Of a DNA stretch of 64,000 bases, positions 1 to 64,000 are shown piece by piece. The position numbers and the translations under genes are program-made. This DNA comes from Verrucomicrobiota bacterium (lineage in GTDB: Bacteria > Verrucomicrobiota > Verrucomicrobiia > Opitutales > UBA953): positions 90,835 through 154,834 of the forward strand of contig BJHS01000005.1 in NCBI GenBank assembly GCA_014193315.1, written 5' to 3'. Position 1 is the first letter of the stretch. Every line of letters starts with the position of its first letter. The notes under the pieces are model-generated. The model was not told where the DNA came from. It was given only the letters and a program-made list of their open reading frames with translations, and did no database searches.

Positions 1-1
1 C

Positions 2-343
2 TTGGGCAACTGCCCCGTCAGCGGCCTGCCGGTCCAAGTGACGCCGGCTGCAGGTTATCGGGTGTGCCCGTCCAAGGCTAAGGAGGCCGGTGCCAAGAAG
101 ACGTTCAGCCTCAACTCCGAGATGTTGAAGAGCCCGATCACTCCCGACGATGTCCGCAAACTGCTCAATGAAGGGAAGACCGGGTTGAAGAAGTTCGTCT
201 CCAATCGGACCCGGCGCACCTTCGAAGCCTTCCTCGTGGCCGACAAGGAGAAGGGGTGGTGGTTCGAGTTTCCCCCGCGCAAGGCCAAGGTCCCGAAGTC
301 GGAAAAGACAGAACCGAAGACCGACGGCGACCAGCCGTTCTGA
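2..343 (+). CDS. DNA topoisomerase (TopB/TopA type), C-terminal fragment, 5' truncated by window edge
   Basis: C-terminal repeat-like sequence 'FVSNRTRRTFEAFLVADKEKGWWFEFPPRK'; frame open to the window start. Confidence 0.55.
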   Translation: MGNCPVSGLPVQVTPAAGYRVCPSKAKEAGAKKTFSLNSEMLKSPITPDDVRKLLNEGKTGLKKFVSNRTRRTFEAFLVADKEKGWWFEFPPRKAKVPKSEKTEPKTDGDQPF

Positions 344-1192
344 TCACTTTCGACTCTGCCCACCCGCCGAGGGCTTGGTCGTGACGTTCTCGGACGGCAT
401 GGCCGGCAACCCAGGTTGGGCCATTTCCCAGGATTGCCGGGGCAGTCGGGCTAACCAAGGAAGTCGAAGTTCCTGCTCCATGTCGCGCAGCTCCTTGAGG
501 TCATCGGGCGAGCCATCTTCCTCGAGCCGTAAGGTTTTCAACCAATGCGCCCGATACCAATTGTACGCTTCCCGGCGACGGTCGAGTTTCCAAAGGTTGG
601 CGGCGGCGAAGCGGGCCGCGAACCAAGGGGCCCCTCGGGTCTCCGCCGCGCGACGGTAGTAATCGGCGGATAAAGCCAGGTCCTTGAGCTTTAACTCGGC
701 AACCAAGGCGGCGCTGGCCAGCAAGGCCGGGCTGCCGCCGGTGCTGACGATGCCTTCATCCAGCAAGTCCAGGCCGCGCCGGGCGTAAGTTCGAAACACG
801 TGCTCTTGGATATCCCGGGGTACTTTGGCGTAGCCGCCGCGTCGGCGAATCTCCCAGTGTGCCATGTCATTGGCGATGGAAAGACCGGTGTTCTCCCAGA
901 AAAACCGGGAACGGGGATCAAGCGCACAGGCCGTGCGCATGAGCAACTCGGTCCCGGCTCGGTCCGTCTTCTGCTCCCAGAGCACATACCCGCGGATCCA
1001 CGTGAAGTCGGCCACGACGGTGCGGAAACCTCCCAGCGTGCCCAGGAGCACGCCCTGCCCGACCGTCGGCTCGAGTTGGCGTCGGCCGATCTCGGGCAGG
1101 CAAAGCCGGGCATGACGCCAGGACAGTTCTGCCAGCAGGCCCACCCCAAGGAAAAGCACCCCGAATCCACACCACGGCAGCCAGCGTCGCAT
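344..1192 (-). CDS. Conserved hypothetical membrane-anchored protein, possibly TPR-like
   Basis: ORF trimmed to MRRWLPWCGFGVLFLGVG (N-terminal TM); follows the ABC permease by 2 nt. Confidence 0.6.
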   Translation of the reverse strand: MRRWLPWCGFGVLFLGVGLLAELSWRHARLCLPEIGRRQLEPTVGQGVLLGTLGGFRTVVADFTWIRGYVLWEQKTDRAGTELLMRTACALDPRSRFFWENTGLSIANDMAHWEIRRRGGYAKVPRDIQEHVFRTYARRGLDLLDEGIVSTGGSPALLASAALVAELKLKDLALSADYYRRAAETRGAPWFAARFAAANLWKLDRRREAYNWYRAHWLKTLRLEEDGSPDDLKELRDMEQELRLPWLARLPRQSWEMAQPGLPAMPSENVTTKPSAGGQSRK

Positions 1193-1194
1193 GC

Positions 1195-2028
1195 TTAGAT
1201 TTCCCTCCGCCGGAAGAGGAAGCTCGCCAAGGCGAGGAAGGCCACGATGTAGGCAAGGCCGGAGGCAAAGACCCAAGGTAACGTACCATCGTGAACTTGG
1301 TGTGGCGCCAGCACCAACGCATCGCCGAGATTGAACTGCTGCAGGTTGGGCAAGAGGTGCGTGAGCAACCATAACGCCGCCCGCCCGAGACCGGCCTCCG
1401 CAGGCTTGAGCAGAAGGTCCTGCGAGAGCCATTGCAACTGCCCGGCGAGCACGGCCAAGGCTCCCACCACCACCGCAAAAAGGAAAGTGCGCGCGGCGGC
1501 GGCGACGGTCAGGACCATCGCCACGACCACGCCGAGGCGTAACCATTGGAGCAACGCGAAGAGCCCGAGTCCGGCCGCATCGAATTCCGGGGGCGAGAGG
1601 CGACGCTCCGCGGCGAGCGCGGCCAGTTCGGCGGCGCGCCACCCCAACATCACCCCGAGCAAGCCAACCAAGGCGATCACGAAAACGCCGAGCACAGCCC
1701 AGGTGCCAAGGAACTTGCCGACGAGGAATTCGCCGCGGCCAAGGGGTTTCGCCAACAAGGTCAGCGCGGTACGGTTATCGAGCTCCGCGAAGAAAAGTTG
1801 GGCGGTCATCACGACGCCGAGCATGGAGCCAAAGAGGAAAAGTCCGCCAAAACCGAAGTCGGCGATGAATTTAAGTTCGCTGTGGCCGAAGTCGAAGACG
1901 CGGATCGCACTCGAGGAGAGGACCAAGACGGCGCCCAGCACGAAAAGGAAAGCGAAGAAGCGTTGGCGAATCGCCTCCAGAAAGGTGATCCGAGCGATCC
2001 AGAGGCAGCGGGATAAGGCAGCTTTCAT
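1195..2028 (-). CDS. ABC transporter permease (ABC-2 type)
   Basis: Multi-TM protein overlapping the ABC ATPase gene by 4 nt. Confidence 0.8.
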   Translation of the reverse strand: MKAALSRCLWIARITFLEAIRQRFFAFLFVLGAVLVLSSSAIRVFDFGHSELKFIADFGFGGLFLFGSMLGVVMTAQLFFAELDNRTALTLLAKPLGRGEFLVGKFLGTWAVLGVFVIALVGLLGVMLGWRAAELAALAAERRLSPPEFDAAGLGLFALLQWLRLGVVVAMVLTVAAAARTFLFAVVVGALAVLAGQLQWLSQDLLLKPAEAGLGRAALWLLTHLLPNLQQFNLGDALVLAPHQVHDGTLPWVFASGLAYIVAFLALASFLFRRREI

Positions 2029-2882
2029 GCGTCGCGACTACCGGTGACGAGCTCGCGGAAAAGCTCCTCGAGCGACCGGCGGGGGTGGGTGACGGAACCA
2101 AGCGTGGCTCCATGAGCGGCGAGCGCTGTTTCGGCGGCGGCGAGGGCCGCCGGAGTCAGTTCCGCCACCGTGAGGACGTGCCGGTCGCGCCTTTCCAGGA
2201 CCTCTTCGACGGCACCTTCCAGGACGAGCCGGCCCTTATCCATGATGGCGACCCGGTCGCAGACCTGCTCGACCTGGCCGAGTAAATGGGAGCAAAGCAC
2301 CACTGTCTTGCCGCGGGTCCGCATCGCTTCGATGATTCGGCCGATGGCGGCGGCCCCGACGGGGTCGACCCCGGCGGTGGGTTCATCCAAGATAACCAGT
2401 TCAGGGTCGTGGACGATGGCTTGGGCGAGACCGATGCGTTGGAGCATCCCTTTGGAGTAGGTCCCGACGCGGCGCTCGGAGGCTTCGGACATCGCGACGA
2501 GCGCCAGGGCTTCGTCGACCGCCGCCTCCACCCGATCTGAGGGAACGCCGCTGAGGTGCGCGCAATAACGGACGAGTTCCCGTCCGCTCAGAAATTTGTG
2601 AAAATAAGGCGCCTCAGGCAAGAAGCCGGTGCGCGCCCGGGCGGCCGGGGTCGCTGACGGCAAACCGAGGATGGAGATTTCTCCGGAGGTCGCGGTCACC
2701 AGACCCAGGATGATTTTCAAGGTCGTGCTCTTGCCGCACCCATTCGGGCCGAGAAGGCCGAAGACTTGACCGCGCGGGATCGATAAAGACAGGTCGTCGA
2801 CCGCGCGTAGCTTGAGACCCTTCAGGCCGATACGGAAATCCTTCGTGAGATTCCGGACGGAAATAGCCGGCTCCGCGTTCAT
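2025..2882 (-). CDS. ABC transporter ATP-binding protein
   Basis: Walker A GPNGCGKSTT, signature YSKGMLQRIGLAQA, Walker B LVILDEPTAGVDP. Confidence 0.95.
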   Translation of the reverse strand: MNAEPAISVRNLTKDFRIGLKGLKLRAVDDLSLSIPRGQVFGLLGPNGCGKSTTLKIILGLVTATSGEISILGLPSATPAARARTGFLPEAPYFHKFLSGRELVRYCAHLSGVPSDRVEAAVDEALALVAMSEASERRVGTYSKGMLQRIGLAQAIVHDPELVILDEPTAGVDPVGAAAIGRIIEAMRTRGKTVVLCSHLLGQVEQVCDRVAIMDKGRLVLEGAVEEVLERRDRHVLTVAELTPAALAAAETALAAHGATLGSVTHPRRSLEELFRELVTGSRDA

Positions 2883-3163
2883 CGTCGGATGAAGAAGTCG
2901 GTGGAGGTACGGACCCCGGCGAAATCCCGCGACTCCGCGGTGCGGATGTAGCCATTCATCGTCTTGGCGAGCTGCTCGGTGTAGGCATCGACCTCCTGGC
3001 CCGAGCCTTCGACGTGCACATAGACCCGGCCATCCGCCAGGTTCTGCACAAACCCAGTGATATCGTAACTGCGGGCCACACTTAGGGCTTGGGCACGAAA
3101 ACCGACCCCCTGGACTCGACCAGTGTACCAGACTTCACGATGGGAGACATGGGTTGACATCAC
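2879..3163 (-). CDS. acyP: Acylphosphatase
   Basis: GRVQGVGFRAQALSVARSYDITGFVQNLADGRVYVHVEG. Confidence 0.93.
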   Translation of the reverse strand: MMSTHVSHREVWYTGRVQGVGFRAQALSVARSYDITGFVQNLADGRVYVHVEGSGQEVDAYTEQLAKTMNGYIRTAESRDFAGVRTSTDFFIRR

Positions 3164-3218
3164 GTCGGATTAATGAAATGTTCTGGACTCTCATCTGCCA
3201 AGCAACTGCAATATATCC

Positions 3219-3515
3219 ATGCACCTCCCTCTTGCCTTTCTAGATGGTCCCGTGATCTGGGTTGTCCTCTTTGTCGTTCTCCTGCTTTTCGGCGGTTCCA
3301 AGCTGCCGGAACTGGCCCGCGGGATGGGCAAGGCCAAGCGCGAGTTCAAGAAGGCTTCTGAAGAGGTCGAGGACGAGGTCCGGAATGCCGTCCACGAAGA
3401 CGAACTCCGCAAGGCCCGCCTCAAGACCATCGAAGACGAGGAACGGGCCCGCGTTCGCTCCAAAATCGAGGAAGAAGAGCGCGCCAAGCGAGCCCAGGAC
3501 GGCAAGCAGAACTAA
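3219..3515 (+). CDS. tatA: Sec-independent translocase TatA/TatE family protein
   Basis: N-terminal TM followed by LLFGGSKLPELARGMGKAKREFKKA amphipathic helix. Confidence 0.9.
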   Translation: MHLPLAFLDGPVIWVVLFVVLLLFGGSKLPELARGMGKAKREFKKASEEVEDEVRNAVHEDELRKARLKTIEDEERARVRSKIEEEERAKRAQDGKQN

Positions 3516-3521
3516 CTCCCC

Positions 3522-3548
3522 AGGGGCCGGTAACGGCCCCTAATTATT
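3522..3548 (+). terminator. Putative intrinsic terminator downstream of tatA
   Basis: aggggccg-gtaa-cggcccct followed by aattattt. Confidence 0.55.
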
Positions 3549-3555
3549 TCCTGGC

Positions 3556-4152
3556 ATGTTCACGGGTCTCGTCCAAGCAACCGGTCGCCTCGCGACCTCT
3601 GTGCCTCGCCCCCTCGGCGGGCTTCGCTTGACCGTGGAGTCGCCCCTGTTCACCCAAGTTCGGACCGGCGATAGCATCGCCCATAACGGCTGCTGCCTGA
3701 CGGTGACCGAGCACTCCGGGGGTCAGGCCTCGTTTGACCTACTCGCGGAGACGCTACGATTGACCAACCTCGGTAAGTTGCAGGTCGGTGACCTGCTTAA
3801 TCTCGAGCCCAGTCTCCTTCCCACCGATCGCCTCGGTGGCCACTTCGTGACAGGCCATGTCGATGCGGTCGGCACCATCGCCTTCCTCGGCCAAGATGGT
3901 GCCGATTGGCGACTCGACGTCACCGCCCCGGCCGAACTCCTTCCCTTGATCGTCCCGAAAGGCTGCATTGCCGTGGACGGCATGTCGCTGACGGTGGCGG
4001 AACTCATTCCCGGTGGTTTCCGCATCTGGATCATCCCCCACACTTTGGCCGTGACGAATCTTGCCCGGCGGCATGCTGGCGACAGCGTTAATCTGGAAAC
4101 CGATCTGCTGGCTAAATACGCCGCCAGACTCCTCCGCCCGACGCAGGGCTAG
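3556..4152 (+). CDS. ribE: Riboflavin synthase (alpha subunit type)
   Basis: MFTGLVQATG and tandem lumazine-binding repeats; GHFVTGHVDAVG. Confidence 0.95.
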   Translation: MFTGLVQATGRLATSVPRPLGGLRLTVESPLFTQVRTGDSIAHNGCCLTVTEHSGGQASFDLLAETLRLTNLGKLQVGDLLNLEPSLLPTDRLGGHFVTGHVDAVGTIAFLGQDGADWRLDVTAPAELLPLIVPKGCIAVDGMSLTVAELIPGGFRIWIIPHTLAVTNLARRHAGDSVNLETDLLAKYAARLLRPTQG

Positions 4153-4841
4153 ACCCCGGAGAGCGCGTTCAGTCGCGCCTGCAGTCGCAGGGCGACCGCG
4201 GCGTCATCCTCATCGCGGGCCGGGCACCCGAATTCCTCAAAAGTCACCACGACCCGTGAGAACGGGAACGGCAGTGCGAACCGATCCCAGTTCCGCAACC
4301 GCCAGCAATGGGAATAATCCAAACCCATCAAGATCATCGGGCGGGCCGTCAACTTGGCCAAGGACACTACGCCAGGCTTGCAGACGCGGGCGGGGCCCTT
4401 GGGGCCATCCGGGGTGACGCCGGCATGCTCCCCTCCCTTGACAACCCGGGTCAAGGTCATCAAGGCCGCCACCCCGCGACGGTTGGAGGAACCACGCACG
4501 GCCTTAAGTCCCATCAGGTTGAAGAAGGCCACCAGCCAACCGCCATCCTTGCTGGTGCTGATCAAGGCATTGATGGGCCGTTTGAAGAACTTCCGAGCGA
4601 CATAGCCGGAAACAAAAAGCCGGTCATGCCACAGGACGATGATCTGGCCACCCTCGTGGTCATCAATGGGTCCGCGGTTGGCATGCAGGCGCAAGGTCGA
4701 CAACCAGAGACGGAGCAGCAAGGCAAAGGGGCCGACCCACAGCCAGTGATACCAAGGCACCACGGCGGGAGTATCGATTTCTGAGGGAGCCGGTAAGGAC
4801 ACGCCCACACTTACGCACCTCCGGGACCCGAGTTCAAACAC
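4149..4841 (-). CDS. DUF374 lysophospholipid acyltransferase family protein
   Basis: ALISTSKDGGWLVAFFNLMGLKAVRGSSNRRGVAAL and TPDGPKGPARVCKPG. Confidence 0.85.
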   Translation of the reverse strand: MFELGSRRCVSVGVSLPAPSEIDTPAVVPWYHWLWVGPFALLLRLWLSTLRLHANRGPIDDHEGGQIIVLWHDRLFVSGYVARKFFKRPINALISTSKDGGWLVAFFNLMGLKAVRGSSNRRGVAALMTLTRVVKGGEHAGVTPDGPKGPARVCKPGVVSLAKLTARPMILMGLDYSHCWRLRNWDRFALPFPFSRVVVTFEEFGCPARDEDDAAVALRLQARLNALSGV

Positions 4842-5387
4842 TTATGGGAGGCCGAGCGCCCGGCGGACGCCAGCCCGAGCTAGGAGGTGCCGCAGCGGGG
4901 GGGCAAACTCCTCCGGTTGAGCGTCCATCCAAGCGACCACCTCGGCCGGGTATCGCCAGCGCACGGCGTCGACCTCGAAAGGAGCGAGTCGCAGCGCCTC
5001 CGGAGGGCGGCGCAGCAAATAGGAGCGGACAAACTCGTGCCCAAGCTCCACGTGACAAGGGGCGTAATCGATCTCGGCCAGCGCGGTGGGCGCGACCTGG
5101 ACGCCCAATTCTTCGGCGAGTTCGCGGGTGGCGGCGGAGACATAGGTCTCGCCGGCATCGACGTGGCCGGCACAGGAGGAACTCAACAAGCCCGGGCAAT
5201 GATCCTTGGCGAAGGAACGGCGCTGGAGGCAAAGCTGGCCATCCGGGCGTAGCCAAAAGATATGGATGGCACGATGACGGAGGTGGCGACGATGAATCTC
5301 CGCCCGAAACTCGCGGCCGATGACGCGATCCTGCGCGTCGACCACGTCGAAGACCTCATCGGGGGACTGGCCGACTTCCGGGCTCAT
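4842..5387 (-). CDS. NUDIX hydrolase
   Basis: Nudix box-like GHVDAGETYVSAATRELAEELGV; start placed at MSPEVGQ, ATGA overlap with upstream gene. Confidence 0.85.
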   Translation of the reverse strand: MSPEVGQSPDEVFDVVDAQDRVIGREFRAEIHRRHLRHRAIHIFWLRPDGQLCLQRRSFAKDHCPGLLSSSCAGHVDAGETYVSAATRELAEELGVQVAPTALAEIDYAPCHVELGHEFVRSYLLRRPPEALRLAPFEVDAVRWRYPAEVVAWMDAQPEEFAPPLRHLLARAGVRRALGLP

Positions 5388-6112
5388 GCGCGGCCCAGAT
5401 CCATGATGGTATTCCACCGCTTGGTCAGTTCCCGGTCATGTTTCTTCCACTGCGGATCCCACGCCGCCAACTGGTTCCAGAAACGGTCGGAGTGATCCAT
5501 GTGTCGTCGATGGGAGAGTTCATGCAGGATGACATAATCGTGCAGCATCGGCGGCAGGAGCACCAGTCGCCAGTTCAACGACAGGGCACCAGTCGAGGAG
5601 CAAGAGCCCCAGCGGGTGGTCTGATCGCGGACACTGATCTGAGCCACGCTCACACCGACCCGACTCGAGAGCCGGGCCACCGCTAACGGCAAGCCGGTCT
5701 CGGCCAAACGGCGGAGGGTACGGGCGAGGCCGGGTTCGGGGGCGGCGGTGGCGACGACCAGGTCGACGCGGTCCTCGGTCGCGACGATGCGCACCGCATT
5801 GCGGGAGCCTTCTGTCACGCGGACTTCCATGAGGCGTTCATCTAAGGTCGCCCACGGGAATTTACACAGGTGGTCGAGCAAGGAGGCTTGCAGGGGACGG
5901 GCTTTGGCGACCACCTTCTCCAGCCAGGCGAGGTTATCCTGGAGGAAGGCCATGGTCGCGGCTTCCGAAGCCTGCGGCGGGTAGGACAAAATCACCTTGG
6001 GACCAGGACGAACGGAGAGCCGAACGCGCACCGAGCGGGTGGAGACCTTCGGCCAAACCTCCACGGTGTGCTCGGCCAGCTGGACGACGATGGGTTGTCC
6101 GCCCGGCTTCAT
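5384..6112 (-). CDS. YgjP-like (DUF45) zinc metallopeptidase
   Basis: RWGSCSSTGALSLNWRL and HELSHRRHMDHSDRFW. Confidence 0.88.
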   Translation of the reverse strand: MKPGGQPIVVQLAEHTVEVWPKVSTRSVRVRLSVRPGPKVILSYPPQASEAATMAFLQDNLAWLEKVVAKARPLQASLLDHLCKFPWATLDERLMEVRVTEGSRNAVRIVATEDRVDLVVATAAPEPGLARTLRRLAETGLPLAVARLSSRVGVSVAQISVRDQTTRWGSCSSTGALSLNWRLVLLPPMLHDYVILHELSHRRHMDHSDRFWNQLAAWDPQWKKHDRELTKRWNTIMDLGRA

Positions 6113-6113
6113 G

Positions 6114-6773
6114 CTAGTCGCCGTGGGCGTTGCGTTCGGCCGTGCTCACGACCTCGGCGGTCTGCCGACGTAAGGCGGAGTCGGGGTCGATCCCCGCGTC
6201 GCGACAGGCGGCGACCAGCTCGAACAGGCGACGACCGGCGGTCGCCTCGTCCAACCCCTGCGCCAACTCATCGACGCGCGCGGTCTCCACGGTGGTGCCG
6301 GTATCGAGCTGTTTCTTGCGGACCTGCTTCCAGACTTCCCGGGCGGTCAACAGGGCGTTCAGCGACGGAGGTAAGGCCTTAAAGACCGTGGGGGCGGTGC
6401 CGCCCTTTTCCTTGAGTTTGATTTGCTCCCATTGCTTCACCACCGCCTCGGCGTCCCCAAGCTTGGCACCCTCCCCGAACACGTGGGGGTGGCGGCGGAT
6501 CATCTTGTCGTTCACCTCACGGGCCACGTCGTCGAAATTAAAATGCCCCGCTTCGGCTGCCATCTGGGCATGGAGGGCGACATGAAAAAGGAGGTCGCCC
6601 AGTTCTTCCCGGAGGTTGGGGGTATCGTCCCGGTCAATCGCTTGGAGCAACTCACACACCTCTTCGACCAGGCAGTCGCAAAGGGTCCGATGGGTCTGCA
6701 CCCGGTCCCAAGGGCAGCCATCCGGGGCGCGTAGACGGGCGGTGGTGGCGAGAAGCTGGTCGATGCCGGACAT
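6114..6773 (-). CDS. mazG: Nucleoside triphosphate pyrophosphohydrolase MazG
   Basis: LRAPDGCPWDRVQTHRTLCDCLVEEVCELLQAID and NLREELGDLLFHVALHA. Confidence 0.93.
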   Translation of the reverse strand: MSGIDQLLATTARLRAPDGCPWDRVQTHRTLCDCLVEEVCELLQAIDRDDTPNLREELGDLLFHVALHAQMAAEAGHFNFDDVAREVNDKMIRRHPHVFGEGAKLGDAEAVVKQWEQIKLKEKGGTAPTVFKALPPSLNALLTAREVWKQVRKKQLDTGTTVETARVDELAQGLDEATAGRRLFELVAACRDAGIDPDSALRRQTAEVVSTAERNAHGD

Positions 6774-6847
6774 ACCCGCAATGGAGACGGCCCCGGTGCG
6801 GGAGTCAAAACGATTGCCAGAAGGCCCGGGAGCGTTTCCGTTGTGGC

Positions 6848-7639
6848 GTGGACAAACTGACGGAAATCATGGATGCCAAGCGGCGGGAAATCGCCCCGTT
6901 CGCCCGTCCCGTCATGGACGAGGAACTCGCCGCCTTTGGCCGCCGGGTCTTACCTCCAGGTTTTCGCCGGAGCCTCGACGTCCCCGGGCGCCTCACCGTC
7001 ATCGCGGAGGTCAAGCGCGCCTCGCCGAGCGTCGGCACCATCAAGACCGAGGCGGACGCCGTGGCCCAAGCGCGTCGCTACGCCGAAGCTGGCGCCGACT
7101 GCCTTTCGGTCCTGACCGAGACCACCTACTTTCAGGGACGCCTGTCCGACCTGACTCAAGTCGTCGCGGACCAAGGTGCCCGGCCCCACCCCCTGCCCTG
7201 CATCCGCAAGGATTTCATGGTACACCCGTTCCAAGTCCTCGAGGCCGCTGAAGCCGGCGCTCGGTGTATTCTCATCATTGTTCGGGGCCTGACCGACGCC
7301 GAGATTCGGCCGATCCATCGCGCGGCCAAGCTTGCCGGCCTGGACACGCTCTTCGAGGTGCACGACGAGGCCGAACTCGAACGTGCGCTACGTCACGACC
7401 CCGACATGGTCGGGGTAAACAACCGTAACCTCTCGACCTTCCAGATCGACCTCGCCTTCGCCGAACGAGTGATCCCGCAGATGCCCGCCAACATTCTCAA
7501 AGTCGCCGAGAGCGGCCTCAAGACCGTCGAAGACGCCGCGCGGATGCGCGCGGCCGGCGCCCGAGCCCTGCTGGTCGGCGAGGCGCTCATGCGGGCCACG
7601 GACCCGACCGAGCTCATGCAGGCTTTTCGCCGCGCATGA
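6848..7639 (+). CDS. trpC: Indole-3-glycerol phosphate synthase
   Basis: VIAEVKRASPSVGTI, IRKDFMVHPFQVLEA, VGVNNRNLSTFQIDL. Confidence 0.95.
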   Translation: MDKLTEIMDAKRREIAPFARPVMDEELAAFGRRVLPPGFRRSLDVPGRLTVIAEVKRASPSVGTIKTEADAVAQARRYAEAGADCLSVLTETTYFQGRLSDLTQVVADQGARPHPLPCIRKDFMVHPFQVLEAAEAGARCILIIVRGLTDAEIRPIHRAAKLAGLDTLFEVHDEAELERALRHDPDMVGVNNRNLSTFQIDLAFAERVIPQMPANILKVAESGLKTVEDAARMRAAGARALLVGEALMRATDPTELMQAFRRA

Positions 7640-8469
7640 ACGACGGCCCCCTCAGCCTGTCGGAGACCCGGGAACTTCTCGGTCGCTTGGCGCACATGCC
7701 CCGCAAGTGGCTGGGCCAGAACTTCCTCGTCGACGGTAATATCGTCCGCAAGTCGCTCGAACTGGGCGAGGTCCAGTCCGGCGACGTCGTCGTCGAAGTC
7801 GGCCCCGGCCTCGGGACCCTCACCCGCACGTTGCTGGGGGCGGGCACGAGCCTTTACGCCGTCGAGGCGGACCGCACCATGGTCTATCACCTTGAGACCA
7901 CGCTCAAGCCAAGGTACCCCTCCACCTTCCACCTCCTCGAAGGAGATGCGGTCGACTTTCCGCGGGCGTCGCTGCCTGCCCCGACGGACGGTTCCTTCAA
8001 GGTGATCGCCAACCTGCCCTACGCGATATCGACGCCCTGGATGGATGCCATCTGCGCGGGTGCCCACCCGTCGCTCATGGTGCTGATGTTGCAACGTGAA
8101 GCCGCGGATCGACTGACCGCTGAGCTCGGCACCGGGCATTGGTCAGCAGTGACGGCCCAGGTCCAACTTGCCTTTGAGCGGGTGAAAATGCACCCCGTCC
8201 CGGCCCAGTCCTTCAACCCCCCGCCTAAAGTCGATTCCTGCCTGCTCGTGCTGCGCCGTCGAGCCGACGCCAGGCGCTTCAGCCCGCGCGCCCGGGAAGT
8301 CGCCCGCATGCTCTTCACCCAACGTCGCAAGCAGGTCGGTTCCGCGGCCAAGAAGCTCTTTCCTGAACAAGCCGATGTCACCCGCTGGCTGGAGAACCTC
8401 CCGGCCTTCGGGGTCACCAGCCTCGCCCGCCCGGAAACCATCCCCGCGGACGCCTGGTTGACCCTCTGA
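7636..8469 (+). CDS. rsmA: 16S rRNA (adenine1518/1519-N6)-dimethyltransferase
   Basis: LGQNFLVDGNIV, VEVGPGLGTLT, VIANLPYAISTP. Confidence 0.95.
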   Translation: MNDGPLSLSETRELLGRLAHMPRKWLGQNFLVDGNIVRKSLELGEVQSGDVVVEVGPGLGTLTRTLLGAGTSLYAVEADRTMVYHLETTLKPRYPSTFHLLEGDAVDFPRASLPAPTDGSFKVIANLPYAISTPWMDAICAGAHPSLMVLMLQREAADRLTAELGTGHWSAVTAQVQLAFERVKMHPVPAQSFNPPPKVDSCLLVLRRRADARRFSPRAREVARMLFTQRRKQVGSAAKKLFPEQADVTRWLENLPAFGVTSLARPETIPADAWLTL

Positions 8470-8515
8470 CCCGCCAGAGGTTGCTTTCCTCGAAATCCCT
8501 GCTCCTTATCCCCTT

Positions 8516-9895
8516 ATGTCCGTCAAAGTAGGCCTCGTCTCCCTCGGTTGCGCCAAGAACCTGATCGATTCCGAAATCATGATCGGCCACCTGACCCAGG
8601 CCGGCATGAGCATGACGCCCGATGCCGCCGACGCCGATGTGGTGATCGTCAATACCTGCTCGTTCATCGACGCCTCGAAGCATGAGGCCTTGGAGGCCAT
8701 CTACGAGATGAGCGACGGCAAGGCGACCGCCCGCAAAAAGGGCCAAAAGTTGATCGTCGCCGGTTGCATGGCCCAGCGCTACCAAGGCGCCCTGCCGGTC
8801 GTCGAGGGTGCCAAAGGCCGCGTGGAACTGCCGAAGGTCGACGCATTCATCGGGTTGGACCAGGTCACCAACATCGTCCCCGTGATCCTCAAGGTCATGG
8901 GCGGCGAAGCCGGTCGCACCGAATTCCTAGCGAAGACCACGACCTTCATCCCGGACTTTGACACCCCGCGCTTTCGCCTGACGCCGCGCCACGCGGCCTA
9001 CATCAAGATCGCCGAGGGCTGCAACCACCCCTGCTCCTTCTGCATCATCCCGCGCATCCGGGGCCGCCACCGGAGTCGCACTATCGAATCCGTCGTCAAG
9101 GAAGCCCGCCTGCTCGTCGCCGATGGCGTCAAGGAGGTCAACCTGATCTCCCAGGACACCACCTACTTCGGCATGGATCGCTGGACGGAGGCCCGCCCCA
9201 ACCCGCGCAGCAAGGTCGACTCGACCAAGGGGGAATCGCTCGCCTCGCTCTTGCGCGAACTGGACACCATCCAAGGCGACTACTGGATCCGGCTACTCTA
9301 CACCCACCCGGCCCACTGGAGCGACGAGCTGATCGAGACCATCGCCCATGCCCGCCACGTGGCTCGCTACGTCGACATCCCGCTCCAGCACATCTCCGAC
9401 CGCATGCTGGGCGCGATGCAGCGCGAGACCGACGGGGCCTACATCCGCGACCTCCTCCGCCGCATGCGCGCCGGTATTCCGGACCTGGTCATCCGCACGA
9501 CTTTCATCGTCGGGTTCCCCGGCGAGACCGAGGAAGACTTCCAGGAACTCCTCGATTTCTTGGCCGCCACGCGCTTTGACCGCGTCGGCATCTTCAAGTA
9601 CTCCAAGGAAGAAGGCACCAAGGGCGCCAAGCTGGAGGGTCACCTCTCCGACGAGGTCAAGGCCGACCGTCACGCGCGGGCGATGCTGCTCCTCCAACGT
9701 CTTTCCAAGGAACGCGGCGAGGCCTTCATCGGTCGTCGTCTCCGGGTGTTGGTCGAGAGCCCGGGGATCGCCCGGAGCGCCGGGGATGCCATGGAAATCG
9801 ATGGCGTCGTGCAGGTGCCGAAAAAGCTCCCGGTCGGCGAGTTCGCCGAGGTCACCGTCACCGGCGCCCTCGAGTACGACTTGATCGCCAAGTAG
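8516..9895 (+). CDS. rimO: Ribosomal protein S12 methylthiotransferase RimO
   Basis: VSLGCAKNLIDSE and radical SAM motif EGCNHPCSFCIIPRIRGRHRSR. Confidence 0.96.
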   Translation: MSVKVGLVSLGCAKNLIDSEIMIGHLTQAGMSMTPDAADADVVIVNTCSFIDASKHEALEAIYEMSDGKATARKKGQKLIVAGCMAQRYQGALPVVEGAKGRVELPKVDAFIGLDQVTNIVPVILKVMGGEAGRTEFLAKTTTFIPDFDTPRFRLTPRHAAYIKIAEGCNHPCSFCIIPRIRGRHRSRTIESVVKEARLLVADGVKEVNLISQDTTYFGMDRWTEARPNPRSKVDSTKGESLASLLRELDTIQGDYWIRLLYTHPAHWSDELIETIAHARHVARYVDIPLQHISDRMLGAMQRETDGAYIRDLLRRMRAGIPDLVIRTTFIVGFPGETEEDFQELLDFLAATRFDRVGIFKYSKEEGTKGAKLEGHLSDEVKADRHARAMLLLQRLSKERGEAFIGRRLRVLVESPGIARSAGDAMEIDGVVQVPKKLPVGEFAEVTVTGALEYDLIAK

Positions 9896-9898
9896 GCC

Positions 9899-12433
9899 TT
9901 AGTGCTCCGGCTCCCGCTCGGCCGCGGCCGCCTCGGCGGAAGCCGACGCCGCGGGCGAATCACTGAGCCGGATGAGGGCGTCCAGCGACGAGAAGTGCCG
10001 CGTCCAATCGGTCATATCAGGGATATCACCGACCACCGTGGAAAAGAGCTCTCGCTTCTCCTGCTTGAGTTCCTCGATGCGCTCCTCGACCGTGCCCGGG
10101 GCGATCATGCGATAGATGAGCACGGGGTTCTTCTGGCCGATGCGGTGGACGCGGTCGACGGCCTGGGCCTCGACGGCGGGATTCCACCACGGATCCAGGA
10201 GGAAGACGTACTCGGCGGTATTCAGGGTGATACCGGTCCCGCCCGCCTTGAGCGAGGCGAGGAAAAGCGCCGGGCCCTTCGTGTCCTTGAAGCGTTCCAC
10301 CGGAGTGGAGCGATCCTTCGTCTCCCCGGTCAGCTCGAAGATCGGCAGGTGAGGAAGCTCGCGGGCCAAAGCGGATTTCACGCGTTCAATCAGGGAGACG
10401 AACTGCGAGAAGACCACGGCCTTGGAACCGTTGGCCGCGACTTCGGCCAACTTTGAGACGAGTAAGGTGATCTTGCCGGAGTGGGCCGACGGGCAATCGT
10501 GGTTCTCGGGGAGGAGGCCGGGGTCGCAGCAGACTTGCCGGAGCCGCATGAGCAAGGTCAGCACCGAGGTCGCGTCGCGGGAAAGCAGCGTCGCCAGTTC
10601 GCCCGAAAGCCCGCTGCCCTGGGTCAGGTGCTGGTAAAGCGCCCGCTGCTCGTGGGTGAGCGGGCAAGGCAGCACCACCTCCATCTTCGGGGGGATGTCG
10701 GCCGCCACGTGGCGCTTGAGTCGACGAAGGACGAAAGGCGAAACCTGCCGGCGGACCTTGCCCAAGGCGGCCTGCGGATCGCGCAGCATCAGGCGCTCGA
10801 ACTGCGCGCGCTTACCCAGGAGTCCGGGCATGAGGAAGCGTAAGATGGTCCACAGGTCCGTCGGGCGATTCTCCAGCGGCGTGCCGGTGATGGCGATGCG
10901 ATGGTCGGCTTGCAGCGAGACGCAGGTCTGGGTCGTCTTGGATTCCGGGTTCTTGATGGCTTGGGCCTCGTCCAGCACGGCGTAGCCGAACCGGGTCTTC
11001 GCCAACTGATCCGCGTGACGACGCAGCTGGGTGTAACTCGAGATCCACAGGCGCGCCGCGGGGTTGCGCACGAAGTCATCGTCGGCGGTCAAGACAAAGA
11101 CGCTGGCGCTGAGTTCCGGATGGAAACGTTTGATCTCGCCGATCCACACCGGAATGACGCTCGCCGGGCAGACGATGATGGTGCGTTCACCGGCGGGACG
11201 CGAAGCCAGCAAGGCCAGGACCTGGACCGTCTTGCCCAAGCCCATCTCGTCGGCGAGCAAGGGGTGGGCACCGAGTTCACAAAGGCGGGCGAGCCAGGCG
11301 ACGCCCTTGGCCTGGTAGGGGCGCAAGTGGGCCGGCAAGTCCTCGGGCAGGACCGGCTCCTGCAGCAAGCGATCCTTCCACGCCTTCAGGTCGTCGTTGA
11401 GTTTCAGGGCGCCCACCGCGGCATGGTCGAAAAGCGAGAGCAACAGGTAACGCGGGACCTCCCCTTCCTTGGCGCGCCAATCCTCGGAGAAGTCGGCCAC
11501 GGCGGCATTGTAGGCCACGACCCCCTTGCCGGGCAGGATCACCGGACGCCCGCCGGCCTTCAGGAGGAGTTTCTGCTCCTCGGCCAAGAGGCGGTGCTTG
11601 CCGGCTTTGAGCCGCCAATTCAGGCGGAAAGACTTGCCGTCCGCCCCGGACTCGGCGTCGGCGTCCACCTCGACCTGCAGCTGTTCATTGCGGAAGATAT
11701 CCAGCGACTCCTCACCGACCAGGCGAAAGCGCTTTCGCCATTCCGCGAGTTCCTCGCGCACAAAACGTTCAATCCGGCCAATGTTGTCGATCGCCCACGT
11801 ACCGGCGGTCTTGCTGTAGGTGAAGCCAGCCCGATGGGCGACCGTGCTGAACCGGAACAATGTCTGGCGTTGTTCATCGGAAAGTTCATCACCGGGGACC
11901 GCCCCCGACCCGAAACAGCTCCAGGCATGCCCGCCGCGCCCCGCCCACGAGGCGGCGGCCGTGAGACCACCGGAAGTCAGTTCGAAAGCCACCTGTAACT
12001 TCAGGGCCGTCCGGGCGCCCGCATCCTTGCGCTCCGGCTCGATCGGCGCCGCGACCGTGGCCGCGGGCGCCGAATCATCGATCGGGGAAATTTCATCCCC
12101 GAGCAACTCTTCGACCTCATACATTGCGGCGACCGCATACGGTGCGCCATTTTCCTCCTCGGGCAGGGAGGTCCGCCACTCGATGCCCTTTTCAGCCAAC
12201 TCGATCACCGCGCGAACGGTCAGGGTGTCGGTGCGCGTCACCGCTTCCGCGGTTTGCGGCTTCAATTCCAGCGAACGGACCAGCCCTTCGGTGTAAATGC
12301 GCCGTCCTTCCACCAAGTCGGCCTTCTTGAACCCTCTCTCCCAGCCTTCGGGCAGGGACGTGAACCACCGTTCCAAGGCTTCCGTGGAATACGAACGATT
12401 AGCCGGTCGTGGGGTGGGCATCGACGGACCCAT
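9899..12433 (-). CDS. SNF2-family DEAD/DEAH-box helicase
   Basis: LLADEMGLGKTVQVLALLAS, LDEAQAIKNPESKT, LDPWWNPAVEAQAVDRVHRIGQ. Confidence 0.94.
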   Translation of the reverse strand: MGPSMPTPRPANRSYSTEALERWFTSLPEGWERGFKKADLVEGRRIYTEGLVRSLELKPQTAEAVTRTDTLTVRAVIELAEKGIEWRTSLPEEENGAPYAVAAMYEVEELLGDEISPIDDSAPAATVAAPIEPERKDAGARTALKLQVAFELTSGGLTAAASWAGRGGHAWSCFGSGAVPGDELSDEQRQTLFRFSTVAHRAGFTYSKTAGTWAIDNIGRIERFVREELAEWRKRFRLVGEESLDIFRNEQLQVEVDADAESGADGKSFRLNWRLKAGKHRLLAEEQKLLLKAGGRPVILPGKGVVAYNAAVADFSEDWRAKEGEVPRYLLLSLFDHAAVGALKLNDDLKAWKDRLLQEPVLPEDLPAHLRPYQAKGVAWLARLCELGAHPLLADEMGLGKTVQVLALLASRPAGERTIIVCPASVIPVWIGEIKRFHPELSASVFVLTADDDFVRNPAARLWISSYTQLRRHADQLAKTRFGYAVLDEAQAIKNPESKTTQTCVSLQADHRIAITGTPLENRPTDLWTILRFLMPGLLGKRAQFERLMLRDPQAALGKVRRQVSPFVLRRLKRHVAADIPPKMEVVLPCPLTHEQRALYQHLTQGSGLSGELATLLSRDATSVLTLLMRLRQVCCDPGLLPENHDCPSAHSGKITLLVSKLAEVAANGSKAVVFSQFVSLIERVKSALARELPHLPIFELTGETKDRSTPVERFKDTKGPALFLASLKAGGTGITLNTAEYVFLLDPWWNPAVEAQAVDRVHRIGQKNPVLIYRMIAPGTVEERIEELKQEKRELFSTVVGDIPDMTDWTRHFSSLDALIRLSDSPAASASAEAAAAEREPEH

Positions 12434-12565
12434 TAAACCCAGCGGATTTCATCGATACAACACCCAATCGTGCCCCGAAACGCTCATAATAGGCACAGGT
12501 CTGGGCTTGTTTCCCCCTCCGTCCAGTCCCTAGCATCGAGGCTCCCATTTTTATCGGTCACCGAA

Positions 12566-15289
12566 ATGAAACACTTGAGCGTAGCAACTCGCTGGAACGC
12601 CGACCTTGTCGCCGTCAATCATGAGCGCTGGAGCCAGGATCCCCTTTCCGTCGACGCCGACTGGCGTGCCTTTTTCGAGGGGTTCGAGCTAGGCCTCAGC
12701 CTTCCGCCTAAACCTAGCAAGTCCGGCGCGGCCCCCGCGGGCAATGTCGATGCCGTCGCGCAGTTCAAAGTCTTGGCGGCGATCGAGGCTTACCGCATGC
12801 TGGGTCACCTGCAGGCCCGCATCAACCCCCTGTTCGACCCTCAGGCCTATTTCGGCCTGACGGACAAGGCCCTCGGGCTCGACGGTTTAGCCCCCGAACG
12901 TATTTTTAACACGGGCGATTTCCTCGGCGGCAAGATGCTGTCGCTGGCGGAAATCCTGACGAAACTGCGCGCCACCTACTGCGGTCCGATTGGTGTCGAA
13001 TACACCCACATCCAGGATGGCGCCCGGCGGCGATGGCTCCAGGAACGCGTCGAATCTTGCGGGCTACGCCCCGCCTACGACGCGGAGACTCGGCAACGTT
13101 TCCTACGCACCCTTGTTCAAGCCGAACAATTCGAACGCTTCCTCCATCGCACCTTTGTCGGCGCGAAACGTTTCACCGTCGAAGGCGGCGAGACGGTGAT
13201 GAACGCATTGGAGCAACTGCTGCACCGCGCCCCGGGTCTGCGCATCACCGACCTCGTGCTCGGCATGGCCCACCGCGGTCGGCTCAACGTCCTGGTCAAC
13301 CTTTGCGGCAAAAAAGCCGAACACCTGTTCCGGGCCTTCAACGAGAACCACATCCCGGACACCACCCATGGCGATGGGGATGTGAAATACCACCTCGGGT
13401 ACGAAGGCGAACGCACGGTCGACGGCAAGGCCGTCGCCATCACCCTGGCCTATAACCCAAGCCACCTGGAGGCGGTCAATCCCGTCGTGCTCGGCCGCGC
13501 CCGCGCCCGGGTCGACCTGCAGGACAAAGCCACCCGCGCCCAGACCTTGCCCGTGCTTATCCACGGCGACGCCGCCTTCGCGGGTCAGGGCGTCGTGATG
13601 GAGACCCTCAATCTCGCCGGCCTCAAAGGTTATGCCGTCGGTGGCACCATCCACCTCGTGACCAACAACCAGGTCGGCTTCACCACCAACCCGGACGAGG
13701 GGCGCACGGGTCGGCATTGCACCGAGATCGCGAAATTCACCGAAGCACCCATTCTCCACGCCAACGGCGACGACCCGGATGCCGTCGTCCTGGCTACGGA
13801 GATCGCCTTGGAGTACCGTCAACAATTCGGGGCCGATGCGGTCGTCGATATCGTCTGCTACCGCCGCTACGGGCACAATGAGACCGACGAGCCGCTGTTC
13901 ACCCAACCGGTGCTTTACAAGAACATCGCCGCCCACCCCTCGGTGACCGAGCTCTACGCTTCCCGACTCACCCAAGCGGGCTCGACGCCCGACGGGGAGC
14001 TTGCGCTGCTGCGCACCGAATTCGACGTCCTGCTGGAGTCGGCCCAAAACCGCGCCCTCGAGGCCCTGAAGGTCGAGATCGCTGAACGCCAGAAAAACCC
14101 CTTCGGCGTCCGCCCCTTCAACTCGCCCTACGAGCACGTCGTCCCGACCGCCGTCAGCGCCGAACTCCTCGGAAAAGTCGCCCCGCACCTTTGGCAGACT
14201 CCGCCGGATTTCGCCCCCAACCCTAAGATCAAGCGCCTGCTCGACACGAAGGCGGAGGCTTTCAAGTCTGGCGCCAACTTCGATTGGAGCCTCGGGGAAG
14301 GCCTCGCTTTCGCCTCGCTTCTCGCCGAAGGCCACCCGATTCGCCTCTCTGGTCAAGATGTGGAACGCGGCACTTTCTCCCATCGCCATGCCGTCCTGCA
14401 TGACCCTTCGAACGACGCGGAATATTGCCCGCTGAGCTCGCTCGGCGGCGCGCGCATCGAGTTGGTCAACTCATCGCTCTCCGAATACGCCGTGCTCGGC
14501 TTCGACTACGGTTACTCCCTTGAGGCCCCGGACTCGCTCGTGATCTGGGAAGCGCAGTTCGGCGACTTCGCCAATGGCGCCCAGATCGTGATCGACCAGT
14601 TCATCGCTTCGGCGGAATCCAAGTGGAACCAGACCAGCGGCCTCGTGATGTTGCTGCCCCACGGCTACGAAGGCCAAGGCCCCGAGCATTCGTCCGCGCG
14701 CCTCGAACGTTTCCTGCAGCTCTGCGCCGAGAATAACCTCCAGGTCATCCAGCCATCGACCCCGGCCCAGCTCTTCCATGCGCTACGCCGCCAAGTGAAA
14801 TCTGAGTTCCGTAAACCCCTCGTGGTGATGACTCCCAAGAGTCTGCTACGCCACAAGTCCTGCGTCAGCAAGGCGACCGACCTCACCTCCGGCGGCTTCC
14901 ACGCCATCCTCGCCGACGCGACCCCCGCCGCGAAGACCGAGCGCCTGATTCTTTGCTCCGGTAAGGTCTTCTACGAACTCGAGGCCGCGCGCGCCAACCG
15001 CAAGGACACGACCACGTCGATCGTCCGCATCGAACAATTCTACCCGTTCGACGCCGCCACCCTCTCCCAGCTCCATGATCAATACGGCGAGCCCAAGAAG
15101 GTCGTCTGGGTCCAGGATGAGCCGCGCAACATGGGCGGTTGGTCTTTTGTCGCGCCACTGATTGAGCAGACCCTGAACTTGCATCCTCTCTACGCCGGTC
15201 GCGATGCGGGTGCCTCCCCAGCCGTGGGCTCCCTTGCGGTTCATAAGATCGAGCAGGCGGACCTCATCCGGCAGGCGTTCGAAGTCTGA
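12566..15289 (+). CDS. sucA: 2-oxoglutarate dehydrogenase E1 component
   Basis: LVLGMAHRGRLNVLVN, YRRYGHNETDEPLFTQP, HGYEGQGPEHSSARLERFLQLCAE; start trimmed to MKHLSVATRWN. Confidence 0.95.
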   Translation: MKHLSVATRWNADLVAVNHERWSQDPLSVDADWRAFFEGFELGLSLPPKPSKSGAAPAGNVDAVAQFKVLAAIEAYRMLGHLQARINPLFDPQAYFGLTDKALGLDGLAPERIFNTGDFLGGKMLSLAEILTKLRATYCGPIGVEYTHIQDGARRRWLQERVESCGLRPAYDAETRQRFLRTLVQAEQFERFLHRTFVGAKRFTVEGGETVMNALEQLLHRAPGLRITDLVLGMAHRGRLNVLVNLCGKKAEHLFRAFNENHIPDTTHGDGDVKYHLGYEGERTVDGKAVAITLAYNPSHLEAVNPVVLGRARARVDLQDKATRAQTLPVLIHGDAAFAGQGVVMETLNLAGLKGYAVGGTIHLVTNNQVGFTTNPDEGRTGRHCTEIAKFTEAPILHANGDDPDAVVLATEIALEYRQQFGADAVVDIVCYRRYGHNETDEPLFTQPVLYKNIAAHPSVTELYASRLTQAGSTPDGELALLRTEFDVLLESAQNRALEALKVEIAERQKNPFGVRPFNSPYEHVVPTAVSAELLGKVAPHLWQTPPDFAPNPKIKRLLDTKAEAFKSGANFDWSLGEGLAFASLLAEGHPIRLSGQDVERGTFSHRHAVLHDPSNDAEYCPLSSLGGARIELVNSSLSEYAVLGFDYGYSLEAPDSLVIWEAQFGDFANGAQIVIDQFIASAESKWNQTSGLVMLLPHGYEGQGPEHSSARLERFLQLCAENNLQVIQPSTPAQLFHALRRQVKSEFRKPLVVMTPKSLLRHKSCVSKATDLTSGGFHAILADATPAAKTERLILCSGKVFYELEAARANRKDTTTSIVRIEQFYPFDAATLSQLHDQYGEPKKVVWVQDEPRNMGGWSFVAPLIEQTLNLHPLYAGRDAGASPAVGSLAVHKIEQADLIRQAFEV

Positions 15290-15425
15290 TCTGAGTCAGT
15301 AGTACTGGTTGCGACGGTCTTTCGACCCCCTTCTACCCCGGAAACGGCCGTCCTAGGTCGATTAAAGGGTCATTTCCCCGTTGAAACCACCTGAAAGGGG
15401 TTCCAAAGTGCCCCATTTACTTTTC

Positions 15426-16658
15426 ATGGCTGTCGACGTCAAAATCCCTCCCATGGGAGAATCCATCACTGGCGGCTTGCTCGCTGCCTGGCTGGTCAAA
15501 AACGGGGATGCGGTCCGCAAAGGCCAGCCCCTCTTCTCCTATGAAACCGATAAGGTCACTTCCGAAGGCACCGCCGAGGTCGATGGCCGGATCACCATCT
15601 CCGTTGAAGCCGGCACCGAAGTCCTCGTAGGCCAAGTGGTTGCCAGCATCGAAGCTGGCGCGGCCGGCAACGCTCCCTCCGCCGCCCCTGCCCCGGTCGC
15701 CGCTCCGGCCACCCCAGTCGCCGCCAAGTCGGGTGCCGCCGCCGAAATCTCGCCCGCCGTCCGTCGTCTGTCCGCCGAAACCGGCCTCGACCCGGCCGCT
15801 CTCGAAGGCAGCGGCAAAGCCGGACGGGTCACCAAGGGAGACATGCTCGCCGCCATCGCCGGCCAAGTCCGCATCAAGGCCGTCACCACTGCCTCCAGCC
15901 CGACGACCGTCGCCACCCCGGCAGCTCGGTCGGCCCCGGCGGAAGTTCCTGCGCGCGTCGGTCAGACGACGCGCAAGCGTATGTCGCCGCTTCGCCGCAA
16001 GATCGCTGAACGCCTTGTCCAGGCAAAATCCGAGACCGCGATGCTAACCACCTTCAATGAGGTGAACATGGCCCCGGTGATGGAACTCCGCAAACGCCAC
16101 GGGGAAGAATTCCTCAAGAAATACGGGATCAAACTCGGGTTCATGTCTTTTTTCGTCAAGGCGGTCGTCCATGCTCTGAAGGAAGTCCCGACGGTGAACG
16201 CCCAACTCGACGGCGAGGATATCATCGAGAATCACTTCTTCGATATCGGGGTCGCCGTGGGCACCGACAAGGGCCTCATGGTTCCGGTTGTCCGCGATTG
16301 CGATCAGCTCAACTTCGCGGGTATCGAGAAGGCCATCGGCGATTACGGCAAGCGTGCGCGCGATGGTAAAATCCAACTCGCCGACCTACAGGGTGGCGTC
16401 TTCACCATTTCCAACGGTGGTATCTATGGGTCGATGCTTTCCACCCCGATCCTGAACCACCCGCAGGCCGCCATCATGGGCCTGCACAACATCGTGGAAC
16501 GCCCGGTCGTCGAGAATGGGCAGATCGTCGTCCGCCCGATTATGTACCTGGCGCTCTCCTACGACCATCGGATCATCGATGGCAAGGAAGCGGTGACCTT
16601 CCTCGTCAAAGTCCGCCAGTTCATCGAGGATCCCCAGCGCCTGCTCTTTGGCGTCTAA
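15426..16658 (+). CDS. sucB: Dihydrolipoamide succinyltransferase (2-oxoglutarate dehydrogenase E2)
   Basis: Lipoyl motif ETDKVTSE; catalytic [17 protein letters not shown]; start trimmed to [14 protein letters not shown]. Confidence 0.95.
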
Positions 16659-16673
16659 CCCCTTCCCTTTCCC

Positions 16674-18074
16674 ATGTCCCAAATCGATCTCGTCGTAATC
16701 GGCTCCGGCCCCGGTGGCTACGTCGCCGCCATCAAGGCAGCCCAGCTCGGCCTCAAGGTAGCCCTGGTGGAAAAAGACCCGACCCTGGGCGGCACCTGCC
16801 TGAACGTCGGCTGCATCCCTTCCAAGGCCCTGCTCCACTCCACGGAAACCTGGCGTCACCTCAATCACTCCAAGCATCACGGCATCGTCGGCGCCGAGAA
16901 GCTCAGCTTCGACGTCCCGACCATGATGACCAACAAGGACAAGGTCGTCTCCCAACTCAATAAAGGCGTCGAGTTCCTCGTGTCCAAGCGCGGGGTCGAG
17001 ATCGTGCGTGGCCTCGGTCGCTTGGGTAAGCCAGGGCAGGTCCAAGTCCGCGGCGCCACGGGCGATCGGGTCCTCGAGACGAAGAACATCCTCCTCGCCA
17101 CCGGCTCGGTGCCGGTCGAGTTACCCTTCATGAAGTTCGACGGCGAGACCGTGATCTCTTCCGACCACGGCATCGCGCTAAAGTCTGTCCCGGAAAAGAT
17201 GGTCGTCGTCGGCGCCGGGGCCATCGGCCTCGAGCTCGGCTCCGTCTGGGCCCGCCTCGGTTCCCAGGTGACCGTCGTCGAGATGCTGCCCGCGATTGGC
17301 GGCCCCGCCTACGACGTCGATATCGCCAAAGCCGCGCAAACGGCCTTCGAAAAGCAAGGTATCAAGTTCGAGCTTGGCGCCAAGGTCACCGGCGTGAAGA
17401 AGACCGCCTCCGGTTCCGCCCTGACGGCCGAACGCGACGGCAAGGGGCTCGAGTTCCCGGCCGACAAGATTCTCGTCGCCGTCGGTCGCAAGGCGAACAC
17501 CACCGGCCTTGGTGCGGCGGAAGCCGGCCTGAAGCTCGATGAGCGTGGCCGCGTTGTCATCGATGCGCACTTCGCCACCAATCTGCCCGGAGTCTATGCC
17601 ATCGGCGACGTCGTCGTCGGCCCGATGCTTGCCCACAAGGCGGAAGAAGAAGGCGTCGCCGTCGCCGAGAACCTCGCCGGCAAGCACGGTCACGTGAACT
17701 ACGGCGTGATCCCCGGCGTCATCTACACCGACCCCGAGGTCGCCTGTGTTGGCCTGTCCGAAGCCGAGGCCAAGGCTAAGAACATCGAGGTGAAAATCGG
17801 CAAATTCATGCTGCAAGGCAACGGCCGAGCCATCGCCAGCGATGCCACCGCCGGCTTCATCAAGGTCATTGCCGACGCCAAGACCGATAAACTCCTCGGC
17901 GTGCAGATGGTCGCCAAGGGTGCGTCCGAGATGATTGCCGCCGCCTGTGCCCACATGGAGTACGGTGGTAGCGCGGAGGATGTCGCCCGGACTTGCTTCG
18001 CCCACCCGACCGTCAGCGAGTCGTTCAAGGAAGCGGCGATGGCCGTATCCAAAGCGAGTATCCATTCGCTCTAA
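16674..18074 (+). CDS. lpdA: Dihydrolipoyl dehydrogenase
   Basis: [50 protein letters not shown]. Confidence 0.96.
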
Positions 18075-18096
18075 AAAGCCGCCGATAGAAACGACC

Positions 18097-18124
18097 GAAA
18101 GGGTGCGAATAGCACCCTTTCTTC
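18097..18124 (+). terminator. Putative intrinsic terminator after lpdA
   Basis: gaaagggtgc-gaata-gcaccctttc hairpin followed by ttcgttt. Confidence 0.6.
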
Positions 18125-18196
18125 GTTTACAGATTCTATCCGTCAAAAGAGACCGTGACATCGACCCTTTAGCGTCGAAGTCGGTCTTGAAAGTTA

Positions 18197-18298
18197 GGGG
18201 CTAGGCTGACCACGGCACACGGTCGAACTGACTGCCGTTGCTTCCTTCCGGACCTGGCGGGATTCGTCGGCCGACCATTGCATGGGGCCTAGCTGACC
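18197..18298 (-). ncRNA. ffs: Bacterial small signal recognition particle RNA (4.5S type)
   Basis: Minus strand carries the SRP core CCCGCCAGGTCCGGAAGGAAGCAACGG; paired ends GGTCAGCTAGGCCCC ... GTGTGCCGTGGTCAGCCTAGCCCC. Confidence 0.92.
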
Positions 18299-18301
18299 TT
18301 T

Positions 18302-18331
18302 ATTAATGGCATTTCAATCCACGCTTTTCAA
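18302..18331 (-). promoter_or_regulatory. Putative sigma70-type promoter for the SRP RNA
   Basis: Minus strand TTGAAA (18331-18326), 18-nt spacer, ATTAAT (18307-18302) immediately upstream of the RNA 5' end. Confidence 0.45.
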
Positions 18332-18366
18332 CCACCAACTTAGGGTCTAATCCCTTACTTCTTCCG

Positions 18367-21090
18367 ATGGCCGAAATCCCCAAGTCCTACGACCCCCAGG
18401 GGGTCGAACAACAATGGTACGACCGCTGGGTCATCGCCGGCTGCTTCGCCGCAAAAGTCGACCCGACCAAGGAGTCGTTCGCGGTGATGATCCCGCCGCC
18501 TAACGTCACCGGCGTCCTCCATATGGGGCACCTGCTGAACAATACGCTGCAAGATATCATGGTGCGCCGCGCCCGGCAGGAAGGTAAATCCGCCCTCTGG
18601 CTCCCCGGCACCGACCATGCGGGTATCGCCACGCAGTCCCGCGTCGAAAAAGAACTGCGGCAGAAACACGGCCAGACCCGTCATGACCTCGGCCGTGAGA
18701 AGTTCATCGAGGTCGCGTCCGAATGGCGGGACAAACACGGCGGGATCATCCTCGGACAGCTCCGCAAACTCGGCGCCTCCTGCGACTGGGATCGCACCGT
18801 TCACACCCTCGACGCCGGCTACTCGCAGGCCGTTCTCCAGACGTTCGTCACCCTCTACGAGCGCGGCTACGTCTATCGCGGTAAGCGCATGGTGAACTGG
18901 TGCCCGGTCTCGCAGACCGGTCTCTCCGACGAAGAAGTCATCATGAGGCCCTCCAAGGGCTCGCTCTACCGCATGCGCTATGAGGTCGTCGAATCGCCCG
19001 GGACCTTCCTGGAGATTTCCACCACGCGCCCCGAGACGATTCCCGGCGACGCCGCGGTGGCGGTCCATCCTGACGACGAGCGCTACCAGCATCTCATCGG
19101 CAAGCACGTCTGGCGTCCCTTCCCGCGCGCCCCGATTCCCATTGTCGGGGACACGGCGGTCGAAAAGGCCTTCGGCACGGGCGTCCTGAAGGTCACCCCG
19201 GCCCATGACCGCACGGACTTCGACATCGGCAAGCGCCATCAGCTCCCGGTGATCGATGTCATGAACCCGGATGGGACGATGAACGCCGACGCTGGCCCGC
19301 TTGCCGGACTGGAACGTTTCAAGGCCCGGGCTGCCGCGGAGAAACTCCTCGAGGAACTTGGCGCGCTGGTGAAGACCGAGCCTTATGAGAACACCGTCGG
19401 CTACTCCGAACGCGCCGACGTGCCGATCGAGCCCCGCCTCAGCGAGCAGTGGTTCATCCGTTACCCGAAGATCGAGGAAGCCAAGCGGGCGGTGACCACG
19501 GGGATCATCAAATTCCACCCCGAACGCTGGACCAAGACTTACCTGCACTGGCTCGAGAATATCCAAGACTGGTGCGTCAGCCGCCAACTTTGGTGGGGTC
19601 ATCGCATTCCCGTCTGGTACCGCAAAGGCGCCGACCGTAACGACGCCGCCAACCGGCACGTCGCCCTCACCCCGCCGACCGACCCTCAGAACTGGGAGCA
19701 GGACCCTGATGTGCTCGATACGTGGGCGTCTTCCTGGTTGTGGTGCCTGGCGACCATCGGCTGGCGTCAGCCGGGCGAGACGACCGAGGAACTCAAGCAT
19801 TGGTACCCGACGGGGGCCCTCGCCACGGGTCCAGATATCATCTTCCTTTGGGTCGCCCGGATGATCATCGCCGGCCTCGAACTGCATGGACCCGAGAAGA
19901 AGACGCTGACCGATGACGAGATCCGCGAGCGTATCCCCTTCAAGCGCGTGTACTTCAACGGCATCATCCGCGACAAGCAGGGCCGCAAGATGTCCAAGTC
20001 CCTCGGCAACTCGCCCGAACCTCTCGACCTCATCGCCAAGTTTGGGGCCGACGGCCTTCGTTTCGGACTCCTGTCCATCGCCCCCAAGGGGCAGGACATC
20101 CTGTTTGATGAGGATCGGGTCAGCCAGGGTCGCAACTTCTGCAATAAACTCTGGAACGCCGCCCGCTTCCGGCAGATGTCCGGCCCCATGTTCAACAACG
20201 CCACGCTGCCGGCGATCGTCGTCCGCATCCGTGCACCCGAACTCGACGACGATGACTTCGCGATTTTGCACGGCTTAGCCGAGCTGACCGATGCGACCAC
20301 CAAAAACCTCGAGGTGCACGAGTTCACCGCTTACGCTCAGGGACTCTACGCTTTCTTCTGGGGCGACTTCTGCGACTGGTATGTCGAGGCTTCGAAATCC
20401 CGCCTCGCCGACCCCGCGCTGCGCGATAACTGCCTCGCGGTGCAGGACTTGGTACTCCGCCAGTTTCTCCTGCTGCTCCACCCGGTCGCCCCGTTCATCA
20501 CCGAGGAACTCTGGCACCTACTGGGTTACGGACCGGAACAAGATTTCATCCAGCGTCACCACTCGGGCTCGGGTGGCGACCTCCTCCGGGTCTTACGCGA
20601 CCATGGGGTGAAACTGCTTTCCTCCAAAGTTGCGGACGTTGTCGCCTTGCGTGAATTTGTCGCCGCTGTGCGTGCCCTCAAATCCCAAGGCAACCAGGCA
20701 ACGCGACGCGACAGCATCATCACCGTCGTACCCAAGGATGCCCCCAGCCGGGCCTTATTGGACGGCAACCGAGACAAACTCAGCCGCCTTGCTGGCTTGG
20801 CTGAGCTCAGTTTCACCGCGGACCTCGGCGGGCGTACGGGCTCACTCACTGGCTTGGGCACCATCGCCCTCGAACTGAGCGGCACGGTCGACGTGGAGGC
20901 GGAGAAGGCCCGCCTCGGCAAGGAACTCGAGAAGCTCGCGAAGGCGGTCGCCGCCGGCGAAGCCAAACTCTCCAACGAGGCCTTCGTCTCCAAGGCCCCG
21001 CCCGCGATCCTCGACGGCGCCCGCAAGCAGCTCGATGAAGTCCGCGGTAAGCGTGATGAGATCGCCCGCATGATCGCCACCCTGGGCTGA
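18367..21090 (+). CDS. valS: Valyl-tRNA synthetase
   Basis: PPPNVTGVLHMGHLLNNTLQDI, GRKMSKSLGNSPEPLDLI. Confidence 0.97.
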   Translation: MAEIPKSYDPQGVEQQWYDRWVIAGCFAAKVDPTKESFAVMIPPPNVTGVLHMGHLLNNTLQDIMVRRARQEGKSALWLPGTDHAGIATQSRVEKELRQKHGQTRHDLGREKFIEVASEWRDKHGGIILGQLRKLGASCDWDRTVHTLDAGYSQAVLQTFVTLYERGYVYRGKRMVNWCPVSQTGLSDEEVIMRPSKGSLYRMRYEVVESPGTFLEISTTRPETIPGDAAVAVHPDDERYQHLIGKHVWRPFPRAPIPIVGDTAVEKAFGTGVLKVTPAHDRTDFDIGKRHQLPVIDVMNPDGTMNADAGPLAGLERFKARAAAEKLLEELGALVKTEPYENTVGYSERADVPIEPRLSEQWFIRYPKIEEAKRAVTTGIIKFHPERWTKTYLHWLENIQDWCVSRQLWWGHRIPVWYRKGADRNDAANRHVALTPPTDPQNWEQDPDVLDTWASSWLWCLATIGWRQPGETTEELKHWYPTGALATGPDIIFLWVARMIIAGLELHGPEKKTLTDDEIRERIPFKRVYFNGIIRDKQGRKMSKSLGNSPEPLDLIAKFGADGLRFGLLSIAPKGQDILFDEDRVSQGRNFCNKLWNAARFRQMSGPMFNNATLPAIVVRIRAPELDDDDFAILHGLAELTDATTKNLEVHEFTAYAQGLYAFFWGDFCDWYVEASKSRLADPALRDNCLAVQDLVLRQFLLLLHPVAPFITEELWHLLGYGPEQDFIQRHHSGSGGDLLRVLRDHGVKLLSSKVADVVALREFVAAVRALKSQGNQATRRDSIITVVPKDAPSRALLDGNRDKLSRLAGLAELSFTADLGGRTGSLTGLGTIALELSGTVDVEAEKARLGKELEKLAKAVAAGEAKLSNEAFVSKAPPAILDGARKQLDEVRGKRDEIARMIATLG

Positions 21091-21093
21091 CCC

Positions 21094-21837
21094 ATGGCCG
21101 TGCTCGTTCAAGTCTATCCCGATAAACAAGCCGCGTCCGCTGCCGTGGCCGCCAAGATTGGCGCCCTCATCCGACGCCGAAACGCGGAGGGCCGCCCAGC
21201 CGTGCTGGGGCTGGCGACCGGCTCGACGCCCCTGCCCCTCTACGCGGCGCTCGTGCGCCTGCACCGCGAGGAGGGCCTGAGTTTCCGCGAGGTTGTGACC
21301 TTCAACCTCGACGAGTATGAAGGCCTGACGGGCGACCGCCCGGAATCCTACCGCTACTTCATGGAAGAGCATCTCTTTCGTCACCTCGACCTCCGGGCGG
21401 GGAGCACCCATGTGCCCGATGGCATCGCCGACGACCAGCCGGGGGCCTGCGTCGCCTATGAGCAGGCGATCCGCGACGCCGGCGGCCTCGACCTCCAGAT
21501 CCTCGGCATCGGCCGCACCGGCCATATCGGGTTCAACGAGCCGCCCTCCGCCCGGGAAAGTCGTACCCGCCGCGTCCAACTCGATGAGGTGACCCGTCGC
21601 GACAACGCATCATTCTTCACCCGCCCGGAGGACGTCCCGCACGGGGCCATCACCATGGGCGTGGCGACGATCCTGGAGGCCCGTCAGGTCGAATTACTCG
21701 CCTTCGGTTCGTCGAAAGCCGCCATCGTCCGCCGGGCCAGCGGCGAGGTACCAACGTCGGCTTGCCCTGCCACCTGGCTACAGCTCCACCCGGATTGTAC
21801 TTTCCATCTCGATCCGGGGGCGAACGCCGCACTCTGA
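21094..21837 (+). CDS. nagB: Glucosamine-6-phosphate deaminase
   Basis: LGLATGSTPLPLYAAL, TFNLDEYEGL, LGIGRTGHIGFNEP. Confidence 0.93.
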   Translation: MAVLVQVYPDKQAASAAVAAKIGALIRRRNAEGRPAVLGLATGSTPLPLYAALVRLHREEGLSFREVVTFNLDEYEGLTGDRPESYRYFMEEHLFRHLDLRAGSTHVPDGIADDQPGACVAYEQAIRDAGGLDLQILGIGRTGHIGFNEPPSARESRTRRVQLDEVTRRDNASFFTRPEDVPHGAITMGVATILEARQVELLAFGSSKAAIVRRASGEVPTSACPATWLQLHPDCTFHLDPGANAAL

Positions 21838-21844
21838 GCCGCTG

Positions 21845-23230
21845 ATGACGCCACGTCCTCGCCATACCTCGCCGATCGACCCAGGCTTCGTGCCCGCCTC
21901 GCTCTGGACACGCAATTTTCTCGCCACCTGCGCCCGCACCGCGGGTAGCTCGGCTCTGGCGATCGGGCTGCGTCGCCCGGACGGGACGGCCTCCGTCTTC
22001 CGCACGCAAGTGCTCCCGGCCGGCGCGGGGGATGCCGACAACTTCCTGCACGTGGAGCGGACGGTGAAGTTCCTGCTCTGGGCCCGCGGCGGCGACGAAG
22101 TACTGCTCAGCGGCCCGCTGGCGGCCTCCCTGGCCGGGGCGCTTCGCCGTCAGTATGTCGCCGGCGGCGTTCGCGCGTTTGACGCTGACTTTATCCGCAA
22201 ACTTTTCGAACGTCCACTGACGTTCACGGTCGTCGACGAGGCGGGTCTCCCAGCCGAGAGCGCCTCGCACCTGCCGCTGGGGCGCAACCTTGGCGGCTGT
22301 CGGATCGGGTTCGACCTCGGCGGCTCGGATCGCAAGTGCGCCGCTTTGATCGACGGCAAAGTGGTCTTCTCCGAGGAGATCAAGTGGGACCCCTATTTCC
22401 AGACCGACCCCGACTACCACCTCGAAGGCATCCGGGACTCCCTGCAGCTCGCCGCGGCCCACCTTCCTCGCGTCGACGCCATCGGTGGCTCCGCCGCGGG
22501 TGTCTACATCTCTAATCGTGTCCGCGCGGCCTCGCTGTTCCGAGGCATCACCGACCCTGCGGTCTTTGATCGACGGGTGAAGAACCTGTTCGTCGACCTC
22601 GGCCGGGAATGGAAAGTTCCCTTCGAAGTCCTCAATGACGGCGATGTCACGGCTCTGGCGGCCTCAATGTCCTTGGGGCGCAATGCGGTCTTGGGCATCG
22701 CCATGGGGACCAGCGTCGCCGCCGGCTACGTCGACCCCAAGGGCAACCTCACCAACTGGCTCAGTGAACTCGCCTTCGGACCGGTCGACTACCGCATGAA
22801 CGGACCGGCCGATGAGTGGTCGGGCGACCTCGGTTGTGGCGTCCAGTATTTCAGCCAACAGGGCGTCGCCCGGCTCCTTCCGCTAGCCGGCATCCACCTA
22901 CCCGCCACGATGCGACTTCCCGAGCAGCTCGAGGAATTGCAAAAGCTGATGACGGCCGGGGATCCCCGCGCGGTACAAGTCTATGAAACCATCGGTATCG
23001 CCTTCGGCTACGCCCTCGCCCACTTCGCCTCCTTCTACGACTACCGATGCCTGCTCATCATGGGTCGCGTGACCTCGGGTACCGGCGGCGGCGTCATCAT
23101 TCAACATGCCCGGTCAGTGCTGCGTGATGAATTCCCTGACTTGACCATCGACCTCGTGGTGCCCGACGAGAAAAACAAGCGCCACGGCCAAGCGGTTGCG
23201 GCCGCCTCCCTTCCCCCGCTTAAACGATGA
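21845..23230 (+). CDS. ROK-like ASKHA-fold sugar kinase
   Basis: GCRIGFDLGGSDRKCAALIDGKVVFSEE, VLNDGDVTALAASMSLGRNAVLGIAMGTSVAAGYVD. Confidence 0.8.
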   Translation: MTPRPRHTSPIDPGFVPASLWTRNFLATCARTAGSSALAIGLRRPDGTASVFRTQVLPAGAGDADNFLHVERTVKFLLWARGGDEVLLSGPLAASLAGALRRQYVAGGVRAFDADFIRKLFERPLTFTVVDEAGLPAESASHLPLGRNLGGCRIGFDLGGSDRKCAALIDGKVVFSEEIKWDPYFQTDPDYHLEGIRDSLQLAAAHLPRVDAIGGSAAGVYISNRVRAASLFRGITDPAVFDRRVKNLFVDLGREWKVPFEVLNDGDVTALAASMSLGRNAVLGIAMGTSVAAGYVDPKGNLTNWLSELAFGPVDYRMNGPADEWSGDLGCGVQYFSQQGVARLLPLAGIHLPATMRLPEQLEELQKLMTAGDPRAVQVYETIGIAFGYALAHFASFYDYRCLLIMGRVTSGTGGGVIIQHARSVLRDEFPDLTIDLVVPDEKNKRHGQAVAAASLPPLKR

Positions 23231-24072
23231 AACTCAACTCCAAGGCCGACTTGCTCATCCCCGACGGAACTTCGGGACCAACGGCAATCGCCCGCACCAC
23301 CCACCTAGGAATCGGCGCCCACCAAGACGACCTCGAATTCATGGCCTACGAAGGCATCTTGGCTTGTTACGATCGCCCAGACCGTTGGTTTGGCGGGGTC
23401 ATCATGACGGATGGCCGGAGCAGTTCACGGAAAGGCCCTTACGCCGCCTGGACTGATGACCAGATGGCCGCGGAACGCATCAAGGAGCAACACGCCGCCG
23501 CCCAGATCGGCCAGTATGCTTTCATCGCCCAACTCGGCTACCAAAGCAAAGAGGTCAGCGGCTCCGCCCAGACCGACCCCGTCGATGACCTGGTCGCCAT
23601 CCTCGAGGCCTCCCGACCGGAAGTGGTCTACCTGCACAACCCAGCGGACAAACACGACACGCACGTGGCCTGTTTCGCCCGTTGCATCGAAGCGTTGCGG
23701 CGCCTGCCCAAGGCGCAACGGCCGTCCAAGGTGCTGGGCTGCGAAGTCTGGCGAGCGCTGGACTGGATTGTCGATAGCGAGAAGGTGGGCATGGCGGTCT
23801 CCGCCCGGCCCGAGCTCGCCCAGGCCCTTAATGAAGTCTTCGCCACCCAGATTGTCGGAGGCAAGCGCTACGACCTGGCGGTGATTGCTCGCCGCACCGC
23901 CAACGCCACCTTCCACGACGCCCATGCTTCGGACGCGGCCAGCGCCTTGCAGTGGGCGATGGACCTGACTCCGTTGATCCAAGACGACACGCTCGACGTG
24001 ACGGTCTACACGCTTGGCTTCCTCGCGCGACTCCAGCAGGATGTCGCCGCCCGCTTGCAGCGCGCCTACTGA
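23227..24072 (+). CDS. PIG-L family deacetylase
   Basis: LGIGAHQDDLEFMAYEGI and VYLHNPADKHDTHVACFARCIEAL. Confidence 0.88.
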   Translation: MKLNSKADLLIPDGTSGPTAIARTTHLGIGAHQDDLEFMAYEGILACYDRPDRWFGGVIMTDGRSSSRKGPYAAWTDDQMAAERIKEQHAAAQIGQYAFIAQLGYQSKEVSGSAQTDPVDDLVAILEASRPEVVYLHNPADKHDTHVACFARCIEALRRLPKAQRPSKVLGCEVWRALDWIVDSEKVGMAVSARPELAQALNEVFATQIVGGKRYDLAVIARRTANATFHDAHASDAASALQWAMDLTPLIQDDTLDVTVYTLGFLARLQQDVAARLQRAY

Positions 24073-24075
24073 ACG

Positions 24076-24981
24076 ATGAAACCCACCCTCCTCGTCCTCG
24101 CCGCCGGCATGGGTAGTCGCTACGGTGGCCTCAAGCAGATCGACCCCATGGGGCCCGCCGGCGAGACGATTCTCGACTATTCGGTCTTCGACGCCATCCG
24201 TGCGGGTTTCGGCAAGGTCGTCTTCATCATCCGCCCAGACTTCGAGGATGATTTCCGGCAACGCATCGCCTCTCGGTTCGCCGGGCGGATCGAGGTGGGC
24301 TTCGCCTTCCAGACCTTGGATCGTCTACCGACCAGTTTCACCGTCCCGGCCGGGCGCGAAAAGCCCTGGGGGACGACGCATGCGATTCTCTGCGCCCGTT
24401 CGGCCATCGCGACGCCGTTCGCGGTGATCAACGCCGATGACTTCTATGGCCAGGACTCCTATGCGGCCTTGGCCCGCCGCCTGACGACCCTGACCAACAC
24501 CGACCGTACCTTCTGCATGGTCGGCTTCACCCTTAAGAACACCCTTTCGACCCACGGCACGGTGGCCCGCGGCGTCTGCCGAACGGACGCCGCCGGCCGG
24601 CTGACCGACATCAAGGAGCTGACCAAGATCGCGCGCACCGCGACGGGCGCGGAGCATCGAGCGGATGACGGTGCCGTCACCGCGCTGACCGGCGACGAGC
24701 CTGTCTCGATGAACATGTGGGGCTTCACCCCGGCGATCTTCCCGATGCTCGAAGCGGACTTCCGGGCCTTCCTGACCGCCAAGGGGCAGGAACTGAAAAG
24801 CGAATCCTACATCCCGATGGCCGTCGGCAACCTGATCACCTCCGCCCAAGCTTCCTGCGATGTGCTTCGCACCTCCTCCGCCTGGTTCGGGGTGACCTAT
24901 CGGGAAGATAAACCCAGCGTGCAGGCCAGTATTCTCGGGCTGGTGCAAGGCGGCGCTTACCCATCCGCCCTCTGGGCCTGA
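24076..24981 (+). CDS. Sugar nucleotidyltransferase family protein
   Basis: LLVLAAGMGSRYGGLKQIDPMGPAGETILDYSVFDA; NADDFYG. Confidence 0.88.
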   Translation: MKPTLLVLAAGMGSRYGGLKQIDPMGPAGETILDYSVFDAIRAGFGKVVFIIRPDFEDDFRQRIASRFAGRIEVGFAFQTLDRLPTSFTVPAGREKPWGTTHAILCARSAIATPFAVINADDFYGQDSYAALARRLTTLTNTDRTFCMVGFTLKNTLSTHGTVARGVCRTDAAGRLTDIKELTKIARTATGAEHRADDGAVTALTGDEPVSMNMWGFTPAIFPMLEADFRAFLTAKGQELKSESYIPMAVGNLITSAQASCDVLRTSSAWFGVTYREDKPSVQASILGLVQGGAYPSALWA

Positions 24982-24985
24982 CCTC

Positions 24986-26089
24986 ATGCCGACCCACGTC
25001 ACCCACGACACCCGCGCCGTCGCCCGTCAGTTCGCCCTGCTCGGCGATTATGTCTCGGCCCCGCCCTACGGCAGCGGCCATATCAACGACACGTTTGCGC
25101 TGGAGATGAGTCAGGGCGGCAAGTCCGTCCGCTACGTCCTGCAACGGATCAATCATAATATTTTCAAGAACCCGGATGGCTTGATGCAGAATGTCGAACG
25201 GGTCTGTCGCCATGCGCAGGCGAAACTGGCGCAGGAAGGCCGGGCCTACGCCTCCCGCCGCGCCCTCACCCTGGTCCCGACGCGAGACGGGCGCGGCTGG
25301 CACACCGATGCCCATGGCAATCGTTGGCGCTGCTACATCTTCGTCGAAGGTGCCACGGGCCATGATGTCATCCGCAACGCCGACCAAGCCTACCAAGCCG
25401 CCCGGGCGTTCGGGGCCTTCCAGGCCTTGCTCGCCGACCTCCCCGGGGAACGCCTCATCGAGACCATCCCGAACTTCCATCACACCCCGAGCCGTTACGC
25501 CGCCTTCCTGGCCGCCTTGGCCAAGGACACCCATGGCCGGGCCAATGAAGCCGCCGCCGAGATCGCTTTCGCCCAAGCCCGGGCCCACGAAGTCGGGCAG
25601 ATTATCGAGGCCATGGCCCGCGGGGAGATCCCGGAACGGGTCACCCATAACGATACCAAGTTGAACAATGTCCTCCTCGACAACGAGACCCAGGAGGGCA
25701 TCTGCGTCATCGACCTCGACACCGTCATGCCGGGCTCGGCCCTCTATGATTTCGGTGACCTCGTCCGCACCTCGACCTCCCCGGCGGCCGAGGATGAGAC
25801 CGACCTCACCAAGGTCACGATGCAGTTGCCCATGTTCGAAGCGCTCGTCAAAGGCTACCTGTCCACGGCCGGGGGCTTCCTGACCAAGCGCGAACGGGAA
25901 CTCCTGCCTTTTGCAGGCAAACTGATCACCTTGGAGATCGGCCTACGCTTCCTGACCGACTGGCTCGAGGGCGATGTCTACTTCAAGATCAAGCGTCCGC
26001 GGCATAACCTCGATCGGCTTCGGACCCAGTTCAAACTAGTCGAATCCATCGAGGCACAACTGCCCGCCATGCAGGCCCTGGTGCGCTGA
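24986..26089 (+). CDS. Phosphotransferase-fold sugar kinase resembling N-acetylhexosamine 1-kinase
   Basis: YGSGHINDTFAL, YVLQRINHNIFKNPDGLMQNVERVC, VTHNDTKLNNVLLD, CVIDLDTVMPGSALYDFGDLVR. Confidence 0.82.
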   Translation: MPTHVTHDTRAVARQFALLGDYVSAPPYGSGHINDTFALEMSQGGKSVRYVLQRINHNIFKNPDGLMQNVERVCRHAQAKLAQEGRAYASRRALTLVPTRDGRGWHTDAHGNRWRCYIFVEGATGHDVIRNADQAYQAARAFGAFQALLADLPGERLIETIPNFHHTPSRYAAFLAALAKDTHGRANEAAAEIAFAQARAHEVGQIIEAMARGEIPERVTHNDTKLNNVLLDNETQEGICVIDLDTVMPGSALYDFGDLVRTSTSPAAEDETDLTKVTMQLPMFEALVKGYLSTAGGFLTKRERELLPFAGKLITLEIGLRFLTDWLEGDVYFKIKRPRHNLDRLRTQFKLVESIEAQLPAMQALVR

Positions 26090-26094
26090 CTTCC

Positions 26095-27015
26095 ATGCGT
26101 ATTCTCGTCACCGGCGGAGCCGGTTTCATCGGTTCGCACCTCGTCGAACATTACCAAGGCCAGGCCGAGGTCATCGTCTTGGATGATTTTCGCAGCGGTC
26201 GCCGCCGGAACCTCGCCGGCCGGGAGCACTGCCTGATCGAAGGGTCGATCCTCGACCGAGCCAAACTGGACGAAGCCATGCGGGGGGTCGATCAGGTCTT
26301 CCACTTGGCCGCGATGATCTCGGTGCCGGAGTCCATGTTGCAGCCCCGGGCCTGCGTCGAACTAAACGCCACCGGCACGCTCCACGTCCTTGAGGCGGCC
26401 GCGGCCGCCAAGGTCGGGAAAGTCGTCCTGGCCTCCTCCGCGGCCATCTACGGCGACAACCCGACCGTCCCCAAGGTCGAGACCATGTCACCGGAGCCGA
26501 AGTCGCCCTATGCGGTCACCAAGCTCGATGGCGAATATTACCTCGACCTCTTTCGGCGGGAACGCGGTCTGGCCACCGCCTCTCTGCGTTTCTTCAATGT
26601 CTTTGGCCCGCGGCAGGACCCGAAATCCCCTTACGCCGCCGCCGTCCCCATCTTCATCGAGAAAGCCCTGACCGGGGCGCCGATCGGCATCTTCGGCGAT
26701 GGTGAGCAGACTCGCGACTTCATCTACGTGAAAGACATCGTCGGTGCCCTCGCCTTCGCCGCCACCACCTCCGCCGTCGCCGGCACCTACAACGTGGGGT
26801 ATGGCCAAAAGATGACCGTCAAGGAACTCGCCCAGGAAGTGATTCGCCTGACCGGCTCCACCTCGACGATCGAGCATAAGCCCGAACGACTCGGGGATGT
26901 GAAACATTCGCTCGCTTCCGCCGACAAGCTGCGCGCCACCGGCTGGACACCCCGGCACTCGTTGGCCGAAGGGCTCGCCGCGACGGTCGCCTACTTCCGT
27001 TCGCTCAAGGGGTGA
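26095..27015 (+). CDS. NAD-dependent epimerase/dehydratase (UDP-sugar 4-epimerase-like)
   Basis: ILVTGGAGFIGSHLVEH; YAVTKLDGEYY (YxxxK). Confidence 0.9.
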   Translation: MRILVTGGAGFIGSHLVEHYQGQAEVIVLDDFRSGRRRNLAGREHCLIEGSILDRAKLDEAMRGVDQVFHLAAMISVPESMLQPRACVELNATGTLHVLEAAAAAKVGKVVLASSAAIYGDNPTVPKVETMSPEPKSPYAVTKLDGEYYLDLFRRERGLATASLRFFNVFGPRQDPKSPYAAAVPIFIEKALTGAPIGIFGDGEQTRDFIYVKDIVGALAFAATTSAVAGTYNVGYGQKMTVKELAQEVIRLTGSTSTIEHKPERLGDVKHSLASADKLRATGWTPRHSLAEGLAATVAYFRSLKG

Positions 27016-27877
27016 CGATAACCGGGACCCGTAGGTAGCGATCGACCCCATCGTCGACGTGGAGCCAAAGGTCGTAAGCGCCGACCTTCGGTAAACGGAG
27101 TCGAAAGGAAAGGGTCGGTTCGAGGTCGTACTCGCCCCCTTCGAGCGAAGGGTGGAGATGCGCATAGCCCATCGCGGATTCCGCGGTATCGGCTGAGACC
27201 AGCACCGCATGCCCAAGAGTCCCCATCAGCGGACGTAACTTCAACGGCACCCCATCAGCCCGGCGAAGGCGCAACCGGAGCAGCGCCGATTGAGCCGGAT
27301 GCTGCGCGGATTGGGTGAAGTTCGCCACCACCAACGGCCCGCCAACCGGCTCAGGCAAAGGCAGTGAGCCGGGGTGCGGGGGTAGGATCGCCTCCGCCAG
27401 GACCACCCGGCCGTTCCGGACGGGCGCAAAGTCGACATAGGCATGCGCCCCCGCCGAAAAATCAAAACCGACGGGAAGCTCGAACGTCCAGCCGCCATCC
27501 TCGCGGGCGACCGGGTGGAGATGCGCATACCCGGGTTGGGCGAGCGAGCGCAAGTGGAGGTGCAATTTACGCGTGTGCGTCAGCGCCAACTGATAGTCCA
27601 GCAAGGGTCGGCCATCCTCATCGGCGAGGACTAATCGACCCATCCGGGCGGAACCGACGCCGAGCAAGTCGACCTTGAGGGCGTAGGGAAACTTCAAATC
27701 CCGGGGCCGGTAGAAATTCGCCTCCTCGTTGACGCCGCAAAACTCCAAACCATCGGCCACGACGGGTTGGTGATCCGCGTGTAAAAGCGCGCAGTGGGTA
27801 TCCGGGAGGCGGCGCAACCCGAGGAAGAGGGCGAGGGCCAGCCCCGTCAGCCAAATGGTTTGGCGGGTCGGACTCAT
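27005..27877 (-). CDS. Hypothetical membrane/secreted protein with repeated YAHLHP motifs
   Basis: N-terminal TM; His-rich LHLHLRSLAQPGYAHLHP and MGYAHLHPSLEGGEYDL; overlaps the SCO gene by 4 nt. Confidence 0.65.
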   Translation of the reverse strand: MSPTRQTIWLTGLALALFLGLRRLPDTHCALLHADHQPVVADGLEFCGVNEEANFYRPRDLKFPYALKVDLLGVGSARMGRLVLADEDGRPLLDYQLALTHTRKLHLHLRSLAQPGYAHLHPVAREDGGWTFELPVGFDFSAGAHAYVDFAPVRNGRVVLAEAILPPHPGSLPLPEPVGGPLVVANFTQSAQHPAQSALLRLRLRRADGVPLKLRPLMGTLGHAVLVSADTAESAMGYAHLHPSLEGGEYDLEPTLSFRLRLPKVGAYDLWLHVDDGVDRYLRVPVIVTP

Positions 27878-28710
27878 CGGGATTCGACCAGTCCGGCGAG
27901 GACCTTGGCCACCTCGGCGACCTCGAACGAGGCGCCCTCGCGGCGCTGCACGATGCGGCCCTGCGCGTTGACGAGGAGCAAGGCCGCATTATGGACGATG
28001 GTGCCATCATCGCGCACCGTGAGGATGCCGTAGTTTCGCATGAGGTCCTTGATCTGACCGGGGTCGCCGGTGAGGAACCGATGGCGGGCCTGATTGATGC
28101 CATAGCCAGCGGCGTAGGCCCGAAGCATCCCGGGGGAATCGACCTCCGGGTCGAAGGTCATGGTCAGCAGACGGACGGTCTTGAGGCGTGGGTCCGCGGC
28201 CAGGGCGTCGCCCAACTGCTTCATGCTGGCCGTCGCGGCCGGACACATCTTGGCGGAGCGGCAACTCGTGAAGATGAAGTTGAGGGCATACGGGGCGCCG
28301 AGGAAATCCTTCTTGAAAACCAGGCGGGCATCTTGGTCCCACAGCGCCATGTCCGGCGTGAGGTCGTTGGGCATCCGCGTCACCAGGCGACCTTGGTCGG
28401 CGGTCTGTCGGCGGAGCGACTCGCTGACCTCGGCGACCCGGCGCACTTGCTCAGGGTCGGCGGGAAAAATCGTGTCAGCCCACCGCTGGCCGGCGACCGT
28501 CAAGACCTCAAAGCGGATAGCTCGGCCCGTCCAAGCGATGGCGAGGTCCCCTTCGCGGGCGAGGTATGCCTCCGGTGGCGCGTCGGCCGATGCGGCGATC
28601 CAGAGCGCATGGCGGGCCGGCTCGACCCGCACCACTGTTCCGACCTGCACCACCGGCTTTTCGGCCGCGACGGCGGCCAAGCTGAATAGGCTGAAAAGAA
28701 AGGCCTTCAT
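27874..28710 (-). CDS. SCO1/SenC family protein
   Basis: LNFIFTSCRSAKMCPAATASMKQLGDAL; signal peptide MKAFLFSLFSLAAVAAEK. Confidence 0.82.
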   Translation of the reverse strand: MKAFLFSLFSLAAVAAEKPVVQVGTVVRVEPARHALWIAASADAPPEAYLAREGDLAIAWTGRAIRFEVLTVAGQRWADTIFPADPEQVRRVAEVSESLRRQTADQGRLVTRMPNDLTPDMALWDQDARLVFKKDFLGAPYALNFIFTSCRSAKMCPAATASMKQLGDALAADPRLKTVRLLTMTFDPEVDSPGMLRAYAAGYGINQARHRFLTGDPGQIKDLMRNYGILTVRDDGTIVHNAALLLVNAQGRIVQRREGASFEVAEVAKVLAGLVESR

Positions 28711-29630
28711 CCGAGGTGGCCCGAGGGACCGAGCATCAGTTCCACCATGCCATGCCGGAGGCCCCGATGGGTGAGTTGAAATGATTCGGCGCCGGTGAGG
28801 TCGGCTAACGTACACACGGTTACGAGCGCCGCCGGCATGATGTCGGCCCGCTCGGCGGGGATGCCGGGGACGGTACGGCGCTCCGCTAATGGCAAGGCGC
28901 AGAGCTTGTCCTTTAGCTCGCGGATACGCAAAGTCGGCAGACGCCCATCGACGACGGGCTCACCCATCGCCTGCAGGTAAAGGGCCACGGCGCTGAACAC
29001 GCCGCCGGCGCCTACGACCATGCCTTGCTCGGCCAAGCGCGGCGAGAGGACCGGCCCAAGGGTGCGCGCGAGATGTTCGCGGATCGAGGACTGATCCAGT
29101 TCATCGACGATGCCTTCGCCGCCCCGCAGGTAACCGTGCGTGAGACGGACCGAACCGAGCGGGTAGCTGCGGGCCAACCCGACCTGGCCGCCGCGCAAAG
29201 TCGCGACCTCGAGACTGCCGCCGCCCAGGTCGAAAACCGTCAAGTGGGGGGAGTCGCGGTACGCCGGGTCGGTGTGGACCCCGGCCGCGACGAGCCGAGC
29301 CTCCACCTCGCCCGAGATGATGGTTAGCGGCACGCCCGTGACCGACTTGATCAACGCGGCGAACTCGGCGCGATTCGCGCAATCCCGCACCGCGCTGGTT
29401 CCCAGGATCACCAGAGACCGCGCGCCTTGCGCTCGGGCGAAAGCCACCAAACGACCCACGGCTTCCGCGGCTGACTGCAGGGTATCCCGAGCGAGCGTGA
29501 ACTCACTGATGCTCGGCGGGAAGATCCGGAGGGATTCGCTGGAACGGGCGACCTCCTGCCGGGAGGCACCTTCGACCACGGAAACTTTGAGCGAATTCGA
29601 CCCAAGGTCGACCACGGCGAGTAAAGGCAT
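28707..29630 (-). CDS. Ppx/GppA family exopolyphosphatase/guanosine pentaphosphatase
   Basis: AVVDLGSNSLKVSVVEG, VFDLGGGSLEVATL. Confidence 0.92.
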   Translation of the reverse strand: MPLLAVVDLGSNSLKVSVVEGASRQEVARSSESLRIFPPSISEFTLARDTLQSAAEAVGRLVAFARAQGARSLVILGTSAVRDCANRAEFAALIKSVTGVPLTIISGEVEARLVAAGVHTDPAYRDSPHLTVFDLGGGSLEVATLRGGQVGLARSYPLGSVRLTHGYLRGGEGIVDELDQSSIREHLARTLGPVLSPRLAEQGMVVGAGGVFSAVALYLQAMGEPVVDGRLPTLRIRELKDKLCALPLAERRTVPGIPAERADIMPAALVTVCTLADLTGAESFQLTHRGLRHGMVELMLGPSGHLG

Positions 29631-29632
29631 GT

Positions 29633-30595
29633 TCAGAAGAGAAAATCGAATTTTATGCCGCCGACCCCGTGCAGCGATTGCTGCTCGGCGAACTCGTGCG
29701 TGCGCACCGAGGTATAGAGGGTGGTGGCAAAGTGATGAAACTGGAAACTGTAACCCAACGCGAACTGGCCGACGATCGGATCCCTGATGACGCCCCGGGA
29801 CGCGCGGAAGTTGGAACCATCGGTGGAGTAATTCCGGGTCACGACCTCGACCTGGGCATCGAGGAAGAACCAGGCGGCGAAGGCCGGGTCCGCCCAGTCG
29901 GTGCGGAGACGGGCCACGGGATCGTAGGCCGGCGACTGGCGAATCGTCGTATTCCCCCAGGAGCGCTCGAGGCCAACGCCCCAGCGCAACTCGGCGCCGA
30001 GGATGAATTGGGTGCGAATGGTACCGAGTTCGGCGCCCGCGCGCATCAGCAGGTCGCGTAAACCTCGCCGGGAATCATCCAGTTCGAAGCGTTTCCGGAA
30101 ATCGAGGTTCAGATTGATGACCGGTTCATTCGGCAGTTGGGTCTGCCAGCCCGACGTGCTCGGCACCCCAATCAGCCGATGGATCGAATTCTGGATGGTC
30201 GGTCCGCCGGCCGCGGGACCCACCACGCCGAGCTGTAATTCCCAGACGAACAGGCAATCCCGGCGGCCGCCGCGATCCAAGACCCGCCCCTGACCATAGG
30301 AGAAATAAAGCGCGGCGGAATAAGGCAGGTCATCCGCCGCGGGGTCGGCGTGCGTCGTGTCCGCCGGCGTGTTGATCTCCTGGGTCAGGGCGGCGTAGAA
30401 ACCATTCTCATTATTGACGACCAGGCGCAGCCCTTGGGTGTAGTATCGATCGCTGTTATCGAGGGAGAATTTATCGTTCTCTTCGAGGAAGGTGAGGACC
30501 CCGGCTTGGCCCCCGGAAGGGAAAGGGGACCGTAGTTCCAAGCCACGACCGACGACGGTCATCGCGAAGAGTAGGATCAAAGGTGGCAGGCGCAT
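29633..30595 (-). CDS. LpxR-like lipid A deacylase family outer-membrane protein
   Basis: FLEENDKFSLDNSDRYYTQGLRLVVNNENGFY; beta-rich, ends in GGIKFDFLF. Confidence 0.8.
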   Translation of the reverse strand: MRLPPLILLFAMTVVGRGLELRSPFPSGGQAGVLTFLEENDKFSLDNSDRYYTQGLRLVVNNENGFYAALTQEINTPADTTHADPAADDLPYSAALYFSYGQGRVLDRGGRRDCLFVWELQLGVVGPAAGGPTIQNSIHRLIGVPSTSGWQTQLPNEPVINLNLDFRKRFELDDSRRGLRDLLMRAGAELGTIRTQFILGAELRWGVGLERSWGNTTIRQSPAYDPVARLRTDWADPAFAAWFFLDAQVEVVTRNYSTDGSNFRASRGVIRDPIVGQFALGYSFQFHHFATTLYTSVRTHEFAEQQSLHGVGGIKFDFLF

Positions 30596-30687
30596 CCGTC
30601 GGAGGGTCAGCAAAGCATCGGCCGGAGACCGGGACAACGCCTTTCTGACTTGTTAACACAGTCCCACCCAAGTATTTGATAGTCAGG

Positions 30688-31782
30688 ATGTCCCACGCGC
30701 CTGCCAGCCCGCCACGGGCCCGGACCGAAGTCCTGGCCGATGGCACGACCGTGATCACCTTGGGCGGCGACTGGAACCGCCAAGCGGCCACCCCTGCTAT
30801 CGCTTTCAAAGGAGACCAAGTCCGGCTGGTCACCGAACAGCTCGGCGACTTCGACTCCAGTCTCCCTGGTTGGATCCACGCGCATTTCCGCCAGGTGCGT
30901 CGACTGGACCTATCGGCCCTGCCCTCCCGCCTCCGTTCGCTGGTCGAACTGGCCGAGCAGTCCACCACCACCCCGAGCCCCGAAACGACGGGCGGGCTGC
31001 TCGCACGCTTCGGTGGGTGGGGCCTCGAGAGCTCCTCTTCCTGGGGCCGCGCCTTTGAGCACATCGGCGATGTCGCCCTCGGCCTCGGTCGGTTGCTCAT
31101 CGGTCGGGCCCGGGTCAATTGGCAGGACTTCTGGCTGCAGCTCCAGACCGCCGGCGTCGACGCTTTGCCCATCGTCGCGCTGCTCGGATTCCTAACCGGA
31201 CTGATCATGGCGTACGTCGGCTTGATCCAGCTCCGCCAGGTCGGCGCCACCGTCTACGTCGCCAACCTCGTCTCCCTGGCCATGACGCGCGAGATGGGAG
31301 CGCTCATGACCGGCGTCATCGCCTGCGGCCGCACCGCCACCTCCTTCGCCTCGCAGTTAGGCAGCATGAACGTGAGCCAGGAGACCGATGCCCTGCGGGT
31401 CCTCGGGATCAACCCCGTCGAGTACCTTGGTTTACCGCGCATCCTCGCCGTGACATTGATGGTGCCGCTGCTGTCGGTCTTCGCGACTTTCATCGGGGTC
31501 TTCGGCGGCATGATCGTGGCCTGTGCCGGCGACCTGAGCGTCAGCCAATACCTGACGCAAGTCGTCGTCGCCATCAGCTTTCGCAGTTTTCTGGTCGGCT
31601 TCATCAAATCGATCGCTTTCGGCTTCATCGCGGCCTGGGCGGGCTGCTACCGCGGCGCCGTCGCCAAGCCTTCGGCGCTCGGCGTCGGAGAGGCCGCGAC
31701 TTCCGCCGCCGTCCTCGGCATCACGCTGATCGTCATCTCGGACGCCTTGTTCGCGGTCATCTTCAACCTCTTCAACTTCTGA
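30688..31782 (+). CDS. mlaE: MlaE-family ABC transporter permease with N-terminal STAS-like region
   Basis: GFLTGLIMAYVGLIQLRQVGATVYVANLVSLAMTREMGALMTGVIACGRTATSFASQLGSM. Confidence 0.9.
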   Translation: MSHAPASPPRARTEVLADGTTVITLGGDWNRQAATPAIAFKGDQVRLVTEQLGDFDSSLPGWIHAHFRQVRRLDLSALPSRLRSLVELAEQSTTTPSPETTGGLLARFGGWGLESSSSWGRAFEHIGDVALGLGRLLIGRARVNWQDFWLQLQTAGVDALPIVALLGFLTGLIMAYVGLIQLRQVGATVYVANLVSLAMTREMGALMTGVIACGRTATSFASQLGSMNVSQETDALRVLGINPVEYLGLPRILAVTLMVPLLSVFATFIGVFGGMIVACAGDLSVSQYLTQVVVAISFRSFLVGFIKSIAFGFIAAWAGCYRGAVAKPSALGVGEAATSAAVLGITLIVISDALFAVIFNLFNF

Positions 31783-32537
31783 TGACGACCCAAGACATCC
31801 TCGTGAGCGAAGGGCTGGCCGTCGGCCACGGCGGCAACGTCATCATGACCAGCATTGACTTCCGACTCGCTCCCGGCCGGATCCTCGCGATCGTCGGCCC
31901 TAGTGGTTGCGGCAAAAGCACGCTCATGCGTTCGTTGAGCGGGCTCGACCTCCCGCTCGGCGGTCGCTCCGAAGTGCTGGGCCTCGATCTCGCCGTCGCC
32001 ACGGCGACGGAACGGGAAGGAACCTTGCGTCGTCTCGGGTTCCTTTTTCAAGGCTCGGCCCTCTTCTCCTCCCTCACCCTGCGGGAGAATGTCGAGCTGC
32101 CGATGCGGGAGTTCCTCCGGGCGCCCCGCCGCGAGATTCGGGCGCTGGCGGAATACAAGTTGGCGCTGGTCGGCCTAGCCGACGCCATGGATAAGATGCC
32201 GGCGGAGATTTCCGGCGGCATGGCCAAGCGGGCCGGCATCGCCCGGGCGATGGCCTTGGACCCCGACCTGATCTTCCTCGACGAACCCAGCGCCGGACTC
32301 GACCCGCTGACCTCCGGGAGGCTGGACGAGCTGATCCTCAAGCTCCGCGACACCTTTGGGACGACCATCGTCCTGGTAAGCCACGAAGTCCCGAGCATCC
32401 TCCGGATCGCCGACTTCTGCGTTTACCTCGACCCGGACGCGGGCAGGATGGGGGCCTACGGCCCTCCCCGCGATTTCCTTGCGGCTGGCTCCCACGCCAA
32501 GGCCCACGCCTTTTTCTCCCAAGCCCGAATTTCCTGA
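31782..32537 (+). CDS. mlaF: MlaF-like ABC transporter ATP-binding protein
   Basis: VGPSGCGKSTLMRSLSGL, ISGGMAKRAGIARAMALDPDLIFLDEPSAGLDP; start is the ATG in the ATGA overlap. Confidence 0.92.
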   Translation: MTTQDILVSEGLAVGHGGNVIMTSIDFRLAPGRILAIVGPSGCGKSTLMRSLSGLDLPLGGRSEVLGLDLAVATATEREGTLRRLGFLFQGSALFSSLTLRENVELPMREFLRAPRREIRALAEYKLALVGLADAMDKMPAEISGGMAKRAGIARAMALDPDLIFLDEPSAGLDPLTSGRLDELILKLRDTFGTTIVLVSHEVPSILRIADFCVYLDPDAGRMGAYGPPRDFLAAGSHAKAHAFFSQARIS

Positions 32538-32538
32538 C

Positions 32539-33582
32539 ATGCGTCGTTCCGCCAACAAAACCTTGATCGGTGCGTTCGTCGCCGGCGGGCTCGTGCTCTG
32601 TTGCGTGGCGGTGGTTCTCCTCGGCGGGGGCAGTTTCGCCGGCACCAAGCCCTCCGCCTTGGCCTATTTTGACGACTCGGTCAGCGGGCTCGACATCGGG
32701 GCGCCTGTCAAGTTCCGGGGCGTCACGATCGGCAAGGTTTCCCAGGTCCTCCTCCGCACGACGGAACAAGCGCCCGCCGACTACTCAGTGCCCGTCGTGA
32801 TGGAATTCACGCCGGACCTGCTCACTCGCCGCGGGCTCGACCAAGCCCTGCTCGACAAGACCGGCCTCCGCGGCTCCATCGCGAAAGGGCTCCGCGCCAA
32901 ATTGCAGCAGCAGTCGGTGATCACAGGAGTCCTCTACGTGGAACTCGACTACTTTCCCGACACCCCGGCACGTCTCCATGACCCGCAAGGGGTCAACGCG
33001 GAGATCCCGACCCTGCCCTCCAACCTAGGTGCGCTGACCAAGGCGGTCTCCCAGACCCTCGACCAGCTGAGCCGCGTCGACTTCGTCTCGATCACCAAGA
33101 AGGTGGACTCCATCCTTGGCCGCCTCGACCAAGGCGCCTCCCAGATTGAATTCGCCAAAATCAACGGCAACCTCGTCAAGGCCTCCGACAATATCGCCCG
33201 CTTGACCGGCGACCCTGCCGTCACCAAGGCGGTCGATGACTTCTCCGCGGCGATGCGTTCGGTGGATGCCCTCGTCAAGCGCCTGAATTCGAAACTGGAC
33301 CCGGTAACGGAGGACATCCAAGTCATGGCCGCGGCTGGCCGCAAAGCGCTGGACAACTTGAATGTGACGGCGGAGAACCTCCGCGGCTTCACCAAGCCCG
33401 GTTCAGCCACACGCCGGGACCTCGATCAAGCCTTGGCCGACGTCGCCGAGGCGGCCCAGGCCATCCGTTCGTTGGCAGACTTCCTGGAACGAAACCCCGA
33501 GACAATCATTCAAGGACGGCGCAAGTCGGTGCCAACCCACTTAGAAGCCAAGCCCGCCGCCCCGGAGGAACCTGCCAAATGA
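32539..33582 (+). CDS. mlaD: MlaD/MCE-family substrate-binding protein
   Basis: MRRSANKTLIGAFVAGGLVLCCVAVVLLGGG TM, then DDSVSGLDIGAPVKFRGVTIGKVSQV. Confidence 0.92.
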   Translation: MRRSANKTLIGAFVAGGLVLCCVAVVLLGGGSFAGTKPSALAYFDDSVSGLDIGAPVKFRGVTIGKVSQVLLRTTEQAPADYSVPVVMEFTPDLLTRRGLDQALLDKTGLRGSIAKGLRAKLQQQSVITGVLYVELDYFPDTPARLHDPQGVNAEIPTLPSNLGALTKAVSQTLDQLSRVDFVSITKKVDSILGRLDQGASQIEFAKINGNLVKASDNIARLTGDPAVTKAVDDFSAAMRSVDALVKRLNSKLDPVTEDIQVMAAAGRKALDNLNVTAENLRGFTKPGSATRRDLDQALADVAEAAQAIRSLADFLERNPETIIQGRRKSVPTHLEAKPAAPEEPAK

Positions 33583-34163
33583 ACCGCCTCGTCGCGCTCC
33601 TGCTCGCGCTCAGCCTCGCCGGCTGCATCGTCTTCGATAAAAAGAGCGAAGGCGTCACCTTCCATCAGTTCGCCGCCCAGGTAGTCGCGCCCACGAGCTC
33701 GCGGCCGTTGGTCTTCGTCCCCCGGGCCACTTTACCCGGTCCCGTCCGACGCCCCGCGGTCGTCATCGTCACCCAGGGTGGCGAGGTTCAACTGGATGAT
33801 TCGCACCGCTGGGCGGCCCCGGTCGATCGGTTGGTCGCCGAGACGTTGGCCCGACACCTCACCCGACTCGCGGGCACCCCGACCGTCCTGCAGACCCCCG
33901 AGTCCCCACATCTGACCTTGCTCATCGAATGCGAGTCATTTGAGGTGGTGCCGGAACGTCGCGCCGGCTTGACCATCAATTATCGATTCGAGAAAGCAGA
34001 TGGCTCCGCGGTGGCCGGCGGGCGCACCACCAGCACTGAGCCGATGAAAGAGTTGACCGCGGCGGCTTTCGTCACCGCGCAGTCGCTGAACCTCGCCAAG
34101 GCCGGTCAGGCCATCGCCGAGACATTACGCGCCCTACCCGCCTCCCAGTTCCCGACCCGATGA
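33579..34163 (+). CDS. ABC-type transport auxiliary lipoprotein
   Basis: Lipobox LALSLAGC; overlaps mlaD; DSHRWAAPVDRLVAETLARHLTRL. Confidence 0.8.
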   Translation: MNRLVALLLALSLAGCIVFDKKSEGVTFHQFAAQVVAPTSSRPLVFVPRATLPGPVRRPAVVIVTQGGEVQLDDSHRWAAPVDRLVAETLARHLTRLAGTPTVLQTPESPHLTLLIECESFEVVPERRAGLTINYRFEKADGSAVAGGRTTSTEPMKELTAAAFVTAQSLNLAKAGQAIAETLRALPASQFPTR

Positions 34164-34633
34164 CCGACCAACCGAGCCCCCGCCCGAATGGTTTCTCCGA
34201 GGCTACCGGGGAAATTTGCTACGACCTGCCCTCGTCCTACATCCCGCACCGGGCCACCGGTCTCCTTCACCTGCCGCGCTTCTTGGCCAAGGCTCGCAAG
34301 CACCTAAAGGGCGAGCTCCCCACCTCCTATCAACGTAATTTCGGCAAGGGTTTCGACCGCTTCCTTTGCGCCCACCTTGGGGTCGACCCGCAAGCGGTGA
34401 TCGCCTGCGTCCGCGAGGCCACCGATGAAGCGGACCTCGACGCCCGCCTCCTCCAAATTTTCCCTCCCGATCTTCGGGTCCATGTCTGGAACCGTGAACT
34501 GGTCCAAAAAGGCATGAGTGAGATGGGCCGCGATGTCATCGCCAACGTCCGACGGACGATGGGCGCCGAGCATCGCAGCGACATTATCTCCTTCGCCGAT
34601 ATGATCGACTTCGACGAAGGCCGCCTCCCGTGA
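34160..34633 (+). CDS. DUF5069 domain-containing protein
   Basis: LPRFLAKARKHLKGELPTSYQRNFGKGFDRFLCAHLGVD. Confidence 0.75.
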   Translation: MTDQPSPRPNGFSEATGEICYDLPSSYIPHRATGLLHLPRFLAKARKHLKGELPTSYQRNFGKGFDRFLCAHLGVDPQAVIACVREATDEADLDARLLQIFPPDLRVHVWNRELVQKGMSEMGRDVIANVRRTMGAEHRSDIISFADMIDFDEGRLP

Positions 34634-35448
34634 CCGCCCCCGACCCCCACCCTAATCGTCTCGTCCTCCGCGGGATGAGTACCCTGCTCGCTTGCCTGCA
34701 GCACCACCCCAAGGCACTGCGAGAGGTCGTGGCCACGGCGGCGTTCGCCCCCAACCTCACTCCCTACGACGAAACGTTCCGCGAACTCGGCGTGAAGACC
34801 CGCATCGTCGGCCCAATCGAACTCGCCCAGACCGCGGAAGGCGACTGCGCCGACGTGTGCGCCTTGACGATGCGACCGGACTTCGGCCTTGCCCGGGTCG
34901 GCGATTTCACCGACTGGCGCGAGTCGCGTGAGACCATCGTCATCGCTGACGGCGTGACCGACCCCGCCGACCTCGCCGCCATCGCCCGGGCGATGGCTTC
35001 CTTCGGACTCCAGCGACTCCTCTTATCCTCCGGGACGGAGAAACTCTCCTTCCATCCCGAAGCCTGGCATCTTGCCGGGGGAGCCATGGAAAAATTGAAG
35101 CTGATGCGCGCAGCGGCCTTGGGCGGTCTGCTCAAACTCGTGGAAGACCGTTGTTGCGTCGTCGCGCTGTCCCCGAACATCGGCCGCAAGATCGACCTCG
35201 CCAACCCCGTCCGGGTGCCCGCCCGGCATCTCGCCTTGCTCATCCCGGGCGGACGGCTCGACCCAGACCTCCAAGCCCGGACGGAACACTGCTTCCGTTT
35301 CCCCGGCCAACCTGCCTTAACCTTGCAGGAAATCGCCCCCCTGGCCATCGCTTGGCTCGCCTCGACGCCGAAGCCCCGGCCGGACGGCTTCCTGGCCCGC
35401 AAAAGGGCTCGCCACGCCAAGGACAAGGGTTCCAATCCGGCTTCCTGA
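34630..35448 (+). CDS. Degenerate SpoU/TrmH-like (SPOUT fold) protein
   Basis: IVIADGVTDPADLAAIARAMASFGLQRLLLSS resembles TrmH motif 1; the GNEGxG motif is absent. Confidence 0.55.
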   Translation: MTAPDPHPNRLVLRGMSTLLACLQHHPKALREVVATAAFAPNLTPYDETFRELGVKTRIVGPIELAQTAEGDCADVCALTMRPDFGLARVGDFTDWRESRETIVIADGVTDPADLAAIARAMASFGLQRLLLSSGTEKLSFHPEAWHLAGGAMEKLKLMRAAALGGLLKLVEDRCCVVALSPNIGRKIDLANPVRVPARHLALLIPGGRLDPDLQARTEHCFRFPGQPALTLQEIAPLAIAWLASTPKPRPDGFLARKRARHAKDKGSNPAS

Positions 35449-35450
35449 CC

Positions 35451-36311
35451 ATGGACCCTTCGTCGCCCGAATCCGAGGAGAACGTCATCTCCCTTCAGAG
35501 CATCAGCCTTACCTTCATGTCCACCCTGCAACGCCAGCACGACATGCTCGCGTTCAGCTTGGCGGGGCTACGCACCTCGGACCCGCGGGCGTACGACTAC
35601 TATTCCGCCGTGAGCCGCGTGATGCCGTCGCCGCAGAACCACCTCACGGCAGATCAAGTCAACGCCTATGCCCGCTCGTTGATGATGCGCACGACGATCA
35701 ACGACCTCCTCGGTATCGCCGCCGAGTGCCTGCACCGCTGCCACCTCCTGTGCTTGCTCATCAAGGTGAGGGGCCAGAACCGGACGCCGGATGAGGCCCT
35801 GGATCGCCAGATCGGCGACCAACACCACGCCTTCCTGCAGATGAACCTCCAGGATAAGTTCGAAGCGCTGGAGAGCGGCTTTGGCATCATGTGCGACCTC
35901 GAAGACAGCATCTTCAGCCTCGCCGCGGCCCTGCGCGTGCTTTCGCGCGTCGGCGGGATGGTGACCAATGACGACCTCGCCCCGGATGGCCGCCTGACGC
36001 TGGAGTTCATGTCGATGAAGGATTATGAAGTGGACGCCGAGTCCGATGAAGCCGACGCCGGCGACCCGCCCGTGACCCCTCCGCCGGGCGTGACGCGACA
36101 CCCGCTCCCAGGTGATGATGCCTTGCTGAAGAAGCCGACCCAGACCCTTTCCAAGCTGGCCGAGACCACGCGCACCTTCCAGCCCGGCGAAATGCTGGAG
36201 CTGAGCGAGGAAGAGCTGCTCGGACTCAACATCACCGTGGCGAAGTTCTTCGATGGTCTCTTTCGTTCGGTCGACCATTACGGCCGTAGCCGGATCGGCG
36301 AAGGCAACTAA
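35451..36311 (+). CDS. Hypothetical protein
   Basis: ORF trimmed to MDPSSPESEENVISLQS, start 2 nt after the upstream stop. Confidence 0.6.
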   Translation: MDPSSPESEENVISLQSISLTFMSTLQRQHDMLAFSLAGLRTSDPRAYDYYSAVSRVMPSPQNHLTADQVNAYARSLMMRTTINDLLGIAAECLHRCHLLCLLIKVRGQNRTPDEALDRQIGDQHHAFLQMNLQDKFEALESGFGIMCDLEDSIFSLAAALRVLSRVGGMVTNDDLAPDGRLTLEFMSMKDYEVDAESDEADAGDPPVTPPPGVTRHPLPGDDALLKKPTQTLSKLAETTRTFQPGEMLELSEEELLGLNITVAKFFDGLFRSVDHYGRSRIGEGN

Positions 36312-36326
36312 GCGTCCCGCGTCACC

Positions 36327-37580
36327 ATGGATGCCCGCCCCGCCCCTGTCCGACGCATCTGGTGGTGGGTCTTCGGCGGCTTCCTCTTCCAGGCGATTCC
36401 CGCGGCGGTCCGCGACGAAGCCCTGCCCGCCGCCCTCAAGAACCTCGGGCAGGAAGATGCCGCCATCACCACTTGCGTAGCCTGGCTCGGCCTGCTCGTC
36501 GGCGTCAAGATCCTCTGGGCCCCGCTCGTCGGCTTCGCGACGCGCCCGTCGCGCATTATCCTCGGCTGTCAGGTGGCGATCGTCGCCCTTATGCTGGGCT
36601 TGCAACTCTCCCTTGGCTTGGGGGCCAACGCCTGGGCCTTCGGAGCCCTCTGCTTGATCTCTATTGTATCGGCCTGTCATGACTTCGCCCTCGACGGTTA
36701 CTTCGTGGCCTCACTCGACGAGAAGCCTCGGGCGGCTTACTCCGGCTTGCTGACCTTTGCTTCCAAAGTTGGTCAGGCCCTCGCCGGCCCCGGCCTGATT
36801 TGGCTGGCGGGGCGACTCCACCATGCAAGTGGGGCCACCTGGAGTTCGGCATGGCAACAGGCACTCGGTCCCGCCGTCGGCCTCGCCGCGACCTGCTTCC
36901 TTCTCGATGCCATGGCGCTACGCCGGGAACCAAGTCGCCCCACCCCGGCGCGGACGCCGCTCTTCCAGGTCATTGGTGAACTATCCAGGGACACCCGCTT
37001 CCTGCCGCTACTCGCCCTGCTCGTCTTCTACCGCGCTAGTGAAATCCACCTGACGCGCATCTTGCCGCTATTCTCCATGGCCACGCCGGAGCAAGGCGGG
37101 CTGGGCTTCGATAATGAATCCTTCGCCTGGCTGCGCGTGACTACCGCCTTAGGCGGCACAGCCCTCGGTGGGCTGATCGGCTCCCGCGTGGTCGCCGCCC
37201 TTGGCGTGGGGCGGGCCTTGTTGCCGCTGGGATTCCTGATGCATCTCCCCTTGGTGGGTATCCTCTGGCTGGCCAACCACCCTGGCGCCGCTCGTACCAC
37301 CATCGCCGGGCTTTACTTCGCCGAATACGTCGCCTACGGGGCTGGGATGTGTGCCCTGATCCTCGCCATGATGAAACTGGCTGCCGGAAAGCACGCCGCC
37401 ATCCGGTACGCCGCCCTGTCCACGCTGGCGCTCGTGGCGAACTACTTGCCCGGATTCTGGGCCGGGAAGCTGGCGGCCGACCTCGGCTACGCCCACTACT
37501 TCGCCTTCGCCCTTCTGCTCGCCATCCCCGGCGTCATCGTGACGCTCTGGGCGCGTTCGTACTTTCTGGCCGAAGCTTGA
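36327..37580 (+). CDS. MFS transporter (AmpG/PAT-like)
   Basis: Multi-TM; CVAWLGLLVGVKILWAPLVG, ACHDFALDGYFV. Confidence 0.8.
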   Translation: MDARPAPVRRIWWWVFGGFLFQAIPAAVRDEALPAALKNLGQEDAAITTCVAWLGLLVGVKILWAPLVGFATRPSRIILGCQVAIVALMLGLQLSLGLGANAWAFGALCLISIVSACHDFALDGYFVASLDEKPRAAYSGLLTFASKVGQALAGPGLIWLAGRLHHASGATWSSAWQQALGPAVGLAATCFLLDAMALRREPSRPTPARTPLFQVIGELSRDTRFLPLLALLVFYRASEIHLTRILPLFSMATPEQGGLGFDNESFAWLRVTTALGGTALGGLIGSRVVAALGVGRALLPLGFLMHLPLVGILWLANHPGAARTTIAGLYFAEYVAYGAGMCALILAMMKLAAGKHAAIRYAALSTLALVANYLPGFWAGKLAADLGYAHYFAFALLLAIPGVIVTLWARSYFLAEA

Positions 37581-40136
37581 TCAGCCTTTCGGTTGCACGA
37601 TCAGCTGCTGCGCGCGTTGAGGGTCGAGGTAGCGCCGGGCAAAGGCCCGAACGGCCGCTTCATCCGTCAGGTTCATGCGGCGTTCCCACTCCGCATCGAA
37701 ATTAGCCCCGAGGCCGGCGACTTCGCGGATCAAGGCTCCCTGCATCCGCGCCCCGGCGGACTGACGTCCTTGCCGGCGGGCCACCCGCATCCGGCGCTTC
37801 GCAGCGTCAATCTCATCCTTTTCAAAGGCCCCGCGACGCAACCGCGCCAGCTCCGCCTGCATCTCGCTCACGACGGCTTCAGCCATGGCCGGGGCGGTAC
37901 CAGCGTAGAGGTAGAACATGCCTTGATCGACGACCTCGACGCGGGTGGCCCCGACGAAATACGCCATGCCCTTCTCTTCGCGCACCCGGCGGAACAGCCC
38001 GCTGGCCATCCCGGAAAGAAGCTCCTCGGTGATGCTCGCCGCCACGACCTCATCCGGGCCGAAGCCGCAATGGGGGAAGGCGATGGCGACCACCGCCTGC
38101 TCGCCTTGCGCTTGCTCGACCATGGACTTGGCCGGGGCCGGCACATGCAGAGGGATGGTCCGGGGCGTGAAAGCCCGCTTGGGCAAGGAACCGAAGCGGG
38201 ACTGGACGAATTCGAGGGCCTGGCGACGATCGAAGGCGCCACTGATGCCGACGACCAAGTTGCCGGCCACCACCAGTTCCTCGTGCGCCTTTCCAAGGTC
38301 CGCCGCATGGATGCGCGCCAAGGTCTCGGGTGTCCCGATCGGATCGACCCCCAGGGGGTGTTCGCCAAAATACTGCCGCAGCAAGCGTAGGCGGGCTTTC
38401 TCGACGATGTCATCCTCGGCATCCTTACAGGCGGTGATGACGGCGGCGCGTTCGAGTTCCACGGTCGCCGGGAGGAATTTCGGGCCGAGGACACCGTCCG
38501 CGACCAGTTCAGCCAAGGGGAGGAAATCCGAGCTCAGGGCCTCGCCCCAAAGCCCGCAGGAAATCTGGGAGCCGACGTCGGTGAAAGTCGCCCCCATGGC
38601 GTCGACCGCCTCGGCAACATCCTCCTTGGAACGCTTGATGGTGTCGCGCGTCAGCAGCGTCGAGAAGAGGCCCGTCGTACCGCGGGTTTCGGGCTGCTCG
38701 TACGCGGTGCCCCCGGCAAGGAAGACCCCGATGCCCGCCTTGGGAATCGAATCGTCGGACTGCAGGACGACCCGGACGCCATTGTCGAGGACGAGGACCT
38801 CAAAGGCGTCGGGCACCATCGGTCCCCGATGGGTGACCCCCGTCGCGACGGCGACCTGCGTACCCCGCAGGGTGCCAAAGGTAACCGCCTCCGGGCGGAG
38901 CCAGCGTTGCGCTTCCTTCGCCAAATCGTTCGCCGTGAGGCGAGCCAAAGCCTCGACCCCGCGGCGTGGCCAGTGAAAGTCATTCCCCATGCAGGCGGCA
39001 TAGGCGGAGCGACCGACCAAGCCATGAATGGTCTTCTGCCCGTTCACCATGGAAACCACCGCTTGGCGGCGAACCTTTTCAAACTCCGCCGAGCTCACCC
39101 CGCGCTGCAGCAGGCCGTCGACGACTTCGCGCAGGGCCCGTTCGACGACCGCGCTCTCGGTATCAGCATCGCCCGCCCAGCCAAACCAAGCCAACCCGAG
39201 CTCGCGGATCCCGAAGGCGGAGGCGTCGACCGAGTGGACAAGTTTACGTTTTTCCCGCAGTTCATCCCAGAGCAGGGAGCTGTTCCCCGAGCCAAGCACG
39301 CCGAGGAAAAGATCCATCGCGAGCCGCCCTGGGTCGAAGAGACCGGGGACGGACCAGCAGGCCACGCCCTTGGTGGTACTGATATCGCGGACGAGGTCGG
39401 CCCGTCGCAAGCCCGCCTGCGGCAACTCCACCGCCGGCTCAACCGCGAGAAGCGGTCGTCGTTCGAAACGACCGAACCAGCGCTCGGCCGAGGCAAAGGC
39501 TTCCTCAGGTTCCATTGAGCCACCCAAGGCCAGCACGACATTGGAGGGCACGTACCGACCCGCGTGGTAAGCGCGCAAGTCGTCCGGCCGGAGGCGGACG
39601 AAAAGTTCCCGGTGGCCGATGACCGGATGCCGGAGTGGTTGCGCCCGGATGGCCTCGGCGAGGACCGCTTCCGCGAGCACCGAGTCGTGCTCATCATCGC
39701 GCATCGCGATCTCCCGAAGAATGACCTCGCGCTCCATCTTGGCGTCGGCATCTGTAATCAAAGGGTCGAAGACCATGTCGGAAACAGCCTCTATGGCGGT
39801 CTCGAAGCCTTCCTGGGGCGCATCCACGTGGTAGACCGTGCAGTCGAAGGTCGTGTAGGCATTCGCATAACCGCCCGACCGATGCACGGCCTCGGTCAGT
39901 TCCCGATTGCTGAAACGACCCGTCCCCTTGAAGACCATGTGCTCGAGGTAATGGGAGATCCCCGAGCCCTCCCAGCGCCCCTCCTGAACGCTCCCCGTGC
40001 GGACCCAAGCCTGAACCGAACAAAGGCCGATGCCTGGCCGATGAGCGTAAAGGACCTCCAAGCCGTTTGGGAGTACGCGGCGTTCCGGCAAGGGGCCGGC
40101 AATCTGCGCGAAACTCAAGCCTTCAAGGTACGACAT
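37581..40136 (-). CDS. M16 (insulinase) family peptidase, tandem-domain
   Basis: HxxEH motif [26 protein letters not shown]; start trimmed to MSYLEGL. Confidence 0.93.
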
Positions 40137-40275
40137 GGCTGCTTGTATGCCCTCCCCCCGGCGGGGCGCAAGCGCACCTTGCCCCGGGGCTTCCGCCAAG
40201 GCGGCTGACCGGGCCGACCCGACCCGAATCGGGGTTGAAAAACACCCCCGCCCCTGTATCCCCGAACCTTCCGCC

Positions 40276-41421
40276 ATGTATATCCCGCCTGAAATCCGCG
40301 CCCACCTGGAGGAAGTCGAACGTCGTGCCGGCCACCTCTGGAAGTTCTTGGACGTGCCGGGCAAACAGGTGGCCATCGCCCGGCTCGAGGAGCAGATGGG
40401 GGCAGCGACGTTCTGGGACAGTCAGAAGGCGGCGCAGAAGGTCATCTCGGAGTGTAACGGGTACAAGACCACGGTGGCCCCGCAGGTCGCCTTCCGACTC
40501 AAAATCGAAGATGCGAAGACTTTGGCCGAACTCATCGCCGAATCCCCCGATGGCTCCGCCGATGCCGAGCTTGAGGAGCTCCGGCAACTGGGCGAGGCCT
40601 TACTCGCCGAGGTCGCCGACATCGAGATCGCGGCCTTCCTCTCGGGTACGCACGACAAATCCAATGCCATCGTGACCGTCAAGGCCGGCGCCGGCGGGAC
40701 GGAATCCAACGATTGGGCCGATATGCTTTTCCGGATGTACACGCGCTGGGCCGACCGCCGCGGCTTCAAGGTCGAGATCGAAGACGTCGCCGAAGGCGAA
40801 GGCGCGGGCATCAGCTTGGCGACGTTCCGCCTCGAAGGACCCAATGCCTACGGCTACGTGAAAGCCGAGCGCGGCGTCCACCGCTTGGTCCGCATCTCCC
40901 CCTTTGACGCCAACGCCCGTCGCCACACGTCCTTCTGCTCGGTCGACGTGGTGGCGGAAATCGACGACGACATCGACATCGAGATCAACGAGGCGGACCT
41001 GCGCGTCGACGTCTACCGTTCCAGCGGCAAGGGCGGCCAACACGTCAATAAGACCGAATCCGCTGTCCGCCTGACGCACATCCCGACCGGCCTCGTGGTG
41101 GCTTGCCAACGCGAACGCTCCCAGGTCAAGAACCGCGCCCTCGCGATGAAGATCCTCCGGGCGCGCATCTACGAGAAGACCTTGGACGACAAGCGCGCCG
41201 AGATGGAGAAATACTACGGCGAGAAGGGCGATATCGGCTGGGGCAACCAGATCCGTTCCTACGTCTTCCAGCCCTACCAGATGGTGAAGGATCTCCGCAC
41301 CGGCGTCGAAACCGGCAACATCCAAGCGGTGATGGACGGCGACATCGACGCCTTCATCAACGGCTGGCTGCGGGCCGGCGGCCCGCGGACCCGCAATAAG
41401 GACATCAAAATCGAGGACTGA
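40276..41421 (+). CDS. prfB: Peptide chain release factor 2, single uninterrupted ORF
   Basis: GGQ motif [49 protein letters not shown]; no internal UGA. Confidence 0.95.
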
Positions 41422-41432
41422 CCTCGCCCCCC

Positions 41433-42821
41433 ATGCCTTGCCGGGAAACCCTTCGCCAGAAGCTACTGGATCCGCCCCTCTTCGCGGAGAAGATCTGGAA
41501 GCTCTCCCCGGAGCCCTGGCCGATCACCGCGGCGCAACTCCGCGAGCTCAAACTCATCGGCGCCGCCTGCCTGAGCTACCAGCGCGCCCTGGAGCGTCTC
41601 TACACCCGTTCCGTCGCCGACAAGAAAATCCTGCGCAACCGCGACATCCATGCGAAATGGGTCGCGGAGTACCTTGATCGACATAAGCCCAAGGGCCTGA
41701 TCGAGCATGGTCGCCACCGCGCGGTCAAAGGCCAGCACCCCATGGTGCTTCGCCCGGACCTTCTCATCACCGAGCAGGGGTTCACGATGACCGAACTCGA
41801 CAGCGTCCCTGGCGGCGTCGGCCTTACCGCCTACCTCAACGAGGTCTACGCGGAAGACTTTCCGGAGGTCATCGGCGGCTTGGCCATGCCCGCCCGCTTC
41901 CAGGCCATGCTCAGCCGACTCACCCCGGCCGAACGGTTCCCGACGATCGCGATCGCGGTCAGCGACGAAGCGGCCACCTACCGACCCGAGTTCGAATGGC
42001 TGGCGGAGAAACTGCGCGGCCTAGGCCACGACGTCCACGTCGTCGACCCCTCGCAGATCATGAAGATGGGCGAGGAGTCCTTCATCCCCCTGCACGGCGC
42101 TCCGACCCGGATCCACGTTCTCTACCGATTCTTCGAGTTATTCGACCTCGCCGACGTCAAGAGCGCCGACGGCATCTTTGCCGCCGTCGAGGCGGGCAAA
42201 CTCGTGCTGACGCCGCCGATGAAAGCTTTCCAAGAGGAAAAGCTCGGGCTCGCCCTGCTCCACCACCCGCAACTCAGCGAGTTCTGGAAGGAAAACCTAC
42301 CGGAAGATCACCGAGAGGAACTGATGCGGATCGTCCCAATGACGTGGATCATGGAGCCGGCCGAACTCCCGCCGACCGCCGTGCTCCATGCCCCTTCCGT
42401 CAGCGGTCAGCCCATCCGCGATTGGCATGAACTGGCCGAGGCCAGCCAGCGCGAACGCAACCTAATCATCAAAGCCAGTGGTTTTCATGAGACCGCCTGG
42501 GGCGCCCGGAGCGTGACGTTGGGGAGCGATGTTTCGCGTGACGAGTGGCTCGAGGCCATCGAGCATGCCTTGGATCCGGAGAACGACACCTTCCACGTCA
42601 TGCAGGAATACCATAAGCCCTCCCGGCTTTCCCACCCGGTCTACGCCGACGACGGGAGCATCGCGGCGGCCGATGGGCGGGTGCGGCTCTGCCCTTACTA
42701 TTTCGTGGATGGCGATATCGTCGAGCTCACGGGCATCCTTTCGACGTTCTGCCCGGCGGATAAGAAGATCATCCACGGGATGCGGGATGCGGCGCTCCTG
42801 CCCTGCCGGCTGGTTCCCTGA
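41433..42821 (+). CDS. Uncharacterized conserved protein, possibly ATP-grasp-like
   Basis: LLITEQGFTMTELDSVPGGVGLTAYLNE; NLIIKASGFHETAWGARSVTLG. Confidence 0.6.
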   Translation: MPCRETLRQKLLDPPLFAEKIWKLSPEPWPITAAQLRELKLIGAACLSYQRALERLYTRSVADKKILRNRDIHAKWVAEYLDRHKPKGLIEHGRHRAVKGQHPMVLRPDLLITEQGFTMTELDSVPGGVGLTAYLNEVYAEDFPEVIGGLAMPARFQAMLSRLTPAERFPTIAIAVSDEAATYRPEFEWLAEKLRGLGHDVHVVDPSQIMKMGEESFIPLHGAPTRIHVLYRFFELFDLADVKSADGIFAAVEAGKLVLTPPMKAFQEEKLGLALLHHPQLSEFWKENLPEDHREELMRIVPMTWIMEPAELPPTAVLHAPSVSGQPIRDWHELAEASQRERNLIIKASGFHETAWGARSVTLGSDVSRDEWLEAIEHALDPENDTFHVMQEYHKPSRLSHPVYADDGSIAAADGRVRLCPYYFVDGDIVELTGILSTFCPADKKIIHGMRDAALLPCRLVP

Positions 42822-42868
42822 GCCTTCTCGCCCTTGCCTTGGGCTGGCTTCGGCCCCAGAGTTTCGCC

Positions 42869-44917
42869 ATGCGACTGCTCTCCCTTGCCTTGCTGGTACT
42901 CGGCACCCTAGTCACCGACCTGGCCGGCGCCGTGCGCACGCAGGTCGACTTGGTCAACCTGACGCCCGAAGTGAAACCCGGGGCCAAAGCCCTGATCGCC
43001 GCCCGTTTTCGCTGCGACGATCACTTCCACATCTACTGGAAGAACCCCGGCGACGCCGGCCAGAGTCCCACGATCGCCTGGCAGGCGACGGCCGGCACCC
43101 AGGCGGGGCCCTTCTTTTATCCTGGCCCCATCCTGCTCGACCAGAGCGGCATCTATAACTTCGTACACGAGCACGAGACCCTCTTCCTCCTCGAACTGGA
43201 GATTCCGGCCAGCGCCCAAGGCGAGCTTAACCTCAAGGCACACATCGAATGGCTGGAATGCGACGACAAGGGCTGTTACCCGTTCGAGAAGGATGTCAGC
43301 CTCACCCTCAAGGTCGGCGCCGGCAACGCGGCTTACCGCTACGACCCCAAACTTTACCCTGACCTTCGCCCTCACGTACCCGCGACGTTCCGCGTCGAAG
43401 GGGAGCAACTCGTCGTCACCCCGGAAAAAGGCGCCAAGGTCGCGCTCGCCCAGCGCTGGTTCCCCGAGCGCAACTTCGTCAGTCCGGGCGGAGTCTTCAC
43501 CCAGAAGCCCGACCCCGACTCCCTTCGCTTCAACCTCAAGGAGGCTTCCGAAAAATTGACGGACGGGCCCGTGAGTTTCGTCGGCCCCGATGGCGCGGGC
43601 GGCTTCGTTCGGCTCATCGCGACGAGCGGCACCGGCCCTGCCAACACACCGAGCACCCCGGCCCCGAGCCCGGCTCACCCGACCGGTTCCCTGGATTGGC
43701 AGCCTTGGTCGCCCGAGGCCCAAGCCAAGGCCTTGGCCGCAGGCCAAACCGTCTACATCGACTTCACCGCCCGCTGGTGCGCCAGCTGCCAGGTCAATAA
43801 ACGCGTCTATACCCAGACCGCGGTCAGCGAGGCCATCGCCCGCCACCAAGTGGTACTCTTCAAGGCGGATTGGACCCGCAAGGACGAGGTCATCACGGCG
43901 GAACTCAAAAAATACGGGCGCGAAGGCGTGCCCTTTAATGTCTTCCTTCGCAACGGCACCCCGCCAGCCGTCCTCTCCGAATTCCTGACTGGCGACGAGG
44001 TCTTGCTCGCCCTTGACGGGGTGCGCACCGGTCGGGCTTATCAGGCCGCCGCCACCCAGCATGCTTACGGCATCTGGTTGTTACTGGCCTTCGGCGGCGG
44101 GGCTCTGCTCAACCTCATGCCCTGCGTCTTCCCGATGATCGGCCTCAAGGTCCTGGGGTTCGCCAAGGAAGCTGGCTCTGACCGGGCCACGGTGATTCGC
44201 CATGGTTTGCTTTATTCGGTCGGGGTAGTCCTCAGCTTCCTCGCTTTGGCGGGCATAATCCTCGGGCTCAAAGCCGGTGGCGGCTCCGTCGGTTGGGGCT
44301 TCCAGATGCAGTCCCCTGGCTTCGTGCTGGGCACTTGCGTGCTCATGGTCACGCTTGGGCTTAGCCTGACTGGGGTGTTCGAGATCGGGACGGGGCTGGC
44401 GGGCAGCGCGGCCGCCGCTGAAGGCAAGGGCGGCTCATTCGGCGCCTTCCTGTCCGGCGTGCTCGCCACCGCTGTCGCCACGCCGTGTACGGCTCCCGGC
44501 CTCGGCGCCGCCCTTGGCTTCGCCTTGGACAAACAACGCTCCACCCCCGAGACCCTGCTCTTCTTTACGGTGATCGGGGTCGGCATGGCTTTGCCCTACT
44601 TGCTGCTCTCGCTTTTCCCGCGTCTCGCCGCCCTGCTTCCCCGGCCCGGCGAATGGATGGAGACGCTCAAGCAAGCGATGTCCTTCCCGCTCTTCGCCTA
44701 CGCACTCTACCTGCTCTGGGTCCTCGCCGCCTTGGTCGAGGACGCGACGTGGATGCGCGACGCTTCGCTCGGGTTGGCCGTCATCGCCTGCGCTTGTTGG
44801 GTCTGGGGTCGCTGGGGTGCCCCGCACCGCTCCGACCGGGAGCGCCTCGGGGGTAAGGTCGTCGCCGCCGGGCTGTACCTCGGCACACTGGCCTACCTCT
44901 ATGGTAACTTAAGTTAA
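42869..44917 (+). CDS. DsbD-family thiol:disulfide interchange protein with thioredoxin domain upstream of the TM domain
   Basis: N-terminal alpha-like domain, FTARWCASCQVNKRVY, then TM domain with LLNLMPCVFPMIGLK and TAVATPCTAPGLGAALG. Confidence 0.88.
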   Translation: MRLLSLALLVLGTLVTDLAGAVRTQVDLVNLTPEVKPGAKALIAARFRCDDHFHIYWKNPGDAGQSPTIAWQATAGTQAGPFFYPGPILLDQSGIYNFVHEHETLFLLELEIPASAQGELNLKAHIEWLECDDKGCYPFEKDVSLTLKVGAGNAAYRYDPKLYPDLRPHVPATFRVEGEQLVVTPEKGAKVALAQRWFPERNFVSPGGVFTQKPDPDSLRFNLKEASEKLTDGPVSFVGPDGAGGFVRLIATSGTGPANTPSTPAPSPAHPTGSLDWQPWSPEAQAKALAAGQTVYIDFTARWCASCQVNKRVYTQTAVSEAIARHQVVLFKADWTRKDEVITAELKKYGREGVPFNVFLRNGTPPAVLSEFLTGDEVLLALDGVRTGRAYQAAATQHAYGIWLLLAFGGGALLNLMPCVFPMIGLKVLGFAKEAGSDRATVIRHGLLYSVGVVLSFLALAGIILGLKAGGGSVGWGFQMQSPGFVLGTCVLMVTLGLSLTGVFEIGTGLAGSAAAAEGKGGSFGAFLSGVLATAVATPCTAPGLGAALGFALDKQRSTPETLLFFTVIGVGMALPYLLLSLFPRLAALLPRPGEWMETLKQAMSFPLFAYALYLLWVLAALVEDATWMRDASLGLAVIACACWVWGRWGAPHRSDRERLGGKVVAAGLYLGTLAYLYGNLS

Positions 44918-44938
44918 TCGAACCACCCGAATAATGAG

Positions 44939-44965
44939 AAGGCCCGCCGATGGGCGGGCCTTTTT
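44939..44965 (+). terminator. Intrinsic terminator after the DsbD-like gene
   Basis: ggcccgcc-gatg-ggcgggcc-ttttt perfect 8-bp stem with U tract. Confidence 0.9.
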
Positions 44966-44982
44966 CGCGCTGCGCGCAGAAC

Positions 44983-45627
44983 TTAGAGCGCCGTCACCGG
45001 ACCAGGTGCCGGACCAGAGACCGGTGCCTTGGCCGGAGCGGCCGGCGCACGGAAGTTGCCATTGCTGGGCGCGACCACGGACGAGGCCGGGGGGTTGAGG
45101 GCCGCGCCGGAATAGTTGGCGTCGACGATGATCGCCTTGCGATCCTTGGCGCCGGACTGACGACCTGCGGCCGACTTGTCGGCTTGCTGTTCGCCGAGAC
45201 CGAGGACTTCGGTGTTCGCCTGATTGCAACCGAGCTTCACGAGGTAGTCGCGGGCGGAGTGGGCACGTTTGTCGGACAGCCCGAGGTTATACTCCTCGGT
45301 GCCGAACTGGTCGGTATAACCCACGACGAGAATCTTGGTGGCCTTCGCCTTGCCGGCGGCGGCGTCAAGTTTCGCGCGCTCGGTGGCGTTGACCGTGTAT
45401 TGGTCAAAGTCGAAATTCACGGTGGCGATGATCGCTTCAGGCGGAATCGTGCCAGTGCGCGCCCAAGCGGCGGCATTGTCAAAGGCGCTGCTCTGACGGA
45501 AATCAAGGACCACATTATCATTCTCGGGTCTAGGCGTGGACCCGGTATTGAAATCGGAAGGCAAACGGGACGGACCGCAGCCGACGAGGAAAGCCGCGGC
45601 CAGCAAAGGAAGGGAGAAGCGCTTCAT
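44983..45627 (-). CDS. OmpA/Pal-family peptidoglycan-associated lipoprotein
   Basis: Lipobox AAAFLVGC; VVGYTDQFGTEEYNLGLSDKRAHSARDYLVKLG. Confidence 0.88.
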   Translation of the reverse strand: MKRFSLPLLAAAFLVGCGPSRLPSDFNTGSTPRPENDNVVLDFRQSSAFDNAAAWARTGTIPPEAIIATVNFDFDQYTVNATERAKLDAAAGKAKATKILVVGYTDQFGTEEYNLGLSDKRAHSARDYLVKLGCNQANTEVLGLGEQQADKSAAGRQSGAKDRKAIIVDANYSGAALNPPASSVVAPSNGNFRAPAAPAKAPVSGPAPGPVTAL

Positions 45628-45680
45628 GGGTGTCCACTGATAAAAGGAGGGGGAAAAGGGGTCGGCAAGCCTTGACTGGG

Positions 45681-46829
45681 CTAGTATCGACGGATGGCAG
45701 GGTCGACCTGAAGCGACCACGCGTCAATGCCCCCTTGGACATTGGAGACCTGGGCATACCCCTTGGCCCGGAGGAACTGGGTGACCCGGAGGCTGCGACC
45801 GCCATGGTGGCAATGAATCAGGACAGGCAGGTCGCGGGGGATTTCCGCCAAGCGCTCAGGCACGGTAGCCATCGGGATGAGCCGCGCGCCCGGAATCTGG
45901 CAAACGGCAAACTCGCTGGGTTCGCGCACATCGATCAACAGGGGCGGCTGAGCGGCGTGCAACTGACGGTGGGCTTCCTGGACGGAAACTTCGAGCGGAT
46001 GGTCGGGCATAAGCGTGGGAAGCAAGGGGGCGCAGGCGGAGTCATAACGTTCCACCGTCAGATCGCGAATCCTCGCGGAAGGGGCGCAGGCGGGACAGGC
46101 CGGATCCGCCACGAGCCGAAGACGCCGCGAGGTGCCGGAGTCCAAATCGACGAGCTGGAGCCGGGATTCGCGCAGGTGCCCCAAAAGGACGGAGAGGGCG
46201 GCGGAAGCCATCCAGGAGCCGATCACGCCACAGGTGGCACCCAAGACCCCGCCTTCGGCACAGGTGGGCACCGAGCCCGCCGCCGGAATCTCCGGGTAGA
46301 CGCACCGGTAACAGCCGGCCCCGGGCAGGAAGACCCCCACCTGCCCTTCGGCCCGCAGGACGCTGCCGTGCACCAGGGGCTTGCGGCCGAGAACGCAGGC
46401 ATCCGCCGCCAAGAAGCGCGTGGCGAAATTGTCCGTGCCGTCGACGAGGAGGTCGTAGCGGGCGACCAGCTCGGCGGCATTCTCAGCCGTGAACCCTTCG
46501 GGGTGCAGTGAGACTTGTAGGCCAGGATTGATCTCCAGCAGAGCCTCGGCCGCGGAGATGGTCTTCGGTAGTCCCAAGGTGTCGAAGCCATGCAAAATCT
46601 GCCGATGGAGGTTCGAGACCTCCACCTTGTCCGGGTCGGCGATACCGAGGAAGCCGACGCCGGCCGCGGCGAGGTAAAGGGCGGCCGGCGAGCCGAGGCC
46701 GCCGGCCCCGAGCACGAGCACTTTGGCCGAGCGGAGTTTGAGCTGCCCCGCTTCCCCAAACCCCGGCAAAAGGGTTTGCCGGGCGTAGAGCGCACGTTCG
46801 TGATCGGTAAGGTGGGTCTCCCCGGACAT
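45681..46829 (-). CDS. ThiF/MoeB adenylyltransferase fused to rhodanese domain
   Basis: VLVLGAGGLGSPAALYLAAAGVGFLGIADPDKVEVSNLHRQ; C-terminal IHCHHGGRSLRVTQFL. Confidence 0.92.
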   Translation of the reverse strand: MSGETHLTDHERALYARQTLLPGFGEAGQLKLRSAKVLVLGAGGLGSPAALYLAAAGVGFLGIADPDKVEVSNLHRQILHGFDTLGLPKTISAAEALLEINPGLQVSLHPEGFTAENAAELVARYDLLVDGTDNFATRFLAADACVLGRKPLVHGSVLRAEGQVGVFLPGAGCYRCVYPEIPAAGSVPTCAEGGVLGATCGVIGSWMASAALSVLLGHLRESRLQLVDLDSGTSRRLRLVADPACPACAPSARIRDLTVERYDSACAPLLPTLMPDHPLEVSVQEAHRQLHAAQPPLLIDVREPSEFAVCQIPGARLIPMATVPERLAEIPRDLPVLIHCHHGGRSLRVTQFLRAKGYAQVSNVQGGIDAWSLQVDPAIRRY

Positions 46830-46921
46830 ACCGCAGTGGAAACCGACCCGGTCACGGTGTCAAACCCCACCCCGGGCGGGGTTCGGATTGAAATCGGCCC
46901 GCGACCCTTCCACCTTACGCC

Positions 46922-47365
46922 GTGGCCACGGTCTACCTCGGCATCGATTATGGCGCCAAACGCGTCGGGCTAAGCCATGCCGATGACCTCGGGTTCGCCT
47001 TCCCACTCCCGGCGGCGATCGCTCCAGAGGCGGAGGAACGCTTCGCCCAGATCGGCAAGGAAATCGCCCGCCTGTGTGTCAGCCAACTCGTGCTGGGGTA
47101 TCCGCTCTCCGTCGAAGGCGAGCGGACGAAGCGGTGCGATGAAGTCGATGCCTTCGCCGCAGAATTACACCGGCGCTTCGGCCTGCCGATCGAGAAGTTC
47201 GACGAAGCGCTGAGCAGCCAAGCAGCCGACGACATCACGGGCCACCGCAAGCCGCGCTCCGCCCAAGAGCGCCGCGACCAAGCCCGGTCGGGGGAGCGGG
47301 ACTCCCGCGCCGCCGCGGTCTTACTCCAGGATTTCCTCAACAGCCGCGGCATCGGGGCCACCTGA
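46922..47365 (+). CDS. ruvX: Putative Holliday junction resolvase RuvX/YqgF (GTG start)
   Basis: YLGIDYGAKRVGLSHADDLGFAFPL; FDEALSSQAAD. Confidence 0.9.
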   Translation: MATVYLGIDYGAKRVGLSHADDLGFAFPLPAAIAPEAEERFAQIGKEIARLCVSQLVLGYPLSVEGERTKRCDEVDAFAAELHRRFGLPIEKFDEALSSQAADDITGHRKPRSAQERRDQARSGERDSRAAAVLLQDFLNSRGIGAT

Positions 47366-47366
47366 G

Positions 47367-48167
47367 ATGGGCAAGCCCCTCAAGTCCATCCTCAAGCCAG
47401 AACGCTTCCTGGCCACCCTCGCCTACGATGGTACCGACTACCATGGGTGGCAGGTCAATCCTGGTCAGCGCACGGTGGAGAGCGTCATCGAAGCGCGGCT
47501 CTCGCGGATTTTCCGCAGCCCGATCGATGTCCATGGAAGCGGCCGCACCGATGCCGGCGTCCACAGCGTCGGCCAGCGTTTTCATTTTGACGCTTTTTGG
47601 CCGCACCCGGCCAAGCACTTGATCTCGGCGATCAACTCGTGCGACCAGGAAGGCCTGCTCGTCACGGACCTGCGCCGCGTACCGGGCGACTTCCATTGTC
47701 GACATTGGGCCAAGGGCAAACGCTACCGCTACGAAATCTGCCACGGCTGGCCACCTCCGTGGGAGGCTCGCTACTGCTACGGGACGGGCAAGCGCCAGCT
47801 CGACCCGCGGCGCATGCGGCAAGCCGCCAAATTGCTCCTCGGCACCCATGACTTCCGCGCGTTCAGCGGCACCCATGCCCAAGGCATGGAATCCGAGAAC
47901 CCCGTCAAGGACCTGCGTCGCCTCGACATCGCCGTCCACGGGGAGCGGATCACCATCACGACCGAGTCCAGCGGTTACCTTTACAAGATGGTGCGACGAT
48001 TGGTCGGTGGCCTGATGCGCGTCGGCGAAGGCATAATCCCACCCGAACGGCTCGCCACCTACCGGGATGAAGGCGTTATCACCGCCGAAATCCCCACGGC
48101 CCCGGCCCGCGGTTTGTTTATGGAGAAGGTCTTCTACGACCCGACCGACCTGCGGGTACGCTCGTGA
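47367..48167 (+). CDS. truA: tRNA pseudouridine synthase A
   Basis: AYDGTDYHGWQVNPGQRTV; GSGRTDAGVHSVGQRFHFD. Confidence 0.96.
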   Translation: MGKPLKSILKPERFLATLAYDGTDYHGWQVNPGQRTVESVIEARLSRIFRSPIDVHGSGRTDAGVHSVGQRFHFDAFWPHPAKHLISAINSCDQEGLLVTDLRRVPGDFHCRHWAKGKRYRYEICHGWPPPWEARYCYGTGKRQLDPRRMRQAAKLLLGTHDFRAFSGTHAQGMESENPVKDLRRLDIAVHGERITITTESSGYLYKMVRRLVGGLMRVGEGIIPPERLATYRDEGVITAEIPTAPARGLFMEKVFYDPTDLRVRS

Positions 48168-48258
48168 CCTTAAGCGGGCATTAAGGCGTGACAAATATAG
48201 TTCAGTTTTAGTCGTAACTCGCTTGGGTCGGCGGTTTTTAAAAAATTAACAAACCACC

Positions 48259-49332
48259 ATGAGCCGCCCTTCCCTCGCCTCCTGCCTTCCCTTGCTAGCA
48301 GCCCTGGTCCTCCCCGCCGCCGAAAACGTGCCGGCCAAGCCTGCCACGGCCGGGAGCCCGGATGTGGCCGCGCTTTTCGATAAGCGTGCCTTGGTCAAGC
48401 CGATCACCGAGATCGAAGGCATCCTGACCGATGGCTCCAAGTCCACCGTCTACAAGATCGTGGTACGCTCGCTGCCGCCAGACCATCAGATGGGCCCGTG
48501 GGCGCCCGCGACGCTCAAGGACAAGGGCGGCTTCTGGGAAGACACCGTCGACAAGAAGCTGTACCGGGTGGATGCGGACTACCTGAAGATGCTGAATAAG
48601 CGCGGTTGGAACATGTTCGAGGCCGATGGCACGGTGCATCGCACCAAGGATCGCACCGAGTTCGATAAGGTCGCGCGTCAGGAGCTCGGCGGCTGGACCT
48701 TCGAGCAAGCCAAGGAAAGTGGCGTCGTGAATTCGGTCATCGAACTCAAGCCGCTCGAGCAGATCGTCACCATCTTTCTACCCAAGAACCCCAAGGCCAC
48801 GGCGAAGGTCACCCCGCTGCGCCAAGCCAAAATATCGCCGCGCTCCGGCCTCGGCCTCAGCGTCAACGGTATCCGTTTCTTCCCGCCGGAACCCGTCGAC
48901 CGCATCACCGCGTTCCACAACATCGCCCCGCTCGACCCGCAGGGCGGTCACACCGGCTTCGGCCATGAGTACCATTACCACCGGGCTCCTGCCGTCATGA
49001 ACGACGATAAGTCCGGGAAGATCGTCGGCTTCGCCCTTGACGGTTTCGCCGTCCGCGGCCCGACCGAGACCGATGGGAGCAAGCCTAAGAATCTCGATAC
49101 CATCAGCGGCCATGAGCACGATGGCCTGCCTTACCATTACCACGTCAGCGATAAGTGGCCCTACATCGTGGGTGGCTTCAAGGGCCCCCTCGGGACGGCC
49201 GGCCTGGGCGACCTGAACACCTGCGACGCCACCCAAACTTCGGGCGGCGGCGGTGGCGAAGGCAAGGGCGGTAAGTCCGGTGGCGGCAAGAAAGGACCTC
49301 CCGGCGGCGGCGGTCCCCCCAGCGGAAAATAA
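48259..49332 (+). CDS. Secreted YHYH domain-containing protein with Gly/Lys/Pro-rich C-terminal tail
   Basis: HEYHYHRAPAVM, GHEHDGLPYHYHVSDKWPYIVGGFKG; tail GGGGGEGKGGKSGGGKKGPPGGGGPPSGK. Confidence 0.85.
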   Translation: MSRPSLASCLPLLAALVLPAAENVPAKPATAGSPDVAALFDKRALVKPITEIEGILTDGSKSTVYKIVVRSLPPDHQMGPWAPATLKDKGGFWEDTVDKKLYRVDADYLKMLNKRGWNMFEADGTVHRTKDRTEFDKVARQELGGWTFEQAKESGVVNSVIELKPLEQIVTIFLPKNPKATAKVTPLRQAKISPRSGLGLSVNGIRFFPPEPVDRITAFHNIAPLDPQGGHTGFGHEYHYHRAPAVMNDDKSGKIVGFALDGFAVRGPTETDGSKPKNLDTISGHEHDGLPYHYHVSDKWPYIVGGFKGPLGTAGLGDLNTCDATQTSGGGGGEGKGGKSGGGKKGPPGGGGPPSGK

Positions 49333-49335
49333 GCC

Positions 49336-50676
49336 ATGTCCATGCATCGCCCCCTGTTCATCGCCTGCCTGCTGTTGCTCGGTGGCGGCAAGTCTTGGGC
49401 CCAAAAGGCGACGACCCCGCCGAATATCCTGGTGTTGGTGGCCGATGACCTCGGCTGGAATGGGGTCAGTTACCACAACAGCAAGATGATCACGCCTAAC
49501 CTGGCCAAGCTAGCCAAGGAAGGGGTGCAGTTGGAGCGCTTCTACGGCTACCCGGTCTGCAGCCCGGCACGTTCCGCCCTGCTTACCGGGATGATGCCGC
49601 GGCGCTTCGGCGTGGTGGATGTCGTCGGGCCAGGCCAGCAGGGTATCCCCAAGGGCACGCCCACCCTGGCCTCGACCCTACAGAAGGCCGGCTATCAGAC
49701 GTCGCTGATCGGCAAGTGGCACCTCGGGAGCAACCCGGGTCCGTTAGGCTACGGGTTCGACCACTTCTACGGCTTCATGGGCCCAGAAGTCGATTACTTC
49801 AAGCACCTCGACCAACGCGGCAAGCCCGACTGGTGGCGGGACAGCAAAGCCATCGAAGAAGAAGGCTACACGACCACCCTGTTCGCCGACGACGCCATCA
49901 AGCAGCTGCGCAAACGCGACCCCCGCAAGCCCTTCTTCCTTGAGGTGGCCTTCAACGCCCCGCACACGACCTTGGCGGCACCCAAGGATCTGCTCGATAA
50001 GCATAAGAGCGATGGCGTCTACGGTGCCGTCGTCGATGGCCTTGACCAAGGCATCGGGCGGATCCTCACGGCCCTGGACGAGCTCGGCCTGCGCGAGAAT
50101 ACGCTGGTCATTTTCTTCTCCGATAACGGGGCGTCCCGGCGGGTCAGTTCCAACGCCCCGCTTAACAGCGGCAAGGACACTGTTTACGAAGGCGGGATCC
50201 GGACCCCGGCGATCGTGCGGTGGCCAGGCAAGACCTCGGCCGGGGCGGTGAGCCAACACCCGGTCGCCGTGAACGACCTCTTTCCCAGCATCCTCGCGGC
50301 GGTCGGCCTGGCATCCCCGTCGGAACTGAAACTGGACGGGAGCAACCAGTGGCCCGCCATGGCGACCGGTAAAACCTTGCCCCGCGCCGCCTTCCTCATC
50401 GCCTCGCACGATATCGCCTGCCTCGATGGCGACTGGAAAATCATCGAGACCGGCGACGGTAAGCGCGCGCTTTACAACCTCACCAAGGATATCGGCGAGG
50501 AGAAGGACGTCGCGGCCGACCAACCCGAAGTGATGAAGAACCTCGGCGCCAAACTGGATGACCTGAAGAAAGGCCTGCCTGCCGCCGCCGCCCGTCGTGG
50601 GGGCGGCCCGGGCCCCGGCGGAGGCGGTGGCGTCGGCAAAGGTCCGCCCGGCAAGGGCAAGGGCGGCGCGAAATGA
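49336..50676 (+). CDS. Secreted sulfatase with Gly/Lys/Pro-rich C-terminal tail
   Basis: VCSPARSALLTG; PNILVLVADDLGWNGVSYHN; tail GGGPGPGGGGGVGKGPPGKGKGGAK. Confidence 0.93.
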   Translation: MSMHRPLFIACLLLLGGGKSWAQKATTPPNILVLVADDLGWNGVSYHNSKMITPNLAKLAKEGVQLERFYGYPVCSPARSALLTGMMPRRFGVVDVVGPGQQGIPKGTPTLASTLQKAGYQTSLIGKWHLGSNPGPLGYGFDHFYGFMGPEVDYFKHLDQRGKPDWWRDSKAIEEEGYTTTLFADDAIKQLRKRDPRKPFFLEVAFNAPHTTLAAPKDLLDKHKSDGVYGAVVDGLDQGIGRILTALDELGLRENTLVIFFSDNGASRRVSSNAPLNSGKDTVYEGGIRTPAIVRWPGKTSAGAVSQHPVAVNDLFPSILAAVGLASPSELKLDGSNQWPAMATGKTLPRAAFLIASHDIACLDGDWKIIETGDGKRALYNLTKDIGEEKDVAADQPEVMKNLGAKLDDLKKGLPAAAARRGGGPGPGGGGGVGKGPPGKGKGGAK

Positions 50677-50721
50677 AGCCTTAATCCTCCTTTAAGCCTC
50701 CCTTTCTTAGAATCTTATCCG

Positions 50722-51417
50722 ATGAAACCCCGACTTTGTCTTCTCGCACTTGCGGCCAGCGTGCTCTGCGCCGCCACCCCCGAAGAGCGTAAAAGTAAAG
50801 GCAAGCAAGGAGGCCAGGGGGGCGAAGCACCGAAGGGAGCAGTCGATCTCGTCGCCGCCGCCAAGCCGGCCAACCACCCGACCACAACCTTCACTTTGAC
50901 CAGCCCCGTCGTGAAAGACGGCGCCGTGCTTCCGACGGAGTACACAGGCGACGGTGCCAGCGCCAGCCCTCCCTTGGTCTGGTCGAACTTACCCAAGGGC
51001 ACGGTCTCGCTCGCGCTCGTCATGCATCACCTCGACCCCGAAGGTAAGACGAAGATTTATTGGCTGATGTATGACATCGACCCGCAGACCAACAGCGTGG
51101 CGAAAAACGCGACGGACTTCGGCAAGATGGGCCTGAGCACCGTGCATAACCGCGTCGAGTATGCCGCACCTCATTCCAAGGGGCCCGGCCTCAAGAAATA
51201 CGTGCTCACGCTCTTCGCGCTCTCCGCCAAGCCGAACCTCCCCGACGCCACCCAGCCGGTCGCGATCGAGAACTTGCTGCCCGCGATGAAGGGCAAGATC
51301 CTCGGCGCGGCCGACCTGAACGTCACCTACACCCAGCCGGCCGGCGCCGTCGACGAAGCCGCGAAGCGACCAGCGCGCAAAGGTCCGCCCCCGGAGCCCA
51401 GCGGCAAGGGCGAATAA
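50722..51417 (+). CDS. YbhB/YbcL-type (PEBP, Raf kinase inhibitor-like) secreted protein
   Basis: DGASASPPLVWSNLPKGTVSLALVMHHLDPEGKTKIYWLMYDIDPQTNSV; KGPPPEP tail. Confidence 0.85.
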   Translation: MKPRLCLLALAASVLCAATPEERKSKGKQGGQGGEAPKGAVDLVAAAKPANHPTTTFTLTSPVVKDGAVLPTEYTGDGASASPPLVWSNLPKGTVSLALVMHHLDPEGKTKIYWLMYDIDPQTNSVAKNATDFGKMGLSTVHNRVEYAAPHSKGPGLKKYVLTLFALSAKPNLPDATQPVAIENLLPAMKGKILGAADLNVTYTQPAGAVDEAAKRPARKGPPPEPSGKGE

Positions 51418-51465
51418 CCCTGCTTGCGAATTGCCTGCCGGTCCCGGGCGGGCTAGGCCCCTCCC

Positions 51466-52617
51466 GTGCGTTTCGTCTGTTCCACCCTCCTTTGGTTGGC
51501 CTGCCTCCTCGGCCCGGCGTTGCTCGCCCACCCCGAGTGGAAAGAAGCCTACTGCGTCGGCGTCATCGACGATGACCCGCGGGGCCCAGGCGGAGATTAC
51601 CGCGTCGACCTGACGATCAAGTTCGACGTACCCTCCTACCTGGTCGGCAAGACGCCGAAGGTGGCCACGATACCCGAACTTGATTTCCTGATGCACGCGC
51701 CCGGCCGACTGGCCGCCGCCGCGGAACCTGCCCCGCTTCAGTTCGCCCGCAGCCTTCGCCTCTTCGCCGATGGCACGGAAATCCCGCTGGAGATCGTGGC
51801 GTTTCCCGCCGCGGTCGAGATCCACGCTCAGTCAGAAAAACAAGGCGAAGCCGATCGTTACCCGGTCCTGCTCAACGCGAAGTTCCGGGCGCGCCTCCCG
51901 CGGGATACCAGCAAGGTCGAGATCATGTTCCCCGCCACCCTGGGCACCGTCTTCACCAACCTGCGGCGCGGGATGGACTCCCAGGTCATCATGACCGTCC
52001 CCGCCGGCGAGCGCGGCGAGTTCATCATCGGGGAGTTCCACCAGACGCTCGGCGGTTTCCTGCTCGACGGCCTCGACCATGTCTTTCCCGCCGGCTGGGA
52101 TCACGCCCTATTCATGGTGGCGATGATGCTCTCCGCCGCCTCGCTCACGGCCGCGCTGCAACGCTCCCTAATCTTCACCCTCGGACACGCCCTGACCCTG
52201 ACGTTGGTCGCCACCGGAAAGCTGCCGCCCGTCGGCGCCTGGATCGAACCACTCATCGCCGCCACGATCGCCTACGGCGGCTTCCTGGCCTACCGGCGGA
52301 GCACCGCCATGCGCACCTTGCTCCTCGTACCCCTGTTCTTCGGGTTCATCCACGGACTTGGTTTCGCCGCCACCGCCGCCGCCCGGCTCGATGACTTGGC
52401 CGCGGCGGACCTCGTCAAGTTCCTGCTCGGCTTCAACCTAGGGGTCGAGGCCGGGCAAGCCGCCCTCATCCTGGCGACAGCCGGTCTCTTGCTCTTGCTG
52501 ACTTCGTTCGGCGGTCGCGCGGAATCCCTCCGCCGTCAAGGCGGGATGGCCATCGCCTTCGCCGGCCTGGCGATCCTGGTCTTTCGGTTAGCGGAACTGC
52601 TGAGTTCCCGAACCTAG
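51466..52617 (+). CDS. HupE/UreJ-like membrane protein (GTG start)
   Basis: GLDHVFPAGWDHALFMVAMMLSA, LIFTLGHALTLTLVATG; signal peptide. Confidence 0.8.
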   Translation: MRFVCSTLLWLACLLGPALLAHPEWKEAYCVGVIDDDPRGPGGDYRVDLTIKFDVPSYLVGKTPKVATIPELDFLMHAPGRLAAAAEPAPLQFARSLRLFADGTEIPLEIVAFPAAVEIHAQSEKQGEADRYPVLLNAKFRARLPRDTSKVEIMFPATLGTVFTNLRRGMDSQVIMTVPAGERGEFIIGEFHQTLGGFLLDGLDHVFPAGWDHALFMVAMMLSAASLTAALQRSLIFTLGHALTLTLVATGKLPPVGAWIEPLIAATIAYGGFLAYRRSTAMRTLLLVPLFFGFIHGLGFAATAAARLDDLAAADLVKFLLGFNLGVEAGQAALILATAGLLLLLTSFGGRAESLRRQGGMAIAFAGLAILVFRLAELLSSRT

Positions 52618-54017
52618 TTGGGGACTTGTCCGACCGGACGTTTACCAGCATCCAGCGCCGCGCGCTCCTTCGCCGCCAACTCCTGCAAGCGTGCCACGAC
52701 TTCGAGGTGGGTGGCATGGACATCCGTGCGCTCGCCGGGATCGGCCTCCAGGTCATACAGTGCGAGATCGGTGTGTTTCACCTGGGTCTTCATCGGCGCC
52801 CCGGCATGCTCGGCTGGCTTCATGTCGTCGTAGCTTCGGTAGTCATGCTTCAGATGAAGCTTCCATCGGCCTTGGCGAATCGCCTCGAGGCGGTCGCCAT
52901 AGTAATAAGCAAAGACCTCGCGCGCGGTCAGCCGCTCACCTTGCAGCAAGGGCAAGAAGGATTGGCCGTCGATCGGCTTGACCGGACCTGCGACCTCGCA
53001 GGCGGCGATCAGCGTGGGCAGGATGTCGATGTTCGCGGCGAGCGCGGGCGTCGAGATGCCACGCTTGATCATGTTGGGCCAGCGCACGACGAAAGGGACG
53101 CGGACGCCCCCCTCCCAAGTCGTCCCCTTGCCTTCGCGAAAGCCGCCCGTGACTCCGGCGTGACGACCGAAATTGAGCCAAGGGCCGTTGTCACTGGTGA
53201 AGATGACGATGGTGTCGTTCTCCACCCCTTGCGTCTTCAGCGCGGAAAGCACGTAACCGACCACATCATCAAGGTCAGCCAGCGTCTCGGCATAGGGGGT
53301 CGGCCCCTTGCCTTTGAAGTCCTTGGAAGCCCCCAAGGGAGTGTGGGGCATCGACGTGGCCAGGTAGAGGAAGAAAGGTTTTCCGGAGCGGGCGTTATCC
53401 CGGATGAACTTCGTCGCCCGGAAGCCCTGCATGACCGTCAAGTTATCCATGTCCGCCCAATCGTCGATCGCCCCAAAAGGGATACCATCGACAATCCAGC
53501 GCAATTCCGGGTACATCTGTTTCCGGGATTTGTCGCCGACAAAATACCCGACCGGCCACATGTCATTGGAGTATGGCACGATGAGCGACTCATCGAACCC
53601 GTGGGCTGGCGGCAGGAACTTCGGGTGGTCGCCGAGGTGCCACTTGCCGACGATGCCGGTGCGATAGCCACCATTGCGAAGCAAGGTGGCGAGACTCTGC
53701 TCGTCGGTACTGAGGCCGACTTTGGACTTGGGCGGCAAAGCCGTGCCGCCGAGACCGAGCCGATTAGGGTAAGACCCCGTCAGCAGGGCGCAGCGGGAAG
53801 ACGTGCAGACCGCCTGGGTCGCATAGAAGCTTTCGAATTTCATCCCTTCGCGGGCGAGTCGATCGATGTGGGGGGTGCTATTCTGCTTGGAACCGTAGCA
53901 GCCGAGATCCCCCCAGCCCATGTCGTCAGCCATGATTAGGACGACGTTAGGCTGCACCCCAATGAGAGGAATGCATAGGAGTAGGCACAAGGTTGGGGCT
54001 AACCTCATCTCACTCAA
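52614..54017 (-). CDS. Sulfatase (arylsulfatase-like) with CTSSR active-site motif
   Basis: NVVLIMADDMGWGDLGCYG, QAVCTSSRCALLTGSYPNRLG, GKWHLGDHPKF. Confidence 0.93.
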   Translation of the reverse strand: MSEMRLAPTLCLLLCIPLIGVQPNVVLIMADDMGWGDLGCYGSKQNSTPHIDRLAREGMKFESFYATQAVCTSSRCALLTGSYPNRLGLGGTALPPKSKVGLSTDEQSLATLLRNGGYRTGIVGKWHLGDHPKFLPPAHGFDESLIVPYSNDMWPVGYFVGDKSRKQMYPELRWIVDGIPFGAIDDWADMDNLTVMQGFRATKFIRDNARSGKPFFLYLATSMPHTPLGASKDFKGKGPTPYAETLADLDDVVGYVLSALKTQGVENDTIVIFTSDNGPWLNFGRHAGVTGGFREGKGTTWEGGVRVPFVVRWPNMIKRGISTPALAANIDILPTLIAACEVAGPVKPIDGQSFLPLLQGERLTAREVFAYYYGDRLEAIRQGRWKLHLKHDYRSYDDMKPAEHAGAPMKTQVKHTDLALYDLEADPGERTDVHATHLEVVARLQELAAKERAALDAGKRPVGQVPN

Positions 54018-54072
54018 TTAGGGTCGGGAGCCTAAGTTGCCAAGCACCAACTCCCCCCACCCCGCCCCGAGC

Positions 54073-54348
54073 CTAGATCGTCAAACCGAGTTCTTTGCAG
54101 ACCGCCGGATGCTTGCGAGCCTTGGCCTTGAACTCCTCGACGGAGAAATCAGCCACAATGAAATCGCCATAGCGCAAACTCGGGCACTTCGACTGGCCGG
54201 TGATGGCAACCAGCTGCCGCATCTCATGCATGCTGGCCACCACGTCCCGGGTATCGAGTTTCACCCCTTGGGCCTCGAAGAAAGCCAGGGCTTCAGCGCA
54301 CCAGGGACAGCCCGGCTTGGTGTAGAAAATCGGCAAGGGCTGCGGCAT
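54073..54348 (-). CDS. Glutaredoxin family protein
   Basis: IFYTKPGCPWCAEALAFFEAQGV; start trimmed to MPQPLP. Confidence 0.82.
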   Translation of the reverse strand: MPQPLPIFYTKPGCPWCAEALAFFEAQGVKLDTRDVVASMHEMRQLVAITGQSKCPSLRYGDFIVADFSVEEFKAKARKHPAVCKELGLTI

Positions 54349-54443
54349 ACATCCACCAAAGCGTAAAAAAGACGGGAAGCAAGCCGAGCCGAGGCTGGCG
54401 CGTTGACAGCGTCGCCGCCTCTCGGCAGATAGACCACCCACCC

Positions 54444-55547
54444 ATGGAAACCATCCACGGCGCCCCCTCCTACGTCCTCCGCACCCCCGAGGTCGACCTT
54501 GCGGTCACCCAGACCGCCGGGCACCTCGCCCCGGTCCGCTTCTACCTCGGGACGCTGACCGCTGCCCCCTACTCGCTCTCCCCGTGGACCCCGGCCCAGA
54601 TCGATCAAGGGCTACCGAACCTACTGCTCTACCTTCGCGGTGACTTTCTCTGCCTGCCGTTTGGTGGACAGGAAAACGGCCCGCCCCACGGCGACGTTGC
54701 CAACGCCAACTGGTCCCTGGTCGAACAAACCTCGACCCAACTCACTCTGAGGCAAACCGGGGCGGACACGGGCGCCACCGTGACCAAGACCCTTTCCCTG
54801 ATTCCCGGCCACCACGCGGTCTACGCCGAACACCGCATCGAGAACTTGGAAGGGGTTTGGAACTACGGTAACCATCCCGTGCTCGACCTTTCCGCCGTCC
54901 CCCCTGGCGCCGCCCGGATCGCCACCAGCGCCTTCCGGCTCGGCTCCGTCTACCCGGGCGAGTTTTCTAACCCCGCGAACAGCGAGTCCGGCGCGCTGCG
55001 CCCCAACGCCCGCTTCAGCGACCTCACGGCGGTACCGACCAAATCCGGTAACGACACGGACCTGACCCGCTACCCCGCCCGGCCTGGTCATGACGACTTG
55101 ATCATGCTGGTGAATAAGCCCGCCACCGCCGAACAACCGTTCGCCTGGACCGCCGTCACCTTCCCGGACTACGTCTGGTTCCAGCTCAAGGATGTCGCCG
55201 ACTTCCCCGCGACGCTTTTCTGGTTATCCAACGGCGGGCGACCCGGACAACCTTGGGAAAAACGCCACCTCGGACGGCTCGGGCTCGAGGAAGTCTGCTC
55301 CCATTTCTGCGATGGCGTCGATCTTGCCCGACAAGACCGCCTCGCGAGCGACGGAATCCCGACCGGGCGCCGTTTCCACCGGGACCAGCCCGTCCGACTC
55401 GCCATCATCCAAGGGGCAGCCTTGGTGGGACAGAGTTTCGGCCAAGTCCGTGCCATCACCCCGGCCGGACCTGATTCGATCCAGATTCTAGGCGAAAACG
55501 GGCAAACCCTAGAAGTCCCCCTTAATTGGGGCTTTTTGAAGTCCTGA
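54444..55547 (+). CDS. Galactose mutarotase-fold hypothetical protein
   Basis: TKTLSLIPGHHAVYAEHRIENLEG; FLCLPFGGQENGPPHGDVANANW. Confidence 0.6.
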   Translation: METIHGAPSYVLRTPEVDLAVTQTAGHLAPVRFYLGTLTAAPYSLSPWTPAQIDQGLPNLLLYLRGDFLCLPFGGQENGPPHGDVANANWSLVEQTSTQLTLRQTGADTGATVTKTLSLIPGHHAVYAEHRIENLEGVWNYGNHPVLDLSAVPPGAARIATSAFRLGSVYPGEFSNPANSESGALRPNARFSDLTAVPTKSGNDTDLTRYPARPGHDDLIMLVNKPATAEQPFAWTAVTFPDYVWFQLKDVADFPATLFWLSNGGRPGQPWEKRHLGRLGLEEVCSHFCDGVDLARQDRLASDGIPTGRRFHRDQPVRLAIIQGAALVGQSFGQVRAITPAGPDSIQILGENGQTLEVPLNWGFLKS

Positions 55548-55626
55548 GGCGTTTTTGACTCAATTCTTGTCCACCCCCCCCGGAGTGCCCTAAATCCACC
55601 GTCCCACCCCTTTCTCCTCCCGCCCC

Positions 55627-56898
55627 ATGTCCTCCCCCAAGATCGTCCAAGACTTGTCCACGAAGAAAAGCGGCGTCGCCCCGCTTGTCGCCAAGGAACT
55701 CGCCCGCACCGGCGGCCTGCTCCGCCTGGCTCCGTGCTGGGTCCCTCGCTCCTTCCTCCAGCCCGGTAAGCGTCTGAAGCTTCACCCCGATGACCTTTAC
55801 GCCTTCGGCCTGAGCCGCGGCGGGATTGACGAACGCTGGTTCGCTTCCACGACCGAGGCTGCCAACGACAACCGCACGCCAGACGAAGGCCTCTCCTACG
55901 TCGTCATCGGCCACACGCGCTTCACGCTCAAGCAGGCCGTCCAGGAATGCGGCGGCGGGCTCATTGGTTCCAAAATCTGGCGCAAGTACCAGAAGTGGCC
56001 GGTCTACTCCAAGTTCTTCGATAACATGGGGCCGATCCCGCACCACATGCACCAGAACGCCAAGCAGGCCAAGCTGCTCGGCCTCGAAGGCAAGCCGGAG
56101 TCCTACTACTTCCCGCCACAGCACAACAACGTCGGCAACAACTTCCCCTATACTTTCATGGGCTTCGAGCCCGGCACGACCAAGGCCCAGGTCCGCGAGT
56201 GCATCGCCAACTGGCATAAGGGCGACAACAAGATCCTCGCCCTCTCCAAGGCCTACAAGCTCGAGGCCGGCACCGGCTGGCTCATCGACCCTTGCATCCT
56301 GCATGCCCCCGGTTCGCTCTGCACCTATGAGCCACAGTGGGGCTCCGACGTCTTCGGTATGTATCAGAACCTTGTCGAAGGCCGCGAAGTACCGTGGGCT
56401 CTCCTCGTCAAGGACATGCCGAAGTCCAAGCACCAAGACGTCGACTTCATCGTCGACCAGCTCGACTGGGACAAGAACGTCGACCCGAACTTCAAGGACA
56501 ACCACTACCTCGAACCCATCGTCTCCGTCCAGGGCAAGGGCTTCGTGGATAAGTGGATCGTCTACGGCAAGGTCGATAAGTTCCAGTACTTCACCGCGAA
56601 GGAACTGACCGTCGAGCCGGGTGCCGAGTGCACCATCACGGATAAAGGCGCATACGGCCTCATCTGCGTCCAGGGCTCGGGCACGATCAACGGCCAGGTC
56701 CTCAACAGCCCCAAGCTCATCCGCTTCCACGAGCTCACCGAAGACGAATACTTCTGCACCGCCGACGGCGCCACGCGCGGCGTGACCTTCCGCAACACCT
56801 CCACCACCGAGCCGCTGGTCTGCCTGCGTTACTTCGGCCCGGAAGTGAACCCGGATGCCCCCGCCATGGGCGCCTACAAGAAGGCCAAGACCAAGTAA
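55627..56898 (+). CDS. Cupin-like protein, possibly phosphomannose isomerase-related
   Basis: IPHHMHQNAKQAKLLGLEGKPESYYFPPQHNNVG; LTVEPGAECTITDKGAYGLICVQGSGTINGQ. Confidence 0.65.
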   Translation: MSSPKIVQDLSTKKSGVAPLVAKELARTGGLLRLAPCWVPRSFLQPGKRLKLHPDDLYAFGLSRGGIDERWFASTTEAANDNRTPDEGLSYVVIGHTRFTLKQAVQECGGGLIGSKIWRKYQKWPVYSKFFDNMGPIPHHMHQNAKQAKLLGLEGKPESYYFPPQHNNVGNNFPYTFMGFEPGTTKAQVRECIANWHKGDNKILALSKAYKLEAGTGWLIDPCILHAPGSLCTYEPQWGSDVFGMYQNLVEGREVPWALLVKDMPKSKHQDVDFIVDQLDWDKNVDPNFKDNHYLEPIVSVQGKGFVDKWIVYGKVDKFQYFTAKELTVEPGAECTITDKGAYGLICVQGSGTINGQVLNSPKLIRFHELTEDEYFCTADGATRGVTFRNTSTTEPLVCLRYFGPEVNPDAPAMGAYKKAKTK

Positions 56899-56940
56899 GC
56901 CTCGGCCCCTAACCCCTCAAACCCCACCACCCCTACCCCC

Positions 56941-57945
56941 ATGAAACTACACAACGCGATGTGGCCCGGCCTCGTCGGCAAGGAGCCTAACACCGACCAC
57001 CCCCCGATCGCCCTCGACGCCATGCTCGACATGACCGTCGCCGCGAACGTCGACGGCCATAAGTTCGACGGCGTCGACCTGTTCCTCTTCCACCCCCACA
57101 CCGACCCGGACATCTCCCCCGAGGCCCTCAAGGCCATGGCGGACAAGATCGCCGGCAAGGGCCTGAACGTCGGCTCCCTCGTGGCGCCGGTCTGGGGTGG
57201 CACGGTCGGCGACTCCGCCATGGGCACCGACGAGCAGCAGCAGAAGTTCCTCTTGGCGATCGAGAAAGCCTGCCGCATCGCGCAGCAGCTTAACCAACAC
57301 GGCGTCCGCAAGTACGGCCTCATCCGCGTGGACTCCGCCGAGTTCGGCGTGGCCAAGTGGCGCGAGAACCCGAAGGCCAACACCGCCCGCATCGTCGACA
57401 CCTTCAAGAAGGCCGCCCAGATCGCCGCCGACCACGGCGAGCGCCTCGCCGCCGAAGGCGAAATCTGCTGGGCCGGCATGCACTCTTGGAAGGCCATGCT
57501 CGACACCCTCGAAGGCGTCGGCATGCCCAAGCACTTCGGCTTCCAGGCCGACCTAGCCCACACCTACCTCTACCTGATGGGCTACAATGAGCCCGAGGCC
57601 GCTCTCCTGAAGGAAGGCTACACCGCCGAGCAGTTCTGGCCCGCCTACCGCGAGATGGTCAGCAAGCTCCGCCCCTGGACCTACGATTTCCACGTCGCCC
57701 AGAACGACGGCACCGTGCACGGCACCGGCTCGCACGAGAAGACCGGCCGCCACTGCCAAGCCGACGATGTCAACGGCAAGCTCGACATCGCCGCTTGCGC
57801 CAAAGTCTGGCTCGAAGGCGCCGCCGGTCGCGGCATGCAGCACATCTGCTGGGACGGTTGCATGTTCCCGAACGCCACGCTCGAGAACCCCAAGACCTGG
57901 AACACCATCCTCTCCGCGATGGTCAAGGTGAAGAAGGCCCTCTGA
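56941..57945 (+). CDS. TIM-barrel sugar isomerase (xylose isomerase-like)
   Basis: [45 protein letters not shown]. Confidence 0.75.
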
Positions 57946-57989
57946 GGCCACCCCCACCGCAATTCGCCCACCGCTCACTCCTACCAATC

Positions 57990-59153
<1,164 letters not shown>

Positions 59154-59174
59154 AAAGCCCTTCCTCCCCCTTCC

Positions 59175-59206
59175 AGGCCTCGGATCGCGCGATCCGGGGC
59201 CTTTTC
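59175..59206 (+). terminator. Intrinsic terminator after the Gfo/Idh/MocA gene
   Basis: ggcctcggatc-gcgc-gatccggggcc followed by tttt. Confidence 0.85.
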
Positions 59207-59245
59207 CGTGCCTAAATTACCCGCCTGCCCCCTGCTGGAGATTTG

Positions 59246-59273
59246 TTGACAGTACGCTGTTTATGTTATTAAT
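59246..59273 (+). promoter_or_regulatory. Putative sigma70-type promoter
   Basis: Perfect TTGACA (59246-59251), 16-nt spacer, ATTAAT (59268-59273). Confidence 0.6.
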
Positions 59274-59280
59274 AGCCCGA

Positions 59281-60048
59281 ATGACTGATAACAACTACTA
59301 CGACTCGAGTCCCATCACGCCCCCTGCCTCCATGGTCTGCACCTACCAGCTCTACCTTCTCAATCGCCACCTCTTCGTCGACCTGCCCGAAGGCCGTGCG
59401 CTGGTGGACACCGGCGCGCCCTACAGCGCCTCGACCACCGGTCGTCTGACCTGGCAGAACCGGAACCACGGCGTGTACCGGGGCGGCTACCTCGGCTTCA
59501 CCTTCGACCAGCTCTCCGCCGAGATCGGCGTGCAGGTCGACGCGTTGCTGGGGATGGATCTGCTCGCCCAGACGACCCTCCTGTTCGACGTGGCCCATCG
59601 CACCATGACGGCGGGAGACGAGATGCCCGCGGGTTTCGTCGCGCACCCCTACGAGCTTGCGCCCACGTCCGACGTCCCGCTCTTCCGCGTGACTCTCAAT
59701 GGCCGCCCCGCCCGCGCGCTCTGGGACACAGGCGCCCAGTACGGCTACGTGTCGGCCCAGCGCTTCACGGACGGCGTGGCGCCCCGTCCCGGCTTCACCG
59801 ACTTCAGCCCGATGTTCGGCGACCTGAAGATCCCGACCGCCTACACCCTGCCGTTCACCTTGGCGGGACACGACCTGTTGGAGACCGTGGGTCCGGCGCC
59901 GGAGGTACGCGGCGGGGGGGTCTCGCCGGTAGCGATGGGTCCGTTCCTCCGGGCCCTCGATATCGACACGATCATCGGCCCTTCCTGGATGCCACGCGTG
60001 AAGGTCTGGCTCAACCCGCTCGACCAGACGTTCGCCCTCGCGGTCTGA
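59281..60048 (+). CDS. Two-lobed retropepsin-like (clan AA) aspartyl protease-family protein
   Basis: RALVDTGAPYSAS and RALWDTGAQYGYVS, each followed by an LLGMD/IIGPS motif; start at MTDNNYYD. Confidence 0.65.
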   Translation: MTDNNYYDSSPITPPASMVCTYQLYLLNRHLFVDLPEGRALVDTGAPYSASTTGRLTWQNRNHGVYRGGYLGFTFDQLSAEIGVQVDALLGMDLLAQTTLLFDVAHRTMTAGDEMPAGFVAHPYELAPTSDVPLFRVTLNGRPARALWDTGAQYGYVSAQRFTDGVAPRPGFTDFSPMFGDLKIPTAYTLPFTLAGHDLLETVGPAPEVRGGGVSPVAMGPFLRALDIDTIIGPSWMPRVKVWLNPLDQTFALAV

Positions 60049-60070
60049 GCCCGCCGAACGTCCCGACGAA

Positions 60071-60105
60071 AAAGCCCCGGCCCGCCTCGCGGCGTCCGGG
60101 GCTTT
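60071..60105. terminator. Putative bidirectional terminator between convergent genes
   Basis: aaagccccgg ... ccggggcttt, 10-bp perfect stem. Confidence 0.75.
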
Positions 60106-60122
60106 CCTTGGACGGGCGACGC

Positions 60123-61340
60123 TTACTTCTTCGCGGCGGCCTTGGGGGCGCCGGGCGAGTAGAAACGGTTCATCTTGTCGAGGATGGCCGTCAGCGCGGC
60201 GCCGCGATCCAGGACGCCGTTGTGGCGCCAGACGATCTCGCCGCCGGGGGCGACGAGGATGGAGTGCGGGATCGGACCAGGCATCTCCTTGTCCAGCACG
60301 GCCGCGAGGTCGTCGCCGCCGCCCGCGAAGAGGTAGTGGTTCGTGGTCCGACCTTCCTTTTTCACGCTGGCCTCGACCTTCTTGCTCAGGCCGGCGGCTT
60401 GCTGGAAGAGGAACGCCTGGGCCTTCGGTAGCTCCGAGGGCTTGTCGAGGCTGATGGTCACGAGCTCGAAGTCGCGCATGTCGAACTGCCGGGAGATGCC
60501 GACGAGGTCGGGGAACTCCTGCTTGCACGGGGCGCACCAGGTGGCCCAGACGTTGATCAGACGGTACTTTTTGGTCGGATTGGCGCGGAGCTTGGCGATG
60601 TCCGCGGCCTTGATCTCCTCGACGGTCACGGGGGTCCTGGCCCAGGACTCATGCGTGACGTCGTGCAGCGCCTTCTTCTCGCGCCACTTGGTCGAGCAAC
60701 CCATCGGCTTGGTGAGCTCGAGCGCCACGGGCTTGCCCGCCAGGATGGCGTCCACGGCATTCTGGCAATCCTTGGACTTGACGGTGCTGTCGTCGTAGAA
60801 GCGGGAGTCGTCGAAACGGCCCTGGTAGCGGAGCTTGAGGTTCTTGTCGAAGACGAAGACGTGCGGGGTCGCGAGGCAGCCGTACGCGCGGGCGACCGTC
60901 TGGGTGTCGCCGTCGTAGAGGTAGTCGAAGGTCCACTGGTTCTTCTCGGCGTAAGGCTTCATCTCGACGTAGGAGTCGCCGAACTCACCGTAACCCAGCT
61001 CGTCCTTGCTGAGGCCGTCCGGGTGGTTGGGGTTGATCGCGACGAGCTTCACGCCCTTACCCTTATATTCTTCGTAGAACTTCTGGAGGCGTCGCTCGAT
61101 GCTGTGCGAGGTCGGGCAGTGGTTCGAGGTGAAGAGGACGACGAGGGCTTCGCCGCCGACGTACTCGGCCAGCTTGTGCTTCTTGCCGTCGGTGCCGAGC
61201 AGGTCGAAGTCCGGGGCGGCGTCGCCGCTCTTGAGGGTCTTGAGGTCAGGGGGGTGACCGTTGACCAGACCGGGGGCGTCGGCGGCGCGGACGCCGACAG
61301 CGGCGGCCAGGACGGCGAGCAGGTAGAGGAGGCTCTTCAT
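60123..61340 (-). CDS. Secreted tandem redoxin: AhpC/TSA-like plus TlpA-like domains
   Basis: FTSNHCPTSHSIERRLQKFYEEY; INVWATWCAPCKQEFPDLVG; signal peptide MKSLLYLLAVLAAAVGVRA. Confidence 0.85.
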   Translation of the reverse strand: MKSLLYLLAVLAAAVGVRAADAPGLVNGHPPDLKTLKSGDAAPDFDLLGTDGKKHKLAEYVGGEALVVLFTSNHCPTSHSIERRLQKFYEEYKGKGVKLVAINPNHPDGLSKDELGYGEFGDSYVEMKPYAEKNQWTFDYLYDGDTQTVARAYGCLATPHVFVFDKNLKLRYQGRFDDSRFYDDSTVKSKDCQNAVDAILAGKPVALELTKPMGCSTKWREKKALHDVTHESWARTPVTVEEIKAADIAKLRANPTKKYRLINVWATWCAPCKQEFPDLVGISRQFDMRDFELVTISLDKPSELPKAQAFLFQQAAGLSKKVEASVKKEGRTTNHYLFAGGGDDLAAVLDKEMPGPIPHSILVAPGGEIVWRHNGVLDRGAALTAILDKMNRFYSPGAPKAAAKK

Positions 61341-61398
61341 GGGGATGCGGATAGGCATAAGAGTCCCGAAATCCCTCGTTGTTCCAACCCGAAAATGT

Positions 61399-61641
61399 TC
61401 AGACCAGCCCGAACCTCCGCCCCAGGTCCTCGGAGGAGCCGTCGGCGCAATCGACCAAGGACAGTGCCCCCGCCCGGACGTAAAAGACGGCCAGCTGACG
61501 GTGACGTCGCCCGAACTCGACCGCCCCGGCCAGACCAAAGGGGACGGCCCAGCCGGGCTCCTGATGGAGGCCATCCGGCGAGCCGCAGGTGACGCGATGG
61601 AGGCGATAGCCTGCCGCCCTAGGGTCCGTAAGACCTGCGCA
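61399..61641 (-). pseudogene. Start-less coding-like ORF, possible gene remnant
   Basis: About 80 open codons with strong GC3, reading ...GYRLHRVTCGSPDGLHQEPGWAVPFGLAGAVEFGRRHRQLAVFYVRAGALSLVDCADGSSEDLGRRFGLV*, no ATG/GTG start. Confidence 0.3.
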
Positions 61642-61672
61642 TCAGAGGGGAGGCCCTGCCCCCCGCTCGGCC

Positions 61673-63040
61673 CTACTTCTGGGCGACGAGCTGAAGCTCT
61701 TGGATCGCCCAAGGTTGGCCCTTGGTGGCGTCGGTCAGGGTGACTTTGACGAATTTGGCCTGCTTGGCGCCAAAGTAAGCCTCGGAGAGCGCGTACAGGC
61801 CGGGGCTGGTGCCGAGCGGGAACCACTTCTTACCGTCGACGGAACCCTCCACCTTGAAATTCTTCGGGAAGGCGCTGGGACGACCGGCGGCATCAAGGCG
61901 CACACCGGCGACCGCCTGGGCCGCGGGCAGCTCGACCTGATACCACATGCCCTTCTTCTGCTCGGACTTGGTTTCCCAGCGAGTCTTGCCATCGGCGTCG
62001 CAACCGTTCTGCGCGGTGTCGGCTTCATCGCTGGCCGAGACCTTCCAGTCCTTGGCCGCCTTGACGATCGGGGGGAGCGAAGCCTGCAGGGTTTCCTGCG
62101 TCCAAGGCGCCGTGACCCCTTTCATTTCCAAGCGGATGCGCGCGACGTCCCGGGGGAAGATGACCGCCCCTTTATTGCCGAAGGAGTTGCGGACGTAGGA
62201 GGTGACGGCCGCAATCCACTCGTCGTCGTGCATGGCCATCGGCACCATCTGGGCGTCATAGGTTTTTCCGCCAATCGGACCGGACAGGCCGGCGAGCAGC
62301 ACGCGCACGATGCCGTCGCGGTGGCCCTTGACGGTGGTGGCGTTGCCGAGCGGGGGTGCGATGGTGGTGCCAGGCTTCATCCCCTCCATCGCCATCCCCT
62401 TGCCGTCATAACCATGACACGAGAAACAGAGTTCGCGGTAGATGCCCTGCCCCTTGGCCAGCAACTTGTTTTCCTCGCCGGTGTACTCGCGGCCCCCGAC
62501 CTGATGGGTCCCGGTCAAGCTCACGGCTCCCAGTTCCTTGACCCCCCTTTGACGGGCTGGTCATCAAAGCGGTCTGAACGAATTTGGCGCTATCCGGCCA
62601 GGCTTTGACCTCATTGGAACCCAGGTACTTGGCGGTCATGATGGCCTGCAGGACGACGGTGGGCGCGGGGTCGGCCGCCAGCTTGCGGAAATCTTCGATG
62701 AGCGCCTTGTCCCCGGTTTTAACGAGGCTTTCGCCCGCCCGCAGGCCTTGGGCGCGGAGCCGGGCGTCGGGTGACGTCAGGAAAGCGCGGACGACCTTGG
62801 CGTCGAGGGCACCCAGCCCTTCGAGGGTCCACAGGGCATGGATCCGCCCGAGGGGTTCCTTGCCGCTCAGCGCAAGTTCCGTGAGCGCCGCCACGACCGA
62901 GGTATCGCCTTTGAGGACGAGGAGTTTCTGGGCGGTGTCCCGCCACCAGCCGTTCGGGTGCGAGAGGTGCACGACGAGTTAGGCCGGGGTCTCGTCGAGC
63001 ATGCGAGAGTCGCGTCGCCACGCCGATCGCGCGACTGGAC
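61673..63040 (-). pseudogene. 5'-truncated PVC-style HEAT-repeat/cytochrome c/F5-8-type domain protein
   Basis: Frame 1: MLDETPA*LVVHLSHPNGWWRDTAQKLLV; frame 2: VKELGAVSLTGTHQVGGREYTGEENKLLAKGQGIYRELCFSCHGYDGKG; linked across a G6 tract (62542-62547). Confidence 0.75.
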
Positions 63041-63084
63041 GGAGTCCGGAGTAGCCCTGGCCTTGGCGTGGGACTGAGATAGGC

Positions 63085-64000
63085 TCAGGCGAACAACGCC
63101 GTCACCGGTTTGGCCTTGTTGCCGACCTGCATCGGGCGACCGGCCGGCGTGATGATGTCCGTCTGGACGGGCAGACCGGCGGCGTGCGCGATGGTGGCGT
63201 GGAGCGAACCCGGCGAGACCCCTTCGCCATCGGGAGCGTAGCCCTTGGCGTCGCTGGCGCCGTGCACGTAACCGCGCTTGACCCCGCCGCCGGCGAGGAC
63301 GGTGGAGAAGACCAGCGGGTGGTGACCGCGGCCGCCGCCGGAGAAGTCGGGCTTGCGGCCGAACTCGGTCGCGACGACCACCAGGGTGGAGTCGAGCAGG
63401 CCCTTGGCCTCGAGGTCCTGGATCAGGGCCGCGTAGCCGCGGTCGAACTCGGCGCCGACGTCCTTCATGCGGGTGTCGAGGGTGGCGTGCATGTCCCAGC
63501 CGCCATGGGAGACCTCGACGAAGCGGACGCCATGCTCGACGAGGCGACGGGCCAGCAGGCAGCCTTGGCCGAACTTGGAGGTACCGAACCGGGCCTTGGT
63601 CGCGGCCGACTCGGCGGCAAGGTCGAAGGCGGCCAGGTCCTTGCTCTTCATGAGCTGAAAAGTGGACTCGTAGAATTCATTGTAAGCCTTGACGTTCTCG
63701 TCGGTCGGCGCGCCGGCGAAGCTGCCGTTCAGCTGGGCGAGCAGGTCGAGGCGGCGGGACTGGGTGTCGGCGTCGGCGAGGCCCTTGATATTCTGGAGAC
63801 CGTCGTTGGGCGAGAGGATCGGCAGCGGGGAGTAAGCGGCGGGGAACCAGCCATTGCCGTGGTTGGACGGACGTCCGACGCAGACGGTCGACGGCAGGGT
63901 CTTGCTGCTCGCGCCCAGGAAGTGCTGGGCCCAGGCGCCCAGCATCGGGTGCTGCACGGTGCCGCGCTGCTCGAAGCCGGCGCGCATCAGGTAGGAAGCC
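63085..64000 (-). CDS. DUF1501 domain-containing protein, 5' end beyond window
   Basis: SYLMRAGFEQRGTVQHPMLGAWAQHFLG; VEVSHGGWDMHATLDTRMKDVGAEFDRGYAALIQDLEAKGLLDSTLVVVATEFGRKP. Confidence 0.92.
   Translation of the reverse strand, partial: ASYLMRAGFEQRGTVQHPMLGAWAQHFLGASSKTLPSTVCVGRPSNHGNGWFPAAYSPLPILSPNDGLQNIKGLADADTQSRRLDLLAQLNGSFAGAPTDENVKAYNEFYESTFQLMKSKDLAAFDLAAESAATKARFGTSKFGQGCLLARRLVEHGVRFVEVSHGGWDMHATLDTRMKDVGAEFDRGYAALIQDLEAKGLLDSTLVVVATEFGRKPDFSGGGRGHHPLVFSTVLAGGGVKRGYVHGASDAKGYAPDGEGVSPGSLHATIAHAAGLPVQTDIITPAGRPMQVGNKAKPVTALFA

Follow-up and report, generated by a model that had tools for sequence, protein, structure and literature searches.

The gene cluster and its tails

The window, by which we mean the whole stretch of 64,000 nucleotides analysed here, belongs to the genome of a freshwater verrucomicrobial bacterium and carries a YHYH protein, an S1-type sulfatase and a PEBP in three co-directional open reading frames (Table 1). 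An earlier note on this DNA had described these frames as sharing signal-peptide-like N-termini and low-complexity C-terminal tails, and all of these features are indeed in place on the + strand. The gene calls and signal-peptide calls are heuristics of this analysis, and the genes of the own genome were called by a simple codon-bias caller. Each of the three proteins has its Pfam match (YHYH, PF14240, 9e-9; Sulfatase, PF00884, 2.3e-61; PBP, PF01161, 1e-18), where the YHYH match has 36 bits against a cut-off of 25 and spans model positions 4-110 of 193, and the PBP match, with 68.5 bits, is also above its cut-off. The Gly/Lys/Pro (G/K/P) richness claimed for all three ends is strong on the YHYH protein and the sulfatase, while the PEBP tail is far weaker (net +1); the Lys/Gly-rich mature N-terminus claimed for the PEBP is present in the window as well as in most orthologues. 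Moreover, this PEBP is the sole PEBP of its own genome.

Table 1. Genes and tail segments of the cluster in the window
Feature	Position	Strand	Remarks
YHYH protein (PF14240)	48259..49332	+	357 aa, signal peptide
YHYH C-terminal G/K/P tail QTSGGGGGEGKGGKSGGGKKGPPGGGGPPSGK	49234..49329	+	net +4
S1-type sulfatase (PF00884)	49336..50676	+	C-S-P-A-R formylglycine motif, signal peptide
Sulfatase C-terminal G/P/K tail	50578..50673	+	net +6
PEBP (PF01161)	50722..51417	+	231 aa, signal peptide
Lys/Gly-rich N-terminal segment of mature PEBP, about EERKSKGKQGGQGGEAPKG	50782..50838	+	GKGGKGG-type in most orthologues
PEBP C-terminal segment AVDEAAKRPARKGPPPEPSGKGE	51346..51414	+	net +1; basic tail not conserved
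HupE/UreJ-like membrane protein (PF13795)	51466..52617	+	fourth gene, conserved, no tail
Second sulfatase	52614..54017	-	convergent, conserved beside the cluster, no G/K/P tail

Domain families of the three proteins

The sulfatase resembles the known S1 formylglycine sulfatases in its PF00884 domain, its CxPxR motif and its secretion, but differs from them by the additional G/K/P tail and by its company of a YHYH protein and a PEBP. The formylglycine motif C-x-(S/P/A)-x-R is present and intact as C75-S-P-A-R79, of which C75, S76, P77 and R79 are invariant in 12 homologues. Its solved relatives are led by carrageenan sulfatases, and members of S1_19 and S1_16 are among the closest (6bia, 6prm, 9hh3, 9fo1; E from 1e-56 to 1e-62).

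The YHYH domain (PF14240) is a predicted Zn-dependent hydrolase (PMC7824862). The window protein has the Pfam match and the conserved His and Asp residues in common with this domain, but its match covers no more than the first ~110 positions of the 193-position model, and it has an N-terminal region of its own and is linked to a sulfatase and a PEBP, not to phage tails. H231, H239, H241, D250, D261, H285, H293 and H295 are invariant in 14 homologues, and these eight columns constitute a putative metal site. A search by sequence gave no solved-structure relative of the YHYH core (best E = 0.012), and the AlphaFold model of the protein from 14 sequences has a pLDDT of 40.6. His-rich segments, for example HSHPHTHDGEPHTHDGEPH, are also seen in the YHYH proteins L235:6327-7430, L236:7715-8791 and L238:7194-8408, which would fit metal binding by the family.

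As for the PEBP, it is like the bacterial YbhB/YbcL type (PF01161) in its domain match, and unlike it in being secreted, in having low-complexity flanks and in belonging to a clade whose other members are mostly joined to a YHYH or FGE-sulfatase domain. Our literature search gave no paper that connects YHYH or PEBP with sulfatases, and in the papers found YHYH has no experimentally assigned function.

Conservation among orthologous clusters

Scanning GTDB genomes with a YHYH profile gave 25 loci, mostly in freshwater Opitutae, and the gene order truA-YHYH-sulfatase-PEBP-HupE is observed in about 20 freshwater Opitutae genomes. In fact, nearly all complete loci have this same five-gene order together with the convergent second sulfatase. 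Within the family, the full-type YHYH does not extend beyond the genus: of its 55 members, counting the own genome and many incomplete ones, 25 have a strong match (E <= 3.4e-48), versus 0 of 24 genomes from other genera of the family.

The YHYH tails of the orthologues are 25-39 aa long with a net charge of +4 to +7, and are basic and G-rich in 23/23; the sulfatase tails are 17-38 aa long with a net charge of +4 to +6; and the PEBP C-terminus is nearly neutral (net 0 to +2), with a GKGGKGG-type stretch at the mature N-terminus in most orthologues. The earlier note would have been refuted by the absence of such tails from orthologous clusters, and for the YHYH protein and the sulfatase both cluster and tails turn out to be conserved. 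What is conserved in these two proteins is the character of the tail and not the KGPP motif within it. The orthologues are mostly close relatives and their agreement is not independent evidence, so the conserved composition is partly a matter of common descent.

In L107 the YHYH protein and the sulfatase are split and Arg replaces Lys in both tails, and this change from K to R with the charge kept is seen in the tails of both L107 and L110. In G019 of the same genus (L305, G019:C5), the order is truA-sulfatase-PEBP-HupE-sulfatase2 and the YHYH gene is absent from the site, though the sulfatase and PEBP tails are both still Gly/Pro-rich. In L107, moreover, two small secreted-looking proteins (10544-10927 and 10992-11405), one of them of EF-hand type, adjoin the YHYH-sulfatase pair and have Gly-rich low-complexity tails.

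Fused relatives and the origin of the PEBP

The domains that are separate in the window occur as single polypeptides in other members of the phylum. In L110 (Verrucomicrobiaceae), one protein of 822 aa consists of an EF-hand, a YHYH domain, the linker GGGGPPGRGGNGPGGGRPAGGPPG, a sulfatase and the tail RRGGPGGRPGPRPQGGPAR; its YHYH and sulfatase parts are of the operon type (70% and 56% identical to the window proteins, respectively), and the linker sits exactly where YHYH ends in the split proteins. The gene following it encodes 843 aa in the order YHYH-linker-PEBP-EF-hand-linker-C-terminal domain, with R/G/P linkers flanking the PEBP on both sides. Operon-type YHYH and sulfatase are joined in L110 only; another YHYH-sulfatase fusion is found in L013, and YHYH adjoins a sulfatase in L011/L242, L235, L238 and L239. 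The YHYH-linker-PEBP fusion is present in 12 sampled proteins and common elsewhere in the phylum (L237, L239, L240). Examples of linkers in the fusions are GGGGKGDAKGKGDAKGKGKGKGM and PKKGGGKGKGKGGPPG; many of the linkers are G/K/R/P-rich and take the positions of the window tails. Directly ahead of a fused PEBP, the linker is often of mixed or acidic charge. Altogether, fused domains with linkers at tail positions are found in L110, L237, L239, L240 and L013. These verrucomicrobial YHYH-PEBP and EF-hand-YHYH-sulfatase fusions have the same domains as the cluster and G/K/R/P-rich linkers at equivalent positions, and differ from it in being single polypeptides instead of separate genes.

The PEBP itself points in the same direction. 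When the core of the window PEBP was searched against the phylum, the best matches beyond the genus had 43-52% identity, and almost all of them lay in long ORFs (578-992 aa). The partners in these long ORFs are YHYH in 11 cases, FGE-sulfatase (PF03781, a domain superfamily whose match does not imply that these proteins make formylglycine) in 4, and another N-terminal part in 2 (L247, L249). Ordinary standalone PEBPs score next with 28-39% identity, and their sequence ends directly after the domain without a tail. In the PEBP tree the seven operon PEBPs are monophyletic (support 99/93) and stand inside a clade of fused PEBPs with one standalone exception (L248), and a 100/100 branch splits this fused and operon clade from the ordinary PEBPs. 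The base of the clade has no resolved branching order, so the tree does not prove fission over independent fusion.

Our preferred reading, to which we assign a probability of roughly 60%, is that the cluster encodes a modular secreted YHYH/PEBP/sulfatase system in split form, with the tails as linker-type segments. It builds on the orthologous conservation, the equivalent positions, the fusions and the grouping of the operon PEBPs with the fused ones. The G/K/P segments would be low-complexity sequence of linker type at the domain edges, namely at the YHYH/sulfatase junction, around the PEBP and after the sulfatase; judged from their sequence, they seem to be not a special shared tag but the like of the interdomain linkers that relatives have in the same places. 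The operon PEBPs would have arisen from a fused ancestor by fission, and the segments would have kept their basic and flexible character as disordered spacers. Outside the cytoplasm, the three proteins may work jointly on a sulfated substrate: the sulfatase would be the catalyst acting on a sulfated glycan, the YHYH protein a metal-binding partner supplying a metal site, as the Zn-hydrolase prediction (PMC7824862) would have it, and the PEBP an accessory ligand-binding module. Several points speak against this reading: the lone operon-type YHYH-sulfatase fusion in L110 could be secondary, the branching at the base of the PEBP clade leaves room for independent fusion, the orthologues are mostly close relatives, and many linkers directly ahead of fused PEBPs are not basic but mixed or acidic.

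Tag, drift or gene conversion

The earlier note had proposed a common tag for retention, polyanion binding or assembly, by which the tails would hold the three proteins at the surface or together; we consider this unlikely, though it is the better of the alternatives. The YHYH and sulfatase tails are strongly basic in every orthologue (net +4 to +7), the charge is retained where K gives way to R in L107 and L110, and the own-genome sample (444 kb or 19% of the genome, 380 complete genes) contains few tails of this kind. Within this sample, the G+K+P fraction of the last 40 residues is highest in the cluster sulfatase (0.68, rank 1) and the YHYH protein (0.65, rank 2), followed by 0.47 for the third-ranked protein, while the PEBP is unexceptional with 0.38; likewise, the cluster sulfatase alone among 30 sulfatases read from this genome exceeds 0.40. 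Concerning the question whether such tails occur mainly in this neighbourhood, strong tails are thus rare elsewhere in the sample, but the unlinked YHYH paralogues L001 and L002 of the same genome both have G/K/P-rich segments, for example the tail GQRKGGPGQGKGGAGMRKGGAGGPPPFDGPPPFDGPPPADGPPKGEAPAAK of L001:1261-2379 (G000:C3).

It speaks against a tag that the PEBP C-tail is near neutral, that HupE and the second sulfatase have no tails, that G019 retains a tailed sulfatase and PEBP though YHYH is missing at the site, and that the same type of sequence is a linker in the fusions. The KGPP motif, which the earlier note took as shared by the three tails, does not hold as such: no more than 2 of 19 complete sets (the window and L090) have it in each of the three proteins, and the PEBP C-tail has a net charge of only 0 to +2. 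By protein, KGPP is found in 17/23 YHYH tails, about 6/23 sulfatase tails (5/21 before L094 and L105 are included) and 4/19 PEBP tails. Genome-wide, KGPP-coding DNA has 57 matches versus 83 for the reversed control pattern, i.e. no excess; with all 57 sites covered, in-frame KGPP in called genes is limited to the three cluster tails and five other proteins, none of which has a secreted low-complexity tail. KGPP itself is probably no signal, and a dedicated KGPP tag is ruled out by the orthologue counts. Nor do the tails look like sorting signals of the LPXTG or PEP-CTERM type, where a hydrophobic helix and a basic end come after the motif: none of the tails has a hydrophobic stretch. Nevertheless, the basic tails may possibly have a retention or polyanion-binding role besides.

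Slightly less probable still is compositional drift, i.e. that the G/K/P tails grew as neutral low-complexity sequence without a role, by GGC/AAG codon slippage in a GC-rich genome. The tail lengths vary widely (17-39 aa), and orthologues clearly differ by inserted or deleted GGK units; on the other side, net charge is maintained in all of the 20+ orthologues, the tails are limited to particular proteins and rare elsewhere, and DNA tandem repeats in the window are few and trivial, which speaks against a tandem-repeat origin of the tails there. Nor are the tails a genome-wide habit of secreted proteins, since the own-genome sample shows no difference in C-terminal charge between the secreted and the cytosolic proteins (p = 0.32) and the samples of G116 and G019 contain no G/K/P tails as strong as these. 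As a separate observation, proteins ending in Lys are commoner among secreted-like than cytosolic ones in the own genome (27/70 versus 13/138, p=1e-6) and in the G019 sample (14/39 versus 1/54, p=1e-5), with no such excess in the G116 sample (7/31 versus 11/69).

Gene conversion, by which the tails would have spread between neighbouring genes through DNA exchange, is very improbable: the 14-mer GCAAAGGTCCGCCC is indeed present both at 50636-50649 in the sulfatase tail and at 51377-51390 in the PEBP tail, as the earlier note had found notable, but with synonymous codons resampled for the given amino acids such a match arises with P = 0.02 between these two tails and with P = 0.20 in at least one of the three pairings, so that it adds little and needs no conversion to account for it, and most PEBP orthologues have no KGPP.

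Links to sulfatases across the phylum

Returning to the split modular system as the preferred reading, the gene set suggests a little-known but recurring association with sulfatases. YHYH-PEBP genes are often upstream of sulfatases, and a same-strand sulfatase lies in the 3.4-kb locus of 5/11 YHYH-PEBP fusions versus 0/10 ordinary PEBPs. An unexpected link of PEBP with the sulfatase type is provided by fusions of PEBP and FGE-sulfatase (PF03781) in L306:4332-6017, L252, L254 and L255; in L306, a sulfatase 56% identical to that of the window is found about 1.7 kb from the fusion on the same strand. That a PEBP should be secreted and encoded next to a sulfatase is itself unexpected. Since YHYH, PEBP, sulfatase and FGE-like domains are repeatedly fused or found side by side, the two uncharacterised ones, YHYH and PEBP, are connected with sulfate-ester chemistry, and their function thus becomes directly testable. 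More generally, where separate genes encode the parts of a modular protein, a linker at a domain edge can pass for a common tag.

A bolder and rather doubtful extension is that YHYH metalloprotein, PEBP and sulfatase form one unit in a phylum-wide, undescribed module of extracytoplasmic desulfation, either fused via basic disordered linkers, or split, with the same basic segments keeping the proteins together or attached to a polyanionic glycan. Finally, PEBPs of the same clade are also found fused to a different N-terminal part, with a weak LTXXQ match and without tails, in L309:5959-8016 and L310:4782-7673.
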